Shown in pieces: positions 1 to 64,000 of a DNA stretch of 64,000 bases. The translations under genes were made by a program, and so were the position numbers. Position 1 is the stretch's first letter, and every line of letters starts with the position of its first letter. Source of the DNA: Pseudomonadota bacterium (GTDB taxonomy: Bacteria; Pseudomonadota; Gammaproteobacteria; Burkholderiales; JABEVD01); the NCBI GenBank assembly GCA_021848825.1, contig JAJZTQ010000001.1, positions 62,001 to 126,000 of the forward strand. Direction: 5' to 3'. Below the pieces are notes generated by a model. That model was not told the DNA's origin, did no database searches, and was given only the letters and a program-made list of their open reading frames with translations.

Positions 1-1
1 C

Positions 2-706
2 GTGAAATGCAATACCGGCATGAACAGGCTGGGATTCAGGCCGGATATTTTCAGGAAGATGCTCGAGAGGCTGGAGGAAAACGAAAACATAGGCGAAATC
101 GCCTCGATGACCCATTTCTGCTGCGCTGACGGCGAAGAGGGGGTGAAAAGCCAGATGGACGTCTTCAATGCGGCGGTTGCGGGCCTGAATCATCCTTCCA
201 GCCTCGCCAATTCCGCCGCATTGATCAGGTATCCCGAAACGAGAACAGAATGGCTGAGGCCGGGCATCATGCTCTACGGCGCGTCGCCTTTCCCGGAGCA
301 GACTGCGGAAGAGCTTGGGCTGAAGCCCGTCATGACGCTTACTTCCAGGATCATCGCGATTCAGCATGTCATGAAGGGAGAAGGGGTGGGGTACGGCCCG
401 ATTTTCAGGGCCGAAAGGAACATGCGCGTCGGGATCGTGGCCTGCGGTTATGCAGACGGTTATCCCAGGCACGCGCCCAACGGCACGCCTGTCCTCGTCG
501 GACGCCAGCTTTCGAAAACGGTAGGGCGGGTTTCGATGGACATGCTCTATGCCGATATTTCGGACATCCCGGATGCAGGCGTCGGCACGGAAGTCGTGCT
601 CTGGGGCGAAGGGCTGCCTGTCGAGGAAGTCGCGAAATGCTGCGGCACCATCAGCTATGAATTGCTTTGCGCATTGGCGCCGAGAGTTCCCGTTACCTAC
701 ACTTGA
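2..706 (+). CDS. alr: alanine racemase, C-terminal part (5' end outside window)
   Basis: Alanine racemase interconverts L- and D-alanine with PLP and supplies D-Ala for peptidoglycan. Only the last 234 residues or so are present. The fragment opens in the barrel domain at the conserved KCNTGMNRLGF segment (E. coli-like K-x-D/N-TGM-x-RLG). It keeps the C-terminal catalytic Tyr in VGYGP at fragment residue 131, then GYADGYPR, VGRVSMDM and the closing SYELLCALAPRVP. The PLP-lysine half lies upstream of the window. The stop is two bases before radA, so the two genes are probably co-transcribed. Confidence 0.96.
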   Translation: MKCNTGMNRLGFRPDIFRKMLERLEENENIGEIASMTHFCCADGEEGVKSQMDVFNAAVAGLNHPSSLANSAALIRYPETRTEWLRPGIMLYGASPFPEQTAEELGLKPVMTLTSRIIAIQHVMKGEGVGYGPIFRAERNMRVGIVACGYADGYPRHAPNGTPVLVGRQLSKTVGRVSMDMLYADISDIPDAGVGTEVVLWGEGLPVEEVAKCCGTISYELLCALAPRVPVTYT

Positions 707-708
707 CC

Positions 709-2058
709 ATGGCCAAGGCAAAGACCCTTTACACCTGCACGGAATGCGGCGGGATCGCGCCCAAATGGCAGGGCCAGTGTCCGCATTGCAATGCCTGGAA
801 CACGCTCGTCGAAACCGTTCAGGAAGCGGCGCCTTCCCGGTTTGCGGCGATTTCGAAGACCAGTTCGATCAGAAAGCTCGGGGATGTCGAGGCAGCTGAT
901 TTTCCTCGCTATCCCACAGGCATTGCGGAATTCGACAGGGCGCTCGGCGGCGGGCTGGTCGAAGGCGGCGTGGTATTGATCGGCGGGGATCCCGGCATCG
1001 GCAAGTCGACCCTTCTTCTCCAGGCGCTGTGTCTGATGAGCAAGACCATGAAGGTGCTCTACGTGAGCGGAGAGGAATCGGCTCAGCAGATCGCATTGAG
1101 GGCGAAGCGCCTCCAGCTCGATGCCGATTCCATCGAGATTCTGGCCGAAATCCAGCTCGACAGGATACAGCATGCGCTCCTTGAACATCACCCCAGGATC
1201 GCGGTCGTCGACTCCATCCAGACGCTCTATGCCGATGCGCTTTCTTCCGCCCCGGGTTCCGTCTCCCAGGTCAGGGAATGCGCGGCGCAGCTCACCAGGC
1301 TCGCCAAGCAGTCCGGCATCACCATCATCCTGGTCGGGCATGTCACCAAGGAAGGGGCGATTGCGGGCCCCAGGGTGCTCGAGCATATCGTAGATACCGT
1401 GCTCTATTTCGAGGGGGATACCCATTCTAGCTTCAGGCTGGTGAGAGCATTCAAGAACCGCTTCGGCGCCGTCAACGAGATAGGCGTCTTCGCCATGACC
1501 GAAAAGGGCCTCAAGGAAGTGAGCAATCCTTCGGCGCTCTTTCTTTCCCATCACGAGGCCGAAGTGGCGGGATCCTGCGTCATGGTGACGCAGGAAGGAA
1601 CGAGGCCGCTGCTTGTCGAAGTCCAGGCGCTCGTCGACGAGGCCCATGCCCCGAATCCCAGGCGCCTCTCCGTCGGGCTCGACCAGAACAGGCTGGCCAT
1701 GCTGCTTGCCGTGCTCCACAGGCATGCCGGAATAGCCTGTTTCGATCAGGATGTCTTCGTCAACGCAGTCGGGGGCGTGCGGATCATCGAACCCGCCTCG
1801 GATCTGGCAGTGCTGCTCGCCATCGTGTCGAGCTTGAAGAACATGGCGCTTCCCGGGAAGCTCGTGGTTTTCGGCGAAATCGGACTCGCCGGCGAAGTGA
1901 GGCCGGTCCAGAGAGGGCAGGAGCGCCTGAAAGAGGCGGCGAAACTGGGATTTTCCCGCGCCATCATCCCGAAGGCGAACAGGCCCAAGGGCGGCCTGGA
2001 AGGGATGGAGATCATGGCAGTCGACCGGCTGGTGGACGCGATCGGTTACTGCAGGTGA
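709..2058 (+). CDS. radA: DNA repair/recombination protein RadA
   Basis: RadA (Sms) is a RecA-like ATPase that processes branched recombination intermediates. The 449-residue product has the family layout. A four-cysteine zinc finger (C10, C13, C24, C27) is followed by a Walker A motif GGDPGIGKST near 92-101, the RadA-specific KNRFG at 249-253, and a C-terminal Lon-protease-like domain without a proteolytic site. The ATG at 709, two bases after the alr stop, gives the expected MAKAKTLYTC start; a longer in-frame extension overlaps alr and is unlikely. The gene ends directly against the convergent phosphatase/kinase gene with no gap. Confidence 0.97.
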   Translation: MAKAKTLYTCTECGGIAPKWQGQCPHCNAWNTLVETVQEAAPSRFAAISKTSSIRKLGDVEAADFPRYPTGIAEFDRALGGGLVEGGVVLIGGDPGIGKSTLLLQALCLMSKTMKVLYVSGEESAQQIALRAKRLQLDADSIEILAEIQLDRIQHALLEHHPRIAVVDSIQTLYADALSSAPGSVSQVRECAAQLTRLAKQSGITIILVGHVTKEGAIAGPRVLEHIVDTVLYFEGDTHSSFRLVRAFKNRFGAVNEIGVFAMTEKGLKEVSNPSALFLSHHEAEVAGSCVMVTQEGTRPLLVEVQALVDEAHAPNPRRLSVGLDQNRLAMLLAVLHRHAGIACFDQDVFVNAVGGVRIIEPASDLAVLLAIVSSLKNMALPGKLVVFGEIGLAGEVRPVQRGQERLKEAAKLGFSRAIIPKANRPKGGLEGMEIMAVDRLVDAIGYCR

Positions 2059-3735
2059 TCACCAGGGCGGGCCGGAGGAAATGCCGGCGGATTCCACCAT
2101 CTCGAAATAAAGCAGAAGGAAATTCACCAGCATCGAAATCACCGCCGTGAGCTTCCAGGCTGAATAGCGGCCGACCACGGGTGTCCTGGGGGGCGCGGCA
2201 ACAGGCGCGGATTCGCCGTTTTCAAGGGCGATGAGGCATTCCTCGGGCATCTCGAAGCGCCTTTCCGGGTCGCGCGCTATCGATTTCATGATCACGTTTT
2301 CCAGCCATGCCGGAATGTCGGGGCGATATCGCGCGGGTTTCACGGGGTCGAACGAGCCGGAATACGGATATTCCCCTGTCAGCATATGATAGAGCGTGAC
2401 GCCCATGGCGAAAATGTCGCTCTGCATGCAAGGCTCTCCATCTCCAAGGCATTCGGGCGAGGCATAGTTCGGCTGCGCTGAAAAGGCGGTCCCGCCTATC
2501 GAAGGATTGATCGCGGAAGAAAGGCTGAGGATGCGGAGCTTGCCGTCCTTGCCAAGATGAAGGTTTTCGGGCCTGATGTCCCTGTGAATGATGTCCAGCC
2601 TGTGCAGACTGCCGAGCGCTCTCGCGAGCTTCATGCCTATCTGTATGGTTTCAGCGATGGTGAAGTGATGCCCATGGTCCAGCATCTCCCGGAGGGTCGA
2701 GCCTTCGTGCCATGAAGTGAGGAAATAGAGGAAATGCCTTTTTGCCTGGAAATGGCGCGGAAGGAAAGGGGATGAACTCTTTTTCACCAGCCATTCCTCG
2801 ATCAGGAGATCGTTTCTCGCCCGCCCGTCCATGACGAATTCAGGCTTCAGCGTTTTCATCGCCAGAATGCGTCCGCTCGCAAGGTCCTTCACCTTGTAGA
2901 TGACCCGCTTCGCCGATTCGTGCAATTGTTCGATTACCTCGAAACTGTCTATCCTCTGGCCTGGAACGAGCATGGGGGGGAAGGGAAGATCGGCCCCTTC
3001 CTTGAGCAGATCGCCGAAAGTCCCTTCCGCGAGATCGTCGATGCGGATGACCTGGGCCGTGGCATTGCCTTCGCCGCCTTTGCCTATCGCGGCATCGACG
3101 AGCGCCCTGGCCGCTTCTTCGGGCTGGGGATGGCTATTCAGCACTTCTTCGAGCCCGTCAGGCCCCAGCACTTCCCAGACGCCGTCGGAGGCGAGCAGAA
3201 AAACATCCCCTTTTTCCAGTTCGCCTTCATCGTAATCGACGACAAGATTGAGATCGAGCCCGACGGCGCGTTTCAGGACATGCCTGCCGTGCGCTTCCTC
3301 CCAGACATGGTCGCGGGTAAGGAGCGAAAATTCTTTTCCTCTCATGCGATAGATCCTGGTATCCCCGACATGCGCGATGACATAGCGGTTTCCTCTCAAG
3401 ACCAGCAGGCTCAGGGTGCTCGCCATGCAGGAAAATTCCCTGCGGGTTGCACCCTGAGCGAGCAGCCAGCGGTTTGCCGAAGCCAGAAGCTTGCCGAGCG
3501 CGTGCGGCACTTCCCATGTCTCGGGCGTGTCGTAATAGTCGCTCAATACGCTCAAGACGGCATATTCAGCAGCCTCGCGACCGTTCGATCCGCCCCCGGC
3601 CCCATCCGCGATCGCCGCAACGATTCCCTTGCTTGCAAGCAGTTCGCCTTCAGGTGCAACCAACCCGAAGAAATCCTCGTTCCTTATTTTCATCCCGACG
3701 TCGCTGTCCGCGCCGAATGCGATTTTGAGAGGCAT
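2059..3735 (-). CDS. PP2C phosphatase fused to Ser/Thr (pseudo)kinase, tail-anchored
   Basis: This 558-residue bifunctional protein has a PP2C Ser/Thr phosphatase in residues 1-235. Metal-ligand motifs are intact (RNEDFFG, AIADGAGGG, HVGDTRIY, LASDGVWEVLG). A Hanks-type kinase fold follows at about 255-505, and one hydrophobic segment at about 529-546 anchors it to the inner membrane. The kinase keeps the ATP-binding Lys (AMK, K294) and HRD (384-386). The glycine loop has no glycine and the DFG position reads S-L-S (404-406), so metal binding is doubtful. The ATG at 3735 follows a GGAG; the longer upstream reading has no such signal. The phosphatase is probably active, and the kinase may be a sensing or scaffold domain. 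Confidence 0.88.
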   Translation of the reverse strand: MPLKIAFGADSDVGMKIRNEDFFGLVAPEGELLASKGIVAAIADGAGGGSNGREAAEYAVLSVLSDYYDTPETWEVPHALGKLLASANRWLLAQGATRREFSCMASTLSLLVLRGNRYVIAHVGDTRIYRMRGKEFSLLTRDHVWEEAHGRHVLKRAVGLDLNLVVDYDEGELEKGDVFLLASDGVWEVLGPDGLEEVLNSHPQPEEAARALVDAAIGKGGEGNATAQVIRIDDLAEGTFGDLLKEGADLPFPPMLVPGQRIDSFEVIEQLHESAKRVIYKVKDLASGRILAMKTLKPEFVMDGRARNDLLIEEWLVKKSSSPFLPRHFQAKRHFLYFLTSWHEGSTLREMLDHGHHFTIAETIQIGMKLARALGSLHRLDIIHRDIRPENLHLGKDGKLRILSLSSAINPSIGGTAFSAQPNYASPECLGDGEPCMQSDIFAMGVTLYHMLTGEYPYSGSFDPVKPARYRPDIPAWLENVIMKSIARDPERRFEMPEECLIALENGESAPVAAPPRTPVVGRYSAWKLTAVISMLVNFLLLYFEMVESAGISSGPPW

Positions 3736-3935
3736 GATGCGATTCTCCAATCTTGTTATCCCCGATTTGCCAGTAGCAACTTGCATGCCATTTCTAAAAT
3801 TAATGTTAATCGTTTGAAATGAAATGAAAATGGTTCGGTGTGAAACGAGTGTTTGCCGCACTGCTTCGGTGCATATTTCCGGAAGGTGCAGCAGCTTGGG
3901 GAATTTCGACCGATTTCGTCTATAAAGGAGAGAAT

Positions 3936-4004
3936 ATGGAACGCTGCGCCTTGATTTCAAATGCTTCCGGGCTCGACCGGATGATGCCCCGGGCTTTCGG
4001 GTGA
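3936..4004 (+). CDS. 22-codon leader ORF, overlaps next start (GTGA)
   Basis: A short ORF starts at an ATG with a strong ribosome binding site (AAAGGAG, about six bases before). It encodes 22 residues beginning MERCALISN. Its TGA at 4002-4004 overlaps the GTG start of the next gene at 4001, a layout typical of translational coupling. The next gene's own GTG has only a poor Shine-Dalgarno site, so ribosomes probably reach it by finishing this peptide. An alternative is that the two are one protein joined by a frameshift or split by a mutation. No family recognised. Confidence 0.45.
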   Translation: MERCALISNASGLDRMMPRAFG

Positions 4005-4717
4005 AGCTCTCGGAAATACGATCCGAAGCCGCCATCATCTGCGGCCGCCTGCCGGAGGAGAAGCGGCATGCTTTTCAGCAAGGGTTGACCGATCTGTGCA
4101 GGGCGCGCTGGAAGGAGATAAGGGGAAATGAGCCCGCCGACAGCTTGGCGCGTGCGATCTGGATGATCGATCCTCCGCTTTCGGACCTTTTCCTCGACCT
4201 CATTGCATCGGGCGACGCCCGCCTCGGGGAAGCGCTTCACGGACTGAGTCCTGCGCAGGGGCTTGCGCTTCTCATCCTTGCTGAAATCGAGGAAGGAAAC
4301 GAGGAGGGAGCGAGGATCGCGCATGAATCCATGATGCTCTTCGATTCAGGCGCGGCGGGGATGCATCATGCAGCAAAGATCGCTTCGCTGCTCAGGGGAA
4401 ACATTCCTTTCCGGATTCACCATCCTCATTCCTCTCGCCCCGCGCTCTGGAAGGCGCTCGGCATCATCGCCCAAAGCACGAAGCGCTTCGACGTTTCCTC
4501 GGCTGTCGTTGCAATGGGGCTGCTTTCCGGCAAGCCTGGAGATCGTCAAGGCGAGCTCGACGTGCTCGGGGAAAGACTGGAATCGATGGGCATCCGCTTT
4601 CTGGGCGTGGAGGACGATCATATCCGCTACAGCGTTCACGGCCGGGAGAAAAGTCCGTTGAGCAGGAGACAGGCTGCCTTGATGCTGGAGGAAATCAGGG
4701 CGATCCGGATTTCCTGA
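4001..4717 (+). CDS. hypothetical protein, 238 aa
   Basis: I do not recognise the family. The product is soluble-looking, mostly helical and rich in Leu and Ala, with no signal peptide, membrane segment or obvious catalytic motif. It starts at GTG 4001, overlapping the stop of the 22-codon leader ORF, and ends 18 bases before the histidine phosphatase gene. It is divergent from the phosphatase/kinase gene across about 200 bases of fairly AT-rich DNA that must contain promoters for both. Codon use matches its neighbours, so it looks like a resident gene. Composition and frame continuity favour it being real. Confidence 0.7.
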   Translation: MKLSEIRSEAAIICGRLPEEKRHAFQQGLTDLCRARWKEIRGNEPADSLARAIWMIDPPLSDLFLDLIASGDARLGEALHGLSPAQGLALLILAEIEEGNEEGARIAHESMMLFDSGAAGMHHAAKIASLLRGNIPFRIHHPHSSRPALWKALGIIAQSTKRFDVSSAVVAMGLLSGKPGDRQGELDVLGERLESMGIRFLGVEDDHIRYSVHGREKSPLSRRQAALMLEEIRAIRIS

Positions 4718-4735
4718 CGTATAATCCCTTCGATC

Positions 4736-5368
4736 ATGACGGCGACAAGATTATGCTTCATCAGGCATGGCGAGACCGACTGGAACGTGGAGCGGCGCAT
4801 CCAGGGCCAGATGGACATTCCGCTCAGCGGGACGGGGAGAAGGCAGGCGCAGGCCATGGCCTGCAATGCCGGCCAGCACGAATTCTTCGCAATCTACAGC
4901 TCCGACCTTTCCAGGGCATCTGAAACCGCGAACATGCTCGCGAAAGGGCGGGGGATAGCGGTTATTCAGACAAGGGAATTGCGCGAACGCCATTACGGAT
5001 TTTTCCAGGGCATCACGGCGGAAGAGGGCAAAAGGCTTTATCCCCAGGCTTATTCCAGATACAGCGTTAGGGATCCGGATTACGATTTCGAGAACGGCGA
5101 GAGCCTGAAGGGTTTCGCAAAACGCGTGCATGACGCCGTCGAAAATCTGGGAAAGCGCCATGCCGGCCAGACGATCGCCGCGGTGAGTCACGCAGGCGTG
5201 CTCGACATACTCTACAGGAGGGCGACGGGAAGGATGCTCCATGCGCCGCGCGATTTCGCCATTCCGAACTGTACGCTCAACTGGTTCAGGATGGACGACA
5301 CCGGACTGCATCTCGAGAAATGGGACGATCACCACCTTTCAGCCGTGCTGACGGAATCGGCCGAATGA
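4736..5368 (+). CDS. histidine phosphatase family protein (phosphoglycerate mutase-like)
   Basis: The 210-residue protein carries the branch-1 histidine phosphatase signature: FIRHGETDWN with the phosphorylated His at residue 11, a conserved Arg in SSDLSRASETA, an acidic residue in LRERHYGFFQG, and the second His in VSHAGVLD (residue 152). Family members include cofactor-dependent phosphoglycerate mutase, CobC/alpha-ribazole phosphatase and broad phosphatases; the sequence does not decide between them. A TATAAT at 4720-4725 sits only ten bases before the ATG and no Shine-Dalgarno is visible, so the mRNA could be nearly leaderless. The next gene is convergent, 38 bases away. Confidence 0.85.
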   Translation: MTATRLCFIRHGETDWNVERRIQGQMDIPLSGTGRRQAQAMACNAGQHEFFAIYSSDLSRASETANMLAKGRGIAVIQTRELRERHYGFFQGITAEEGKRLYPQAYSRYSVRDPDYDFENGESLKGFAKRVHDAVENLGKRHAGQTIAAVSHAGVLDILYRRATGRMLHAPRDFAIPNCTLNWFRMDDTGLHLEKWDDHHLSAVLTESAE

Positions 5369-5406
5369 GAGCCCTCGCGCTGCTCAGGCATGAATCGTGG
5401 AATGAA

Positions 5407-5889
5407 TCAGAGCCATCTCGGGGTCTTTGATTTGTATTCCAGGTAGGCTTCCCCGAATTGCTTCGCAAGGTAGGCTTCTTCCCTGAGAATCACGCCGTGA
5501 TGCATGAGCATCAGCAGGAAGGGGAGGAAGATCAGCGGCCAGACGGCGTTGCCGAGCAGGGATATGCCGAGATAGAGGCCTGTCATCGCAACATAGATCG
5601 GGTTTCTGGAGAAGCTGAAAGGGCCGTTCTTGGCGAGGGCTCCGGAGGGTTTTCTGGGGTTTGCGCTGGTGCCGATGTTCTTCATGGACAAGAATGCCCA
5701 GCGCGCAAGGAAGCCGCTCAGGAGCAGGAAAATCAGGCCGAAAACGCGGAATGCCTGAGGAAAGGAGACGATCGGCGCGAACGTCGAGAAGGCGAAGCCG
5801 GCAGCGAGCGAAGCCAGGTAAAGAAGGGGCGGGGGCGCAATGATCCCGGGGTTGTCATTCGCGGTGCGCCGAGTGCAGCAGGTATTCAC
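5407..5889 (-). CDS. PEMT/isoprenylcysteine methyltransferase-like membrane protein
   Basis: This is a small integral membrane protein with about four hydrophobic segments. Its C-terminal SAM-binding signature is typical of the phospholipid methyltransferase / isoprenylcysteine carboxyl methyltransferase superfamily: SRNPIYVAMTGLYLG, then REEAYLAKQFGEAYLEYK. Bacterial members methylate small hydrophobic substrates, and the substrate here is unknown. I choose the GTG at 5889 because AAAGGA lies six bases upstream; the ATG at 5934 would add 15 residues and lacks a clear site. Expression is away from the histidine phosphatase gene, with which it converges. Confidence 0.8.
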   Translation of the reverse strand: MNTCCTRRTANDNPGIIAPPPLLYLASLAAGFAFSTFAPIVSFPQAFRVFGLIFLLLSGFLARWAFLSMKNIGTSANPRKPSGALAKNGPFSFSRNPIYVAMTGLYLGISLLGNAVWPLIFLPFLLMLMHHGVILREEAYLAKQFGEAYLEYKSKTPRWL

Positions 5890-6223
5890 GATAGTCCTTT
5901 CATGCCGGCTTCGGAACGGAATCTCTCGATGCATTTCCGGCCGAAATGCGGGGGATTTTCAGCCGTACGTTGAATCATATGCGGATCATCCATGATTTTT
6001 CAGGTTATTCTTAGATAAAATTTAAATGAAAAAAATTTCATTGTCCACCGAAAACCCGATACCATATGCGGCAAAGGGGATTTTCGAAGCAGCACAAATC
6101 AGACGGACAGCTTCAAAAAGGATTGTCCGCAGCGCCGAAAGGCGATTTTTTCATGCGAAGGGCTGGCGGTTGGGCTGGCCTTTTGTTTTCAAAGGTCGGA
6201 CTTGAGCCTCCGGCTGATTCGCA
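5890..6223 (+). other. intergenic stretch upstream of the methyltransferase gene
   Basis: I see no convincing gene here. The stretch lies between two leftward genes, so it probably holds the promoter of the methyltransferase gene. It contains an AT-rich block around 5990-6045 with a perfect 7-bp inverted repeat AATGAAA-N4-TTTCATT (6025-6042). A second inverted repeat, GCATTTC-N5-GAAATGC, lies at about 5931-5949, close to the start codon. Either could be an operator; neither is assigned to a regulator. Confidence 0.4.
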
Positions 6224-6754
6224 TCATTTCCCGTGCATAATTTCATCGGCGGGCCTGACGCTTCCGCAGTCCGCACCCAGCCATCTGCCGCTCGTTTCGG
6301 TATGCTGCGAGGTCGCCTTGCCGCGCATCGTGCCCTTGAAGTCGTAGGTGGAAGCCAACCTTTCGTTGCCCGAATTGCTCCCCGTCACCCTGCCTTTGCC
6401 TTTCAGGTCGGGGCCGTCACAGATCACGTCCAGCGAATAGCTGTCGCCGCTTCGGCGAAAATTCTTCGTCCTGCAGCCGGATTCGCCCTGCTGCGCAGGC
6501 GGTTCATCTCGCTCGGCCATCGCCTTCGATATGCATACCTTCGTGACCATGCCGCCGTTGTTGATCTGCGGCACAGAAATGCCCATCTGCCGCATTCTTG
6601 CGAGCTGTTCCGGCGGAATTTTCGGCATCGCTTTCAGGCTGTCCGACTTGACGGTCATCTCCCACAATCCCGGCTTCATCCGGCCGGCGGCCCACAGGCT
6701 GGGGGATGCGCAAATCATTGAAAAAAAGAGCAGAGAAACGGCAGTTCTTCGCAT
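6224..6754 (-). CDS. DUF3617 family exported protein
   Basis: The 176-residue protein starts with a classic signal peptide (MRRTAVSLLFFSMICASPSLWA, cleavage near residue 23). The mature part opens with KPGLWEMTVKSD and ends with GRWLGADCGSVRPADE, both typical of DUF3617. Four cysteines in the mature part (CISK, CRTK, CDGP, ADCG) suggest two disulfides in the periplasm. The function of the family is unknown. The ORF lies next to a damaged region with an insertion-sequence remnant, but itself looks intact. Confidence 0.85.
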   Translation of the reverse strand: MRRTAVSLLFFSMICASPSLWAAGRMKPGLWEMTVKSDSLKAMPKIPPEQLARMRQMGISVPQINNGGMVTKVCISKAMAERDEPPAQQGESGCRTKNFRRSGDSYSLDVICDGPDLKGKGRVTGSNSGNERLASTYDFKGTMRGKATSQHTETSGRWLGADCGSVRPADEIMHGK

Positions 6755-6899
6755 GTCTTTTCCTCCGATGGAGCGGGTCGATGATCCACGTTAGGAAAGG
6801 CGGGACGAAAAGGCAAATTCTTTTGAGGAGAATGTCGGGAGGCTCGCCTAGAAGGTGCATCCCGACGTAGGCGGCACCGACGAGCAGTTCGTCCGCATT

Positions 6900-7097
6900 T
6901 CTCAGGCGCGCAAAGCGCTGCTCCAGTCCATGTCGTGATCGAGGACGCAGGCCGGGCCGCTGATCGAGGCATGGCGACGGGAATACAACGAGGAGCGACC
7001 GAAGAAAGCGTTGGGCGGCTTAACACCCTCGGCTTATGCAAAGCAATTGGCAACATCGGTTACAGTATCATCGGACTCTAAATCCCCGTGCTACTGA
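6900..7097 (+). pseudogene. IS3-family transposase (OrfB) C-terminal remnant
   Basis: From about 6960 to the TGA at 7095-7097 the + strand reads LIEAWRREYNEERPKKALGG and then LTPSAYAKQLA. This is the characteristic C-terminus of IS3-group DDE transposases. Just upstream a related reading (IEDAG) continues in another frame, so the fragment is also frameshifted. The integrase core and OrfA are absent. The run CAGGGGGGACGTC just past the stop resembles the terminal inverted-repeat end of IS407-like elements, which is inference. The left boundary is approximate. Confidence 0.7.
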
Positions 7098-7109
7098 AAA
7101 CAGGGGGGA

Positions 7110-7379
7110 CGTCGCTGATACTTATATGATTGCAAACTCGGAATGGGGTTTTACTTCGGGGGGCATTCAGAAAGCCAAGGTGATGAAACAAGCATCCGAT
7201 TACTGCAAGAGCATAGGAAAGAAATATTTCCAATCAGCACGAACCAAAATGACGTTTCGTGGGGAAAAACCCCTGCCGCAGAAGTCCAGTTCCGCTGTTT
7301 GTCTGAGGATGACCCTGAGCTGCGGAGACCTTCACTTCAACCGGTCCCGTCGATGGTAATTGAGAATCGCACCAAATAG
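7110..7379 (+). pseudogene. truncated, frameshifted small hypothetical gene
   Basis: Two overlapping frames together read as one protein. The first gives DTYMIANSEWGFTSGG and on to CKSIGKKYFQSARTK. After a run of A at about 7244-7249 the next frame continues with GKTPAAEVQFRCLSEDDPEL, ending at TAG 7377-7379. The combined pattern (a TYM-x-ANSE-like start, a C-x-x-x-GKK helix, then AEVQFRC-L-x-x-x-DPEL) resembles a common family of small secreted or lipoprotein-like proteins in Proteobacteria. The signal-peptide end is missing exactly where the IS3 remnant ends, so the insertion probably removed it. Confidence 0.6.
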
Positions 7380-7439
7380 ACAGCATACCACGATAGATTT
7401 CCCGAATTTTCCTACACAGTGCCTACATGGAAACCAGAA

Positions 7440-7470
7440 AAGCAAAAGCCCGGTCTTTTGAACCGGGCTA
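7440..7470 (-). terminator. intrinsic terminator of tRNA-Asn
   Basis: A perfect 8-bp stem AGCCCGGT/ACCGGGCT (7447-7454 with 7462-7469) with a 7-base loop lies just downstream of tRNA-Asn. On the minus strand it is followed by a T-rich tract (CTTTTGCTT), as expected for rho-independent termination leftward. Confidence 0.85.
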
Positions 7471-7485
7471 AGTGCTTGTATATTC

Positions 7486-7561
7486 TGGCTCCCCGACCTG
7501 GACTCGAACCAGGGACCTGCGGATTAACAGTCCGTCGCTCTACCGACTGAGCTATCAGGGA
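7486..7561 (-). tRNA. tRNA-Asn (anticodon GTT)
   Basis: Read on the minus strand, this 76-base gene folds as a full cloverleaf. It has acceptor TCCCTGA/TCGGGGA, a D arm with AGCTCAGTCGGTAGAGC, an anticodon stem with loop CTGTTAA giving anticodon GTT, a GGTTCGAGTCC T-loop, and an encoded CCA. It lies 36 bases upstream of the aminotransferase stop codon and is followed by a terminator. Confidence 0.97.
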
Positions 7562-7572
7562 ATAGAAGCGAG

Positions 7573-7601
7573 ATTTTAATGGCTCGATGAGATCAGGTCA
7601 A
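7573..7601 (-). promoter_or_regulatory. sigma-70 type promoter for tRNA-Asn
   Basis: On the minus strand TTGACC, a 17-base spacer and TAAAAT occur, with the -10 box 11 bases before the mature tRNA start. The -35 box overlaps the last codons of the aminotransferase gene, so the tRNA appears to have its own promoter. Confidence 0.7.
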
Positions 7602-8794
7602 GACCCGATCGTCTCATGGATCCTCGAAATCGCTTTCTCCAGGTTTTCCATGGAAGTCGCGAACGAAAGCCTCATGTAGCCTTCGAGACCGAAAGCCGAA
7701 CCGGGAACCACTGCGACGCCCGCCTTCTCGAGCAGGTATTCGCAGAATGCGATGTCGGTCGCGTCATTGATCCTTCCCTTGCCGTGTAGGGAGGAGATTG
7801 CGCCTCTCGCATCGGCGAAGGCGTAGAATGCGCCTCCCGCAGGAATGCATTTCACGCCGGGGATCTCGTTCAGCTTCTCGACGACGAAAACATGGCGCTT
7901 CCTGAATGCATCGAGCATCGGAGCGATGCAGGACTGGTCCCCGTTCAATGCCGCTTCTGCCGCAACCTGAGAGATCGAAGTGGGGTTGGATGTGCTCTGA
8001 GACTGGACGTTCTCCATCGCCGTGACGATTTCCTCGGGGCCTGCGCAATAGCCTATGCGCCAGCCCGTCATGGAATAGGCTTTCGATACGCCGTTCAATA
8101 CCATGGTCCTGCCGTAGAGATCGGGGCAGGCATTCAGGATGTTGACGAATTTCGTGCCTTCGAGATTGATGTGCTCGTACATGTCGTCGGTCGCGACAAT
8201 TATTTCAGGGTGCTTCCTGAGCACGCTTCCCAGGGCTTCAAGCTCTTCCCTCGTGTAGACTGCGCCGCTCGGATTGCTCGGGCTGTTGATCACGACCATT
8301 TTCGTTTTCTGGGTGATGGCGCCTTCGAGCTGTTCGGGGGTGATCTTGAATCCCTGTTCTATTCCCGCATTCACGATCACCGGCCTGCCTCCCGCGATCA
8401 GAACGATGTCGGGGTAGGAGACCCAGAAGGGCGCGGGGATGACGACTTCGTCGCCATCGTCTATCGTTGCGAGCGCGAGGTTGAAAAAGCTCTGCTTGCC
8501 CCCACATGAAACCAGTATCTGCCTTGCATGGTATTCGAGACCGTTGTCCCGCTTGAATTTTTCCGCTATCGCCTGCTTGAGGCCAGGGGTTCCGCCCACC
8601 GCGGTGTATTTGGTGAAGCCGCGCCTTATCGCCTCTATCGCGGCATCCTTGATATGCTGAGGGGTGTCGAAGTCGGGTTCGCCTGCGCCCAGGCCGATGA
8701 TGTCACGGCCCTCCGCCTTCAATCTGGCTGCTTTTGCCGTCACGGCAAGCGTTGGGGAAGGTTTGATGGCCTTGACGCGGGTCGAGAGTTTCAC
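7598..8794 (-). CDS. aspC: aspartate aminotransferase-type PLP enzyme (class I)
   Basis: The 398-residue protein is a fold-type I aminotransferase of the Ib aspartate/prephenate aminotransferase type, transferring the amino group between aspartate and 2-oxoglutarate. Visible signatures are GLGAGEPDFDTP near the N-terminus, NSPSNPSGAVY around the PLP ring, and KAYSMTGWRIGY with the PLP-binding Lys. I choose GTG 8794, with GAGG six bases upstream; the longer TTG start adds only four residues. The gene is divergent from uvrB with about 50 bases between. Related enzymes can also act on prephenate or aromatic amino acids, so the symbol is provisional. Confidence 0.9.
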   Translation of the reverse strand: MKLSTRVKAIKPSPTLAVTAKAARLKAEGRDIIGLGAGEPDFDTPQHIKDAAIEAIRRGFTKYTAVGGTPGLKQAIAEKFKRDNGLEYHARQILVSCGGKQSFFNLALATIDDGDEVVIPAPFWVSYPDIVLIAGGRPVIVNAGIEQGFKITPEQLEGAITQKTKMVVINSPSNPSGAVYTREELEALGSVLRKHPEIIVATDDMYEHINLEGTKFVNILNACPDLYGRTMVLNGVSKAYSMTGWRIGYCAGPEEIVTAMENVQSQSTSNPTSISQVAAEAALNGDQSCIAPMLDAFRKRHVFVVEKLNEIPGVKCIPAGGAFYAFADARGAISSLHGKGRINDATDIAFCEYLLEKAGVAVVPGSAFGLEGYMRLSFATSMENLEKAISRIHETIGS

Positions 8795-8844
8795 GGTGAT
8801 CCTCAAATGTTAGAATTGCCCTTTGTTGCCTTTGAATTATACCG

Positions 8845-10842
8845 ATGATCGTCACTTTCCCCAATAGCGCCTACCGCCTTCACCAGCCCTTTGCGCCATC
8901 CGGCGACCAGCCCGAGGCGATAGAAAAACTGGTCGAGGGCGTGAATTCAGGGATGCGCTTCCAGACCCTGCTGGGCGTGACAGGCTCAGGCAAGACCTAC
9001 ACCATGGCGAACGTCATCGCGAGGCTCGGGCGTCCCGCCATCATCATGGCGCCGAACAAGACGCTTGCGGCGCAGCTCTATTCGGAAATGCGCGATTTTC
9101 TCCCCGAGAATGCGGTTGAATATTTCGTATCGTATTACGACTATTACCAGCCGGAAGCCTATGTTCCGTCCCGGGACCTCTTTATAGAAAAGGATTCCTC
9201 GATCAACGAGCATATCGAGCAGATGAGGCTTTCCGCCACGAAATCGCTGCTGGAGCGTCCCGACTGCGTGATCGTCGCGACGGTTTCCTCAATCTACGGC
9301 ATTGGAGACCCTGTCGACTATCACGGCATGATTCTCCACCTGAGGGAAAGCGAGAAGGTTTCCCAGAGGGAGGCATTGCAGAGGCTGGTTGCGATGCAGT
9401 ACGAGCGCAACGACGTGGAATTCAGGCGAGGGGTTTTCAGGTCCAGAGGCGACATCCTCGACATCTTCCCCGCGGAAAGCAGCGAACTCGCGCTGCGTGT
9501 CAGCTTCTTCGACGATGTCGTCGAATCGCTTTCGCTTTTCGATCCCCTCACCGGCCACGTGAAGCAGAAAGTCTCGCGATTCACGGTCTATCCTTCCAGC
9601 CATTACGTCACCCCGAGGAGCACGACGCTGCGCGCGATAGAGGCCATCAAGAGCGAGCTCAGGGAAAGGGTCAGGTTTTACCAGAAGGAAAACAAGCTGG
9701 TCGAAGCCCAGAGGATAGAGCAGAGAACGCTTTTCGATCTCGAAATGCTGAACGAGCTGGGATTCTGCAAGGGCATCGAAAACTATTCCAGGCATCTCTC
9801 CGGAAGAAATCCCGGCGATCCGCCTCCGACCCTGATCGATTACCTTCCTCCCGATGCGCTGATGATCGTCGACGAGAGCCATGTCACCATTCCCCAGATA
9901 GGCGGCATGTACAAGGGGGACAGGTCGAGGAAGGAGAATCTCGTCGAATACGGCTTCAGGCTTCCCTCCGCGCTCGACAACAGGCCCTTGCGCTTCGACG
10001 AGTTCGAAAAAGTGATGAGGCAGACCATTTTCGTCTCGGCAACGCCTGCCGATTACGAGGGGAGGCACCAGCAGCAGGTTGTGGAGCAGGTGATCAGGCC
10101 GACCGGGCTTGTCGACCCCATCCTCGAGGTGAAACCTGCTTCGACGCAGGTCGACGACCTGATGTCGGAAGTCAGGCAATGCGTGGACCGGAACGAAAGA
10201 GTGCTCGTCACCACGCTCACGAAGCGCATGGCGGAAGATCTCACGGATTATTTCTCGGACCATGGCATCAAGGTCAGGTATCTCCATTCGGACATCGGGA
10301 CGGTCGAGCGCGTCGAGATCATCAGGGATCTGAGGCTCGGGGTATTCGATGTGCTGGTGGGGATCAACCTGCTGAGGGAAGGGCTGGATATTCCGGAAGT
10401 GTCCCTCGTCGCGATACTCGATGCCGACAAGGAAGGCTTCCTGAGGTCGGAGCGCTCCCTGATCCAGACGGTAGGGCGAGCGGCGCGGCATGCAGGTGGG
10501 CGAGCCATCCTCTATGCGGATGTCATGACAGGATCGATGCAGCGCGCGATTGCGGAAACGGAGAGAAGGAGAAGAAAGCAGATCGCCTACAACGAGGCGC
10601 ACGGCATCGTTCCTGTCGGCGTATCGAAAGCGATCAGGGACATGATAGACGGCGTTTACGAGGAGCAGGCGCCGACCGGACAGGAAAAATACCTTTCCAT
10701 GAGCGAGGAAGCGCTCTCGAAGGAGATCAGGCGTCTGGAGAAGGAGATGCTTGCCGCCGCCAAGAACCTGGAATTCGAGAAAGCCGCAGCCCTCAGGGAC
10801 GAACTCCACGCCCTTCAGAAGCAGGTGTTCGGCGGCGCCTGA
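8845..10842 (+). CDS. uvrB: excinuclease ABC subunit B
   Basis: UvrB is the helicase-like damage-verification subunit of nucleotide excision repair. The 665-residue product has normal family length. It has the Walker [11 protein letters not shown] (about 44-53), the beta-hairpin region [15 protein letters not shown], helicase motifs including [21 protein letters not shown] and QTVGRAARH, and a C-terminal UVR domain around the last 35 residues that contacts UvrC. No LexA-type box is apparent in the short divergent gap upstream. The 3' end overlaps the convergent neighbour by 28 bases. Confidence 0.98.
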
Positions 10843-11945
10843 TCGAGCATGCTTTCGAATGCAGAGAAGAGCTTCTGCATGGCAGGCTTCTTGTAGGGAA
10901 AGAATTCGGGCGGGTCCATGTCGTGGACAAATGCCCTGTTGTCGACTTCGAAAAGGAGCAGCTTTCCCTCGAATTCGCCGCAGTCGATCACGAAATAATC
11001 CAGGCCTATCCTTTCGAAAATCCTCTCAAGGGCTCTTGAATGTCTTTTCCCGAAAGAGAATTCGGTCATGAATTCGGCTTCCTCTGCGCGCTTTTCAATG
11101 CTCTTTTCCATTTCGGAATTCCTGTAGCTGACCATCCAGCTATGATTGATCGCCAGATGGCAGGGATAGGGTTTTCCTTTCACCATGGCTATCCTGTATT
11201 TCCTGTAAAAACCGTCCCGGCTCCTGTAGTCGACATAGCTGGAGGCATAGAAGATTTCTTCATCCATCCTCGAGAGGTAATTTTCGACCTCTTCTTGAGT
11301 TTCGAATCTTTCGAGGTTGCGGCCCGCATGCGAATCGACAGGTCTCGCAATAAAAGGGAAAGATTTCGAGGAGAGGCTGTTCCTGGAAATCTTTTCGGTA
11401 TGGGGAACGAAGAGCCCTTCGATCGGGGAAAGGAGCCTGCAGGCATTATCCCTTGCGGTTTCCAGAATCCTTTCAGGCCGGTTCAATACCGGCTTAGGCC
11501 AGTTCTCGAGATTTTTTGAAACCTTCTTGAGAAGATCCACGGAATCGGAGGATTCGCCCATCGCGACGAACAGGCTGTCGTGCTCGGGCATCGCTTCAGG
11601 CAGAAGAAATTCGTCTGACGAATAAAAAAGCAGCAGATCCGTTTCGCTCACGAGAAAATCGACAGGCGTGTTGTCCTGCATGTCGCCTTCCTTCATCAGC
11701 ACGAGCAGGCGTCTTTTGGGGTTTTCGCAGCGAAGGGTGAAAATTCGCCTGAAATGAAGCGCCTTTTTCTGCATTTCGAGCGATTCGTCCTTTTTCCCGA
11801 AAAGCTGGAAGACGCAGGAAAGGCCCATCATCATGTCGGCGGGATCAGGGTTCGTTGCCGCCCTGTCGACAAGCGCCTGGAGCGGCATGCCGGTGAGCGC
11901 GAGCCTCATCAGTCCGGCGACACCGATGAGGGGTGAGGGATTCAT
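10815..11945 (-). CDS. ATP-grasp-like protein with N-terminal TPR-like segment
   Basis: This 376-residue protein has a helical TPR-like N-terminus ([20 protein letters not shown], then KALHFRRIF). The central and C-terminal parts read like a RimK/glutathione-synthetase-type ATP-grasp fold: [29 protein letters not shown], a conserved [10 protein letters not shown] strand and [30 protein letters not shown] near the end with acidic metal ligands. The substrate is unknown. The ATG at 11945 has a GGAG eight bases upstream; the longer frame to 12053 runs into the neighbouring promoter. Its 3' end overlaps uvrB. Confidence 0.7.
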
Positions 11946-11962
11946 TCGGATGCTCCATCTGA

Positions 11963-11968
11963 TATAAT
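11963..11968 (+). promoter_or_regulatory. -10 box (TATAAT) in the divergent promoter region before the LMW phosphatase
   Basis: A consensus TATAAT lies 29 bases before the phosphatase ATG, with a weak TTCATT 16 bases further upstream. The 52-base gap must also serve the divergent ATP-grasp-like gene, so the two promoters probably overlap. Confidence 0.4.
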
Positions 11969-11997
11969 GCAGATTGAATATTAACACTTTGAAGTAA

Positions 11998-12468
11998 ATG
12001 AAAAAAGCAAGCGTTCTCTTCGTCTGCATGGGCAACATATGCCGCTCACCCACCGCAGAGGCGGTTTTCAGGCAGAAAATAGAAGCGGCAGGACTATCGG
12101 ATGATATCCTCGTCGATTCTGCGGGAACACATGATTACCACATAGGCCATTCCCCCGACGAGCGCGCGGCGCGCGCGGCGAGGAGCAGGGGATACGACAT
12201 GAGCGGGATCAAGGCAAGGCAGGTCGAGAGGGGAGACTTTCTGAAATTCGACTACATCCTCGCCATGGACAGGCAGAACCTCGCGATGCTTCAGCGCGTG
12301 GCCGGACCTGAACTTCAGGGAAAGGCCAGGCTCTTCATGGAATTCTCGAAGGAATTCACCGAGAAGGAAGTGCCTGACCCCTATTATGGCGGCGCCAGAG
12401 GGTTCGAGCGGGTGCTCGACATGGTAGAGAGCGCAGCCAGCGGATTGATCGAGGAAATCCTCTCCTGA
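11998..12468 (+). CDS. low-molecular-weight protein tyrosine phosphatase
   Basis: The 156-residue protein matches the LMW-PTP family. The P-loop CMGNICRSPTAEA supplies the nucleophile Cys10 and Arg16-Ser17 (C-X5-R-S), and the general acid Asp lies in VPDPYYGG. Such enzymes dephosphorylate tyrosine-phosphorylated proteins, for example exopolysaccharide tyrosine kinases, or arsenate-like substrates. No kinase partner is adjacent. The stop codon directly abuts that of the convergent rne gene. Confidence 0.94.
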   Translation: MKKASVLFVCMGNICRSPTAEAVFRQKIEAAGLSDDILVDSAGTHDYHIGHSPDERAARAARSRGYDMSGIKARQVERGDFLKFDYILAMDRQNLAMLQRVAGPELQGKARLFMEFSKEFTEKEVPDPYYGGARGFERVLDMVESAASGLIEEILS

Positions 12469-14739
12469 TCAATCCGCCCGCTTGGTTTCGACCTGCATCA
12501 GCGGTTCGTTTTCGATCGGGACGATGTTCCTTGTCCTTCTCCTGCGAGGCTTTGCGCGCTCCATTTCGAAAGGCGTCTCCACAGGCTTGAGCTTTCCGGG
12601 ATCCGTCTCGACCTGCTCGAGCGCTTCCTTCTGGACCACTTCCATGGCGACTTCCATCTTTCTGGGCTTCGCATATTCGATGATCGCCTCGATCGGCTTC
12701 GATTCAGCTGCCTGGTCTGGCTTTTCCGCTGCCGCAGGCTTAGGTCTTGCGTATTCGATCGTTGCTTCTATCGCCCCGGCAGGAATGGCCGATGCCGTCT
12801 CGACAGCCTGGATCGGCTTCTCGGCACGCTCACCCTTTGACCTGTCGCGCCTTCTCCTGCTGCGCTTGCGTCCTTCTCCCTGAGGCTTCTCCGCTTCGAC
12901 TGCCTCGACTGCGGGCAGCGGTTTCTCTCGCTCGGGTTTCTCGGGCCTCTCGGTCTTTTCGCGCTCGGGGAGCGCTTTCCTTTGAGGCGCAGGTCGCTTC
13001 GCTTCACGCTCCGGACGACGCGGCTTCGGGGTTTCAGGCTTGGGAGCGGGCTTCGGAGGTTCCGCTTCCTCTACCTTGAACCAGGAGAACATCTTCTCCA
13101 GGAAGGTCTGTTTTTTCGGTTCGGCCCTGACAGGAGCCGGCTGCTCGGGCGTGATGCCCTTCACTGCCGCCTGCTGCCTTGCCTTTGTTTCCTTGACGGG
13201 TTCGCCCAGGGCTTCTTCCAGCGGTTTTTCGACGAGCTGGTAGCTCACCGCTTCCGAACCGCCGACCTCGTCGTGCCTGAGCCTCGTGATCGTGTAATTC
13301 GGGGTTTCGATATGCATGTTGGGGATCAGGACCACATTCACCTTGAGGCGAGACTCGATCGAGTAGATGTCGGACCTTTTCTCGTTCAGCAGGAAGGTCG
13401 CAACGTCGACCGGAACCTGGGCCCGGATCATGGCGCTGTTCTCCTTCATCGCCTCTTCCTGGATGATCCTGAGGATGTGCAGCGCGGAGGATTCGATGCC
13501 CCGGATATGGCCTGTTCCATGGCAGCGCGGGCAGGGCATGTGACTCGATTCGCCGAGCGAAGGCTGCAGCCTCTGGCGGGAGAGCTCGAGCAGCCCGAAG
13601 CGGGAAATCTTGCCTGTCTGGACGCGCGCCCTGTCGTACTTGAGCGCATCCTTCAGTCTGTTTTCGACTTCCCTCTGGTTCTTCCCGCTTTCCATGTCGA
13701 TGAAGTCGATCACGATGAGGCCGCCCAGATCCCTCAGTCTCAATTGCCTTGCGATCTCGTCCGCGGCCTCCAGATTGGTGTTGAAGGCGGTCTGCTCGAT
13801 ATCCGCACCCTTGGTGGCGCGCGCCGAATTGACGTCGATCGAAACCAGCGCCTCGGTGTGATCGATCACGATCGCGCCTCCCGACGGGAGAGTAACCGTC
13901 CTGGAATAGGCTGTCTCGATCTGGTGTTCGATCTGGAATCGGGAGAAGAGCGGGATGTCGTCGCTGTAATACTTGACCCTGTTGACATTGGAAGGCATCA
14001 CATGGCTCATGAACTGCCTGGCCTGCTGGTAGATGTCGTCGGTGTCGATCAGGATCTCGCCGATATCCTGGTTGAAGTAGTCCCTTATGGCCCTGATCAC
14101 CAGGCTGCTCTCCTGATAGATCAGGAAGGCGCCGCTCTGCTGCCTGGATGCGCTCTCGATGGCGGTCCAGAGCTGAAGCAGGTAATTGAGGTCCCATTGC
14201 AGTTCCTCGAGAGACCTGCCTATCCCCGCCGTTCTGGCGATGATGCTCATGCCGTGAGGGATCTCGAGCTGGGCCATGACATCCCTGAGCTCGTTCCTGT
14301 CTTCTCCCTCGATTCGGCGCGATACGCCCCCGCCCCTGGGATTGTTGGGCATCAGCACGAGATAGCGCCCGGCCAGGCTGATGAAAGTGGTCAGCGCGGC
14401 GCCCTTGCTGCCGCGCTCGTCCTTGTCGACCTGGACGATGACTTCCTGCTTTTCCTTCAGCACATCCTGTATCCTGGCGCGGCCCAGGTCGATGTTTTCC
14501 CCCCTGAAATTGCTTTTGGCGATTTCCTTGAAGGGCAGGAAGCCGTGCCTTTCCCCGCCGTAATCGACGAATGCGGCTTCCAGGCTCGGTTCTATTCTTG
14601 TGATGACTCCCTTGTATATATTGCTTTTTTTCTGTTCCTTGCTAGCTGATTCGATATCCAGGTCAATCAGCTTTTGACCATCGACTATCGCGACCCTGAG
14701 TTCTTCGGATTGGGTCGCATTGAACAACATGCGTTTCAT
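12469..14739 (-). CDS. rne: ribonuclease E
   Basis: RNase E is the main endoribonuclease for mRNA decay and rRNA/tRNA processing. The 756-residue product has an S1 domain around 39-120, the 5' sensor/RNase H-like region, the metal-binding Asp in VSIDVNSARATKG and in VIDFIDMES, and the zinc link CPRCHGTGH joining protomers. The C-terminal third (from about residue 540) is Pro/Lys/Glu/Arg-rich and low complexity, with arginine-rich blocks such as RKRSRRRRDRSK, as expected for the degradosome scaffold and RNA-binding region. It shares no intergenic base with the convergent phosphatase gene. Confidence 0.96.
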   Translation of the reverse strand: MKRMLFNATQSEELRVAIVDGQKLIDLDIESASKEQKKSNIYKGVITRIEPSLEAAFVDYGGERHGFLPFKEIAKSNFRGENIDLGRARIQDVLKEKQEVIVQVDKDERGSKGAALTTFISLAGRYLVLMPNNPRGGGVSRRIEGEDRNELRDVMAQLEIPHGMSIIARTAGIGRSLEELQWDLNYLLQLWTAIESASRQQSGAFLIYQESSLVIRAIRDYFNQDIGEILIDTDDIYQQARQFMSHVMPSNVNRVKYYSDDIPLFSRFQIEHQIETAYSRTVTLPSGGAIVIDHTEALVSIDVNSARATKGADIEQTAFNTNLEAADEIARQLRLRDLGGLIVIDFIDMESGKNQREVENRLKDALKYDRARVQTGKISRFGLLELSRQRLQPSLGESSHMPCPRCHGTGHIRGIESSALHILRIIQEEAMKENSAMIRAQVPVDVATFLLNEKRSDIYSIESRLKVNVVLIPNMHIETPNYTITRLRHDEVGGSEAVSYQLVEKPLEEALGEPVKETKARQQAAVKGITPEQPAPVRAEPKKQTFLEKMFSWFKVEEAEPPKPAPKPETPKPRRPEREAKRPAPQRKALPEREKTERPEKPEREKPLPAVEAVEAEKPQGEGRKRSRRRRDRSKGERAEKPIQAVETASAIPAGAIEATIEYARPKPAAAEKPDQAAESKPIEAIIEYAKPRKMEVAMEVVQKEALEQVETDPGKLKPVETPFEMERAKPRRRRTRNIVPIENEPLMQVETKRAD

Positions 14740-15042
14740 TATTCATTTTCTCCCGCGCTCTTGACACGGGCAAAACTGCGCAAATCATGCGCTTCAACAT
14801 TCAAACATCAGCCATCTATTCGGTGTAGGCATGGCGCTTCGCATATATGAATCGGGTTTGCCTAAAACCTGCCCGGAGGGAAGGGATGAAAATTTTACTT
14901 GTGCCTTGAGCGCGCAAATCAATTATTATCGCTACTTTGTCTGGTGAGCGAACTTAACCATGGTTCCAAAAATTCGTGGTCGCTTGAAGCGAGCGGTCCA
15001 GGTTTGCAGGGCGCAAACCCAAGATAGTCAAGTATAAGCAAA
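14740..15042 (-). promoter_or_regulatory. rne leader / rne-rluC divergent intergenic region
   Basis: About 300 bases separate the divergent rne and rluC starts, and I see no ORF worth calling. In E. coli a long rne 5' UTR mediates autoregulation by RNase E; the length here would allow the same, which is inference. The part near 14915-14935 is AT-rich (CAATTATTATC) and may hold promoters. An inverted pair GTTTGCAGGGCGCAAAC (about 15002-15018) precedes rluC. Confidence 0.4.
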
Positions 15043-15978
15043 ATGAGCGAGGCATGCAAAGATTCTGTCACGAGACAGGCAGTTGCGGAGGATGAGGCGG
15101 GGCAGCGCATAGACAATTATCTTTTCAGCCGGCTGAAGGGTGTCCCCAAGAGTCATGTCTACAGGATATTGAGAAGCGGCGAAGTCAGGGTGAACAGCAA
15201 GCGCGTCGATGCGACATATCGCCTGAAGTCCGGCGATCTTCTCAGAATTCCGCCGATTAGGATGGAAGAAAAGAAACAGAGGGTGCTTCCGAAATTCGAA
15301 ATCCCCATCCTTTTTGAAGACGATTTCCTGATTGCGCTCGACAAGCCTGAAGGAATTGCCGTACACGGCGGAAGCGGCGTGAGCTTCGGCGTGATCGAGC
15401 AGCTCAGGGCGAGCCGGCCCGAGGCGAAATTCATCGAACTCGTTCACAGGCTGGATCGGGATACATCAGGCGTGCTGCTCCTTGCAAAGAAACGTTCAGC
15501 GCTTCTCGAACTTCATCGGCAGATCAGGGAAGGAAAGACAGGGAAATATTATTTTGCCGTCGTTTCGGGCAAATGGCAGAATCGCAAACAGGATGTGAAG
15601 CTGCCGCTTCGCAAATACCTGACCGAGTCCGGGGAAAGAAGGGTGGCTGTCCAGGAAGAAGGCCTCCCTTCCAGGACGGTTTTCAGCCTCGTCGAGCAGG
15701 GGGACAAGGCCAGCCTTCTCGAAGCCAACCTCAAGACGGGAAGGACACACCAGATCAGGGTGCATCTTGCCCATATCGGATTTCCCATCCTGGGGGACGA
15801 CAAATACGGTGACTTCGCGCTCAACAGGGAATTGGCGAGAACAGGCTTCAAAAGGATGTATCTGCACGCCTGGAAATTGTGCTTTACTCATCCTGGGGGC
15901 GAGGCGATGACGGTGGAATCGCCGCTTCCTGCCGGATTCAGAAAATTGATGAATGAATTGAATGGAAAAGAATTTTGA
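15043..15978 (+). CDS. rluC: 23S rRNA pseudouridine synthase RluC-type
   Basis: The 311-residue protein has an N-terminal S4 RNA-binding domain (AGQRIDNYLFSRLKG, then SGEVRVNSKRV) and the RluA-family catalytic motif VHRLDRDTSGVLLLAKK with the active Asp of HRLD. Further conserved strands are GRTHQIRVHLAHIGFPILGD. The combination of S4 domain and motif fits RluC, which modifies positions around 955/2504/2580 of 23S rRNA in E. coli. It overlaps the following HAD gene by 17 bases, an arrangement common next to rluC in betaproteobacteria. Confidence 0.94.
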   Translation: MSEACKDSVTRQAVAEDEAGQRIDNYLFSRLKGVPKSHVYRILRSGEVRVNSKRVDATYRLKSGDLLRIPPIRMEEKKQRVLPKFEIPILFEDDFLIALDKPEGIAVHGGSGVSFGVIEQLRASRPEAKFIELVHRLDRDTSGVLLLAKKRSALLELHRQIREGKTGKYYFAVVSGKWQNRKQDVKLPLRKYLTESGERRVAVQEEGLPSRTVFSLVEQGDKASLLEANLKTGRTHQIRVHLAHIGFPILGDDKYGDFALNRELARTGFKRMYLHAWKLCFTHPGGEAMTVESPLPAGFRKLMNELNGKEF

Positions 15979-16627
15979 TTTGATCGTTTTCGACTGGGAT
16001 GGCACCCTGATGGATTCCGCAGAGGCAATCGTCAGATCGATCAGAGCTGCCAGTCTCGATGCGGGTTTTGCTGCGCCCGAGCCTCATGAGGCTCGCCACA
16101 TCATCGGACTTGGGCTGATGGAAGCGATGGCGCACCTTTTTCCGGATGCCGACGAGGAGGGATGCAAGCGGCTGTCCGATTGTTACAGGCGACGTTACCT
16201 GAAGGCATGCGAGGAAGGGATCCATCTGTTCGAAGGGGCTGAAGAAGCGGTTTCAGGATTGCGCGAAGCCGGGTTTCTCCTCGCCGTTGCGACAGGGAAG
16301 GGGAGGCGCGGGCTCAATTCGGCCTTCGAGATTTCCGGCATCGGGCATTACTTCCATGCCAGCCGCTGTGCCGACGAATCCTTCTCCAAGCCCCATCCGG
16401 GCATGCTTTTCGAGCTGATGGAAGAACTCGACACGGTTCCCGAGAGAACGCTGATGATAGGGGACACCACGCATGACCTGCAGATGGCCAGGAACGCAGG
16501 GGTTTCCAGCGTCGCCCTCGCGCACGGCGCGCATCCGAGGGAAAATCTTGAACCATTGGACCCGCTTGCCTGTCTGAACGGATTCGATGAATTGAGAACA
16601 TGGTTCGAAAGGAATTTGCATGTCTGA
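15962..16627 (+). CDS. HAD-IA family phosphatase (phosphoglycolate phosphatase-like)
   Basis: The 221-residue protein shows the four HAD motifs: nucleophile Asp in VFDWDGTLMDS (motif I), Thr in AVATGKGRRG (motif II), Lys in FSKPHPGM (motif III) and the acidic pair in MIGDTTHDLQMA (motif IV). A helical cap lies between motifs I and II. This is the Gph-like subfamily, but substrate range cannot be read from sequence. It overlaps rluC by 17 bases at its 5' end and the S49 peptidase gene by eight at its 3' end, so the three are probably translated in series. Confidence 0.88.
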   Translation: MEKNFDLIVFDWDGTLMDSAEAIVRSIRAASLDAGFAAPEPHEARHIIGLGLMEAMAHLFPDADEEGCKRLSDCYRRRYLKACEEGIHLFEGAEEAVSGLREAGFLLAVATGKGRRGLNSAFEISGIGHYFHASRCADESFSKPHPGMLFELMEELDTVPERTLMIGDTTHDLQMARNAGVSSVALAHGAHPRENLEPLDPLACLNGFDELRTWFERNLHV

Positions 16628-17531
16628 GAACTGGGAGAGGGATACGCTGGAGAAGCTCGCCTTTTCGGCGCTGCAGGAACAGAGGAGGGCGAGGCACTGG
16701 GGAATATTCTTCAAGTCGCTCGCCTTTGCCTTTCTTTTCGCCCTGCTTTTCCTCGCCTACAGGGGGCAGAACGAGCCTGCATTCACGGGGAACCATACCG
16801 CGCTCGTCAAGATAAGCGGCGTCATTAGCGCCAATGCGGCTGCCAATGCAGACGACATCGTGGACAGCCTGGATGACGCTTTCGAGGACAAGGGCACGAA
16901 GGGGGTGATATTGCAGATAGACAGCCCCGGAGGAAGCCCAGTCCAGGCGGGACAGATCAACGACGAGATCACGAGGCTGAGGAAGAAATATCCTAAAATC
17001 CCGATCTATGCCGTGGTCGGGGACATGTGCGCATCAGGGGCCTATTATATCGCTGTCGCAGCAGACAAGATCTATGTCGACAAGGCGAGCGTCGTGGGCT
17101 CGATAGGGGTGCTGATGGACGGGTTCGGCTTCACTGGAACGATGCAGAAGCTGGGTGTGGAGAGAAGGCTTTTGACGGCAGGGGAAAACAAGGGCTTTCT
17201 CGACCCCTTTTCTCCCATGAACGACAAGCAGAAAGCCTATGCGCTTTCGATGCTGGAGGAGATCCACAAGCAGTTCATCCAGGCCGTGAAAGCGGGAAGA
17301 GGAAATCGCCTGAAGGAAACGCCGGACATGTATAGCGGCCTGGTCTGGACAGGCGAAAAAAGTCTCGAACTCGGCCTTGCCGATGCCTACGGCACGACCG
17401 ACTCCGTGGCCAGAGAGGTCATCGGCGCGAAGGAAATAGTCGACTACACGCCGAAGGAGAATATCGCACTTCGTTTCGCCAAGAAGTTCGGCGTGACTTT
17501 GGGAAGCTCGCTCCTTGACTCGCTGCGCTAG
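16620..17531 (+). CDS. sppA: S49-family signal peptide peptidase (SppA-type)
   Basis: A cytoplasmic N-terminus is followed by one membrane segment (about residues 31-46) and a single S49 protease domain. The catalytic Ser139 lies in GDMCASGAYYIA and the likely general base Lys191 in ENKGFLDPF. The spacing of 52 residues matches the Ser/Lys dyad of Bacillus SppA. SppA degrades cleaved signal peptides in the inner membrane. The 303-residue length fits the short single-domain form, not the double-domain E. coli protein. Its stop overlaps that of the convergent methyltransferase by four bases. Confidence 0.9.
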   Translation: MSENWERDTLEKLAFSALQEQRRARHWGIFFKSLAFAFLFALLFLAYRGQNEPAFTGNHTALVKISGVISANAAANADDIVDSLDDAFEDKGTKGVILQIDSPGGSPVQAGQINDEITRLRKKYPKIPIYAVVGDMCASGAYYIAVAADKIYVDKASVVGSIGVLMDGFGFTGTMQKLGVERRLLTAGENKGFLDPFSPMNDKQKAYALSMLEEIHKQFIQAVKAGRGNRLKETPDMYSGLVWTGEKSLELGLADAYGTTDSVAREVIGAKEIVDYTPKENIALRFAKKFGVTLGSSLLDSLR

Positions 17532-18220
17532 GCTCTCAGCAGGAATACGGTGGGTCTCTTGCCGATTTCCGCCTTCTGCCATGCCGAGACCGGCTTCGTC
17601 AGGATCGACTCGGTTTCCAGCGTGACATCCGTCGCGAGGCAGAGCAGGGTGCCCTCGCTGCATGCGCAGAGCAGGGCATCGAGAAGCTTGCCGTTGCGGT
17701 AAGGGGTCTCGATGAAGATCTGGGTTTCCTTCAGGTCTTTCGATTCCTTTTCCATTTTCCTGATCTTTTTCGCGAGCTCTTCCTTTTCTACAGGAAGATA
17801 GCCATGGAAGCGGAAGCGCTGCCCGCCCAGCCCTGATGCCATCAATGCGAGCAGGATGGAGGAAGGACCGGCAAGCGGAACGACCCTGATGCCGTGCTCG
17901 TGCGCGAGCGCCACGAGATCGGCGCCGGGGTCCGCCACTGCGGGGCATCCCGCTTCGGAAATCAGCCCAGCGTCCTTTCCCTTCAGGAGCGGTTCGAGCA
18001 GGGTTTCGATTTCTTTCGTGTGTTCATCCAGAACATGCATCTCCAGTTGCTGAAGCGGGATTTTCATGCCGGCGAGCTTCAGGAAATGCCTTGCAGTCTT
18101 GGGATGCTCGACGATGAATACGGAAAGATCCCGGATTCGCTCGATCACGCCTTCCGGCAATATCCCGCGGATGTCGCTTTCTCCGAGCGGGGAAGGAATG
18201 AGGTAGAGTGTGCCTTTCAT
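17528..18220 (-). CDS. SAM-dependent methyltransferase, RsmI/tetrapyrrole-methylase family
   Basis: The 230-residue protein opens with GTLYLIPSPLGE, has the family hallmark SEAGCPAVADPGADLV and then VVPLAGPSSILLALMASGLGG, and FIETPYRNGKLLDALL in the C-terminal domain. This is the short RsmI-like paralogue seen in many beta- and gammaproteobacteria; canonical RsmI 2'-O-methylates C1402 of 16S rRNA, and the paralogue's substrate is not settled. The ATG at 18220 aligns with the family start; the upstream M at 18256 does not. It is divergent from hpf. Confidence 0.85.
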   Translation of the reverse strand: MKGTLYLIPSPLGESDIRGILPEGVIERIRDLSVFIVEHPKTARHFLKLAGMKIPLQQLEMHVLDEHTKEIETLLEPLLKGKDAGLISEAGCPAVADPGADLVALAHEHGIRVVPLAGPSSILLALMASGLGGQRFRFHGYLPVEKEELAKKIRKMEKESKDLKETQIFIETPYRNGKLLDALLCACSEGTLLCLATDVTLETESILTKPVSAWQKAEIGKRPTVFLLRA

Positions 18221-18306
18221 CGGGCGAAAGATAGAGCAAATGCGTTCGGCTGGCAAGCTTGAATTCGAGGCGTTTGTGCCCTAGAAAAGGATTAAGGAGG
18301 TGGAAT

Positions 18307-18834
18307 ATGCAAAGGCCGCTTCAAATCACCATCAGGGACATTCCGGAGTCCGAGGCGATCGATGCCCATATCCGGGAAAAGGTCGAAAAGCTCGAACAGT
18401 ATTATCCTCATATCGTCGGCTGCCACGTCGTCGTCGAAATGCCGCACAAGCACAGACATCAGGGCAAGCTTTACAACATCAGGATCGAAATCAAGGTGCC
18501 GGGAGGGGATGTCGTCATCAACCGCGATCTTGCCGAGGACATCTATGTCGCGCTTCGGGACGCATTCGACGCTGCGAACCGCGGCTTGGAGGATTACGGC
18601 AGGAAGCAGCGGGGAGACGTCAAGCATCACGAATCGCTTTACCGGGGAACAGTCACCAAGCTTTTCGAGGAAGGATACGGCTTCATCGAAACCAGAGAGG
18701 GGGACGAAATCTATTTCCACAGGGAAAACGTTGCGAACCCGGATTTCGACAAGATTGCCTTGGGCGACGAGGTCCAGTTCATACTGGAACCGGCTGGGGA
18801 CGGCATGCAGGCGAAACGCGTCAGCAGGCGCTGA
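18307..18834 (+). CDS. hpf: ribosome hibernation (HPF/RaiA) domain fused to cold-shock domain
   Basis: Residues 1-105 form an S30AE (HPF/YfiA) domain, beginning with PLQITIRDIPESEAID and ending with LEDYGRKQRG. Residues about 112-172 form an OB-fold cold-shock domain with the nucleic-acid motifs GYGFIET and IYFHREN. S30AE proteins sit in the decoding centre and silence ribosomes; the added CSD would give RNA binding. The ATG at 18307 has an exact AAGGAGGTG six bases upstream, so translation should be strong. The TGA overlaps the ATG of the RNase Z-like gene (TGATG at 18832-18836). Confidence 0.92.
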   Translation: MQRPLQITIRDIPESEAIDAHIREKVEKLEQYYPHIVGCHVVVEMPHKHRHQGKLYNIRIEIKVPGGDVVINRDLAEDIYVALRDAFDAANRGLEDYGRKQRGDVKHHESLYRGTVTKLFEEGYGFIETREGDEIYFHRENVANPDFDKIALGDEVQFILEPAGDGMQAKRVSRR

Positions 18835-19814
18835 TGCGCCCCCTATTCCAGGCCGAGCTCGTCAACGGAGATACCGGGGATCCTGCCTTGTTCGTCGATT
18901 TCCTTTTCATGAACAGGGCGATCCTGATCGATCTGGGAGACCTCTCCCTTCTTTCGCCGAAGAAAATCCTGAGGCTCCACGCAGTCTTCGTATCCCATAC
19001 CCACATGGATCACTTCGTCGGCTTCGACAGGCTGCTCAGGATATTTCTGGGCAGGGAAAAGAAACTCGCTCTTTTCGGACCGCCGGGCTTCATCAGCCAG
19101 GTGACAGCCAAGCTTTCCGCCTACACCTGGAATCTCGTCGAAAACTATTCGGCCAACCTTTTGCTGATGGTGAACGAACTCCATCCTGACGGAAAATGCG
19201 AGAAGGCGAGCTTCGAGAGCAGGAGGAAATTCATCCCCGATCTGCTCGGATCATCGATGATTCATGACGGGCTGCTTGTGGAGGAGACTTTCTACAGGAT
19301 CAGGTTCGCTTTCCTGGATCACGCCATTCCCTGCCTGGCATTTTGCATAGAGGAAAAGTCCCATGCCAATGTCTGGAAGAACAGGCTTGAAGAACTCGGA
19401 CTTTCTACCGGGCCCTGGCTCAGGAAATTCAGGGAGGCGGTGCTGAGACACGAGCCGGACGATACGCCGATTTTCGCAGGAGAGAGGGAAATGAAGCTCG
19501 GGGAGCTGTGGTCCGTCGTCAGGATCGTGCCGGGGCAGAAGATCAGCTATGTCACCGATGCGGCATACAGCGAAGCGAACATCGAAAGGATCGTCGCGCT
19601 TGCCGACTGTTCAGACAGCCTTTTCATCGAGGCGATGTTTCTGCATGAGGACGGAAAGCATGCTGCAGAAAAGCATCATCTCACCGCATGGCAGGCAGGG
19701 CAATTGGGCAGATTGGCGCGTGCGAAAGCGATCGTTCCCTTCCATTTTTCGCCCAGATATGCCGGGAAGGAACTGCTGTTGAGAAGGGAAGCGCAGGCGG
19801 CATTCAGCCCTTGA
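18834..19814 (+). CDS. metallo-beta-lactamase-fold protein, RNase Z-like
   Basis: The 326-residue protein has the metal motif VSHTHMDHFVG (HxHxDH, about residues 58-63), a downstream Asp ligand in SYVTDAAYSE, and a C-terminal HHLTAWQAGQLGRLA plus FHFSPRY, which match the RNase Z/ElaC group. RNase Z trims tRNA 3' ends; the encoded CCA in the local tRNAs would make that role less essential, so it may act on other RNAs. Translation is coupled to hpf by a TGATG overlap. The stop overlaps rtcB (convergent) by 11 bases. Confidence 0.85.
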   Translation: MRPLFQAELVNGDTGDPALFVDFLFMNRAILIDLGDLSLLSPKKILRLHAVFVSHTHMDHFVGFDRLLRIFLGREKKLALFGPPGFISQVTAKLSAYTWNLVENYSANLLLMVNELHPDGKCEKASFESRRKFIPDLLGSSMIHDGLLVEETFYRIRFAFLDHAIPCLAFCIEEKSHANVWKNRLEELGLSTGPWLRKFREAVLRHEPDDTPIFAGEREMKLGELWSVVRIVPGQKISYVTDAAYSEANIERIVALADCSDSLFIEAMFLHEDGKHAAEKHHLTAWQAGQLGRLARAKAIVPFHFSPRYAGKELLLRREAQAAFSP

Positions 19815-21207
19815 TGCAGATCTTCGGCGAAAGATGGGCGACTCGTCTGGCAAGATTCGCGCTTTCCGTGTCCAATGCCACCCTGTCCACGTCCTTGTAG
19901 GCGCCGGGGGCCTCTTCGGCCGCGCCGCGCATCGATCGGGTCTTGATCAGGATCCCCCTGCGAGCCAGTTCGTCTATCAGGCTCCTGCCGTTCCAGCGCT
20001 TCAATGCCTGCTTCCTGCTCATCGCGCGGCCTGCGCCATGGCTTGCCGAGGCGAAAGCGGGATTGCCCCCGTTCCCTGCCAGGATGTAGGAACCGGTGCC
20101 CATGCTTCCGCCTATGATGACGGGTTGTCCTGCCGCCTGGTATCTTTCCGGCAGATCGGGATGATGGGGGGGAAATGCCCGGGTCGCGCCCTTCCTGTGG
20201 ATGTGGAGTTTTCTTTCCCTGCCGTCGACCATGTGCCGCTCCACCTTGCAGGTGTTGTGGCTGACGTCGAAAAGCGTCTCGAGCTTCGAGCCGGGAATGA
20301 CGCTTTTGAAAGTCTCCCTCGTCAGATGAGCCAGGATCTGCCTGTTTGCAAGCGCGATATTGATGGCCGAATTCATCGCGCCCAGGTAGCGCCGCCCTTC
20401 CTCCGAAAGGATAGGCGCGCAGGCGAGTTCCCTGTCCGGGAGAATCAGCCCTAGCCTTTTTGCAGCCTTGGCAAGCTCGATGAGGTAATCGGTGCCGATC
20501 TGGTGCCCGAGCCCCCTCGATCCGCAATGGATGGAAACGAGCGCTTTCCCTTTCTCCAGGCCGAATGCAGCCGCGGCATCCCTGTCGAAGATTTCGTCGA
20601 CGATCTGGATTTCTAGGTAATGGTTGCCTGAGCCCAGTGTGCCCATCTCGCCGAGTTGCCTGTTCTTAGCATGCGCTGAAACGCATTCAGGTAGCGCGCC
20701 CTCTATTTTCCCCTTCTCCTCGACATATTCGAGATCGTCCTTTTCGCCGTATCCCGATTCGACAGCCCAGAGCGCGCCTTCTCTCATGACCCTCCCCAGC
20801 TCGGCAACGGAAAGCCTGATCTTCCCTTCTTCCCCCACCCCTGCGGGGATGCTTCTGAAAAGGGCGTCCGCGAGCGGCTTCATGTGGCTTTCGATGTCTT
20901 CCGAATGGAGATTCGTCCTGATGCAGCGTATCCCGCATGAAATGTCGAATCCGACGCCGCCTGCGGAGATGATGCCGCCTTCTTCGGCATCGAATGCCGC
21001 CACCCCGCCTATGGGGAAGCCGTAGCCCCAGTGGGCGTCAGGCATGGTCATGGCTTTTCCGACCAGACCCGGAAGGCTTGCCACATTGGTGATCTGCTCC
21101 AACACCTTCTCGTCCATTTCCGAAATGAGCTCCCTGCTGCCGAAGAGAATGGCCCCATCCGTCTGCCAGGCATCCCGGCTGAGCATTTTGAGTCTGCTGA
21201 TGTCCAT
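19804..21207 (-). CDS. rtcB: RNA-splicing ligase RtcB
   Basis: RtcB joins RNA 2',3'-cyclic phosphate (or 3'-phosphate) ends to 5'-OH ends using GTP and Mn2+. The 467-residue product has the family motifs AMTMPDAHWGYGFPIGGVAA, GGVGFDISCGIRCIRTNL with the metal-binding Cys, HCGSRGLGHQIGTDYL, and SHGAGRAMSR near the site of the guanylylated His. It lies two bases downstream of archease, its activating factor, in an operon that starts with nrdJ. No RtcR-type regulator gene is adjacent. Confidence 0.96.
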   Translation of the reverse strand: MDISRLKMLSRDAWQTDGAILFGSRELISEMDEKVLEQITNVASLPGLVGKAMTMPDAHWGYGFPIGGVAAFDAEEGGIISAGGVGFDISCGIRCIRTNLHSEDIESHMKPLADALFRSIPAGVGEEGKIRLSVAELGRVMREGALWAVESGYGEKDDLEYVEEKGKIEGALPECVSAHAKNRQLGEMGTLGSGNHYLEIQIVDEIFDRDAAAAFGLEKGKALVSIHCGSRGLGHQIGTDYLIELAKAAKRLGLILPDRELACAPILSEEGRRYLGAMNSAINIALANRQILAHLTRETFKSVIPGSKLETLFDVSHNTCKVERHMVDGRERKLHIHRKGATRAFPPHHPDLPERYQAAGQPVIIGGSMGTGSYILAGNGGNPAFASASHGAGRAMSRKQALKRWNGRSLIDELARRGILIKTRSMRGAAEEAPGAYKDVDRVALDTESANLARRVAHLSPKICIKG

Positions 21208-21209
21208 GT

Positions 21210-21620
21210 CTACACGTCCACGATGCAGCGCGCTTCCCAGATGCCGTATTCCTGCTTCACTGAAAGGCAGGTCAAAGTGGCGCCCTTGACTTCGACCCCC
21301 CGCGTCATGTTTTCACGCCAGGGTTCGCCTTCGGCTTCCCCATGCCAGAGATTGTCTTTTCTTTCCAGGCTGAAACGGCAGAAGGCGAGCCCTGCGCTTT
21401 TCGCCTCGTAGATGAGCCTGTTGAGCCACATGACGAAGGCGAATTCGATGTCGTTTTCCGAAAAATCGAAGACCGTCTTTTTTTTCGGCTCGATTTCCGA
21501 AAGATCGGACTGGATCGCAAAGAGCGCCATCGCCGCAGCCTCGAAGGCTTCCTCCATGGTCTTTCCAGATCCAGATATGCCGATGTCGGCATCGTGCTCG
21601 AAATAACCATATTCACCCAT
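21210..21620 (-). CDS. archease (RtcB activator)
   Basis: The 136-residue protein matches archease: GYFEHDADIGISGSG at the N-terminus with conserved acidic residues for Mn2+, LYE/LIYEAKSAG in the middle, and EVKGATLTCLSV with IWEARCIVDV at the end. Archease helps RtcB become guanylylated and turn over. The ATG at 21620 overlaps the nrdJ stop (ATGA), so the two are translationally coupled, and rtcB follows after two bases. The longer frame extending into nrdJ is not used. Confidence 0.9.
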   Translation of the reverse strand: MGEYGYFEHDADIGISGSGKTMEEAFEAAAMALFAIQSDLSEIEPKKKTVFDFSENDIEFAFVMWLNRLIYEAKSAGLAFCRFSLERKDNLWHGEAEGEPWRENMTRGVEVKGATLTCLSVKQEYGIWEARCIVDV

Positions 21621-23329
21621 CAGTCTGCTTCCCGCTCGACGGAACAGCAATGCGCCTTTTCGATCAGAACCTGACCCGTGACGGGATTCGGCCTGAATGC
21701 CGTGCATCCCTTGAGCCCGAGATCGTAGGCTTTGTCGTAGAGGGAGGCGAACGATTCGAAATCCTGTTCCGCCGGGACATTGACTGTCTTCGATATGGCG
21801 TTGTCCACATGTTCCTGCAACGCCGCCTGCATCAGGAGCTGCCTTTCCGGGGGAACATCCTTCGACGTCACGAAACAGGGAGGCAGAGGCGCCTTTCCGT
21901 ACAGGCTGAAGGCGTAGTCCGAAACCTGCACCGTCTCGATCTTGCCGTCAGCCTGCCTGATGTTTCTCTCGTATTCGAAAGCATAGACGGGTTCGAGGCC
22001 GCTCGATATGTTTCCCGCGAAGAGGCTGATCGTGCCCGTCGGGGCGATCGCGGTGAGGTGGCTGTTCCTGATGCCGTATTTTGCGATGCCCTGCCTGATT
22101 TCTTCCGGAAGCCTCCCGACGAATTCGCCTTCCAGGTACGCCGGGCCGAAAAGGGGGAATGCCCCCTTTTCTTCAGCCAGCTCGATCGAAGCTTCGTAGG
22201 CCGATTCCTTGATCGCTTTCATGATGTCTTGTGATGCTTGCAGCGCATCCTTTTCGCCGTATTTCAGCCCCAGCATGATGAGGGCGTCGGCAAGCCCGGT
22301 TATCCCGAGTCCTATCCTTCTTGACGATCTTGCGACTTCTTTCTGTTTCGACAGCGGAAAATGGGAGAGTTCGTAGACATTGTCTAGCATCCTGACGGCG
22401 ATCGCAGCCGTCCTTTTCATGCCCGAGAAATCGATTTCGGCTTTTTCTGTGAAGGGATTTCTGACGAAGCGGGTGAGATTGATCGAACCCAGGTCGCATG
22501 CGCCATAGGGAGGCAGCGGGATTTCGCCGCAGGGATTGGTTGCGCTGATCGTCTCGCAATAGCCGAGATTGTCCATCCTCCTCACGCGGTCGATGAAAAT
22601 GACGCCCGGCTCTGCGCAATCGTAGGCGGCGCGCATGATGCTCTCCCAAAGCGTTCTCGCCTTCATTTTACTGAATATTTTCCCGTTTTCGGGAAAGCGG
22701 AGCGCCCATTCGCCGTCTGCGCGCATGCTGCGGATGAATTCGTCCGTGACGAGAACGGAAAGATTGAAATGCCTGAGCATCGAGGCATCGCGCTTGGCAT
22801 CGACGAATCCGAGAATGTCCGGATGGTCAATCCGCAAGGTCGCCATCATCGCCCCTCGTCTCGCGCCTGTCGAGAGGATGGTGCCGCACATGCTGTCCCA
22901 TATCTTCATGAAGGAAACGGGGCCTGATGCGATCATGCCCACTCCCTTCGCAGGGATGCCGTAAGGTCTCAGGGTGGAGAAATCGTATCCGACGCCGCCT
23001 CCCTGCTGCATCGTGATCGCCCCTTCCTTCAGGGAATCGAAGATGCCCGTGAGGGAATCGTCGATTCTGCCCATCACGAAGCAGTTGAAGAGCGTGACCC
23101 TGTGTTTCGTTCCCGCGCCTGCCTGGATTCTTCCGCCCGGAAGGAAGGCAAAATTCTCGAGAACGGAATAGAATTCGGATTCATGCCCGGCATCCTGGCC
23201 TGTCCCAGCCAGGGCATGCGCAATGCGATGCCAGGTATCCTCCAGGGAATTGTCGAGACAGACGCCTTCATCGCGCCAGCGGTATTTCGCATTCCAGATT
23301 CTGTCCGAGATGGTCGAGCGTTGTGACAT
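21620..23329 (-). CDS. nrdJ: adenosylcobalamin-dependent ribonucleotide reductase (class II)
   Basis: The 569-residue protein is a short class II ribonucleotide reductase that makes deoxyribonucleotides with adenosylcobalamin and no oxygen-dependent radical subunit. Visible signatures: FLPGGRIQAGAG, TLFNCFVMG (redox Cys), QQGGGVGYDFSTLRP, the active-site NPCGEIPLPPYGACDLGSINL region, and APTGTISLFAG. The C-terminus GCTAFRPNPVTGQVLIEKAHCC is typical of the B12 type. The start lies eight bases from the divergent relA start. Grouping with archease and rtcB through an ATGA overlap is notable. Confidence 0.93.
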   Translation of the reverse strand: MSQRSTISDRIWNAKYRWRDEGVCLDNSLEDTWHRIAHALAGTGQDAGHESEFYSVLENFAFLPGGRIQAGAGTKHRVTLFNCFVMGRIDDSLTGIFDSLKEGAITMQQGGGVGYDFSTLRPYGIPAKGVGMIASGPVSFMKIWDSMCGTILSTGARRGAMMATLRIDHPDILGFVDAKRDASMLRHFNLSVLVTDEFIRSMRADGEWALRFPENGKIFSKMKARTLWESIMRAAYDCAEPGVIFIDRVRRMDNLGYCETISATNPCGEIPLPPYGACDLGSINLTRFVRNPFTEKAEIDFSGMKRTAAIAVRMLDNVYELSHFPLSKQKEVARSSRRIGLGITGLADALIMLGLKYGEKDALQASQDIMKAIKESAYEASIELAEEKGAFPLFGPAYLEGEFVGRLPEEIRQGIAKYGIRNSHLTAIAPTGTISLFAGNISSGLEPVYAFEYERNIRQADGKIETVQVSDYAFSLYGKAPLPPCFVTSKDVPPERQLLMQAALQEHVDNAISKTVNVPAEQDFESFASLYDKAYDLGLKGCTAFRPNPVTGQVLIEKAHCCSVEREAD

Positions 23330-23337
23330 AATGGCGT

Positions 23338-25440
23338 ATGGTTACAGTCACTATACCCCGTGAAAGCACGGGTCTTTCCGGCTGGCTGGAATCCCTCTCG
23401 GATCGCTACAGCCCGCAGGAAATCGAATCGATACAACAGGCCGCCCTGATCGCTGCAAGATCGGACATGCTCCTTGAAAGCGGAGAAACTGCCTTCGATC
23501 ATGCCATTCAGGTTGCTTCAATGCTAGCAGGGATGCAGCTGGATGGCGAGACGATTCTGGCAGGACTTCTGCTCCATTCAGGAGAGCATCCTGAAAAGGA
23601 AGGGGTGAAGCGCCTCGTCGAAGGCGTGATGCGCTTTTCCTCCTTCGACAGGATGGGATCCGAAAACGGGGATCTCGAGGGGCTGAGGAAGATGCTTCTC
23701 GCCATCGTCGACGATATCCGGGTGGTGCTGATCAAGCTTGCGGACGAGCTGCAGAGCCTCCGTCATCTCGCTGCATCGGAAGATAGGGAAAGAAGGCTGA
23801 AGGCCGCCATCGAGACGAGGGACATCTATGCGCCGCTCGCAAACAGGCTGGGCATCTGGCAGATCAAATGGGAACTGGAGGATCTTTCATTCCGCATACT
23901 GGAGCCTGAAATATACCGGAAAATCGCCAAGCTTCTCGACGAGAAGCGGCTGGATCGGGAAAAATTCATCGAGACGGCTGTCTCCGAACTGAAGGAAGCG
24001 CTCGAGGGGGCGGGAATTGACGGCGAGATTTCAGGGCGGCCCAAGCATATCTACAGCATCTACAAGAAAATGCAGAGGAAGAACCTCGGCTTCGAGGGCA
24101 TTTACGATGTCAGGGCGATCAGGGTGCTGGTCAGGGACATGAAGGACTGTTATGCCGTGCTGGGCATCGTCCATGACATCTGGATCCCCATCCCGGGAGA
24201 GTTCGACGACTATATCGCGAAGCCGAAGGAGAACGGCTACAGCTCGCTTCATACCGGCGTGCTCGGGCCGGAAGGCAAGGCGCTGGAAGTGCAGATCAGG
24301 ACCGTCGACATGCACAGATCTTCCGAAATGGGGATTGCAGCCCACTGGCATTACAAGGAAGGAGGAAGGCGCGATTTCAGGTTCGAGGAAAAGCTTATGC
24401 TGCTCCGCAAGCTTCTGGGCTGGCAGCAGGAGCTGGGCGAATCCTCGAATCTTCCCGAGGGGATCCGGGAGGGGCTTTTCAGGGATGCCATCTATGTGCT
24501 GACGCCGCAGGGCAAGGTCATCGATCTGCCGAAGGACGGGACCCCTGTCGATTTTGCCTACCATGTCCATACGGCGCTAGGCCACAGGTGCCGGGGCGCG
24601 AGAGTGGATGGCGCCATCGTTCCGCTCAATACGCCGCTGAAAACCGGTCAGCGGGTCGAGATCATCGCAGCGAAGGAAGGGGGGCCGAGCCTCGACTGGC
24701 TCAATCCGGAACAGGGTTTCGTCAGAAGCGGCCGGGCGCGGGCGAAGATCAGGCAATGGTTCAACAGCCGCAATGCCGAATCGAGCCTCGCCCAGGGCAG
24801 GCATTTTCTCGAGAAGGAATTGAAGCGGGCAGGAAGAAGCGGGATATCGCTCGACAAGATGGCTTCGCACTTCAAGTTCCATAAGCTCGAGGATTTCCTG
24901 ATGGAATCCGGAAGGGGGAACATCAGCCGCCGTCAGATCCAGTCCTTCCTGCGAGAGGAAGTCGAAGCGCCGCAAAAGACGCCTGCATTGAAAAGCAGAA
25001 CGGCAAAGGGTTCGGGGGAAGTGCTCGTGGTCGGGGTGGACAAGCTCATGACCGTTCTTGCGAAATGCTGCAAGCCCATGCCGCCTGACGAGATCGTCGG
25101 GTTCGTCTCGAGGGGGAAGGGGGTGGTGATCCACCGCAAGAGCTGCATCAACGTCCCGCATCTAGACCAGGCGAGACTGCTGGAAGCGCAATGGGGCATG
25201 TCCGCAGGGAAATTCCCCGCCGAAATCCAGATAACGGCTTCCGACAGGCAAGGCCTGCTTCGGGACATTTCGGATATTCTGGCGAGAGAACGTGTCAACG
25301 TGACTGCAACCAGGACAATGAGCAGCAGGGAAAACGCGAACATGCGTTTCACGCTCGAAGTATCCGATCTTGCCGAACTTCGAAGGCTGCTCTCGATGAT
25401 CGGGGACGTGCCGGGTGTTGTACAGGCATCGCGGCGATAG
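23338..25440 (+). CDS. relA: (p)ppGpp synthetase RelA
   Basis: The 700-residue protein has a RelA/SpoT layout: pseudo-hydrolase domain (about 40-170), synthetase domain (GRPKHIYSIYKKMQRK, YDVRAIRVLV, DYIAKPKENGYSSLHT), TGS (about 385-445), a zinc-finger-type Cys motif AKCCKPMPPDEIVGF and a C-terminal ACT domain. The hydrolase HD motif reads LLLHSGEH rather than LLHD, so hydrolysis is probably lost and this is the ribosome-associated synthetase, not SpoT. The ATG lies eight bases from the divergent nrdJ start; the two promoters must overlap. Confidence 0.95.
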   Translation: MVTVTIPRESTGLSGWLESLSDRYSPQEIESIQQAALIAARSDMLLESGETAFDHAIQVASMLAGMQLDGETILAGLLLHSGEHPEKEGVKRLVEGVMRFSSFDRMGSENGDLEGLRKMLLAIVDDIRVVLIKLADELQSLRHLAASEDRERRLKAAIETRDIYAPLANRLGIWQIKWELEDLSFRILEPEIYRKIAKLLDEKRLDREKFIETAVSELKEALEGAGIDGEISGRPKHIYSIYKKMQRKNLGFEGIYDVRAIRVLVRDMKDCYAVLGIVHDIWIPIPGEFDDYIAKPKENGYSSLHTGVLGPEGKALEVQIRTVDMHRSSEMGIAAHWHYKEGGRRDFRFEEKLMLLRKLLGWQQELGESSNLPEGIREGLFRDAIYVLTPQGKVIDLPKDGTPVDFAYHVHTALGHRCRGARVDGAIVPLNTPLKTGQRVEIIAAKEGGPSLDWLNPEQGFVRSGRARAKIRQWFNSRNAESSLAQGRHFLEKELKRAGRSGISLDKMASHFKFHKLEDFLMESGRGNISRRQIQSFLREEVEAPQKTPALKSRTAKGSGEVLVVGVDKLMTVLAKCCKPMPPDEIVGFVSRGKGVVIHRKSCINVPHLDQARLLEAQWGMSAGKFPAEIQITASDRQGLLRDISDILARERVNVTATRTMSSRENANMRFTLEVSDLAELRRLLSMIGDVPGVVQASRR

Positions 25441-25478
25441 GATAAGATTGCGATTGTAGAATTCTATTCAACTGCAAG

Positions 25479-27608
25479 ATGGATCTGGAAACAATATATA
25501 TCAGGACACAAAAAGGGAACGACGAGCTCAATAACGAGCAGTTCGCCCTGGAATTGCACGATATCCTGGCGCGCGTGGACGGCAAGAAAAGCGTTTCGGC
25601 GCTTTTGAAGGAAGCTTCTTTCTGGACGACAGAGACTTTCGAGGCGGCGCTGAAAGAGCTGCTTTACGGCGGATATATCCAGCCTTTTTCGGAATACGAG
25701 GCGTCTGAATCTTTTTCCCCCGGGAAGAGCAAATTTTCGAGATCGAGGCGCACCCTGATCGCATCGGTGCTCTTTCTCGACATCGTCGAATACACGAGGA
25801 AATCCGTTTCCGATCAGTTCAGGATGAAGGAGGCATTCAACAGCCTCGTCTACGAACTCGTCAGCGAAGTGCCTGAAGATGACAGGATCATCATAGACAC
25901 CGGGGATGGCGCCGCGCTCGGTTTTCTCGCCGATCCCGAAGTGGTGCTTGTCATCGCGATCAAACTGCGCGATGCGCTGGAAGCGAACGGGCACATGGAT
26001 TATCCGGACCTCTATGTGAGGATGGGGATCAATCTGGGGCCGGTCAAGCTTGTCGCCGACATGAATGGAAGGGAAAACCTGATAGGCGATGGCGTCAACG
26101 ATGCGAACAGGGTGATGAGCTTTGCAAAAGGCGACCAGATCCTGGTTTCGCGCTCCTTCTATGACGTGGTGAGCCGGGTCTCGAAGGAAAACCAGGCGCT
26201 GTTCAAATACCAGGGCGTACACAAGGACAAGCACAGGCGCGAGCACGAGATATACGAAGTGGTCGGCGAGGAAAGGATACTTCCGGAAGAAAGGACCGAA
26301 AAGGAGAGCACCGAGGACGAAATCAGGGCAGAGCGGCTGAGGAGGATGAAGGAGAGGCTGGAAGCCGAAGCGAGAGCGGAAGCCGAAGCGAGAGCGGCCG
26401 AAGCCGCGAGGGAAAGGGCGAGGGAGGAAAAAGAGGAAGCGCTCCGCAGGAGCGCGGAAGCGAAAGGCCTTCGGGGGCGGACTGGAAAAAGGCATTCGAT
26501 CAGGCCTTATCTCGCGATGGCTGCAGGATTGCTCCTGTTCGCCATGCTGCTCATGCCTTTCGTTCCGCTCGGCTTCCTTGCCGAGGATTCGGCAGCAAAG
26601 ATCGCCAACCTGACGCAGCAGAACGTGACGATCGATTCGGCCTCCTTTTCGCTTCTGCCCACGCCCAGGATCAGGTTGAAACAGGTTTCCATCGGGCAGC
26701 ATTTCAGCGCTTCTGAAATGACTGAAATGATTCTCGGGAACGAGATGCGTCTGGAAGGGGTGAAGGCCGATCAGGATGTTCTTGCCGAAATGTCCGGATG
26801 GGGAGGATTTCCGGGAAAGATTGAAATGAAAAATGTCACGCTCTCGCTCGAAGGCAAGCCCCTTCCTCCTTTCGAAGGGAAAATCGAGTTCGGTGAAAAT
26901 GGCTCATTCGGGCATGCCGAAATCTGGAGCGCAGGGATGAATGCCGAGATCATGCCGCAGAGCCAAGGCTATCAGATTAGGCTTGAAGCCGCCAAATGGA
27001 AAATTCCTTTCGGCCCCGATCTGACATGGGATGAAATCCATGCCAAGGCCTTTGCTGATGCAAGCGGCGCCAACATCAGCGAATTCGATGCAGCCGGTTT
27101 CGGGGGCGAGTTGTCCGGTTCGGGGAGGCTGGACTGGGCAAAGGGATGGCATGGGAGCGCAAGCATCACTGGAAAGCATCTCGATATCGCCAAGATGATG
27201 CCGTATTTCTCGGCAGATGCAAGGATTTCGGGGACGCTGGCATTCAATGCCGTGGTCGCTGCGAATTCGGCCGACTATTCCGGCCTTTTCGATTCGCCTC
27301 GCTTCAATGCCGCATTCAGGCTGTCGGACGGAGAAGTCGGCATCGATATCGCGCAGGCCATCAGATCCCCTTCTCGAGACGGCACGAGGGGAGGGGAGAC
27401 GAAATTCGACGAGCTCACCGGAACGGTTTCCTGCTCGAAAAATCGCTACCGCTACGATCAGCTCAAAATGACGTCGGGGATCATGAAGACCGCGGGCGGA
27501 TTCGCGGTCGAGGAAGGAAAGCTCGGCGGCAGTCTGACGGTTTCCCTGGACAGGATGAATTCACCGCTTCTTCTTGGCGGAAGCCCTTCCGATCCCTTCG
27601 TCCGCTGA
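25479..27608 (+). CDS. class III adenylate/guanylate cyclase fused to AsmA-like periplasmic region
   Basis: This 709-residue protein has an N-terminal winged-helix-like segment (1-75), then a class III cyclase domain (about 85-270). Metal Asp residues lie in VLFLDIVEYT and DTGDGAALGF, and the Asn/Arg of GDGVNDANRVMSF stabilise the transition state. A charged Glu/Arg/Ala coiled coil follows at about 275-330. One membrane segment lies at about 345-366, and the C-terminal 340 residues look like an AsmA-type exported domain (FPLLPTPRIRLKQV-like repeats of beta-strands, DLTWDEIHAK). The cyclase is cytoplasmic and the C-terminus periplasmic. Substrate (ATP or GTP) is undecided. Confidence 0.8.
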   Translation: MDLETIYIRTQKGNDELNNEQFALELHDILARVDGKKSVSALLKEASFWTTETFEAALKELLYGGYIQPFSEYEASESFSPGKSKFSRSRRTLIASVLFLDIVEYTRKSVSDQFRMKEAFNSLVYELVSEVPEDDRIIIDTGDGAALGFLADPEVVLVIAIKLRDALEANGHMDYPDLYVRMGINLGPVKLVADMNGRENLIGDGVNDANRVMSFAKGDQILVSRSFYDVVSRVSKENQALFKYQGVHKDKHRREHEIYEVVGEERILPEERTEKESTEDEIRAERLRRMKERLEAEARAEAEARAAEAARERAREEKEEALRRSAEAKGLRGRTGKRHSIRPYLAMAAGLLLFAMLLMPFVPLGFLAEDSAAKIANLTQQNVTIDSASFSLLPTPRIRLKQVSIGQHFSASEMTEMILGNEMRLEGVKADQDVLAEMSGWGGFPGKIEMKNVTLSLEGKPLPPFEGKIEFGENGSFGHAEIWSAGMNAEIMPQSQGYQIRLEAAKWKIPFGPDLTWDEIHAKAFADASGANISEFDAAGFGGELSGSGRLDWAKGWHGSASITGKHLDIAKMMPYFSADARISGTLAFNAVVAANSADYSGLFDSPRFNAAFRLSDGEVGIDIAQAIRSPSRDGTRGGETKFDELTGTVSCSKNRYRYDQLKMTSGIMKTAGGFAVEEGKLGGSLTVSLDRMNSPLLLGGSPSDPFVR

Positions 27609-28046
27609 TCTTTCGAGAAAAGCCTTGATCTCTTCGTGGATGACTTTTTCGCCCTGGTCGTACAGGAAGTTGTTCGGATCGAATTGTCGGGCGAGCATGC
27701 CGAGCGCAATGAAATAGGATACGCCGATTGCAACCCCCGTCCAGTAGCCCTGGAACAGGTTGACGATGGCGGTGATCGTCCCGAAAACATGCAGAACCAC
27801 TGCGGCGCGTCCGAAATCCTTCGCCGCATGCGGCATCGAATAATAATGCCCGTATCTTTCGAGCATGGCGTTCGCCGCTTCAGAGAGCTTTTTCGAGCGC
27901 AGATCCTTCTTTTTCGCCTTCAGCCCGGACAAGGGAATGAGGAGCAGCATCGCGCAGAGAATCAGTGTCGCCCAGCTCCATACTTTCGCAAAGAATGCGG
28001 CGCCGAGGGCGATTGAGCCCAAGGCGATGGCAATGGCAAAAAACAT
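27561..28046 (-). CDS. hypothetical membrane protein
   Basis: The 161-residue protein has two hydrophobic segments at the N-terminus (about 2-36) and another pair at about 80-120 (VVLHVFGTITAIVNLFQG, GVAIGVSYFIALGML), with a charged C-terminus ending in AKKKR. No family recognised. The ATG at 28046 follows AGGGGG; the longer frame has no site. The 3' end overlaps the end of the cyclase gene by 48 bases on the opposite strand. Confidence 0.65.
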   Translation of the reverse strand: MFFAIAIALGSIALGAAFFAKVWSWATLILCAMLLLIPLSGLKAKKKDLRSKKLSEAANAMLERYGHYYSMPHAAKDFGRAAVVLHVFGTITAIVNLFQGYWTGVAIGVSYFIALGMLARQFDPNNFLYDQGEKVIHEEIKAFLERSADEGIGRASAKKKR

Positions 28047-28103
28047 TCGACCCCCTGAAATGCAGCAAACTATGCCAGAGGGCGAAAAAGACGTCAAATT
28101 CGA

Positions 28104-28132
28104 TTGAATTATCCCTGCGCTTGCGTTAATAT
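28104..28132 (+). promoter_or_regulatory. sigma-70 type promoter for tRNA-Val and probably the thrS operon
   Basis: TTGAAT, a 17-base spacer and TAATAT lie just upstream of tRNA-Val; the -10 box ends ten bases before the tRNA start. It is the only clear promoter before thrS, so read-through from the tRNA could feed the translation operon. Confidence 0.65.
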
Positions 28133-28142
28133 GCCGGTCTTT

Positions 28143-28219
28143 AGGCGGTTAGCTCAGCTGGTTAGAGCGTTGCCTTGACATGGCAAAGGTCGGAGGTTCG
28201 AGTCCTCTACCGCCTACCA
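28143..28219 (+). tRNA. tRNA-Val (anticodon GAC)
   Basis: The 77-base gene has a seven-pair acceptor AGGCGGT/ACCGCCT, a D arm AGCTCAGCTGGTTAGAGC, an anticodon stem TTGCC/GGCAA enclosing TTGACAT (anticodon GAC), a GGTTCGAGTCC T loop and an encoded CCA. It sits 38 bases before thrS, as in many betaproteobacteria. Confidence 0.97.
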
Positions 28220-28227
28220 ATTGCATC

Positions 28228-28250
28228 GTGCGGCTTATGCCGCACTTTTC
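28228..28250 (+). terminator. hairpin with U-tract between tRNA-Val and thrS
   Basis: A perfect 7-bp stem GTGCGGC/GCCGCAC with loop TTAT is followed by TTTTC. It can terminate tRNA-Val transcription, but the thrS ATG follows only eight bases after the T run. It is therefore either a terminator with partial read-through or a thrS leader attenuator. Confidence 0.75.
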
Positions 28251-28257
28251 ATTTCTT

Positions 28258-30174
28258 ATGCCAAATATTCGACTGCCTGACGGATCTGCAAGACAATACG
28301 ACCGGCCATTGACGGTGGGCGAAGTCGCGTCTTCCATCGGGCCGGGGCTTTTCAAGGCCGCCATCGCCGGGCGCGTGAACGGCAGGCTGGTCGATCTTTC
28401 CCATTTGATCGATGGTGATTGCGATCTTTCCATCGTCACCGAAAAGGATCCGGAAGGGCTAGAGATCATCAGGCATTCCACTGCGCATCTTCTCGCTCAC
28501 GCTGTGAAGGAGCTTTTCCCTGACGCTCAGGTGACCATCGGCCCCGTGATAGAAAACGGCTTCTATTACGATTTTTCCTACAAGCGTCCCTTCACCCCGG
28601 AGGATCTCGCAGCGATAGAAAATCGCATGAAGGAGATCTCGAAGCGCGATCTGCCCGTTTCACGAAGCGTCAAATCCAGAAGCGAGGCGATCGCCTATTT
28701 CAAGGGAATTGGAGAACATTACAAGGCCGAGATCATCGAATCTATTCCTTCGAGCGAGGATCTTTCGCTCTATACCGAAGGGGATTTCACCGATCTCTGC
28801 CGCGGGCCCCATGTGCCTTCGACCTCCAGGCTCAAGGTGTTCAGGCTGATGAAGGTGGCCGGCGCCTACTGGCGAGGGGATTCGAAGAACGAGATGCTGC
28901 AGCGCATCTACGGCACGGCCTGGGTCAGGAAGGAAGAACAGGAGGCCTATCTCGCCAGGCTGGAAGAAGCTGAAAAGCGCGACCACAGGCGGATAGGAAA
29001 GCAGCTAGACCTTTTCCATACCCAGGAAGAAGCGCCTGGAATGGTTTTCTGGCATCCGAAAGGATGGACGCTCTATCAGATCGTCGAGCAGTACATGCGC
29101 CGCGTTTTTGCCGACAACGGCTACCAGGAAATCAGGACGCCCCAGCTCGTCGACAGGAGCCTCTGGGAGCGTTCCGGGCACTGGGACAAGTTCCAGGAAA
29201 TGATGTTCACGACGAGTTCGGAATCCCGTGATTACGCCGTGAAGCCGATGAATTGTCCCTGCCACATCCAGGTATTCAACCAGGGATTGAAGAGCTACAG
29301 GGATCTTCCTTTCAGACTGGCGGAATTCGGTTCCTGCCACAGGAACGAGCCTTCCGGGACGCTTTCCGGAATCATGAGGGTGAGAAATTTCACCCAGGAC
29401 GACGCCCATATATTCTGCACCGAAGGGCAAATCCAAAGTGAGGTGTCGAGCTTCATCGATCTGTTGATGAAGGTCTATGCCGATTTCGGCTTCGACAATG
29501 TACTGGTCAAACTCTCCACGAGGCCTGCCAACAGGGTGGGGTCGGACGAAGACTGGGACAGGGCCGAAGCAGCGCTCTCCACCGCGCTCGATGCGAAAGG
29601 CATGGCCTGGGAGCTTCAGCCTGGAGAAGGCGCATTCTACGGGCCGAAGATAGAATTTTCTTTGAAGGACTGCCTAGATCGGGTATGGCAGTGCGGCACC
29701 ATCCAGGTCGACTTTTCGATGCCAGGCAGGCTGGGCGCGACTTACGTCGCCGAAGACAACACCAGGCAGATCCCGGTGATGCTGCACCGCGCCATACTCG
29801 GTTCACTGGAACGATTTATCGGCATACTGATCGAACATCATGCAGGCGCCTTCCCGCTCTGGCTCGCGCCGTTGCAGGCTGTTGTCATGAATATATCGGA
29901 TGCGCAGGGCGAATATGCCGAAAATGTCGCCAGGGAATTGCGCGAACGCGGCTTCAGGGTCCAGACGGACTTGAGAAATGAGAAGATAACCTATAAAATC
30001 CGCGAACATAGCTTGCAGAGGCTGCCCTATCAGATCATCGTCGGTGACAAGGAAATGGCGGCAGGGAAAGTCGCGGTGCGCACCCGCACGGGCGAGGATC
30101 TCGGGCAGATGTCGCTGCAGGCCTTCGTAGACCGTCTTTCCGGGGAAATGACTACGCCCGGCATGACGGCTTAA
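28258..30174 (+). CDS. thrS: threonine--tRNA ligase
   Basis: The 638-residue class II synthetase has a TGS domain (1-60), the editing SAD domain with HxxxH at [13 protein letters not shown], the catalytic core with motif 2 [12 protein letters not shown] and zinc ligands (NCPCH region), and a C-terminal anticodon domain. The family start PNIRLPDGS fixes the ATG at 28258. No Shine-Dalgarno precedes it: the upstream bases are the U-tract of a hairpin. An in-frame ATG at 28237 sits inside the hairpin and also lacks a site. It leads the thrS-infC-rpmI-rplT-pheS-pheT-ihfA run. Confidence 0.98.
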
Positions 30175-30195
30175 TTTTTTTATTGGAGATTTACT

Positions 30196-30714
30196 ATCGC
30201 TCAGGAAAAAGAGCCGAGAATCAACGGCGAAATCACGGCGTCGCAAGTACGGCTGATAGGTGTGAACGGAGATCAATTGGGAATCATAAGCCTTTCAGCG
30301 GCGAACGCGATGGCAGAAGAGATCGAAATGGATCTGGTCGAGATTGCCCCGAATGCTTCGCCTCCCGTATGCAGGCTGATGGATTACGGCAAGTACAAGT
30401 ACCAGGAAAGCAAGAGAAGGCATGAAGCCAAGCTCCACCAGAAGCAGATCCAGGTCAAGGAAGTGAAGTTCAGGCCGAGCACGGACGAGGGCGACTACCA
30501 GATCAAGTTGAGGAATCTGACGCGTTTCCTGGAGGACGGCGACAAGACGAAGATCACGCTGAGATTCAGGGGGCGTGAAATGGCTCACCAGGAGTTCGGT
30601 TTGAGGCTGCTGCAGCGTCTGCAGGCTGACCTCGAACCTTTCGGGACTGTGGAACAGTTTCCGAAGATGGAAGGCAGGCAGATGGTGATGGTGCTGTCTC
30701 CAAAGAAGAAGTAA
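30196..30714 (+). CDS. infC: translation initiation factor IF-3, ATC start codon
   Basis: The product has the IF-3 sequence [13 protein letters not shown] at its start, VDLVEIAP-like [24 protein letters not shown], and [10 protein letters not shown] near the C-domain. Between the thrS stop (30172-30174) and the conserved N-terminus the frame contains no ATG, GTG or TTG. The first residue of the conserved start falls on ATC at 30196, seven bases after GGAG. E. coli infC uses ATT, and IF-3 itself rejects such codons, giving autoregulation. The same control is expected here. The next GTG (30262) would remove conserved residues. Confidence 0.95.
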
Positions 30715-30804
30715 CCGCCTAGGCGGAAAACAAGGCGTGTTCGGGTCATGAAGCATTCCGGGGCCGGAATCACCCGACGCGGTTTAAAACAGAAAGGAAA
30801 TATC
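30715..30804 (+). promoter_or_regulatory. rpmI leader with palindrome and nested hairpin (possible L20 site)
   Basis: The infC-rpmI gap starts with the perfect palindrome CCGCCTAGGCGG (30715-30726). It also holds a nested hairpin: outer CGGGT/ACCCG (30742-30746 with 30772-30776) and inner ATTCCG/CGGAAT (30755-30760 with 30765-30770). In E. coli, L20 represses rpmI-rplT through a structured leader. The position suits a similar role; this is inference. Confidence 0.4.
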
Positions 30805-31002
30805 ATGCCTAAAATGAAGACCAAGAGCGGCGCTGCAAAGCGCTTCAAGCCACTGGGCGGCGGCGGTTTCAAGCGCTCCCAGGCTTTCCTGCGTCACATT
30901 CTGACGAAGAAGACGACCAAGCGCAAACGCCACCTGCGCGGCACGTCCACCGTGCATGCGTCCGACAGGCGCTCCATCCGCAGCATGATGCCTTACGCTT
31001 AA
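30805..31002 (+). CDS. rpmI: 50S ribosomal protein L35
   Basis: The 65-residue basic protein begins [14 protein letters not shown] and carries [16 protein letters not shown], the L35 signature. The ATG at 30805 follows AAAGGAA. It lies between infC and rplT as in most bacteria. Confidence 0.97.
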
Positions 31003-31014
31003 GGGAGCATTGAC

Positions 31015-32426
<1,412 letters not shown>

Positions 32427-34775
32427 ATGAAACTATCAGAAAACTGGCTGAGAACGCTTGTCGACCCCGGTCTTTCAAGGGATGAGCTCGCGCATCTGTT
32501 GACGATGGCCGGAATCGAGGTCGAGGCGATAGAACCTGTCGCGCCCCCATTCGAGAAAGTCGTCGTCGCGAAAGTGCTTTCCGTCGGGAAGCATCCGGAT
32601 GCGGACCGGCTGAACATCTGCAGCGTCGATGCAGGGCTTCCGGAACTCTTGCAGATTGTCTGTGGGGCGCCCAATGTATTCGCAGGAGCGGTGGTGCCCT
32701 GTGCGCTGGCAGGCGCAGAGCTTCCCGGCATTTCGATCAGGGAAGCGAAGGTCAGGGGCGTGATGTCCCATGGCATGCTCTGCTCGGCCAAGGAGCTCGG
32801 CATCGAATCGGATGCGGAAGGTCTGCTGATCCTGCCTGAAGAGGCGGACATCGGCATGAATTTCAGGGAATATCTCGAACTCGACGATCATGTTTTCGAT
32901 CTCAAGCTGACGCCGAACAGGGCGGACTGCCTGAGCGCGCTCGGGATCGCCAGGGAAATTTCGGCGATGACGGGTGCAGCCCTTCATCTTGCCGAGGCGG
33001 TTGAAGTGAAGGAAGCCTGCGGTGACGTGATTTCGATCGAGCTTGTTTCTCCTTCAGCCTGCCCGCTTTACCTGGGGCGGGTATTGAAAGGGATCGATCT
33101 TTCGGTCAGGACGCCTCCATGGATGAAAAGGCGTCTGGAAAGAAGCGGTATCAGGACGAGAAACATCGTCGTCGATGTCACCAATTATGTCATGCTCGAA
33201 CTCGGTCAGCCGATGCATGCCTATGATCTCGAAAAATTGAACGGCAGGATTTCAGTCAGATTCGCCAATGAAGCCGAAAAAATCCTGCTCCTCAATGGCG
33301 AAACATTGCCCCTTTCCAGAAACAATCTGCTGATTTCGGATGACCATGGGCCGATCGCGCTGGCAGGCATCATGGGGGCAGAGGAGAGCTCGGTTTCGAA
33401 TTCAACGAAGGATATCTTCCTCGAGGCTGCGTTTTTCGATCCCGTCGTCATGGCAAAGGGCAGGGTGCAGAATCTATCGACTGATGCTTCCTACCGTTTC
33501 GAGCGCGGCGTGGATTTCGGCATGACAAGACGCGCGATGGCGCGTGCAACGAGCCTGATCCTGTCCATCGCGGGCGGGCAGGCGGGTCCTGTTTCGGAAT
33601 GCATGGACAGGCTTCCGGAAAGAAATGCCATCGGCCTGAGGCTGAATCGGGCCTGCCGCATACTCGGAATCGATCTTTCCAGGGAAGCCGTCTCTTCCTA
33701 TTTCGATAGACTCGGCTTCGAATATCGAGAAAAGGATGAAGTGTTCTCGGTGCAGCCGCCGTCATGGCGCTTCGATCTCAGAATAGAGGAAGATCTGGTC
33801 GAGGAAATCGCGAGGCTGCACGGCTACGACAACATGGAAGGCGTGCTCCCCGAATCGGAAATGGTGATGCTCGAAGAGCCGGAGTCATCGAGAGGGATCG
33901 CAGAGCTGAGGAAGCTGATGGTGGCGAGAGGCTACAGCGAGGCCATCAATTACGCATTCGTGGACGAAGCCTGGGAGAAGGATTTCTGCGGCAATAACGA
34001 TCCCATCCTGCTCAGGAACCCGATCGCGAGCCAGATGGCCGCGATGCGGGGGAGCCTCGTCGGCGGGCTTGTCGATTGCCTTTCATTCAATCTGAACAGG
34101 AAGCAATCCAGGGTCAGGCTGTTCGAGACCGGGGCCTGCTTTTTCAGGCAGGATTCGACCTACACGCAGCAGGAGAAGCTTGCAGGGCTCTGTTATGGAC
34201 CGGCTTTTCCGGAGCAATGGGGAATCGAGACGAGGTGGGTCGATTTTTTCGATGTGAAATCGGATGTCGAGGCGCTTTTTCATCCCATCGAGGTATCATT
34301 CGAGACATGCGCCCATCCTGCCCTGCATCCCGGCAGGTCTGCAGGGCTGACTCTAAAAGGAATGCATGTCGGGGTGCTGGGTGAACTTCATCCGAAATGG
34401 GCGCAGAAATACGATCTGCCCAGATCGCCTGTCGTTTTCGAAATCGATATCGATGCCCTGATGGCCAGGGCGCTGCCCGCATTCTCCGAGATCTCGAAAT
34501 TCCCGCCGGTGAAGCGCGACATCGCCATCGTCGTCGACGACCAGGTGAGCGTACTGGCGATACTGGAAGAATGCAGAGCGGCTGCTGAATCGGCCAGGGT
34601 GGAGCTCTTCGATCTTTACAGAGGGCAGGGGGTGGAAAGAGGCAAGAAAAGCCTTGCTTTCCGGGTCACGATACAAGATACTCAAAAAACGCTGCTGGAT
34701 GCCGAAGTTGATGCTATCATTACGCAACTTATTGAGGCGTTAGAAAAAAGGTTTGATTCCAAGTTACGCATTTAG
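32427..34775 (+). CDS. pheT: phenylalanine--tRNA ligase beta subunit
   Basis: The 782-residue protein has the N-terminal tRNA-binding OB fold (VVVAKVLSVGKHPDADRLNIC), B3/B4 editing domain (MHAYDLEKLNGRI), B5 (RIEEDLVEEIARLHGYDNM), and a C-terminal ferredoxin-like anticodon domain (SKFPPVKRDIAIVVDD). It is the normal length for a beta subunit. ATG at 32427 directly follows the pheS stop, so translation is coupled. ihfA follows after nine bases. Confidence 0.98.
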   Translation: MKLSENWLRTLVDPGLSRDELAHLLTMAGIEVEAIEPVAPPFEKVVVAKVLSVGKHPDADRLNICSVDAGLPELLQIVCGAPNVFAGAVVPCALAGAELPGISIREAKVRGVMSHGMLCSAKELGIESDAEGLLILPEEADIGMNFREYLELDDHVFDLKLTPNRADCLSALGIAREISAMTGAALHLAEAVEVKEACGDVISIELVSPSACPLYLGRVLKGIDLSVRTPPWMKRRLERSGIRTRNIVVDVTNYVMLELGQPMHAYDLEKLNGRISVRFANEAEKILLLNGETLPLSRNNLLISDDHGPIALAGIMGAEESSVSNSTKDIFLEAAFFDPVVMAKGRVQNLSTDASYRFERGVDFGMTRRAMARATSLILSIAGGQAGPVSECMDRLPERNAIGLRLNRACRILGIDLSREAVSSYFDRLGFEYREKDEVFSVQPPSWRFDLRIEEDLVEEIARLHGYDNMEGVLPESEMVMLEEPESSRGIAELRKLMVARGYSEAINYAFVDEAWEKDFCGNNDPILLRNPIASQMAAMRGSLVGGLVDCLSFNLNRKQSRVRLFETGACFFRQDSTYTQQEKLAGLCYGPAFPEQWGIETRWVDFFDVKSDVEALFHPIEVSFETCAHPALHPGRSAGLTLKGMHVGVLGELHPKWAQKYDLPRSPVVFEIDIDALMARALPAFSEISKFPPVKRDIAIVVDDQVSVLAILEECRAAAESARVELFDLYRGQGVERGKKSLAFRVTIQDTQKTLLDAEVDAIITQLIEALEKRFDSKLRI

Positions 34776-34784
34776 GGAGGTCGC

Positions 34785-35087
34785 ATGACATTGACCAAGG
34801 CCGAGTTGGCCGATCTGTTGTTCGAGAAAGTAGGGCTCAACAAAAGGGAAGCGAAGGATCTGGTCGAATCCTTCTTCGAGGAAGTCAGGCTGGCACTGGA
34901 GAATGGCGAGGAAGTGAAGCTTTCCGGCTTCGGCAACTTCCAGCTGAGAGACAAGCCGCAGCGTCCGGGGCGCAATCCCAAGACAGGGGAAGAGATCCCG
35001 ATCACTGCAAGACGCGTTGTCACTTTCCATGCGAGCCAGAAACTCAAGGCGCTTGTGGATCAGAGCGACCATGGAAGCAACGGATAA
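34785..35087 (+). CDS. ihfA: integration host factor alpha subunit
   Basis: The 100-residue protein matches Ihf[37 protein letters not shown] and [20 protein letters not shown], including the DNA-intercalating Pro in the RNPKTG arm. It bends DNA, with functions in transcription and in integrase-mediated recombination, such as that of the nearby tRNA-Pro element. A GGGAGG is seen before the ATG. The 3' end overlaps the merR-type gene by 17 bases. Confidence 0.97.
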
Positions 35088-35427
35088 TTCATCGCTTCCG
35101 CCGATTCCAGCCAAGCGCTATTTCACGATAGGCGAGGTGGGCGAGCTGTGTAACGTCAAGCCGCATGTGCTGAGGTACTGGGAGCAGGAATTCACCCAGC
35201 TGAAGCCCCTGAAGCGGCGCGGAAACAGGCGCTACTACCAGCACCACGAAGTGCTCCTGATCCGGCGCATCAGGGATCTCCTGTATGAACAGGGATTCAC
35301 CATCAGCGGCGCAAGACAGCGGCTCGAAACTGAAGCCGTCATGAATCACCAGTCTCAGGCTGCCGAATTTGACGGCTCGGATTTCAGGCGGGAAGTGAAA
35401 AAAATTATCGATATCCTGACTTGGTGA
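35071..35427 (+). CDS. MerR-family transcriptional regulator
   Basis: The 118-residue protein has a MerR-type winged helix: [28 protein letters not shown] then [37 protein letters not shown]. The short C-terminal part lacks a metal-binding Cys array. This gene follows ihfA in many proteobacteria; its target is unknown. Overlap with ihfA by 17 bases indicates a shared transcript. The gene is followed closely by tRNA-Pro. Confidence 0.93.
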
Positions 35428-35435
35428 AAGTCTGG

Positions 35436-35441
35436 TATAAT
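35436..35441 (+). promoter_or_regulatory. -10 box (TATAAT) for tRNA-Pro
   Basis: A consensus TATAAT ends ten bases before the mature tRNA-Pro start. No matching -35 hexamer stands out at 16-18 bases. Confidence 0.55.
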
Positions 35442-35451
35442 CTCGCGTTTT

Positions 35452-35528
<77 letters not shown>

Positions 35529-35539
35529 TATATGGAACA

Positions 35540-35575
35540 ATGGGTTATGAGTCATTCTCATAGCCCATTTTTCTT
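35540..35575 (+). terminator. element-borne terminator after tRNA-Pro
   Basis: A 12-bp stem ATGGGTTATGAG / CTCATAGCCCAT with one G-T pair and a 5-base loop is followed by TTTTCTTTTC. It lies inside the element and supplies tRNA-Pro with a new terminator after the original was displaced to 42162. Confidence 0.85.
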
Positions 35576-35594
35576 TTCACTTTCGTGTCGTGGT

Positions 35595-35624
35595 AAAAAG
35601 TGCCCCACAAAGTGCCCCACAAAA
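35595..35624 (+). repeat. tandem 12-bp GTGCCCCACAAA repeat, left copy (putative arm site)
   Basis: Two adjacent copies of GTGCCCCACAAA preceded by AAAAA. The whole 30-bp block is repeated exactly at 41956-41985 near the other end, in the same orientation. The pairing near the two att sites suggests arm-type integrase sites. Confidence 0.75.
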
Positions 35625-35864
35625 CCGGATGCTAGGGGGTGAATCGGGAAACTGATTTCAGAAATTTTGTGGAAATGAAAATTTGTGCATGGGCACGGTC
35701 TAGGAATTGACGCGCTCTAAGGATTGAAGCCCCCCATATATCAGGAGCGCGCAGGCTTCATTTTGGGATGTAAATTATCAGCCTAATTTGTCCGATACAC
35801 AGCAGGCACTTCAGGAGCATAATATTCGCTTGTAGCCGGCCGATTGAAAAATCCTGGGAAAAAT

Positions 35865-36707
35865 ATGTCTAGCTTACGCACGCTTGCGAACTATAGAAAC
35901 CATGTGGAGCAAATAGCCACCCGTTGGCCGGAATTCCTGAATCTGCGTAAAAACCGTTTATGGCTTACAGGGCTTCTCCTAGCATCGACAGTATCATTTG
36001 CTCAGGGTTTTATTGGGATACCTGAAAATTGTCGCGCTCCTATGGCGCATGATATCGAAATGGCATCTATCCCTCAGTTAATGCATGCAAATACTGATGT
36101 ACATATCATAGGGATTGTTCCGGTCGGCAATTCGCACGCGAAGCCAATTGGCGCGGGGTTCTATCGAATCGATTGCGCGATCTCAGTCTGGTGGTCAGAC
36201 GGACATGTTGATGAGAGCTACATCTTCAGCGCGTGGGATGGCCCAAATGGGAGTTTTTCCGGAAGGTATAGTCCTAGCAACTTAGCTAACCACACCTCAT
36301 CAGATAACAGGACTGATAGCGCAACTACGCAGCTGGATCTAGAAGCGTTGGTTCAGCAGGCATCAAACGCTGCGAACGTTAAGCAAGGTATTAAGCATAT
36401 TCAAATTGAGAAAAACAGCTTGGGTTATCAAATCATTATTGATTATGCCCCGAAATTCTTTGTCAACGAATGGGAAGGACGAGAACAGGCGTTTGCGAAC
36501 AGCGATACTTACCATTTGGCAGAATCTTTTGTGCAATTGCTCGTTAAGCATGGACTCGACCCAGCCACGCCCGGGAATTCCGTTCTGGTATGCGCTAGGG
36601 AAGGCGGGATTATTTCCATAACTGGCAAGCCACAGTTCAAAGACTTGGGCTGTTCCTGGTATGACCCGATGAAAGATGCTGTCACGCTAAACAATAAATT
36701 CAATTAG
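35865..36707 (+). CDS. unknown exported or membrane-anchored cargo protein
   Basis: I do not recognise this 280-residue protein. It has a basic N-terminal stretch and one hydrophobic segment (about residues 35-52, RLWLTGLLLASTVSFAQG) that could be a signal peptide or an N-in anchor, then a polar domain. Four Cys (ENCRAP, RIDCAIS, VLVCARE, LGCSWY) could form two disulfides in the periplasm. The ATG at 35865 has a GGGAA site; an earlier TTG would add seven residues. It stands alone at the left edge, converges on the replication operon and is followed by a terminator at 36951. Cargo position suggests a fitness or defence role, unproven. Confidence 0.75.
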   Translation: MSSLRTLANYRNHVEQIATRWPEFLNLRKNRLWLTGLLLASTVSFAQGFIGIPENCRAPMAHDIEMASIPQLMHANTDVHIIGIVPVGNSHAKPIGAGFYRIDCAISVWWSDGHVDESYIFSAWDGPNGSFSGRYSPSNLANHTSSDNRTDSATTQLDLEALVQQASNAANVKQGIKHIQIEKNSLGYQIIIDYAPKFFVNEWEGREQAFANSDTYHLAESFVQLLVKHGLDPATPGNSVLVCAREGGIISITGKPQFKDLGCSWYDPMKDAVTLNNKFN

Positions 36708-36980
36708 GCCGTTCGTAGCTGAGAATCCGGTTCCAAAGTGCCTTCTCAAAGCTTCCATGAGCGAATTATTGCCGCCTGCTTCGCCTTCTGTTCGTCTGTC
36801 CATATTCTAGACATCATGCCGCCGCAAAATAGTTCGATGTTTCGCTGGATGCGTCTAAATTGTTGCACAATCCAGCCTCATATCCTCCGCCATGCCGCGC
36901 CGTTGCTTGATTCCTCGGTGAACTTTGTGCGTTGAAATAAATTCCATTGGCCCCGCTTATGGGGTTTTTTGAAAAAGGCT
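36708..36980 (-). other. gap between cargo gene and replication operon
   Basis: On the minus strand a 22-codon ORF (36746-36814) reads MSRIWTDEQKAKQAAIIRSW and stops two codons later. Its start resembles a family of small phage/island proteins (M-x-x-x-W/YT-x-EQ-x-x-x-Q-x-x-x-I-x-RW), so it may be a truncated copy. A plus-strand ORF over the same bases has no family features. A terminator lies at 36951-36970. Confidence 0.35.
36951..36970 (+). terminator. intrinsic terminator at end of cargo gene region
   Basis: CCCC-GCTTAT-GGGG followed by TTTTTT. The stem is short but GC-only, with a strong T run. It would stop rightward transcripts of the cargo gene before they enter the oppositely directed operon. 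Confidence 0.65.
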
Positions 36981-37154
36981 TCATGTCAGCCTTTCTTTTC
37001 CCTCACTGATGATTTCAAGAAGCTCTTCATCCGTCAGACTCGCATCAGAATCGCCGCAGATTATACGAACAAGCTCGCGGTCGGACATAAGCTCTAAACC
37101 CCTTCGAGTTCCCATCGAGTTCTCAAGCCTTGCAACACGGTCTTTGATGTTCAT
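36981..37154 (-). CDS. small protein, 57 aa, last gene of element operon
   Basis: This ORF encodes MNIKDRVARLENSMG at the N-terminus and ends SEGKERLT. The ATG at 37154 has AAAGGTG five bases upstream, and the gene starts two bases after the 81-residue gene's stop. The opening IKDRVARLE is coiled-coil-like, and the acidic DEELLEIISEG segment is helical. Similar small acidic proteins with NSM-GTR-like turns occur in phages; no function is assigned. Confidence 0.6.
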   Translation of the reverse strand: MNIKDRVARLENSMGTRRGLELMSDRELVRIICGDSDASLTDEELLEIISEGKERLT

Positions 37155-37156
37155 AT

Positions 37157-37402
37157 TCACCTTTCTTCCAATGCTTCGATGCGCTTCTCAATGTCCGAAA
37201 GCTCGATCATCTTTCCGATCTGTCCCAGCATAAAGACCAGCTTTGCGCCGTCCTGCACGTCGAGCCGCCCTTGCCGTGCATCTCGGTAGACCCTCGCCAT
37301 CTCAAGCCGTACCTGGTCAGCGGTTTTTAGGTGGATCGTCGGAGGGGTAGGGATAACATGAAGGCTTGCGCCGTCAATGGTTGCAGGCTGATTCTTTTTC
37401 AT
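37157..37402 (-). CDS. small element protein, 81 aa
   Basis: The product begins MKKNQPATIDGASLHVIPTP and continues into a helical region KTADQVRLEMARVYRDARQG and IGKMIELSDIEKRIEALEER. A GAGGGG lies seven bases before the ATG. It resembles small phage-type proteins that sit near replication or packaging genes, but I cannot give it a function. CGG and CGA arginine codons predominate, unlike the flanking chromosome. Confidence 0.7.
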   Translation of the reverse strand: MKKNQPATIDGASLHVIPTPPTIHLKTADQVRLEMARVYRDARQGRLDVQDGAKLVFMLGQIGKMIELSDIEKRIEALEER

Positions 37403-37424
37403 GAAAGGCCCCTCAATCGCGGAA

Positions 37425-37793
37425 TCATGCCGCAGCCCTCCCGGTCCTCTCAGATTGCTTGACGATTTGCCGGAATGCTTCGAGGTCGCCGGGAAGATCA
37501 GCCGGGGCCATCGATTGTCTAGCCTGAAGAAGCCTTTCGCGGTGCTCTCGGGGATCTCCCCGAAGGTCGCATAGGCGGTTTATAAGGCGGTCGTATTCTT
37601 CCAGGGCAGCAAGGATATCGTCAGCGGAATCTGGACCAAGGAACGCGAGGATTTCTGCCTTGTGCGCCTTGATCGTCGGCAGAAAGCGGTCGAGCGCATC
37701 ATCCGGGCCTTCAACGTCCAGCCGGTCGCCTTCGACTTCGATTTCAATCCCTGCACGAAACATTTCATCGAGCATGATTGATATATGCTTCAT
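37425..37793 (-). CDS. TubC N-terminal docking domain-like small protein
   Basis: The 122-residue protein reads like a TubC_N docking domain in its first half: ISIMLDEMFRAGIEIEVEGDRLDVEGPDDAL, then FLPTIKAHKAEILAFLG. The second half is helical and charged. Such stand-alone TubC_N-like proteins accompany DUF3631/DUF3987 ATPases in mobile elements, where their role is unknown. The ATG overlaps the DUF3631 stop (ATGA). Confidence 0.75.
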   Translation of the reverse strand: MKHISIMLDEMFRAGIEIEVEGDRLDVEGPDDALDRFLPTIKAHKAEILAFLGPDSADDILAALEEYDRLINRLCDLRGDPREHRERLLQARQSMAPADLPGDLEAFRQIVKQSERTGRAAA

Positions 37794-39265
37794 ACCGATA
37801 CCCTCCTTTTTCCCGCTACCGCGCTACCTTCAAGGATTGGTGCGGCTTGCGGGGTAGCGTCATGATTTCCGGTAGCGCTACCTGATGCTTTATCCGCTAC
37901 CTCTCTAACCCGCATGAATGCTTGATCTACCCCAAAAGGTAGCGGAGTAGCGGCATTTTCGGGGGTGTCGTGAGAAGGGGTAAGGTATCGTTTGAAAGCA
38001 TCCTCGAACTGGTCAAGATCGAAACCTTTTTTGACATTCGCAAAACTGATTTTCAGGTCCTTGGATGAAATGCCGTATTCCTTAAGGCGTTTTCCTAGTT
38101 GCCTAGGATTCATCGGCTTGCCACGGTTATAGGTTGCCCACGGAGCTTCATCGTTCTGGACAAGCGCATCCAGCAATTCAGAAGTGGGAAGACGGATTAC
38201 CTTCTTGCTGTCGAAAACCTCCTGAATGTCGGCCAGCAGTTCAGCGGAAAGGCTTAACGCTCCCTGTTCGACTCCCGAAATCTTCAGGGCAGCTTGTCGT
38301 GCATGGTCAGGCCATTTTCCCTTCACATGATCGGCAATAGCCAGCAGCGGTTCCCAATTATCTTGCGCTCGATCATTGAGGGCTTCCGGCAGGTATGGCC
38401 TTGCCTGTTCAATGGTCGGGCCTGCTTCTTCCGCAAATCTTGCCAGCTTTGAGGTCAGCCTATCGAAATGACGTTCTTCAGCATGGCGGAGACGTTGCAC
38501 GGTTTCCCCTGGAAGCTTACGCCTCAGTTCTAGAACGATTGCACGATCCATGATCGTTTCGGGAAGATGTCCTATTCCTGAAATCGCCTTGGCTCCCCAT
38601 GTCGAGAACTGCCTGGGTTCGTGGTCATCACCTACGGTGCGAATGACATAAGCCGATTGCCGTGTATGTCCCGAATTGATGATTCCGCGCAACTCTTCGT
38701 TCTCTTTAAAGAAGGCGTCAGCCTCGTCGATTAGCAGGGTAGGGGAGTGAGCTTCAATGACTCGAAAGGTTGCAGCGGGGGAGATATTCGAGGCTACAAG
38801 GGGCCGCCGTGACAGCTTGCCGATGAGATTCAGAAATTGGCTCTTCCCGCATCTTTTCTCAGGCGCGGTTATGACGGCGAGAGGTGCCACCTGAACATGA
38901 TCTATCATCCAGGTAAACGCAATCCACAATGATGCAGCGGTCGCCGTTTCTGGTTGGCAAATGATATGTCGATGGATGGTCGCCTTGATTTCATCGAGAA
39001 GTTCCGCGCCGTCAACAGGATCAGGCCACGGCCTTATTTCGGGAAACATCGCCGTCTTGCCTTTGGCTTCCTGCTTCTCGTGACGGGCCTTGGAAACTTC
39101 CTTGTCCAGGGTTCCTACACGAACGCCTAAGCGCTCGGCCTCAGATTCGCGGACACGGTCGTATTCCAGTGGGGGAAGTGCGGCAAGCCTGGAAATGTCA
39201 TCTAGTCCGGTTGCTGCCTCGAAGGCTGCCTGGGCTTCTGGGGTTGCGGGCTCATATTGGGTCAT
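37790..39265 (-). CDS. DUF3631 domain ATPase (putative element replication protein)
   Basis: The 491-residue protein has an N-terminal helical part, then a P-loop ATPase core with VITAPEKRCGKSQFL (Walker A) and PTLLIDEADAFFKENEEL (Walker B), HTRQSAYVIRTVG and an arginine-rich IMDRAIVLELRRKLPGE, all typical of DUF3631. The C-terminal third has a helix-turn-helix-like RQLGKRLKEYGI. In mobile elements these ATPases resemble the helicase part of primase-helicase proteins. No primase domain is seen here, so replication would need a partner or host primase. The ATG at 39265 is preferred over the extension into the upstream gene. It overlaps genes on both sides. Confidence 0.85.
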   Translation of the reverse strand: MTQYEPATPEAQAAFEAATGLDDISRLAALPPLEYDRVRESEAERLGVRVGTLDKEVSKARHEKQEAKGKTAMFPEIRPWPDPVDGAELLDEIKATIHRHIICQPETATAASLWIAFTWMIDHVQVAPLAVITAPEKRCGKSQFLNLIGKLSRRPLVASNISPAATFRVIEAHSPTLLIDEADAFFKENEELRGIINSGHTRQSAYVIRTVGDDHEPRQFSTWGAKAISGIGHLPETIMDRAIVLELRRKLPGETVQRLRHAEERHFDRLTSKLARFAEEAGPTIEQARPYLPEALNDRAQDNWEPLLAIADHVKGKWPDHARQAALKISGVEQGALSLSAELLADIQEVFDSKKVIRLPTSELLDALVQNDEAPWATYNRGKPMNPRQLGKRLKEYGISSKDLKISFANVKKGFDLDQFEDAFKRYLTPSHDTPENAATPLPFGVDQAFMRVREVADKASGSATGNHDATPQAAPILEGSAVAGKRRVSV

Positions 39266-39671
39266 GATTGCTCCCGTCAGCAGTTTTGAAGAATCTCGTC
39301 TTGAATCGCCCTTCATCGTCGGGTTCGAGCGGCCAGCCCTGGAGCCTTCGAGGATTGGCCTTGAGGATCACGCGGGCCAGCGATTCGGCAATAAATGCTT
39401 CGTGTGCCCGAAAACCGATCACTACATCCAGCCCCGCAGCGTAGGAGAAATCCAGGCGGTCGAAGTCCGAAATCGGATCAACAACGAGGCGCGGGAAAGC
39501 CCTAGCGAGATTCCAGTCAAAAACGACCATGACCATTTGCTGACGAGGCTGAAGCCCGCGTTTTCTCGCTTCGAGCATTTGCCTCCCGTAGGCTGGGATG
39601 CGAGCGGAGCGGCTTCTCTCTACCATTCTGTCGAGGAATGCCATTCCTCTGTCGGCAGCGCTTTGAATCAT
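39252..39671 (-). CDS. hypothetical element protein, 139 aa
   Basis: The protein begins MIQSAADRGMAFLDRMVER and contains a central MVMVVFDWNLARAFPRLVVD stretch and IGFRAHEAFIAESLARVI. No family recognised. It is coupled on both sides: the ATG overlaps the AlpA stop (ATGA) and the end overlaps the DUF3631 start by 14 bases. Position between AlpA and the ATPase suggests a replication or regulation accessory. Confidence 0.65.
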   Translation of the reverse strand: MIQSAADRGMAFLDRMVERSRSARIPAYGRQMLEARKRGLQPRQQMVMVVFDWNLARAFPRLVVDPISDFDRLDFSYAAGLDVVIGFRAHEAFIAESLARVILKANPRRLQGWPLEPDDEGRFKTRFFKTADGSNHDPI

Positions 39672-39901
39672 GCTGCCTCCCGTCTCGCTGCTTCGAGCTT
39701 GCGCACGAGGTCCCGAATTTCTTCGTCGGATTTTCCGGCAATGCGGGCCTTGATAATGGAGTCGATCTCATGTTCCGGCCAAGCAACAGCACGGCTTCCG
39801 ATAGAAACGGGCTTCGTTATCAGCCCTTCGGAAATCTGGTCGTAAGTCATCGACCGACCCATTCCCATGCGCTGCATTACTTTGGGGAGCCTTAACATCA
39901 T
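39668..39901 (-). CDS. AlpA-family DNA-binding regulator
   Basis: The 77-residue protein has an AlpA/excisionase-type winged helix: MMLRLPKVMQRMGMGRSMTY, then SIGSRAVAWPEHEIDSIIKARIAG. AlpA regulators activate integrase or excision functions in P4-like elements and CP4-57. The ATG at 39901 follows AAGGAG by seven bases. It is the first gene of the leftward operon and lies only 18 bases past the last of three consecutive terminators. Confidence 0.88.
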   Translation of the reverse strand: MMLRLPKVMQRMGMGRSMTYDQISEGLITKPVSIGSRAVAWPEHEIDSIIKARIAGKSDEEIRDLVRKLEAARREAA

Positions 39902-39920
39902 AATATTCTCCTTACAAATG

Positions 39921-39943
39921 AAAAAGCCCACTGTCGTGGGCGT
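39921..39943 (-). terminator. terminator 3 of triple array before alpA
   Basis: On the minus strand GCCCAC-GACA-GTGGGC is followed by TTTTT, 18 bases before the alpA ATG. Confidence 0.75.
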
Positions 39944-39947
39944 AAAG

Positions 39948-40017
39948 TCCGGGCGAAAAAAAACCCGCAGGAGCGGGTTTCATTTGTTCCGGGCGAAAAA
40001 AAACCCGCAGGGGCGGG
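39948..40017. repeat. two 30-bp direct repeats (40-bp period) holding terminators
   Basis: Units at 39948-39977 and 39988-40017 share TCCGGGCGAAAAAAAACCCG and then CAGGRGCGGG, with one mismatch. On the minus strand each forms a hairpin followed by T8. Confidence 0.85.
39953..39980 (-). terminator. terminator 2 of triple array before alpA
   Basis: On the minus strand AACCCGC-TCCT-GCGGGTT is followed by a run of T. It belongs to a 30-bp unit repeated 40 bases upstream. Confidence 0.8.
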
Positions 40018-40019
40018 CC
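39993..40019 (-). terminator. terminator 1 of triple array before alpA
   Basis: On the minus strand CCCGCC-CCT-GCGGG is followed by eight T. It is the second copy of the same 30-bp unit. Confidence 0.78.
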
Positions 40020-40536
40020 TCGTTCACTTCGGACGCATCTTCCCCGTATAAACGGGGGCATCCAGCATGCCTTGTTACTAATTTTGCACGATGCTGCCGT
40101 TGCGTTTCATCGGCTAAGCTATGCAAGCTTGTTTCGAGTTACTTCAAATTTCGGGCGAACACGGGCATCAAACAGCCCCGCTTATGCTCTAAATTTGGTA
40201 GTGCGGATTGGTAATCATTGACCTTCCAATTCTTCCGGGCATGACCAAGCAGCCATTAGGCTGCATGTCCTCCGATGTTCCGGGTGCTCGTCGATAGACG
40301 GATCAAATTGTATGGGCGCAACAATACCGCTGAGGAAAATTTATACCCTCTTTCTCGGACGAGTTCAAGCTTTTTTGGATGAAGGCGGATTTCAGGGCGA
40401 GCAGGGCTATCAATTTGCTTCGACTTAGCCGCTCGTGCGGGTTCTCGCCGTGCTGCCCGAAAGTGACGCGGACGTTCAGGGACTTCCGCACCACCTTTAT
40501 ACCATGATCTGGATTTCAGATCAAACGTCTAGGAAC
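40018..40536 (-). other. gap between integrase end and alpA leader; one weak ORF
   Basis: This 520-base stretch must contain the alpA operon promoter. A minus-strand ORF at 40303-40494 starts at GTG after AAAGGTG and gives 63 residues (VRKSLNVRVTFGQHG at the start), with no family likeness. An excisionase-like gene would be expected near here but I cannot find one. The short inverted repeat CCCCGTATAAACGGGG lies at about 40040-40055. Confidence 0.35.
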
Positions 40537-41871
40537 CTAGGCGGACTTCCTCGGCAAGGTGATGACATTGTTGGCGGTCGCGTTCAGCAGTAGTTCGAGA
40601 CGATCCCCGAGAAGTCGCCAGGCCTCGCGCTTTTCGTTGTCATAGGCATGATGCTGATAGGTTCGCAATACCCGGTTCTGCTCGGTATGGTTCAGGCATT
40701 TTTCGACCACGGCAGGAAGAATGCCTAGACGTGCCATCATTGTTGCGCCTGTCCTCCTGAGGTCATGGGGTGTCCATTCTCCCCCAGAAAGCTTGAGCGC
40801 TTCCGGTGCGCTGCTTCTGTTCGACAATGCCTTGCCGCGCTGCCTATCACGGATTTGTACGGTAATGGTTTTCGGACAGACTGCCTTTGTTCCGGTGCGG
40901 TCTGGATAGCACCATTCGCTTGCTCCGTTGATCTCCTTCAGCTTCCTGAATTTGCCGATTGCGAAGGCGGAAAGATAAACGTCATGGGCCTTTCCGTTCT
41001 TCGAGTTTCCTTCAGGAATCCGCCATGTCGAATTATCGAAATCGACATGGTCCCATTTCGCGGAAAGAATTTCCCCGATTCGGCAGCAGGTCGAAAGCTG
41101 AATCCATAACGCAAGCTCGGTAGAATGGAGGAATCGGCCATTGGGGAGCTTGTCGCGCAATTCCTTGATCTCGGATTCCGAAAGAATGCGGTCGCGCTCG
41201 GTATCCTTTCCGCCGATACGGGATTTCTCTATCTTTGCTGTAGGATCAGACTCGATAATTTCGCGCATTTCCGCAAATCTGAACATCTGGCGCATGTCGG
41301 CAAGAGTGCGCTTCGCCATCCTTCCTACACCACGAGAGAGAAGGGCATCCAGTACGGCCATGACGTGAGACTTCTTCACGTCCTCCACGGCGAGCTTGCC
41401 GATCTTCGGCAATACGTCCTTTGCAAATGCTCTCCTGATTTCAGCCCCGCCGTCCTTCCGCTTCTTCAAGTCGATTGCCGCCCAATCTTCGAAAAGCTGC
41501 GAAACCGTTTTTCGTGCCGCTTGCGCTTCGGCATCTGCAAGACGCTTTTCTTGAGTCGCCAGCTTTTGGGCCTGGTCTGCTCGTTTTTCGGTCTTGCTGA
41601 TAGCTTTGTCGTGGCCTGGGTCTTTCCCATTCACTACGGTCAAAGCCGCCTTCGCTCGATTTTCCCTGATGGATTTCAAGCTGTCTGTCGGCCAGGTTCC
41701 GCAGGTGAAGTCCTTGGTCTTGCCGTCGAATCGATAGCGCCAGCGGAAAAGAACGGTGATTCCCTTCGATGTAGTCCGCACAGTTCCGATCAGGCTTTCC
41801 CCATCCCTGAGACGCTTTCCGGCATCCTCTATGGCGAGGGCTTCAAGTTCCTTTGTGGTCAGTTTCGGCAT
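40537..41871 (-). CDS. tyrosine integrase, P4-type
   Basis: The 444-residue protein has the N-terminal DUF4102 (arm-binding) domain (KGITVLFRWRYRFDGKTKDFTCG), a core-binding domain and the catalytic domain. The catalytic residues are Arg in STCCRIGEILSAKW, H-x-L-R in TPHDLRRTGATMMARLG, then CLNHTEQN and the Tyr nucleophile in LRTYQHHAY. The usual LGH is LNH here. The ATG at 41871 follows GGAGG by nine bases. It is at the right end of the element, reading inward, 240 bases from attR, as expected for a tRNA-targeting element. Confidence 0.93.
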   Translation of the reverse strand: MPKLTTKELEALAIEDAGKRLRDGESLIGTVRTTSKGITVLFRWRYRFDGKTKDFTCGTWPTDSLKSIRENRAKAALTVVNGKDPGHDKAISKTEKRADQAQKLATQEKRLADAEAQAARKTVSQLFEDWAAIDLKKRKDGGAEIRRAFAKDVLPKIGKLAVEDVKKSHVMAVLDALLSRGVGRMAKRTLADMRQMFRFAEMREIIESDPTAKIEKSRIGGKDTERDRILSESEIKELRDKLPNGRFLHSTELALWIQLSTCCRIGEILSAKWDHVDFDNSTWRIPEGNSKNGKAHDVYLSAFAIGKFRKLKEINGASEWCYPDRTGTKAVCPKTITVQIRDRQRGKALSNRSSAPEALKLSGGEWTPHDLRRTGATMMARLGILPAVVEKCLNHTEQNRVLRTYQHHAYDNEKREAWRLLGDRLELLLNATANNVITLPRKSA

Positions 41872-41955
41872 TTCCAGCATCCTCCCATCACTTGTATGAG
41901 TTCCGCCCACCACTTTGCAAGGGCATTTCCTATCACTTGTATCGGGGTGAGTCTG

Positions 41956-41985
41956 AAAAAGTGCCCCACAAAGTGCCCCACAAAA
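41956..41985 (+). repeat. tandem 12-bp GTGCCCCACAAA repeat, right copy (putative arm site)
   Basis: The 30-bp block is identical to 35595-35624, in the same orientation, lying between the integrase start and attR. It overlaps the expected integrase promoter, so integrase could also repress its own gene. Confidence 0.75.
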
Positions 41986-42109
41986 TTTTCGGCTTCAGAA
42001 AAATTGTACCGGACGGCTTTGGACGATGCAAACAAAAGAATGCTTATTAATTAAATTGTTATAGGCGATATTCTGGATTTTATCGGATTGCAAAAAATCG
42101 TGATTTTCC

Positions 42110-42157
42110 TGCATGGGGTGCAAGTGATAGGAGGTTCAAATCCTCTCGCCCCGACCA
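42110..42157 (+). repeat. attR: 48-bp copy of tRNA-Pro 3' half
   Basis: Covers the anticodon loop to CCA of tRNA-Pro with two mismatches to attL. No D arm or acceptor 5' strand precedes it, so it is not a tRNA gene. Confidence 0.9.
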
Positions 42158-42161
42158 ATAG

Positions 42162-42192
42162 ACGGGTCAGGCAGTTTGCCTGGCCCGTTTTT
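42162..42192 (+). terminator. original tRNA-Pro terminator, displaced by the element
   Basis: ACGGGTCAGGC/GCCTGGCCCGT (one G-T pair) with a short loop is followed by TTTTCTTT immediately after attR. It sits where the chromosomal tRNA-Pro terminator would be before insertion. Confidence 0.8.
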
Positions 42193-42409
42193 CTTTGCAG
42201 CAAGGGCGTTGATTAGTCAGCGCAGCCATGCTTCTGCGTGAACAGCCTGATGGAAGCAGTCTGGAAAGGCTTTCCGCAATTCAAATTGATCGTTGGCCGT
42301 TTCAGCTGGTTGCAATATCACTACGGATTCGATCCATTTTCCTATCTCATTTATGGAAAGTTGTGAGACAATCGTCTTTGTTGAAAGAACGTTCAATTAG
42401 GATCGGCTC
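42193..42409 (+). other. intergenic region before the LOV kinase gene
   Basis: No convincing gene. A 61-codon ORF (42228-42413) overlaps the kinase start and has no coding character. This stretch should hold the promoter for the kinase operon, but no clear sigma-70 or sigma-28 site is seen. Confidence 0.4.
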
Positions 42410-44296
42410 ATGAACGAACTCGAATTGCTACGGCATCTTGAACAGGTTGTCAACAAACATGCCATAGTCAGCAGATCCGATCTGGAAGGCAACATCACCT
42501 ATGCCAACGAGCAATTCTGCGACATCAGCGGCTACAGCCGCGAAGAGCTTATAGGGAAGAACCACAGAATACTCAATTCCGGATTCCATGCTAAGGCGTT
42601 CTTTGCAGAAATGTGGCGTACCCTGACCAGCGGTGGAACTTGGCAAGGGCAGATCAAGAATAGAAGGAAGGACGGATCCTGCTATTGGGTTGAGACGACT
42701 ATCTCGCCGATTCACGGGGCGGAGGGCGAGCGAGTCGGGTATATCTCCATCAGGACAGACATCACCAGAATCCATGACCTGATGGAGCAGGTCCATCTGC
42801 AGGCAAATGTGCTCGGCATGACAACCGATGCCATCCTGATTGCCGACGCCCAGGCTGCGGATTTCCCACTTATTTACGTCAATCCTGCATTCACCAGGAT
42901 TACAGGTTATTCGCCTGCTGAAGTAATAGGAAGGAATTGCCGTTTCCTCAATAACGGCGACATTGACCAGCCGGGTATTTCGGTCATAAGGGAGGCGCTG
43001 GAGAAGACCTGCAATGCTAAGGCCGTTTTGCGCAATTACCGCAAGGACGGAAGCCTCTTTTGGAACGAAATTCACATTTCTCCCGTTTTCGGCGACAAGA
43101 GCGAGGTTACCCATTTCGTTGCGATCGAACAGGATGTGACAGAACGGGTAAATGCCGAGCAGGCCCTGCTCGCAGCCAGAGACGAGGCGGAAAGGGCAAA
43201 TCGGGCCAAATCCGAATTTCTCACCAAGATGAGCCACGAACTTCGCACTCCCTTGAATTCCATACTCGGTTTCGCACAGCTTATGGAATCGGATCCTGTT
43301 CATTTGCTGGACCAATCGCAGAAAGAGGGGGTTGGGCAGATCCTCAAGGCGGGATGGCATCTGCTCAGGCTGATAGACCAATTGCTCGACCTCGGAAAAA
43401 TAGAATCGGGGAAAATCAGCCTTTCGATTGAAGAAATTCCCCTAAACGATGTGGTGCTAGAAAGCCTGGGTTTGATGGAAGGTGTGCGCAGGGATCACGG
43501 CGCCTCGTTTTCTACGCATATTGCCGAAGAAATGACGGTTCTTGCCGACAGGATGAGGCTTCAACAGATACTCGTCAATCTTTTCAGCAACGCGGCGAAG
43601 TACGGGGATGGCGGAGTCCTGGTATCAGCGGAGCGAAACAGGCTCGGGATGATAAGGATCACCGTTTCCGATAAGGGAGCCGGGATTGACCAACAACAGA
43701 TCGCTCGACTTTTTGAACCTTTTGACAGGCTTGACGTAGATAAAAGAGGGATACAGGGTACCGGAGTGGGTCTTGCGATTTCCAAGCAGCTTGTCGAGTT
43801 GATGAAAGGCGGGATAGGGGTCGAGAGTTCGCCGGGGGAGGGGAGCCGCTTCTGGATAGAACTCCCTTCCCGGCCCATGCCGGTTGCAAACAAAGACGCT
43901 GACGAAAAGTCCAGGCCGGAAAGGCATGTTTTGCTCTATGTCGAAGACAATCCGGCGAGCCAAATGCTCGTTGAACAGATCGTCTCGATGCTGCCTAACG
44001 TCGAACTTCACGGCGCTCAAACTGCCGACATGGGTATCTCGCTCGCCAGGGCGATCCGACCCGACCTGATTTTGTCCGACATCCATCTGCCGGGCATGGA
44101 TGGGTATACTATGCTCTCCATTCTCAAAAAAGATGAAGCCACCAGGCATATCCCTGTCATCGCCGTTTCCGCCCATGCAAGGCAGGGGAGGAAAATGGAG
44201 GCTGCAGGTTTTTCTCATTTCATTGAAAAACCGATCAAGGTTCAGAAATTTCTGGAAGTGGTCTCCAGCATGCTTTCCCGGAAGGAGCCAGGATGA
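42410..44296 (+). CDS. LOV-domain hybrid histidine kinase (PAS-LOV-HK-REC)
   Basis: The 628-residue protein has no membrane segment. A PAS domain (about 10-115) is followed by a LOV-type PAS (about 130-245), His kinase (phospho-acceptor H276 in KMSHELRTPLNS, N-box NLFSNAAKYG, G1 DKGAGI) and a receiver (D557 in SDIHLPGMDGY). The LOV part has GRNCRFLNN with the flavin-reactive Cys177, and NYRKDGSLFWNE with both flavin-binding Asn, so blue-light sensing is likely. The usual flipping Gln of the last strand is Glu240 (FVAIEQDVTER). The stop overlaps the next kinase start (ATGA). Confidence 0.85.
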   Translation: MNELELLRHLEQVVNKHAIVSRSDLEGNITYANEQFCDISGYSREELIGKNHRILNSGFHAKAFFAEMWRTLTSGGTWQGQIKNRRKDGSCYWVETTISPIHGAEGERVGYISIRTDITRIHDLMEQVHLQANVLGMTTDAILIADAQAADFPLIYVNPAFTRITGYSPAEVIGRNCRFLNNGDIDQPGISVIREALEKTCNAKAVLRNYRKDGSLFWNEIHISPVFGDKSEVTHFVAIEQDVTERVNAEQALLAARDEAERANRAKSEFLTKMSHELRTPLNSILGFAQLMESDPVHLLDQSQKEGVGQILKAGWHLLRLIDQLLDLGKIESGKISLSIEEIPLNDVVLESLGLMEGVRRDHGASFSTHIAEEMTVLADRMRLQQILVNLFSNAAKYGDGGVLVSAERNRLGMIRITVSDKGAGIDQQQIARLFEPFDRLDVDKRGIQGTGVGLAISKQLVELMKGGIGVESSPGEGSRFWIELPSRPMPVANKDADEKSRPERHVLLYVEDNPASQMLVEQIVSMLPNVELHGAQTADMGISLARAIRPDLILSDIHLPGMDGYTMLSILKKDEATRHIPVIAVSAHARQGRKMEAAGFSHFIEKPIKVQKFLEVVSSMLSRKEPG

Positions 44297-47200
44297 ATTT
44301 CCTGGGAACCATCCCTGGAAACGTTGAGGACGAACCACTTCGCGCCTTGTTGGTCGAGGAGCGAAGGGAGGATGTTCCTTATCATGCAGAACTGCTGCAT
44401 CAGGCAGGATTCCTTGTCCGCAATACGTCAGAGCCCTCCGAAGCCATTGCGGCGCTGAAAGCCTTCGATCCCGATCTTGTCGTGCTCGCTTTAGGGGACG
44501 CCGACAGCCTTGAATTGGCTACCCGTATTCGTGAAGAGGGAGGGAGACGGCTTGGCATATTGCAGATCGCATTGAAATTGAACAACGAATCGACGGCGGA
44601 TGCCGTGCGAAAGGGCGTGAATATCTGTTTGTCGACCCCGTTCGATGATCAATCCTTTGTATCGGCCTGCCTTACCATGGCGGGCAATGCAAGAGAGACG
44701 GCGCTTGCCGAGCGCCGCTGCAGGATGCTTGAGATGGAACAGCATTTTCTGAGGGGGACGCTGGACGAACATGCAATCGTCAGCGTGGCCGACCGGGGAG
44801 GCACCATCACCTACGTCAACGACAAATTCTGTCAAATCAGCGGCTACACGAAGAAAGAGCTCCTGGGAAGGAACCACCGCATTCTGAAGTCTAGTGAGCA
44901 TCCCCGGGAATTCTACACCGAAATGTGGGGAATCATCTCGGGCGGAAATACATGGCATGGGGTGATCTGCAACAGGCGCAAGGATGGCGGCTTCTACTGG
45001 GTGGAATCCACGATCATGCCTTTCATCGGCTCGGATGGGAAGCCATCCCAGTATGTATCCATCAGGACCGACATCACGGACTTGATAGAAACTCAATCCA
45101 TGCTCGCAGTCAGCGAAGAAAGATTCAGACGCGGTCAAAATTTCGCCAACATCGGCACATGGGACTGGAACATCGAGACAGGGGTGCTTTTCTGGACGGA
45201 ACGCATCGCTCCGCTTTTCGGCTATCCGCCTGGAAAGCTGGAAACCAGCTACGAAAATTTCCTGGCGGCGGTTCATCCTGAAGACCGTGAGCGGGTGATC
45301 GGAGCGGTGAATGCCTGTCTCGAACGGGGGAGAGGCTACGAAATCGAACACCGTGTAGTCTGGCCCGACGGAACGGTGAAATGGCTGCTTGAGCGGGGCG
45401 CCGTGATCCGCGATTTTGACGGAACACCGGTCAAGATGCTGGGCGTCGTCCAGGACATCGATAGACGAAAACGGGCGGAAATCGATCTCGCCGAGCGCGA
45501 AGGTTTTTTTTCGAAACTGGTGAGCATCCTTCCAGGAATGATCAGCTACTGGGATGCCGATTTGCGCAACCGGTTCGCCAGTCCCGGCTATCAGGAATGG
45601 TTCGGCATCAGGCCTGACCCTGGCATCACTTTACGGGAAGTTCTTGGCGGTGAGCTTTACAAAAGGAATGAAGCGGTTATCGCCAGGGCCCTTTCAGGCG
45701 AAAAAGTGAGATTCGAAAGAGAGATCGTCAAAGCAGACGATGGAACGACCAGGAATGTCATTGTGGATTATATTCCGGACGTCGTGGATCGAAGCGTAAT
45801 CGGCTTTTTTGTCGTGGTGACTGATATCACCGATGTCAAGCAGGCAGAGGAGCGGATTGCGTTATTCCAGAGGATCTTTTCCGCTTCCAGCCAGAGCGTG
45901 GGCGTGGCCGACGCGGACGGACGAATGGTTTACATCAATCCTGCTCATGAAAGTTTGGTTGGTTACAGTGCGGATGAGGTGCTGGGCAAACCCTTCACGA
46001 TTTTTCTTCCGGAAGAGGATGGGCCAAGGTTAGCGCAGGAAATCATGGAGGCGACTTCACAGGGGCGAAGTTGGTCTGGAATGCTGACTATCAGGCGCAA
46101 GGACGGTTCTTGTTTCCCTTCGGTCAGCAACATCGATGTCTCGTACGATGCGAATGAGAAAATACAGAACATCTTCAATATCTTCTCTGACTTCAGCGAA
46201 GAGATCGCAAGGCGGAATGAACTCGCGAGGGCCAAGGAAGAAGCTGAACGGGCCAACCGGGCGAAATCGAAATTCCTTTCCAGCATGAGCCACGAATTGC
46301 GTACGCCAATGAATGCCATCCTGGGCTTCGGCCAGCTGATGGATCACGAACAGAGCCTTTCGCCGGTGCAAAAGGACAACGTCAGGGAGATCCTGAAAGC
46401 GGGCTACCATCTTCTGGACCTCATCAACGACGTGCTCGATCTTGCAAAAATCGAATCCGGCAAATTGTATTTCTCCCTTGAGCCGGTTGAGTTGACCCAT
46501 GTAATCGAGGAATGCATCAATATCGCAAGCGTCTTGGCCGAAAGACAGAATGTCCGCATCGAGCATGAGTGCGTCGCAGGAGCGGTGGTGCGCGCAGACC
46601 GGGTGCGCCTCAAGCAGGCATTGGTCAATCTTATTTCGAATGCCATCAAATACAACCGGGCAGGCGGGAGCGTGAGGATTGAAGTCCTTGCTGAGGAAGG
46701 GGACAGGTTGCGCATTGTGGTCATCGATAACGGTGTTGGCATTCCGAAAGATCGAATGGTCGAGCTTTTTCGGCCATTCAGCCGGCTGGATGCCGATAAG
46801 CGAGGCATAGAAGGCACCGGAATCGGCCTTTCCATCACGAAAAGCATGGTCGAAAAAATGGGAGGGGAGGTCGGTGCGGAGAGCGAGCCGGGTATCGGAA
46901 GCCGCTTCTGGATCGATCTGCCAATGGAAGCTCGATCCCAACCTGCAAGGCATGATGAACCTGTTTCCGCTGGCGCACCTGAATGGCGCCTATCCGGAAC
47001 GGCCGGCACCGTGCTGTATATCGAGGACAATCCTTCCAATATCAAGCTCGTGGAGAAAATGCTCGGACGATTCGACAAGGTCGACCTGCTCACTGCGCAT
47101 ACTGCGGAACTGGGTATCGGTCTTGCGAAATCACGCAATCCGGACATGATCCTGCTCGACATCAACCTCCCGGAAATGGACGGCTATCAGGTGCTGAACA

Positions 47201-47376
47201 TACTGAATTCCGATAATGAGTTAAAGAACATCCCGGTCATCGCCGTTACCGCCAATGCCATGCCGCGGGATATCGAGCGTGGCAGGGCGGCCGGATTCGC
47301 TGAGTACCTTACAAAACCGATCGACATGCAGAAGCTTGTCGATCTTGTAGAGCGTTTCCTGAAAAATGAAGGATGA
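44293..47376 (+). CDS. hybrid histidine kinase with degenerate N-terminal receiver (REC*-PASx4-HK-REC)
   Basis: The 1027-residue soluble protein starts with a receiver-like fold (about 15-140) that lacks the phospho-acceptor Asp: the site reads LVVLALGD. Four PAS domains follow (about 150-262, 275-395, 405-520, 525-650). Then come the kinase (KSKFLSSMSHELRTPMNA, NLISNAIKYN, DNGVGIPKDR) and a normal receiver (MILLDINLPEMDGY). None of the PAS domains has a LOV cysteine motif. The start overlaps the LOV kinase stop, so the pair is co-translated. A likely target for its phosphate is the next gene, an HD-GYP regulator. Confidence 0.9.
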   Translation: MNFLGTIPGNVEDEPLRALLVEERREDVPYHAELLHQAGFLVRNTSEPSEAIAALKAFDPDLVVLALGDADSLELATRIREEGGRRLGILQIALKLNNESTADAVRKGVNICLSTPFDDQSFVSACLTMAGNARETALAERRCRMLEMEQHFLRGTLDEHAIVSVADRGGTITYVNDKFCQISGYTKKELLGRNHRILKSSEHPREFYTEMWGIISGGNTWHGVICNRRKDGGFYWVESTIMPFIGSDGKPSQYVSIRTDITDLIETQSMLAVSEERFRRGQNFANIGTWDWNIETGVLFWTERIAPLFGYPPGKLETSYENFLAAVHPEDRERVIGAVNACLERGRGYEIEHRVVWPDGTVKWLLERGAVIRDFDGTPVKMLGVVQDIDRRKRAEIDLAEREGFFSKLVSILPGMISYWDADLRNRFASPGYQEWFGIRPDPGITLREVLGGELYKRNEAVIARALSGEKVRFEREIVKADDGTTRNVIVDYIPDVVDRSVIGFFVVVTDITDVKQAEERIALFQRIFSASSQSVGVADADGRMVYINPAHESLVGYSADEVLGKPFTIFLPEEDGPRLAQEIMEATSQGRSWSGMLTIRRKDGSCFPSVSNIDVSYDANEKIQNIFNIFSDFSEEIARRNELARAKEEAERANRAKSKFLSSMSHELRTPMNAILGFGQLMDHEQSLSPVQKDNVREILKAGYHLLDLINDVLDLAKIESGKLYFSLEPVELTHVIEECINIASVLAERQNVRIEHECVAGAVVRADRVRLKQALVNLISNAIKYNRAGGSVRIEVLAEEGDRLRIVVIDNGVGIPKDRMVELFRPFSRLDADKRGIEGTGIGLSITKSMVEKMGGEVGAESEPGIGSRFWIDLPMEARSQPARHDEPVSAGAPEWRLSGTAGTVLYIEDNPSNIKLVEKMLGRFDKVDLLTAHTAELGIGLAKSRNPDMILLDINLPEMDGYQVLNILNSDNELKNIPVIAVTANAMPRDIERGRAAGFAEYLTKPIDMQKLVDLVERFLKNEG

Positions 47377-47379
47377 TGA

Positions 47380-48435
47380 ATGAATGCATTGAGCCTGGAT
47401 CAGCATATCCTGATCGTCGATGACGAGATGGCCAACCTCAAGCTGCTGGAAAGAATGCTCGGCATGCATGGCTACAATAGCCTCGCGCTGGTTCAGGATC
47501 CCAGGAACATGATAGAGGAATACAAGCGCAAAAGACCTGACCTCATTCTTCTGGATGTCAACATGCCTTACCTCAACGGCTATCAGGTGATCGAGGAATT
47601 GAAGGCGCTCGAAGACCCATTGCTGCCTCCGATAGTCATCCTGACTGCACAGAATGGAAAAGAGCACCTGATCAAGGGCCTTTCCCTCGGCGCGCGCGAT
47701 TTCGTCACGAAGCCATTCGATCAGGCAGAATTGATGATGAGGGTGCGCAATCTTCTGGATGCCCATCTTGCCCACAAGCTTCTGCTCGACCAGAAGAAAG
47801 TGCTGCAGGAGATGGTAGAGAGCCGCACCCGGGAACTCTACGAGTCCCGCCTGGAAATCATCCGTTTTCTCGGGCGCGCTGCGGAATTCAGGGATAACGA
47901 GACGGGCGTCCATATCGTGCGAATGAGCCATTACAGCGCATGTCTGGGAAAGGCGGCGGGGATGGCAAAAGAGGATGCCGAAATGCTGCTCAACGCGAGC
48001 CCGATGCACGACATAGGCAAGATAGGCATTCCGGATCATATCCTGCAAAAGCCGGGAAAGCTCGATGAGGCTGAATACGAGATCATGAAGAAGCATGCGC
48101 AGATCGGCGCAGACATTCTTTCAGGTCATCATTCTCCGCTAATGCAGATGGCGGCAACCATCGCGCTCACTCATCACGAGAAGTGGGATGGCTCAGGCTA
48201 CCCTCAGGGTCTCAAGGGGGAAGACATTCCCTTTATCGGAAGGATTGTCGCATTGTGTGATGTTTTCGACGCGCTGACTTCCAACCGTCCTTACAAGAAG
48301 GCATGGCGTGTCGAGGATGCGCGGGGGTATATCTTGGAAAACAGGGGAAAGCATTTCGATCCCGGGCTTGCCGACATTTTTGAACGAACTTTCTCAGAAA
48401 TAGTCACCATCAGGGAAAGATATGTGGAACAATGA
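47380..48435 (+). CDS. HD-GYP response regulator (c-di-GMP phosphodiesterase, RpfG-like)
   Basis: The 351-residue protein has a receiver (about 8-125, phosphorylatable Asp in LILLDVNMPYLNGY) and an HD-GYP domain (about 150-345) with MHDIGKIGIPDHIL, HHEKWDGSGYP and RIVALCDVFDAL intact. Such proteins hydrolyse cyclic di-GMP when the receiver is phosphorylated. It starts three bases after the hybrid kinase stop. Light or redox sensing by the upstream kinases could therefore change c-di-GMP and motility. It ends 74 bases before the chemotaxis operon, which has its own promoter. Confidence 0.93.
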   Translation: MNALSLDQHILIVDDEMANLKLLERMLGMHGYNSLALVQDPRNMIEEYKRKRPDLILLDVNMPYLNGYQVIEELKALEDPLLPPIVILTAQNGKEHLIKGLSLGARDFVTKPFDQAELMMRVRNLLDAHLAHKLLLDQKKVLQEMVESRTRELYESRLEIIRFLGRAAEFRDNETGVHIVRMSHYSACLGKAAGMAKEDAEMLLNASPMHDIGKIGIPDHILQKPGKLDEAEYEIMKKHAQIGADILSGHHSPLMQMAATIALTHHEKWDGSGYPQGLKGEDIPFIGRIVALCDVFDALTSNRPYKKAWRVEDARGYILENRGKHFDPGLADIFERTFSEIVTIRERYVEQ

Positions 48436-48443
48436 GCATACTC

Positions 48444-48470
48444 TAAAGTAACTGGAAATCATTCCGATAT
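48444..48470 (+). promoter_or_regulatory. sigma-28 (FliA) type promoter of the chemotaxis operon
   Basis: TAAAGTAA, an 11-base spacer and TCCGATAT match the flagellar sigma-28 consensus TAAAGTTT-N11-GCCGATAA at 12 of 16 positions. It lies 40 bases before the first che operon gene. Confidence 0.7.
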
Positions 48471-48509
48471 GACATGAATCAGACTAGTCATGGAATCGGA
48501 TGAGCGATA

Positions 48510-49664
48510 ATGAAAAACAAGTCGAAAAACGGAGCTTACGGCGCAGTCTTGCTGACAGGGGTTGTTTTGTTGAGGCTGATTTTCCCCCCCCTGCCGACGC
48601 TACAGGAGTGGTTTGCCTACGTGGTTCTGCTCATGGGATGGCTTGCGATTTCCAGGCTTGAAGGTCGCGGCGAGGTGCAGACCGTTGTTGCTCATGAAAG
48701 CGAAGAACCAGCCCCTTTTCTGCGAGCATTCAAGGGTCGTCTCGATCATCAGCTCGACTCTGCAGAGGAAGAGCTTGAACAGGTTCAAAAGCTGCTTGTC
48801 GATGCGATCGACAAGCTCCTCGCCAGCTTCAACAGTCTTTCCGAGCAGACCAGCATGCAGCAGCGGCTTGCCGTCGCGGCGGTTCGAGGGCAGATGGAGG
48901 GGGAAGAAGCGACCGACTTCAAATCGTTTGTAGGGGAAGCGGATAGCCTGCTTTCCTTTTTCGTCGATAATATCATCGAGAACAGCAAGACCGCGATGCT
49001 GCTCGTCGAGCATCTTGAAAGCATCAGCAAGAATGTCGATTCGGTCAAGAAATTCCTCGGCGAGATCGACGCGATTTCGAAGCAGACCAACCTGCTCGCA
49101 TTGAATGCGGCGATCGAGGCGGCGAGAGCCGGGGAGACGGGAAGGGGATTTGCCGTAGTTGCGGACGAAGTGAGGAAGCTTTCCTCGAGAACTGAGGAAT
49201 TCAACCAGAAGATCAACGAAGTCGTATCGAGGATACACGAATCAGTATCGGTCGCGGAGAAGGACGTTCACACGATGGCTTCAAAGGACATGAATTATGC
49301 GATCCAGTCCAAGCAATCGTTGATGCACACAATGGATGACATCAATACCCTCAATGCGGGGCTCGAGCAGTCCATGGAACAGCTCGGGAGCATCGCCAGT
49401 CAGATAGAGCGTGACGTGAATGCCGCGGTGACAGGCCTGCAGTTCCAGGACATGACCACCCAGCTCACCGAACACACCAAAAAGCGAGTCGAGGCAGTCA
49501 GGCTGTTTTACGACAGGGTTTGCGAAATCGAGGCGGCATCGCCGCAAGACCGAGGAAGGATGCTTGAAGAAACGGGGGAGATGCTCACTGTTGCAGAGCA
49601 TATTGGGCAGAAGAATCCGGTCCGCCAGGAACACATGGAAAGCGGCGATATTGAATTATTTTAG
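48510..49664 (+). CDS. methyl-accepting chemotaxis-type protein without sensor domain
   Basis: The 384-residue protein has two close membrane segments (about 9-28 and 33-48), a coiled coil and the MCP hairpin tip [39 protein letters not shown]. There is almost no periplasmic loop, so it cannot bind a large ligand. It ends in a helical part with [12 protein letters not shown] and a C-terminus GDIELF without a CheR-binding pentapeptide. It may report membrane or internal state to CheA. It is the first gene after the sigma-28-type promoter and nine bases before cheY. Confidence 0.9.
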
Positions 49665-49672
49665 GAGAAGGT

Positions 49673-50038
49673 ATGGGCAAGGCGATCCTGACAGTAGATG
49701 ATTCTGCTTCCATCAGGCAGATGGTGGTTTTTACCCTCAAGGGTGCGGGGTATACGGTCACAGAGGCGGTCGACGGGCAGGACGGGCTCGCCAAGGCCAA
49801 AACAGGTTCGTTCAACCTGATCCTCACCGATCAGAACATGCCCAAGATGGACGGCCTGACGCTCATCAGGTCGCTGAGAGGACTTCCTCAGTACAAGGCC
49901 ACTCCTATACTGATGCTCACCACCGAATCCGGCGACACGATGAAGGCGCAGGGCAGGGCTGCGGGCGCGACAGGATGGCTGGTCAAGCCGTTCGATCCCG
50001 CCAAGCTCCTCGAAGTCGTGAAGAAGGTGATAGGCTGA
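49673..50038 (+). CDS. cheY: chemotaxis response regulator CheY
   Basis: The 121-residue receiver has the acidic pair DDSAS, phospho-acceptor Asp in LILTDQNMPKMDG, Thr in MLTTESG and Lys in WLVKPFDPAK. Its length and stand-alone form match CheY, which binds the flagellar switch. GGAGAAGG precedes the ATG. cheA follows after two bases. Confidence 0.95.
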   Translation: MGKAILTVDDSASIRQMVVFTLKGAGYTVTEAVDGQDGLAKAKTGSFNLILTDQNMPKMDGLTLIRSLRGLPQYKATPILMLTTESGDTMKAQGRAAGATGWLVKPFDPAKLLEVVKKVIG

Positions 50039-50040
50039 TC

Positions 50041-51972
50041 ATGTCAGTAGACATGAGCCAGTTCTACCAGATTTTCTTCGACGAAGCCGAAGAGCATCTG
50101 GCCGAAATGGAAAAGCTCCTTCTTTCCCTGGACATAGGCAATCCCGGCACGGAGGAGTTGAACGCCATTTTCAGGGCGGCGCATTCGATCAAGGGGGGAA
50201 GCGGCACCTTCGGATTCACCGACATGGCCGAAGTGACGCATGTGCTCGAGACGCTCCTCGACAAGCTCAGAAAGGGCGAGCTTCAGCTCAGGACCGAAAT
50301 GGTCGATGCCTTCCTGATGGCGGTGGACGTCATCAAAACGCAGCTCGCCGCCCACAGGGGGGAAGGCGAGCGGGACGAATCGGCTGAAGTCGAAGTTTGC
50401 AGGAATCTTGAGGAACTTTCCGAGAATCAGACGCTGGATCCGATGACGCGCTATGAAATCGCGCTGCAAGATTTGCCGCAGCCGCTGATTGAGCAGTTGA
50501 AGCGGATCGGCGAAGCGCAGATCGAGGAAAAGGAAGGAGAATTCAGGATTCTTCTGCTGACATCGGAAAGCGAATTGGTGATCAGGGAGATGCTCGAATT
50601 TTTTGTTCCAACGGATGCCGTTTCAATGTCGAAGGTCGAGGAATCCTACGGCTTTTTCGATACGCCCGAAGAGGACGAATCATTCGGTTTTTTCGAGCCC
50701 GAGCCCGAACCCTATGGTTTTTTCGAACCCGAACAGGTCGAGGAAGCTTACGGTTTTTTCGAACCAGTTGTGGAAATCCCTAAAAAAGCAGAAGAGCCGA
50801 AAGCGAAACCCGCTGTTCAAAGCGAAACAATCCGGGTCAGTGTCGAGAAAGTCGATCAGCTGATCAATCTTGTCGGAGAGCTCGTGATCACAGAGGCGAT
50901 GCTCGCGCAGACTGCTGCCGGCCTCGATTCAGCGGTTTTCGAAAAGCTTCAGGCAAGCCTTGCACAGCTCGAACGCAATACCCGGGATCTGCAGGAATCG
51001 GTGATGTCGATCAGGATGATGCCGATTTCTTTCGTGTTCAACCGTTTTCCCAGGGTGGTGAGGGATCTTGCCGCGAAGCTCGAAAAGCAGGTGGAACTCG
51101 CAACCGAAGGGGAAACGACCGAACTCGACAAGGGGCTGATCGAGCGGATTGCAGATCCGCTCACCCACCTTGTCAGGAACAGTCTGGACCATGGCATCGA
51201 ATCCCCCGAAAAGCGTGTCGCTTCCGGAAAAAATCCCAAGGGGAAGATCATGCTGAGGGCATTCCACAGAGGGGGGAGCATCGTCATCGAAGTATCCGAC
51301 GATGGGGGCGGATTGAACAGGAAAAGAATCCTCGAAAAGGCGGCTTCCCGGGGGATTCCTGTTCACGAAGGCATGCCGGACGGCGAAGTCTGGCAGCTGA
51401 TCTTCGAAGCGGGATTTTCCACCGCTGAAGTCGTGACGGATATTTCGGGCAGGGGCGTGGGCATGGACGTGGTGAAGCGCAACATCCATGAACTGGGCGG
51501 GAGAATCGAGATAGAGTCCAAGGAAGGCATGGGGACCAGGATATCGATCAGCCTGCCGCTCACCCTCGCAATTCTGGATGGGATGTCGATAGGGGTCAGC
51601 GACCAGACGCTGATCATTCCCCTGAATTGCATCGTGGAAACACTGCAGCCCAGGAAATCCGAAATCAAGAGCGTGAGCGGGGAGAAGCGTCTTTTGGGGG
51701 TGAGAGGGGAATATGTTCCGATGGTTGTGCTTCACGAGGTGTTCAATCTGCCACCCAAATCTCAGGACATCGAACAGGGCGTGGCGGTGATCGTGGAAGT
51801 GGACGGGAGGAAGGTCGCGCTTTTCGTGGATGATCTGCTCGGCCAGCATCAGGTCGTGATCAAGAGCCTGGAGTCTAACTACCGCAAGGTCCACGGCATT
51901 TCGGGTGCGACCATCATGGGAGATGGCAGCGTCGCGCTGATTCTGGATGTGAGCGAGCTGCTCGCGGCATGA
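50041..51972 (+). CDS. cheA: chemotaxis histidine kinase CheA with YGFF-repeat linker
   Basis: The 643-residue kinase has a P1 phosphotransfer domain (about 1-130; H in [16 protein letters not shown]), a reduced P2-like part (about 140-195), and a linker with four aromatic repeats YGFF/FGFF at 203-206, 215-218, 225-228 and 237-240 set in Glu/Pro-rich sequence. P3 dimerisation ([16 protein letters not shown]), the P4 ATPase ([37 protein letters not shown]) and a C-terminal CheW-like P5 follow. The ATG at 50041 is right after cheY. The repeats are not part of standard CheA domains and may be docking sites. Confidence 0.95.
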
Positions 51973-51995
51973 AGGCAATTTCTGGGAAGGGCAAT

Positions 51996-52487
51996 ATGGC
52001 GAATCCAAATCAAATGACAGAAGCGGGGGCGGAATCGAGCAGGGAATTCCTGACCTTCACCTTGGGGGCTGAGGAATACGGCATCGATATCCTGAAGGTT
52101 CAGGAAATCCGGGGCTACGATACCGTCACCTCGATCGCCAACACGCCGGACTTCATCAAGGGGGTGATCAATCTGCGCGGCGTCATCGTTCCTATCGTCG
52201 ACATGCGCATCAAGTTCCATCTCGGCCAGGTCGAATACGATCAATTCACGGTCGTGATCATCCTCAATGTCGCGGGAAGGGTCGTCGGCATCGTGGTCGA
52301 TGGCGTTTCGGACGTCGTTGCGCTGAGTCCTGAAGAGATCCGGGCTGCGCCCAATTTCTCGTCCAGGCTGGATACCCAGTTCATCATGGGACTCGGAGCG
52401 CTGGAAGAACGGATGCTGATCCTCATCGATATCGAGAAGCTGATGACGAGCAGGGAAATGGAGCTGGTCGACGAAGCTTCGGCCTGA
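51996..52487 (+). CDS. cheW: chemotaxis coupling protein CheW
   Basis: The 163-residue protein reads [43 protein letters not shown] and [15 protein letters not shown], a complete CheW fold that links CheA to receptors. I prefer ATG 51996 (GGAAGGG upstream); an in-frame ATG at 51969 overlaps the cheA stop and would add nine residues. The following MCP gene starts 26 bases later. Confidence 0.94.
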
Positions 52488-52512
52488 AGACAACACAGAA
52501 ACGGAGAAGAAC

Positions 52513-54615
52513 ATGGCACTATTCGGAAACAGCAGAGAACTCGAATTCCAGATTGAAAGGGCGATTTCCATCATAGGCAGGATTGCAGAAGGGGACATGA
52601 CCTCCATGATAGAAGGCCAGGATTCCCTTTCCCGTGCCTTGCGGGAGATGCAGAGGAAACTGGCGGAGCGGGATTCCCAGTCGAGAAGGGAAATGGAAGA
52701 GGCGAGAAAACAGATCGGGCAGATGGCGAGGCTCAAATCTGCGCTCGACAATGTCTCGACCAACGTGATGATCGCCGACAACGACCGCAACATCGTCTAC
52801 ATGAACAAGACCGTGGAGGCGATGCTCTCCGCAGCTTCGGCAGACATCAGGAAGGAGTTTCCCAGTTTCAACGTTTCAACCCTGATCGGCACCAACATCG
52901 ACGTCTTCCACAAGAATCCCATGCACCAAAGGCAGATGCTGAGCAACATGAATGGCACGCACAGGGCTCAGATTCAGATAGGGGGGAGAACATTCGGACT
53001 GATCGCCAACCCCATCATAGACGAAAAGGGAAGCAGGCATGGCGCGGTGGTCGAATGGTCCGACAGGACGGCGGAAATAGCGGCCGAGCAAGAGGCAGCC
53101 AGAATGCAGGACGAGATGAGGCTGATCAAAGATGCGCTCGACAATGTCAGCTCCAATGTGATGATCGCGAATGCAGAGCGCAACATCGTTTTCATGAACA
53201 AGTCTGTTCTGGCCATGCTTGCCAATGCCGAAAGCGACATCAGGCGGGCGCTGCCGAATTTCAGCGTATCCAAGCTCCAGGGAGCGAGCATAGACCAGTT
53301 CCACAAGAATCCTGCGCATCAGCAGCAGATGCTGGCGAGCTTCACCAATACCCACCGAGCCCAGATCGTCGTGGCCGGCAGGACATTCAGGCTGATCGCC
53401 AATCCCATCATCAACGACAAGGGGCAGCGTCTTGGCTCGGTCGTCGAATGGTCGGACAGGACGGAAGAGGTGGCGGTGGAGGGGGAAGTCGCGGGCATCG
53501 TCGAGGCGGCAGCGAATGGCGATTTCACCAAGCGCGTCATGGTAGAAGGAAAGGAAGGCTTCTTCAGGCAGCTTGCGGAAGGCATCAACAGGATCATGGA
53601 GATCAGCTCGGATGGGCTTTCGGAAGTGGCAAGGGTCTTGAGAGCTCTTTCCCAGGGCGATCTAACCCAGAAAATCGAACGCGATTTCTCCGGCACCTTC
53701 GGGCAATTGAAGGATGATTCCAACCTGACGGTAGAGAAGCTCACGGAGATCGTCACGAACATCAAGGAATCCGCGGACGCGATCAATCATGCATCGAGCG
53801 AGATCGCGATGGGCAACACCGATCTTTCGCAGCGTACCGAGGAACAGGCATCCAGCCTCGAAGAAACGGCATCGAGCATGGAGGAGCTGACTTCCACGGT
53901 GAAGCAGAATGCCGAGAACGCCAACCAGGCCAACCAGCTCGCAAACGGCGCAAGCGAGATCGCGACACGGGGCGGCAAAGTGGTGAGCGAAGTGGTGAAC
54001 ACCATGGCTTCGATCAACGAGAGCTCGAAAAAGATCGTCGACATCATCAGCGTGATAGACGGCATCGCCTTCCAGACCAACATCCTGGCGCTGAATGCGG
54101 CAGTCGAGGCGGCAAGAGCGGGCGAGCAGGGAAGGGGATTTGCAGTGGTCGCGACGGAGGTGCGCAATCTGGCGCAGCGAAGCGCTGCGGCAGCGAAGGA
54201 AATCAAGGCGCTGATCGGCGATTCGGTGGACAAGGTCGGAGCAGGTACAAGGCTTGTCGACGAGGCAGGAAAAACGATGGAAGAGATCGTCACTTCGGTC
54301 AAGCGCGTGACGGACATCATGTCCGAAATAACGGCTGCATCCCGCGAGCAGAGCGCAGGCATCGAGCAGGTCAACCAGGCAATCGCGCAGATGGATGATG
54401 TGACCCAGCAAAATGCCGCGCTCGTCGAAGAGGCGGCTGCCGCTGCAGAATCGCTCAAGGAACAGGCGGACAGCCTCTCCGATGCGGTGGCGCTCTTCAG
54501 ACTCAATGCTTCCGTGGCATTCGCCAGGAAACCTAGGGTCATTTCCAAACCTGCAGCCAAAGCTAAGCAGATTCCAAAATCGGGCGGATCTGAAGACGAC
54601 TGGGCAGAATTCTGA
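52513..54615 (+). CDS. cytoplasmic methyl-accepting chemotaxis protein with two PAS-like domains
   Basis: The 700-residue protein has no membrane segment. Two tandem homologous PAS-like units (about 75-190 and 200-315) share ALDNVS-x-NVMIA and RTF-x-LIANPII and may bind a cofactor. A HAMP-like stretch (about 330-410) and the MCP signalling domain follow ([30 protein letters not shown] at the methylation region, [28 protein letters not shown] at the tip). The C-terminus is DWAEF (696-700), a W-x-x-F tether that fits the CheR/CheB-binding pentapeptide. It precedes cheR and cheD in the operon. Confidence 0.93.
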
Positions 54616-54619
54616 AAAG

Positions 54620-55471
54620 ATGACGGATTCGATTGAAAAGGGAAGGGAATTCCAGTTTACCGACCGGGATTTCGAAAAAATATGCAAGATGCTCTACGAT
54701 CAGGTCGGTATATCCCTGAATCCGAGCAAGCGTGAAATGGTTTACAGCAGGCTTGCGAGGCGTCTGAGAGCGAACAGCGTCAATACCTTTTCGGCGTATC
54801 TCGCGTTGCTGGAGAAGAAGGATCATGCGGAATGGGAAGCTTTCATCAATTCGCTGACCACCAACCTGACTGCCTTCTTCAGGGAACCGCATCATTTTCC
54901 GATTCTTGCCGAGCATGTCGGCAAAATCAAGGGAAGGCCGGTTACCTTGTGGTGCGCAGCTTCCTCGACAGGTGAGGAAGCGTATTCTATGGCCATTACC
55001 ATGGCAGAGCTTTACGGCACGCTGAATCCCCCTGTGAAGATCCTTGCATCGGACGTCGACACTTCCGTCCTGGAAAAGGCGAGAAAGGCGGTATACAGCC
55101 TTGCCCAGGTCGAGAAGATGCCGGAGTCCAGACTCAAGAAATACTTCATCAAGGGCACGGGCAGCAACGAAGGCATGGTCAGGGTCAAACCTGAACTTTG
55201 CGACATGATCACCTTCAGACAGATCAATCTTCTGGATGATAACTGGTCGATCAGAGGGCCAATCGACGCGATATTCTGCAGGAACGTGATGATCTATTTC
55301 GACAAGCCGACCCAGCTTCAAATCCTGCAGAAGTTCGTGCCTTTGCTTCGCGCAGACGGCCTTCTTTTTGCAGGGCACTCGGAAAGTTTCCATCACGCTT
55401 CCCAATATTTCAGGCTTCGCGGCAAGACGGTATACGAACTTTCCCGGGCGAGCCATGGCTCAAAGCTTTGA
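54620..55471 (+). CDS. cheR: chemotaxis protein methyltransferase CheR
   Basis: The 283-residue protein has an N-terminal helical domain ([21 protein letters not shown]) and a SAM-binding domain with [30 protein letters not shown] and [11 protein letters not shown], standard for CheR, which methylates MCP glutamates. The ATG at 54620 lies four bases after the MCP stop. It overlaps cheD by 17 bases. Confidence 0.96.
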
Positions 55472-56063
55472 GGAAGCGCTTGCGCCTAACCTCTATTTTG
55501 ACCGCAATTTTAATCTGGATGCGGCAAAGATCCTGCCTGGCGAATACTATGTGACTGGCAGGGACATGGTGCTCGTCACGGTGCTCGGATCCTGTGTCGC
55601 CGCCTGCATCAGAGACCCTGAAAGGAAGGTAGGCGGAATGAACCATTTCATGCTGCCTGATTCGAATGGGGATCCGCACAATCCATACAGCGCTTCAGCC
55701 AGGTATGGCACTTATGCAATGGAAATACTCGTCAATCAGCTGATCAAGCTGGGGGCGAGAAAGTCGAGTCTCGAAGCCAAGGTGTTCGGCGGAGGAAGGG
55801 TGATGAAGGCGATGAGCCTGACGAATGTAGGGGAAAGGAATGCCGAATTCGTCCTGGACTACCTCAGAGTTGAAGGGATCAGGCTGGTTGCACAGGATCT
55901 GTTGGATGTTTTTCCAAGGAAGGTTTACTATTTTCCCGATTCGGGGCGTGCATTGATAAGAAGGTTGCGTACCGTCAACAACGACACGATCATGGTCAGG
56001 GAAAAGGAATATTCCAAACGTCTCGCTAAATCCAGCGTGGAAGGCGATGTCGACCTGTTTTGA
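55455..56063 (+). CDS. cheD: chemoreceptor glutamine deamidase CheD
   Basis: The 202-residue protein shows the CheD catalytic set: Cys in [13 protein letters not shown], His in [10 protein letters not shown], and a Thr/Ser-rich strand [18 protein letters not shown]. CheD deamidates receptor glutamines and can be regulated by CheY-P. The ATG lies within the cheR end (17-base overlap), and the stop is close to cheB. Confidence 0.95.
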
Positions 56064-56068
56064 TTCTC

Positions 56069-57115
56069 ATGCGCAAGAATAAGATCAGGGTATTGATCGT
56101 GGACGATTCGGCATTGATCAGGAGCCTGTTGACCAAGATCATCAACGATGCACCGGATATGGAAGTGGTCGGAACGGCCCCGGATCCGCTGATTGCGAGG
56201 GAAATGATTCGTTCGCTCAATCCTGACGTGCTGACGCTCGATGTCGAAATGCCCAGGATGGACGGACTCGACTTCCTGGAGAAGATCATGCGGCTTAGAC
56301 CGATGCCGGTATTGATGATATCAACCTTGGCTGAAACGGGCTCGGATGTCACGCTGAGAGCGCTCGAGATCGGGGCAGTCGACTTCATCGCAAAGCCCAG
56401 GATCGACATCGCACAGGGCATGGAAGAGTATGCACAAACCATTGTCGAGAAAATCCGGGTTGCATCAACAGCGAAACTGCCCACGAAGGCAAAGAAGAGC
56501 CCTGTCTTGCCGACAGGATCGTTTGATTCGACAGAAAAACTGATCATCGTCGGCGCATCGACTGGCGGGACGGAGGCCATCAAGACATTGCTGATCAACC
56601 TTCCGCCTGATTGTCCGGGTATACTGATTGCACAGCATATGCCTGAAGCATTCACCAAATCCTTCGCAGCGAGGCTGGATGGGCTTTGCAGGATTTCGGT
56701 CAAGGAAGCCGAAGACGGTGAAAGGATTCTTCCCGGGCATGCCTATATTGCGCCGGGACATTCGCATCTGCTTTTGAAAAGATCAGGCGCGAATTATATG
56801 ACCGTATTGAACCAAGGCCCGCCGGTCAATCATCATCGTCCTTCCGTTGACGTGCTTTTCAGAAGCGCAGCGAAGGGCGTAGGACAAAATGCAGTGGGGG
56901 TGATCCTTACCGGCATGGGGAAGGATGGGGCGCAGGGCATGCTCGAGATGAAGCGGGCAGGGGCATATAATTTCGCTCAGGACGAGGAAACCTGCGTTGT
57001 GTTCGGTATGCCGAAAGAAGCGATAGAACTTGGCGGGGTGGACGAGATCGTCCCGATCCAGAACATGGCGCAGCGCGTCATGAGCCGGTTTAGGCAATCT
57101 GGGACAAGAATTTAA
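56069..57115 (+). CDS. cheB: chemotaxis protein-glutamate methylesterase CheB
   Basis: The 348-residue protein has a receiver ([14 protein letters not shown], Asp in [15 protein letters not shown]) and a methylesterase domain with the Ser/His/Asp triad in [22 protein letters not shown] and [12 protein letters not shown]. It reverses CheR methylation and deamidates receptors. I use ATG 56069; the TTG at 56060 would add three residues and overlap cheD. Confidence 0.96.
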
Positions 57116-57125
57116 CGGAGAAAAC

Positions 57126-57431
57126 ATGGCTATTACGACAAAAACATCAGATGGTCTTGCGACGATCAGCCTTTCCGGAAGGTTCGATTTCAACCTGAAC
57201 AGGGATTTCAAGAATGCGTATGAGCATTTCCTCGATACGGTTGAAAACCAAGTCATTGAAATCGATTTCGGGAACGTGGAATACATCGACAGCTCAGCGC
57301 TTGGCATGCTGCTCGTGCTGCGGGACAAGGCAAAGGAAGTGGGCAAGGATGTTCGGCTCATCAATTGTCATGGCATGATCAGGCAGGTGCTCGATATCGC
57401 CCATTTCGAACGCTTCTTCGAGATCGCCTGA
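57126..57431 (+). CDS. STAS-domain anti-sigma factor antagonist
   Basis: The 101-residue single STAS protein has the phospho-acceptor Ser motif YIDSSALGMLLVLRD and the LIN-x-HGMIRQVLDIAHF helix. It resembles SpoIIAA/HsbA-type proteins that switch partners between a sigma-regulator kinase and an anti-sigma factor. It lies ten bases after cheB and touches the next gene, whose PP2C and ATPase domains are its probable phosphatase and kinase. Confidence 0.9.
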   Translation: MAITTKTSDGLATISLSGRFDFNLNRDFKNAYEHFLDTVENQVIEIDFGNVEYIDSSALGMLLVLRDKAKEVGKDVRLINCHGMIRQVLDIAHFERFFEIA

Positions 57432-59117
57432 ATGCATCTGAAAATCCTGGTGGCAGACGATCATCCTGAAAACAGGATCCTGCTGACCCGCTTTTTCAAC
57501 CAGATGGGCCATCAGGTGATCGAGGCCGGAAACGGCGAAGAGGCCGTCGATATTTTCCAGTCTCAGTCGCCCGATATCGTCATCATGGATGTGATGATGC
57601 CTGTCATGGACGGATTCGAGGCGACCCGAAACATCAAGTCGATTTGCGGGGAAAAATGGGTGCCTGTCGTCTTTCTTACCGCGCTCAACCAGCTCGATCA
57701 TTTTCTGAAAGGGTTGGAAATAGGCGGAGACGACTTCATTTCCAAGCCTTTCAACTTCGCGATTCTTTCGGCCAAGATCAGGGTGCTCGAAAGAACGATA
57801 GAATTCCAGAAGCAGATCCTTGAAAAGACCAACGTCCTCAGGGCGATGAATGCCAAGTCAGAACACGAGATGCAGCTTGGCAAACATGTTCTGGACAGAT
57901 TGATAGATCGCGCAGAGAATCAGGCAGAAGTGAAGACTTGGATTTCGCCGCTCGATCTTTTCAGCGGAGACATCGTGCTTTCGGCAAAATCCCCGACCGG
58001 TGCGCTTCATGTCCTTCATGCAGACAGTGCCGGACATGGCCTTTCCGCCGCGCTCGCCATCATGCCTGCAATCGAGCTCTTTTATGCCATGAGTAAGAAG
58101 GGATTCGGAGTGGGGGTGATCGCTGGAGAGCTCAACAGGAAAATCGGAACATTGATGCCCAAGGGTTATTTCATGACCGGCACACTGGTCTCAGTCGACC
58201 ATCTGAATGGCACCGTCAATGTGTGGAACGGCGGAAATCCGTCCGCCATCTTCCTTGATGCTTCAGGGAAAATCTTGAAGACATTCGAATCGAAGCATCC
58301 GCCCCTGGGCTTGCTCTTCGATCAGGAATTCAGCCCCGTGACCGAAACATGGTATCTGGAAGGCTGCCAAGACGACTGCAGGCTTTATCTCTTCTCCGAT
58401 GGCGTTGTCGATGCAGAAGGCGAAGGCGGACGGTTCGGACAGGGAAAGATAGCCGAAATCCTGTGCAGCAGCGGCCCGGACGAGCGCATCGAGGAGATCA
58501 GGGCAGCGCTCGAAAACCATATTTCAGGTCATTCGAGAAGGGATGACATTTCTGTTGCGGAAATCAATTGTTCGGCGCTTGACAAGTTTTTGGGCCTGCC
58601 TTTATCCGATAAGCGAACTGTCGGGACCTATTCGCGCTGGAGCTTCGACATGACGCTTTCTGCCGAGCATCTCAAGAAACTCGATCTGACGCCGATGGTC
58701 ATGAACATCGTCAATTCGCTCGGCGTGGAAATGCGATACAACAGCCATCTTTTCCTGATTCTTTCCGAGCTCATCAACAATGCGATAGACCATGGCCTGC
58801 TTTTCCTGAATTCACAAGAGAAGCATCACCCTCTTGGTATGGAAAGCTATTTCGAAAAGCGGGCACTGCGCCTGGACCGGCTCCAGGATGGCGAGATCGA
58901 CATCGACATCAGAAACATCATGCACGAGAACAGGAACTGCCTGCGCATAGCCGTCAGGGATACTGGGCCCGGCTTCGATCTTGCCATTTTGCAAAACCTC
59001 GAAAAGAACGAAGCCAGGCATGGCAGGGGGATCCCGCTGGTCAGGTCTCTCTGCCTTTCCCTTGATTTCCCGGGGGCAGGCAATGAAGCGATTGCCTATT
59101 ACGATTTGGACTCGTGA
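57432..59117 (+). CDS. receiver-PP2C-ATPase response regulator (HsbR/RsbU-type)
   Basis: The 561-residue protein has a receiver (1-125; Asp in IVIMDVMMPVMDGF), a coiled coil, a PP2C/SpoIIE phosphatase (about 160-375; HADSAGHGLSAALA, LYLFSDGVVDAEG, SRRDDISV) and a C-terminal anti-sigma-type HATPase (about 425-560; ELINNAIDHGL, RDTGPGFD). This is the layout of Pseudomonas HsbR, which dephosphorylates or phosphorylates the STAS protein HsbA and links phosphorelay to flagellar sigma control and c-di-GMP. The ATG directly follows the STAS stop. The stop overlaps the GTG of the next gene. Confidence 0.9.
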   Translation: MHLKILVADDHPENRILLTRFFNQMGHQVIEAGNGEEAVDIFQSQSPDIVIMDVMMPVMDGFEATRNIKSICGEKWVPVVFLTALNQLDHFLKGLEIGGDDFISKPFNFAILSAKIRVLERTIEFQKQILEKTNVLRAMNAKSEHEMQLGKHVLDRLIDRAENQAEVKTWISPLDLFSGDIVLSAKSPTGALHVLHADSAGHGLSAALAIMPAIELFYAMSKKGFGVGVIAGELNRKIGTLMPKGYFMTGTLVSVDHLNGTVNVWNGGNPSAIFLDASGKILKTFESKHPPLGLLFDQEFSPVTETWYLEGCQDDCRLYLFSDGVVDAEGEGGRFGQGKIAEILCSSGPDERIEEIRAALENHISGHSRRDDISVAEINCSALDKFLGLPLSDKRTVGTYSRWSFDMTLSAEHLKKLDLTPMVMNIVNSLGVEMRYNSHLFLILSELINNAIDHGLLFLNSQEKHHPLGMESYFEKRALRLDRLQDGEIDIDIRNIMHENRNCLRIAVRDTGPGFDLAILQNLEKNEARHGRGIPLVRSLCLSLDFPGAGNEAIAYYDLDS

Positions 59118-59830
59118 GAAGCATTTTCACCGCACTGTCTCGGGCGCTTCAAACGCTTTTTCATCCAAAGATGCTGGCGCTGGTCTTGTGGCCGATGCTC
59201 GCGTCATTATTGCTGTGGTCGGGTATCGCGATCATTTTCTGGAGAAGCTGGGCTGCCGATCTGGCAAGCTGGATGGATAAGGCCCCATTTCAGCAATGGA
59301 TATCCGCAGGTTTTCTTGCAGCGGTATCCGGCTACGTCGTCGCTTTTATCCTGATCATCCTGCTGGTCCCGGAGATATATGCCACCGCACTCCTCATTAC
59401 CGCTCTTTTTTCCATGAAGGCCATGGTCGAGCATGTCTCCGAGAAATGCTATCCCCATCTCGAGCGAAAAATGGGCGGAACGTTCATGGGGAGTCTGATC
59501 AATTCGCTCAGGGTGATCATTGTATTCTGCCTGGGTTGGGTGATCACCCTTCCTTTCTGGTTCTTTTCTCCGCTTGCCGTTCTCTTGCCGGTCATCTTCT
59601 CAGCCTATCTGAACCAGGGACTTTTCCGCTACGATGCCTTGGCCGAGCATGCCAACAGGGACGAATTTGCGGCGATCGTCCACCGCGCCAAGGTGAAGCT
59701 ATACTTGCTTGGCGCGATGGTCGGTTTATTGCAGTACGTGCCTGTGCTGAATTTTTTCTCGCCAGTCTACAGCGGACTGGCATTCATTCATCTTTGCCTG
59801 GAAGAACTGAAAACGGCGCGGGCGGGTTGA
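59114..59830 (+). CDS. EI24-domain inner membrane protein
   Basis: The 238-residue protein has four to six hydrophobic segments and the EI24/CysZ-like sequence ALQTLFHPKMLALVLWPML at its start, plus LVPEIYA and NQGLFRYDALAEHA. Bacterial EI24 proteins are poorly characterised; CysZ relatives carry sulphate. The GTG start overlaps the upstream stop (GTGA), so it is the last gene of the che operon. The end overlaps the convergent desaturase-family gene by 47 bases. Confidence 0.85.
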   Translation: MRSIFTALSRALQTLFHPKMLALVLWPMLASLLLWSGIAIIFWRSWAADLASWMDKAPFQQWISAGFLAAVSGYVVAFILIILLVPEIYATALLITALFSMKAMVEHVSEKCYPHLERKMGGTFMGSLINSLRVIIVFCLGWVITLPFWFFSPLAVLLPVIFSAYLNQGLFRYDALAEHANRDEFAAIVHRAKVKLYLLGAMVGLLQYVPVLNFFSPVYSGLAFIHLCLEELKTARAG

Positions 59831-60569
59831 TGACCGTATGCACGTCTTTCATCGCCAGCATGGCCATCAGTCTGTTTTCCTTTTTCTCGTCGAATCCGCA
59901 TCTTTCGACCCTTCTCCGAGAATTCTCGTAAGTGCCGAAAAGCATGTCCCAGATCGGAATGCCGTAATTCTTCGAGTGTTTTTCGTATTCATGGTGAACC
60001 CTGTGCATTTCCGGGCGGACGATCACATAGCCCAGCCACAGCGGCGTTCTGACATTGGTATGTTCCCATGTATCGAAAAGCCCTACCCAGAAGAGGCACC
60101 ATCCTGCAGCGACTGGTTCGAGACCCAGAAAAGGATAGGCGACGAGGCCGACGATCAGGGTATTAGCCAGAAAATCCGCTGGATGGGCATAATAGGTGGT
60201 CAGCACTTCTATCCTGGCGGGACTGTGGTGAATCTGGTGGAACATCCGCCATAACAGATTGCTGGCATGTCTTGCCCTGTGCCACCAGTAGACCAGAAAG
60301 CTCACGCAAATATAGCCCAGGAAACCGGAGAGCGCTGCCGGCCAATGAGAGAGATGGCCGCTTAATGAAGGGAGGAGCGCGACCGATTCCAGCCAGGGAT
60401 TGTAGACATTGCCGAGCACGACAACCAGAGTCAGGCTGACGACGGTGAGTGCAAGGGTACTGCCGAACCACCGCCAGCTTATGCGTGAACGATGATTCGG
60501 CCAGAGAGATTCAACGGCGAACAGGAAGACTGCAGCCATCGCCACGGCCAGCTGGGCATAACGATCCAT
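59784..60569 (-). CDS. sterol desaturase/fatty acid hydroxylase family protein
   Basis: The 261-residue integral membrane protein has about four hydrophobic segments and the histidine cluster of di-iron hydroxylases: WWHRARH, FHQIHHSPARIEVLTTYYAHP and EMHRVHHEYEKHSKNYG. The usual reaction is O2-dependent hydroxylation or desaturation of a lipid. The ATG at 60569 has GGAAAG eight bases before; a TTG six codons earlier is less likely. The 3' end overlaps the EI24 gene. Confidence 0.9.
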   Translation of the reverse strand: MDRYAQLAVAMAAVFLFAVESLWPNHRSRISWRWFGSTLALTVVSLTLVVVLGNVYNPWLESVALLPSLSGHLSHWPAALSGFLGYICVSFLVYWWHRARHASNLLWRMFHQIHHSPARIEVLTTYYAHPADFLANTLIVGLVAYPFLGLEPVAAGWCLFWVGLFDTWEHTNVRTPLWLGYVIVRPEMHRVHHEYEKHSKNYGIPIWDMLFGTYENSRRRVERCGFDEKKENRLMAMLAMKDVHTVINPPAPFSVLPGKDE

Positions 60570-60627
60570 GAGTGTCTTTCCGGACAATTTCGACGCATGT
60601 TATGCCGAATTCCGAAATTGGGCAAGG

Positions 60628-62247
60628 TCACACCCTGAATCTCTCCACTGCGCTTTGCAGGGAGGCGGCAAGCTGTTCGAGGCGGTGGGCAGCCATCGAA
60701 GTCTCCTGGATAGCTTCGCTGTTTTCCTCGGCCATCTGCGCAATCTTTTCGACATGCCTGGAAATGTCATTGCTTGCGCTTTTCTGCTCGTGCACGGAGG
60801 CGGTGATTTCTTCTACGCCGGTATTGGCGCTGGTGACAGAGGCTTTGGCCCGGGAAAGTACTTCGGACACCTTGCCCATGAATTCCTCGCTTGCAGAGAG
60901 GGATTGGAGGCCGTTGTTGATCGATTTCTCGACCCGGAGGGATTGGTCGCCCAAAGACTGGGTGACGCTGTCGATCTCGCTTGCGGACTGGGATGATTTT
61001 TCCGCGAGCTTCCTGACTTCGTCTGCCACGACCGCGAAGCCGCGTCCCTGCTCACCGGCGCGGGCGGCCTCGATTGCGGCGTTCAGGGCGAGAAGATTGG
61101 TCTGATCGGCGATGTCCTTCACCTGCCGGGTCATGTGGGTGATGGCATTGGTCGATTTGACGAATTCGTTGACCTGGTTTGCGATTTCGTCGACGGCGCT
61201 CCTGACCCGGGAAATTTCTTCCAGCATGTCGGAAAGGCTCGCGCTTCCCTGGTTGGTATGGGAAAGTCCTTCATGGGAGAGGTTTCTCACTTCTTCCGAA
61301 GAATCCGCCACGGAAGCGATGGCGACCGTGATCTGCTCGACTGCCGAGGCCGTCGCGGAAGCGGCATCCGACTGCTCTTTCGTTCCTTCTGCCACTCTCG
61401 TGGCTGAAGCCGAGAGCTCCGTCGCCGCGCTCGAAAGCTCCTCGGCGTCGGATCTGATGTCCTGAATGAGCTTTTGCATGCCCTGCATGAACCGGTTGAA
61501 CGCCTCTGACGTCATGCCTATTTCATCCATGCTTTTTACAGGAATGCGTCTTGTCAAGTCGCCGCTTCCGACAGCGAGTTCGTTCATCGAGCCTGCAAGA
61601 TGCTTGAGGGAAGATACGATGCTGTTGATCAGCAATATCATGCCGATGGCGCCCAGGACGATCGCGATGGCCGTGATCAGGATGGAAAGCGTGAAGGTGC
61701 GTTTGACCTGGCTCTCGATTGCCGCACGCTTGACTTCCGAGTCCTTGTACTTGGCGCTCATGAGCGACTCGAGGTTTTTCCTGAGTTCGCGCCAGGCTGG
61801 CGTTTCGTTCTTGTTGAGCTCGTCTACCGCAGCCATCTGGTCTGTTGCGGCAAGCGCCGCTGCGCGCTCCCGGGCAGCCTTGACCTTGTCCCAGAGCGTC
61901 TTGATGTCGTCAAGCGTCTTCAGCGTATCCGGATTGTCGGAAGAAAGCGAAATGACCTTGTCGAGCGCATCGGAAAAATTTTGAGACGCTTTTGCTATCG
62001 TCTTGACCGGGACGGTATCGGTGGGCTTGAGCACCAGATTCCGCTCGGCCTGCCCTGAAAGCAGGCCATTTTCGTACATCTTCGTGAGGTATTTGAGCTT
62101 GACGAGGTCGTTGTTGACGAAAATCTTGAACTGGCTGCTGAGATTGCCAAGGCTCACGAGTGCAACCGTCAATGCAATGACAACGAGGAGGGTCGCCGAG
62201 CCGTTTCCAATCAGGAGCTTTGCTCTGGTACTTAGATTTCTGAACAT
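60628..62247 (-). CDS. methyl-accepting chemotaxis protein (4HB sensor, HAMP)
   Basis: The 539-residue receptor has membrane segments at about 14-34 and 188-210 that frame a four-helix periplasmic sensor of about 150 residues. A HAMP domain and an MCP signalling domain follow, with tip [41 protein letters not shown]. The sensor has the LSSQF...[20 protein letters not shown] pattern of small-molecule receptors; the ligand is unknown. The ATG at 62247 follows GGAGGT by ten bases. It has no C-terminal pentapeptide. A sigma-28 promoter lies just upstream. Confidence 0.95.
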
Positions 62248-62307
62248 CCTGTTAGTTACCTCCGTGGGGCTGACATTCAAAAACTCATTACTATGAATTT
62301 TATTTTA

Positions 62308-62334
62308 TTATCGGCATTTGCACCACAAACTTTA
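62308..62334 (-). promoter_or_regulatory. sigma-28 (FliA) promoter, exact consensus
   Basis: On the minus strand TAAAGTTT, an 11-base spacer and GCCGATAA match the sigma-28 consensus at all 16 positions. The predicted 5' UTR to the MCP start is about 50 bases. Confidence 0.92.
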
Positions 62335-62466
62335 ACTCTTACTCAAGTATATGAAAAAAATAGAACGATCTATCAAGAATTATCCTACACTGCAGCTTCA
62401 TGCGGGATCTATAGCCAGAAAGAGTGATATCGATGTCGGCATGATTACTATCGGATTGGGGGATGC

Positions 62467-62853
62467 ATGGACTCTGAAAGATATCGCAACGGATTTCAGA
62501 AACTGAAGGAAATTCATGGCAATAAGGGCGAAGAGGCGATCGGTTCGCTGAAGGAAATTGCGCCTGATCTATCGCGCTACATCGTCGAGTTCGCTTTCGG
62601 CGATGTCTATTCGAGGGGGGCGCTCTCCCTCAAGGAAAGGCAGATCGTCACCGTTTCCGCGCTCGCAGCGCTCGGCAATGCCTCCCCCCAGTTGAAAGTG
62701 CATATCCATGGCGCGCTCAACGTCGGGTGCACGAGGCAGGAAATCGTCGAGATCATGATCCAGATGGCTGTTTATGCGGGTTTTCCTGCTGCGCTCAATG
62801 GCATTTCCGCTGCAAAGCAAGTGTTTGCCGAAAGGGATGCCGGCCAGATTTGA
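62467..62853 (+). CDS. carboxymuconolactone decarboxylase (CMD) family protein
   Basis: The 128-residue protein matches the CMD/AhpD-like fold: FGDVYSRGALSLKERQIVTVSALAALGN, then HIHGALNVGCTRQEIVEIMIQMAVYAGFPAALNG. The general-acid His and the ring of conserved residues are present, but the CxxC of AhpD is absent. The reaction may be a decarboxylation or unrelated. It is divergent from the MCP gene across about 220 bases. A GGGGG precedes the ATG. Confidence 0.88.
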   Translation: MDSERYRNGFQKLKEIHGNKGEEAIGSLKEIAPDLSRYIVEFAFGDVYSRGALSLKERQIVTVSALAALGNASPQLKVHIHGALNVGCTRQEIVEIMIQMAVYAGFPAALNGISAAKQVFAERDAGQI

Positions 62854-62867
62854 CTCCGCTTAGAACG

Positions 62868-62892
62868 TAACCATAATATAATAATGGTTATC
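62868..62892. promoter_or_regulatory. inverted repeat AACCAT-N9-ATGGTT, possible operator
   Basis: An AT-rich near-palindrome lies about 20 bases before the small ORF at 62909. It has the size of a repressor operator, but no candidate regulator is adjacent. Confidence 0.4.
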
Positions 62893-62908
62893 AAAAAAGG
62901 GGAAGATC

Positions 62909-63097
62909 ATGATTGCCGAATTGATCATGCCTTTCGGCATGGGATTCATGCTCGGGATCGTCCTTTTCATCGCGCTGGAGCGCGCAGGATGCATCGACAG
63001 ATGGCTGGGCCTTGAGTCTTCTAGGCCTGGAGAAAAGGATAGTCTGTGTAGCCTTTTTCCTCGCCGACATAAAGTCTCCCGTAGTCCGGTTGATTGA
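62909..63097 (+). CDS. small membrane ORF, 62 aa
   Basis: The ORF has a good Shine-Dalgarno (AAAGGGGAAG) seven bases before ATG and begins MIAELIMPFGMGFMLG, giving one membrane segment (about 6-25). The C-terminal part overlaps the convergent oxidoreductase end by 77 bases and may be fortuitous. Without homology it is only a candidate. Confidence 0.4.
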   Translation: MIAELIMPFGMGFMLGIVLFIALERAGCIDRWLGLESSRPGEKDSLCSLFPRRHKVSRSPVD

Positions 63098-64000
63098 GGG
63101 CGGCGCCCTTTTTGAACCTTTCCACGAGATCCGGATTGGCGAGCATCATCCTTCCGAAGGCGATGGCATCGGCCTTTCCGGACTTGACCGCCTGTGTTGC
63201 AGAGGCGAAGTCGTAGCCATTGTTGAGGATCAGCTTTCCCTTGTAGATGTCGCGCAGTCTCTCGTAGTCGAAGGGGACCCATTCTTCCTTCGGCGCGCCG
63301 CCTGTTCCCTGCAATATGTCGAGGAAGGCGAGATTCATGGGATTGAGCGCATCCACCACCTGTTCGAATGTCTCCTGGGGATGTTCATCGGCAATGTCGT
63401 TGAAAGTCGTGACAGGGGAAAGCCTCACGCCGACTCGCCCACTTCCCGCTTCGGCACACACCGCATCCAGCACTTCGAGAAGAAGGCGCGCCCTGTTTTC
63501 GATGCTTCCGCCATAAGCGTCCATCCTTCTGTTCGTCGAGGAGCGCAGGAACTGGTCGAGCAGATAGCCGTTTCCGGCATGGATCTCAAGACCGTCGAAA
63601 CCTGCTTCCATGGCATTCCCGGCAGCCCGGACATAGGCGGAAACGAGCCCCGGAATTTCCGAAATTTCCAGTGCCCTCGGCGTGACGTAATCATGCATGC
63701 CGGTATAGGTGACGGCCTGACCTGAGGGCCTGACGGCGGAAGGCGCGACAGGCAGAATCCCGCCTGGCTGAAGCTCGGGATGGGAGATTCTCCCGACATG
63801 CCAGAGCTGCACGGCTATTTTTCCGCCTGCATCATGCACGCTTTTGGTGACTTTCTTCCATCCTTCGACCTGTTCAGGGCTGTGGATGCCAGGCGTCCTG
63901 GGGTAGCCATGCCCTTCCGGGCATATCGGCGTGGCCTCGGTCAGGATCAGTCCTGCTGTCGCGCGCTGGCGATAATATTCGGCCATCAGATCGGTGGGGA
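63021..64000 (-). CDS. Old Yellow Enzyme family flavin oxidoreductase, partial (5' end outside window)
   Basis: The reading continues past the window edge with codons for PTDL before MAEYYRQRA, the usual OYE context. At least 325 residues are visible, containing AVQLWHVGRISHP, GFDGLEIHAGNGYLLDQFL (the His/Asn pair that binds the substrate), RRMDAYGGSIENRARL, and a C-terminal GGYDFASA-like NNGYDFASATQAV then AIAFGRMMLANPDLVERF. OYE enzymes use FMN and NADPH to reduce activated alkenes or nitro-esters. Only the N-terminal strand is missing. Confidence 0.93.
   Translation of the reverse strand, partial: PTDLMAEYYRQRATAGLILTEATPICPEGHGYPRTPGIHSPEQVEGWKKVTKSVHDAGGKIAVQLWHVGRISHPELQPGGILPVAPSAVRPSGQAVTYTGMHDYVTPRALEISEIPGLVSAYVRAAGNAMEAGFDGLEIHAGNGYLLDQFLRSSTNRRMDAYGGSIENRARLLLEVLDAVCAEAGSGRVGVRLSPVTTFNDIADEHPQETFEQVVDALNPMNLAFLDILQGTGGAPKEEWVPFDYERLRDIYKGKLILNNGYDFASATQAVKSGKADAIAFGRMMLANPDLVERFKKGAALNQPDYGRLYVGEEKGYTDYPFLQA

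Follow-up and report, generated by a model that had tools for sequence, protein, structure and literature searches.

The window, a 64-kb stretch of DNA, contains a 6.6-kb element that is integrated at tRNA-Pro and has a 48-bp direct repeat at either end. One of these att repeats is the 3' end of tRNA-Pro (35481..35528, plus strand), and the copy at the other element end (42110..42157, plus strand) is 96% identical to it. The element codes for a tyrosine integrase, AlpA, a 139-aa protein, a DUF3631 protein, a TubC_N protein and small ORFs. The 77-aa product of alpA (39668..39901, minus strand) belongs to the family Phage_AlpA (PF05930, E 2e-11); the antiterminator called AlpA in P. aeruginosa belongs to a different protein family. 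The stop of alpA is overlapped, as in an operon, by the gene for the 139-aa protein (39252..39671, minus strand), to which no family could be assigned, and the 508-aa DUF3631 protein (37790..39316, minus strand) is the replication-type gene product of the element. The integrase gene int (40537..41913, minus strand) is codirectional with alpA and lies upstream of the alpA leader. A cargo gene for a 287-aa protein without a Pfam or PHROG match (35844-36707, plus strand) is located between the tRNA-side att repeat and the operon. Direct repeats of GTGCCCCAC at 35595-35624 and 41944-41997, near both element ends, are likely integrase arm-binding sites. The host genome has a second AlpA-family gene outside the window (G000:C37:8898-9056).

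Positions 39921-40019 directly upstream of alpA are filled on the minus strand by three intrinsic terminators, all of them strong. T1 (39996..40018) consists of the hairpin GCCCGCCCCTGCGGGT (40018-40003) and a TTTTTTT tract to 39996, T2 (39956..39980) of the hairpin AAACCCGCTCCTGCGGGTTT (39980-39961) and a TTTTT tract to 39956, and T3 (39921..39941) of the hairpin GCCCACGACAGTGGGC (39941-39926) and a TTTTT tract to 39921, directly 5' of the alpA Shine-Dalgarno sequence (SD). T1 and T2 are parts of a 40-bp tandem duplication (39948..40027, minus strand), the units of which (39988-40027 and 39948-39987) are 83% identical. An earlier note on this DNA had described three minus-strand hairpins with T-tracts in a row, two of them in a 40-bp-spaced duplicated unit, and both descriptions proved correct. 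It had also placed the last terminator next to the alpA start, which holds, at a distance of 18 nt, which does not: 19 nt, including the SD AAGGAG, separate the end of the T3 tract at 39921 from the ATG at 39901.

The background was determined with a dedicated scan in 464 kb of the host genome (the window and a further 400 kb). It found 96 terminators, 93 single ones and T1-T3, which form the sole cluster of two or more; the order-1 Markov control gave 41 terminators, all single. By d'Aubenton-Carafa score, T1 and T3 were at the 95th percentile of the 96 and T2 at the 83rd, and the 151-nt stretch with the array folded with z = -4.0 relative to shuffled sequences. A generic terminator scan listed T3, placed T2 on the plus strand and missed T1. 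We conclude that the array of three terminators is real and far beyond chance. T2 and T3 are flanked by the arms (39914-39923 and 39978-39987) of a perfect 10-bp inverted repeat, ACAAATGAAA / TTTCATTTGT (39914..39987). The downstream arm touches the alpA SD. Binding of AlpA at this repeat was considered and rejected; there are no more copies in the element at up to one mismatch.

T1 and T2 each hold GCGGG-T8-CGCCCGGA, the core of a terminator-RBS cassette of tailed phages, a feature that the earlier note missed. The full core GCGGGTTTTTTTTCGCCCGGA is present at 39988..40008 (T1, minus strand), where it is followed by ACAA-ATG, and at 39948..39968 (T2, minus strand), and the pattern GCGGG-T7-NYGCCYGGA behind a GC hairpin is matched exactly in both. 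The T1 copy reads GGAA with an ATG 7 nt further on (23-codon ORF); the T2 copy has no such start. At alpA itself the arrangement is GGAG-10 nt-ATG behind T3, and T3 lacks the YGCC spacer. The two copies of GCGGGTTTTTTTTCGCCCGGA in the array are the only ones in the 2.74-Mb host genome, even with one mismatch allowed.

In tailed phages the cassette reads GCGGG-T7-NYGCCYGGAG with an ATG 8-12 nt further on, and it stands directly before tail genes. The 20-mer CGGGTTTTTTTTCGCCCGGA had an exact match in 36 viral contigs, in most cases immediately in front of a large tail gene and continuing GAGAAA...ATG. The relaxed cassette GCGGG-T7-NYGCCYGGAG gave at least 120 matches in the viral-contig search, and the control with a permuted spacer gave none in the same search. 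Cassette-bearing IMG/VR contigs include L278, L284, L289, L292, L304, L325 and L369, and the consensus after T7 is ATGCCCGGAGAAAA. Among the matches listed, 150 of 161 distinct viral sites are followed by an ORF start no more than 60 nt away, mostly 8-12 nt from GGAG, and at 94 of 109 usable viral sites (86%) a codirectional ORF ends at most 50 nt upstream or overlaps. Since the cassette thus lies between codirectional genes, it is intra-operonic, and transcription of the gene behind it requires either readthrough or a polymerase that resists terminators. All ten representatives of the downstream proteins matched tail families: four tape measure groups, sheath, baseplate hub, J-like tail protein, tail assembly, tail fibre and minor tail. 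That one specific cassette recurs in front of unrelated tail genes in many phages points to a shared means of setting or gating the levels of tail proteins. In a limited search of open-access papers we found no published account of it.

An exact copy of the 20-mer CGGGTTTTTTTTCGCCCGGA was lacking in all 398 other genomes searched within the order. Given the much greater size of the viral collection, this absence alone does not prove enrichment in phages; the enrichment follows from the position before tail genes together with the permuted control. Tandem cassettes are rare in phages (2 of the 52 sites of a tandem-pattern search); doubles exist, and L369 has a triple before a sheath-like gene. 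The matching core shows, at the level of sequence, that T1 and T2 carry near-exact copies of this cassette. A common core is not proof of common descent, as the stem and the spacer could converge.

Promoter candidates on the alpA strand were obtained with a weight-matrix scan, in which scores are expressed as occurrence per kb per strand. Two candidates ranked clearly first, 310-470 nt upstream of T1: P1 (TTGATC-17-TATAAA with an extended -10 TG; 40496..40524, minus strand; transcription start site (TSS) ~40489), the score of which is equalled once per 21 kb per strand, and P2 (TTGAAC-17-TATAAA; 40340..40368, minus strand; TSS ~40333), equalled once per 6.7 kb per strand. No good promoter was predicted downstream of T1. 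If P1 or P2 serves alpA, all three terminators are within the transcript. Because the interval from T3 to alpA is too short for a normal promoter, and because the best two matches are upstream, transcripts into alpA probably pass T1-T3. The predicted promoter positions thus support, as probable, the statement of the earlier note that transcripts entering from upstream have to pass all three. The dyad TGATCTGAAATCCAGATCA (TGATCTG-AAATC-CAGATCA; 40505-40523), just after the int stop, covers the -35 region and the spacer of P1 and is a possible operator; it had no exact match in viral contigs.

The terminators might instead be pure insulation that only blocks readthrough from int and the leader, with an alpA promoter that overlaps T3. 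The candidate for such a promoter is TTTACG-17-TTTCAT within the array (39918..39946, minus strand), and its TSS at ~39911 would keep the SD in the mRNA. However, a match of this quality occurs once per 1.1 kb per strand, which is near background, and two far better promoters are predicted upstream; in addition, the cassette in phages is normally inside operons, where transcripts must cross it. The gene order speaks for insulation, since int is upstream of and codirectional with alpA here as in 76 of 90 int-alpA pairings of related loci. The same applies to a Geobacteraceae group with the same DUF3631 family, in which one strong terminator, unrelated in its sequence (GGCCATTACC...GGTAATGGCC), is placed between int and alpA. 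Judged by its sequence, this terminator is an independent case at the int-alpA position. Taken together, we regard insulation as a tentative and rather unlikely explanation of the array. This terminator between int and alpA was seen in DUF3631 elements of Geobacteraceae and at related loci (L076, L077, L080, L081, L084, L087, L095, L100, L101 and L102).

To place the array among other alpA genes, 139 AlpA leaders from genomes and viral contigs, including this one, were compared with the leaders of 369 other genes for terminators within 170 nt upstream. Terminators were no commoner before alpA (22/139) than before the other genes (59/369), and none of the other AlpA leaders had a three-terminator array. 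The earlier note had suggested looking for this array in front of alpA in related elements; it was not conserved, either at DUF3631/AlpA loci or in the 139 leaders. DNA relatives of the leader were found neither in eight other genomes of the genus nor in plasmids, and 398 genomes of the order gave only short, terminator-sized matches.

A 49-codon upstream ORF (39912..40061, minus strand) spans T1-T3, and its stop TAA overlaps the alpA SD. A ribosome translating it (from 40061 to 39912) could prevent T1-T3 from forming and be handed over to alpA, that is, translation-coupled attenuation, for which the coverage of all three hairpins and the position of the stop would be well suited. But the ORF is not significant, as 3% (all shuffled) to 13% (array fixed) of controls had a comparable one by chance. 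In addition, the 40-bp length of the duplication is not divisible by three, which puts the two units in different frames, and no relatives of the leader were found in which codon conservation could be compared. We therefore consider such attenuation very improbable.

The earlier note had further suggested an RNA-based immunity switch as in phage P4. Such a P4/IsrK-type switch would control termination or translation of the alpA mRNA by a small leader RNA ending at T1 or by an antisense C4-like RNA. Several properties of the leader are compatible with this. The best Rfam match of the leader, comprising hairpins and a terminator, is isrK (22.4 bits), and the same family matches the P4 leader. 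A leader segment at 40429..40443 (minus strand), present in P1 but not in P2 transcripts, is complementary to T2 at 14 of 15 positions, which was equalled in 5 of 1000 shuffles and in none of 272 real chunks and is possibly chance. A stable hairpin (40031..40069, minus strand; z = -2.75) lies just 5' of T1, and the P1 leader as a whole folds better than shuffled sequences (z = -3.65). However, the P2 leader alone is not unusual (z = -1.56), and T1-T3 stay formed in the minimum-energy fold of the leader. The isrK score is far below the gathering threshold of 50 bits, two places in the same genome score better, and in 13 of 14 control genomes the search gave matches as well. For C4 there was no match at E ≤ 10 in the leader and none in the window, and the best in the genome (14.7 bits) is on another contig. 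Phage P4, used as the positive control, gave 74.9 bits for C4, 60.8 for isrK and 44.1 for c4-a1b1 in its leader. Moreover, the AlpA homologue vis (8764-9030) of P4 is upstream of the C4/isrK RNA leader, whereas here the leader is upstream of alpA. With no C4, an insignificant and unspecific isrK match and the opposite position of the leader relative to the AlpA homologue, a P4-type immunity switch is not supported at this locus, and we judge an RNA switch of this kind to be improbable; some looser form of RNA control is conceivable.

We favor, with a probability of roughly 0.6, the explanation that the array, situated in the 5' leader of the alpA operon, works as a serial throttle on transcription, and that T1-T3 probably hold alpA nearly silent instead of serving as an immunity switch of the P4 type. 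We infer this function, and likewise the use of P1 and P2 and the strength of termination in vivo, from the features described above. A tail-gene terminator-RBS cassette may have been tandemly duplicated, followed by fusion of a third terminator to the ribosome site of alpA. Transcripts from P1, P2 and int would mostly be halted at T1-T3, as three terminators in series would let very little pass, so that expression of AlpA and of the downstream DUF3631 operon would depend entirely on rare readthrough or on a terminator-resistant polymerase. AlpA would be the excisionase or activator, and the polymerase may be made terminator-resistant, for example, by an antitermination factor of a helper phage. 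Such control would hold tightly off a gene that, when over-expressed, triggers excision and is harmful to the host. The throttle is supported by the high scores of the triple array, its uniqueness in 464 kb, the position of good promoters exclusively upstream of T1, and the presence in T1 and T2 of a core that in phages lies inside operons before tail genes. Counting against it, the array is not conserved, and a simple scan of the leader found no nut/boxA-like site (boxA-like sequences appeared only at two mismatches).

By analogy, the throttle fits the known behavior of AlpA in EcCICFT073 and in PICMI. In EcCICFT073, a PICI of E. coli, over-expression of alpA leads to uncontrolled replication and affects viability, and alpA expression depends on the helper phage (PMC6092414); in PICMI, over-expression of alpA triggers excision without a phage (PMC10803314). 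The PICI study (PMC6092414) did not settle by what means helper phages switch alpA on in Gram-negative satellites, and an alpA gene behind stacked phage-type terminators would offer a concrete route, with control at termination instead of initiation. That the gate is opened by helper-phage antitermination is speculative. A still more specific version, in which alpA is a helper-phage sensor because host polymerase is blocked and polymerase carrying a phage late antitermination factor passes, appears unlikely to us; if true, the element would excise and replicate only once the helper reaches its late programme.

Among the closest known systems are the tailed-phage terminator-RBS cassettes from IMG/VR (e.g., L278, L284, L289 and L369), with the same GC hairpin, T7-8 and spacer YGCCYGGA. 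These are intra-operonic, a few nt before a start codon, and known also as doubles and as one triple array, stacked as here. Unlike them, the array combines two tandem copies with a third, unrelated hairpin, and the gene that it precedes is a regulatory one in a small integrated element. Both copies have lost the G after GGA, and of the three terminators T3 alone stands at a real start, that of alpA. The P4 immunity region (CI RNA, alpha operon leader) is similar in that a leader with a terminator precedes a satellite-type replication operon, but it differs by its C4-type RNA, by a significant isrK match and by the place of the leader, which here is upstream of the AlpA homologue with three intrinsic terminators adjoining the start codon. 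In isrK-orf45-anrP of Gifsy-1 (PMC4825925), a terminator near the beginning of a prophage transcript is likewise partly read through into a regulatory gene; here, in contrast, the IsrK match is not significant, the terminators are stacked, and no AntQ-like gene was recognised in the element. PICMI are defined by an integrase, AlpA and a DUF3987/DUF5906 primase at the fis locus (PMC10803314). With its DUF3631 protein in place of this primase and its tRNA-Pro site, the element is not a PICMI satellite, and a helper for it is hypothetical. It nevertheless resembles PICMI and Gram-negative PICI as a small integrated element with an integrase, AlpA and a replication-type gene, and its gene order alpA-X-(DUF3631) matches their layout, in which alpA is the helper-induced activator (PMC10803314, PMC6092414).
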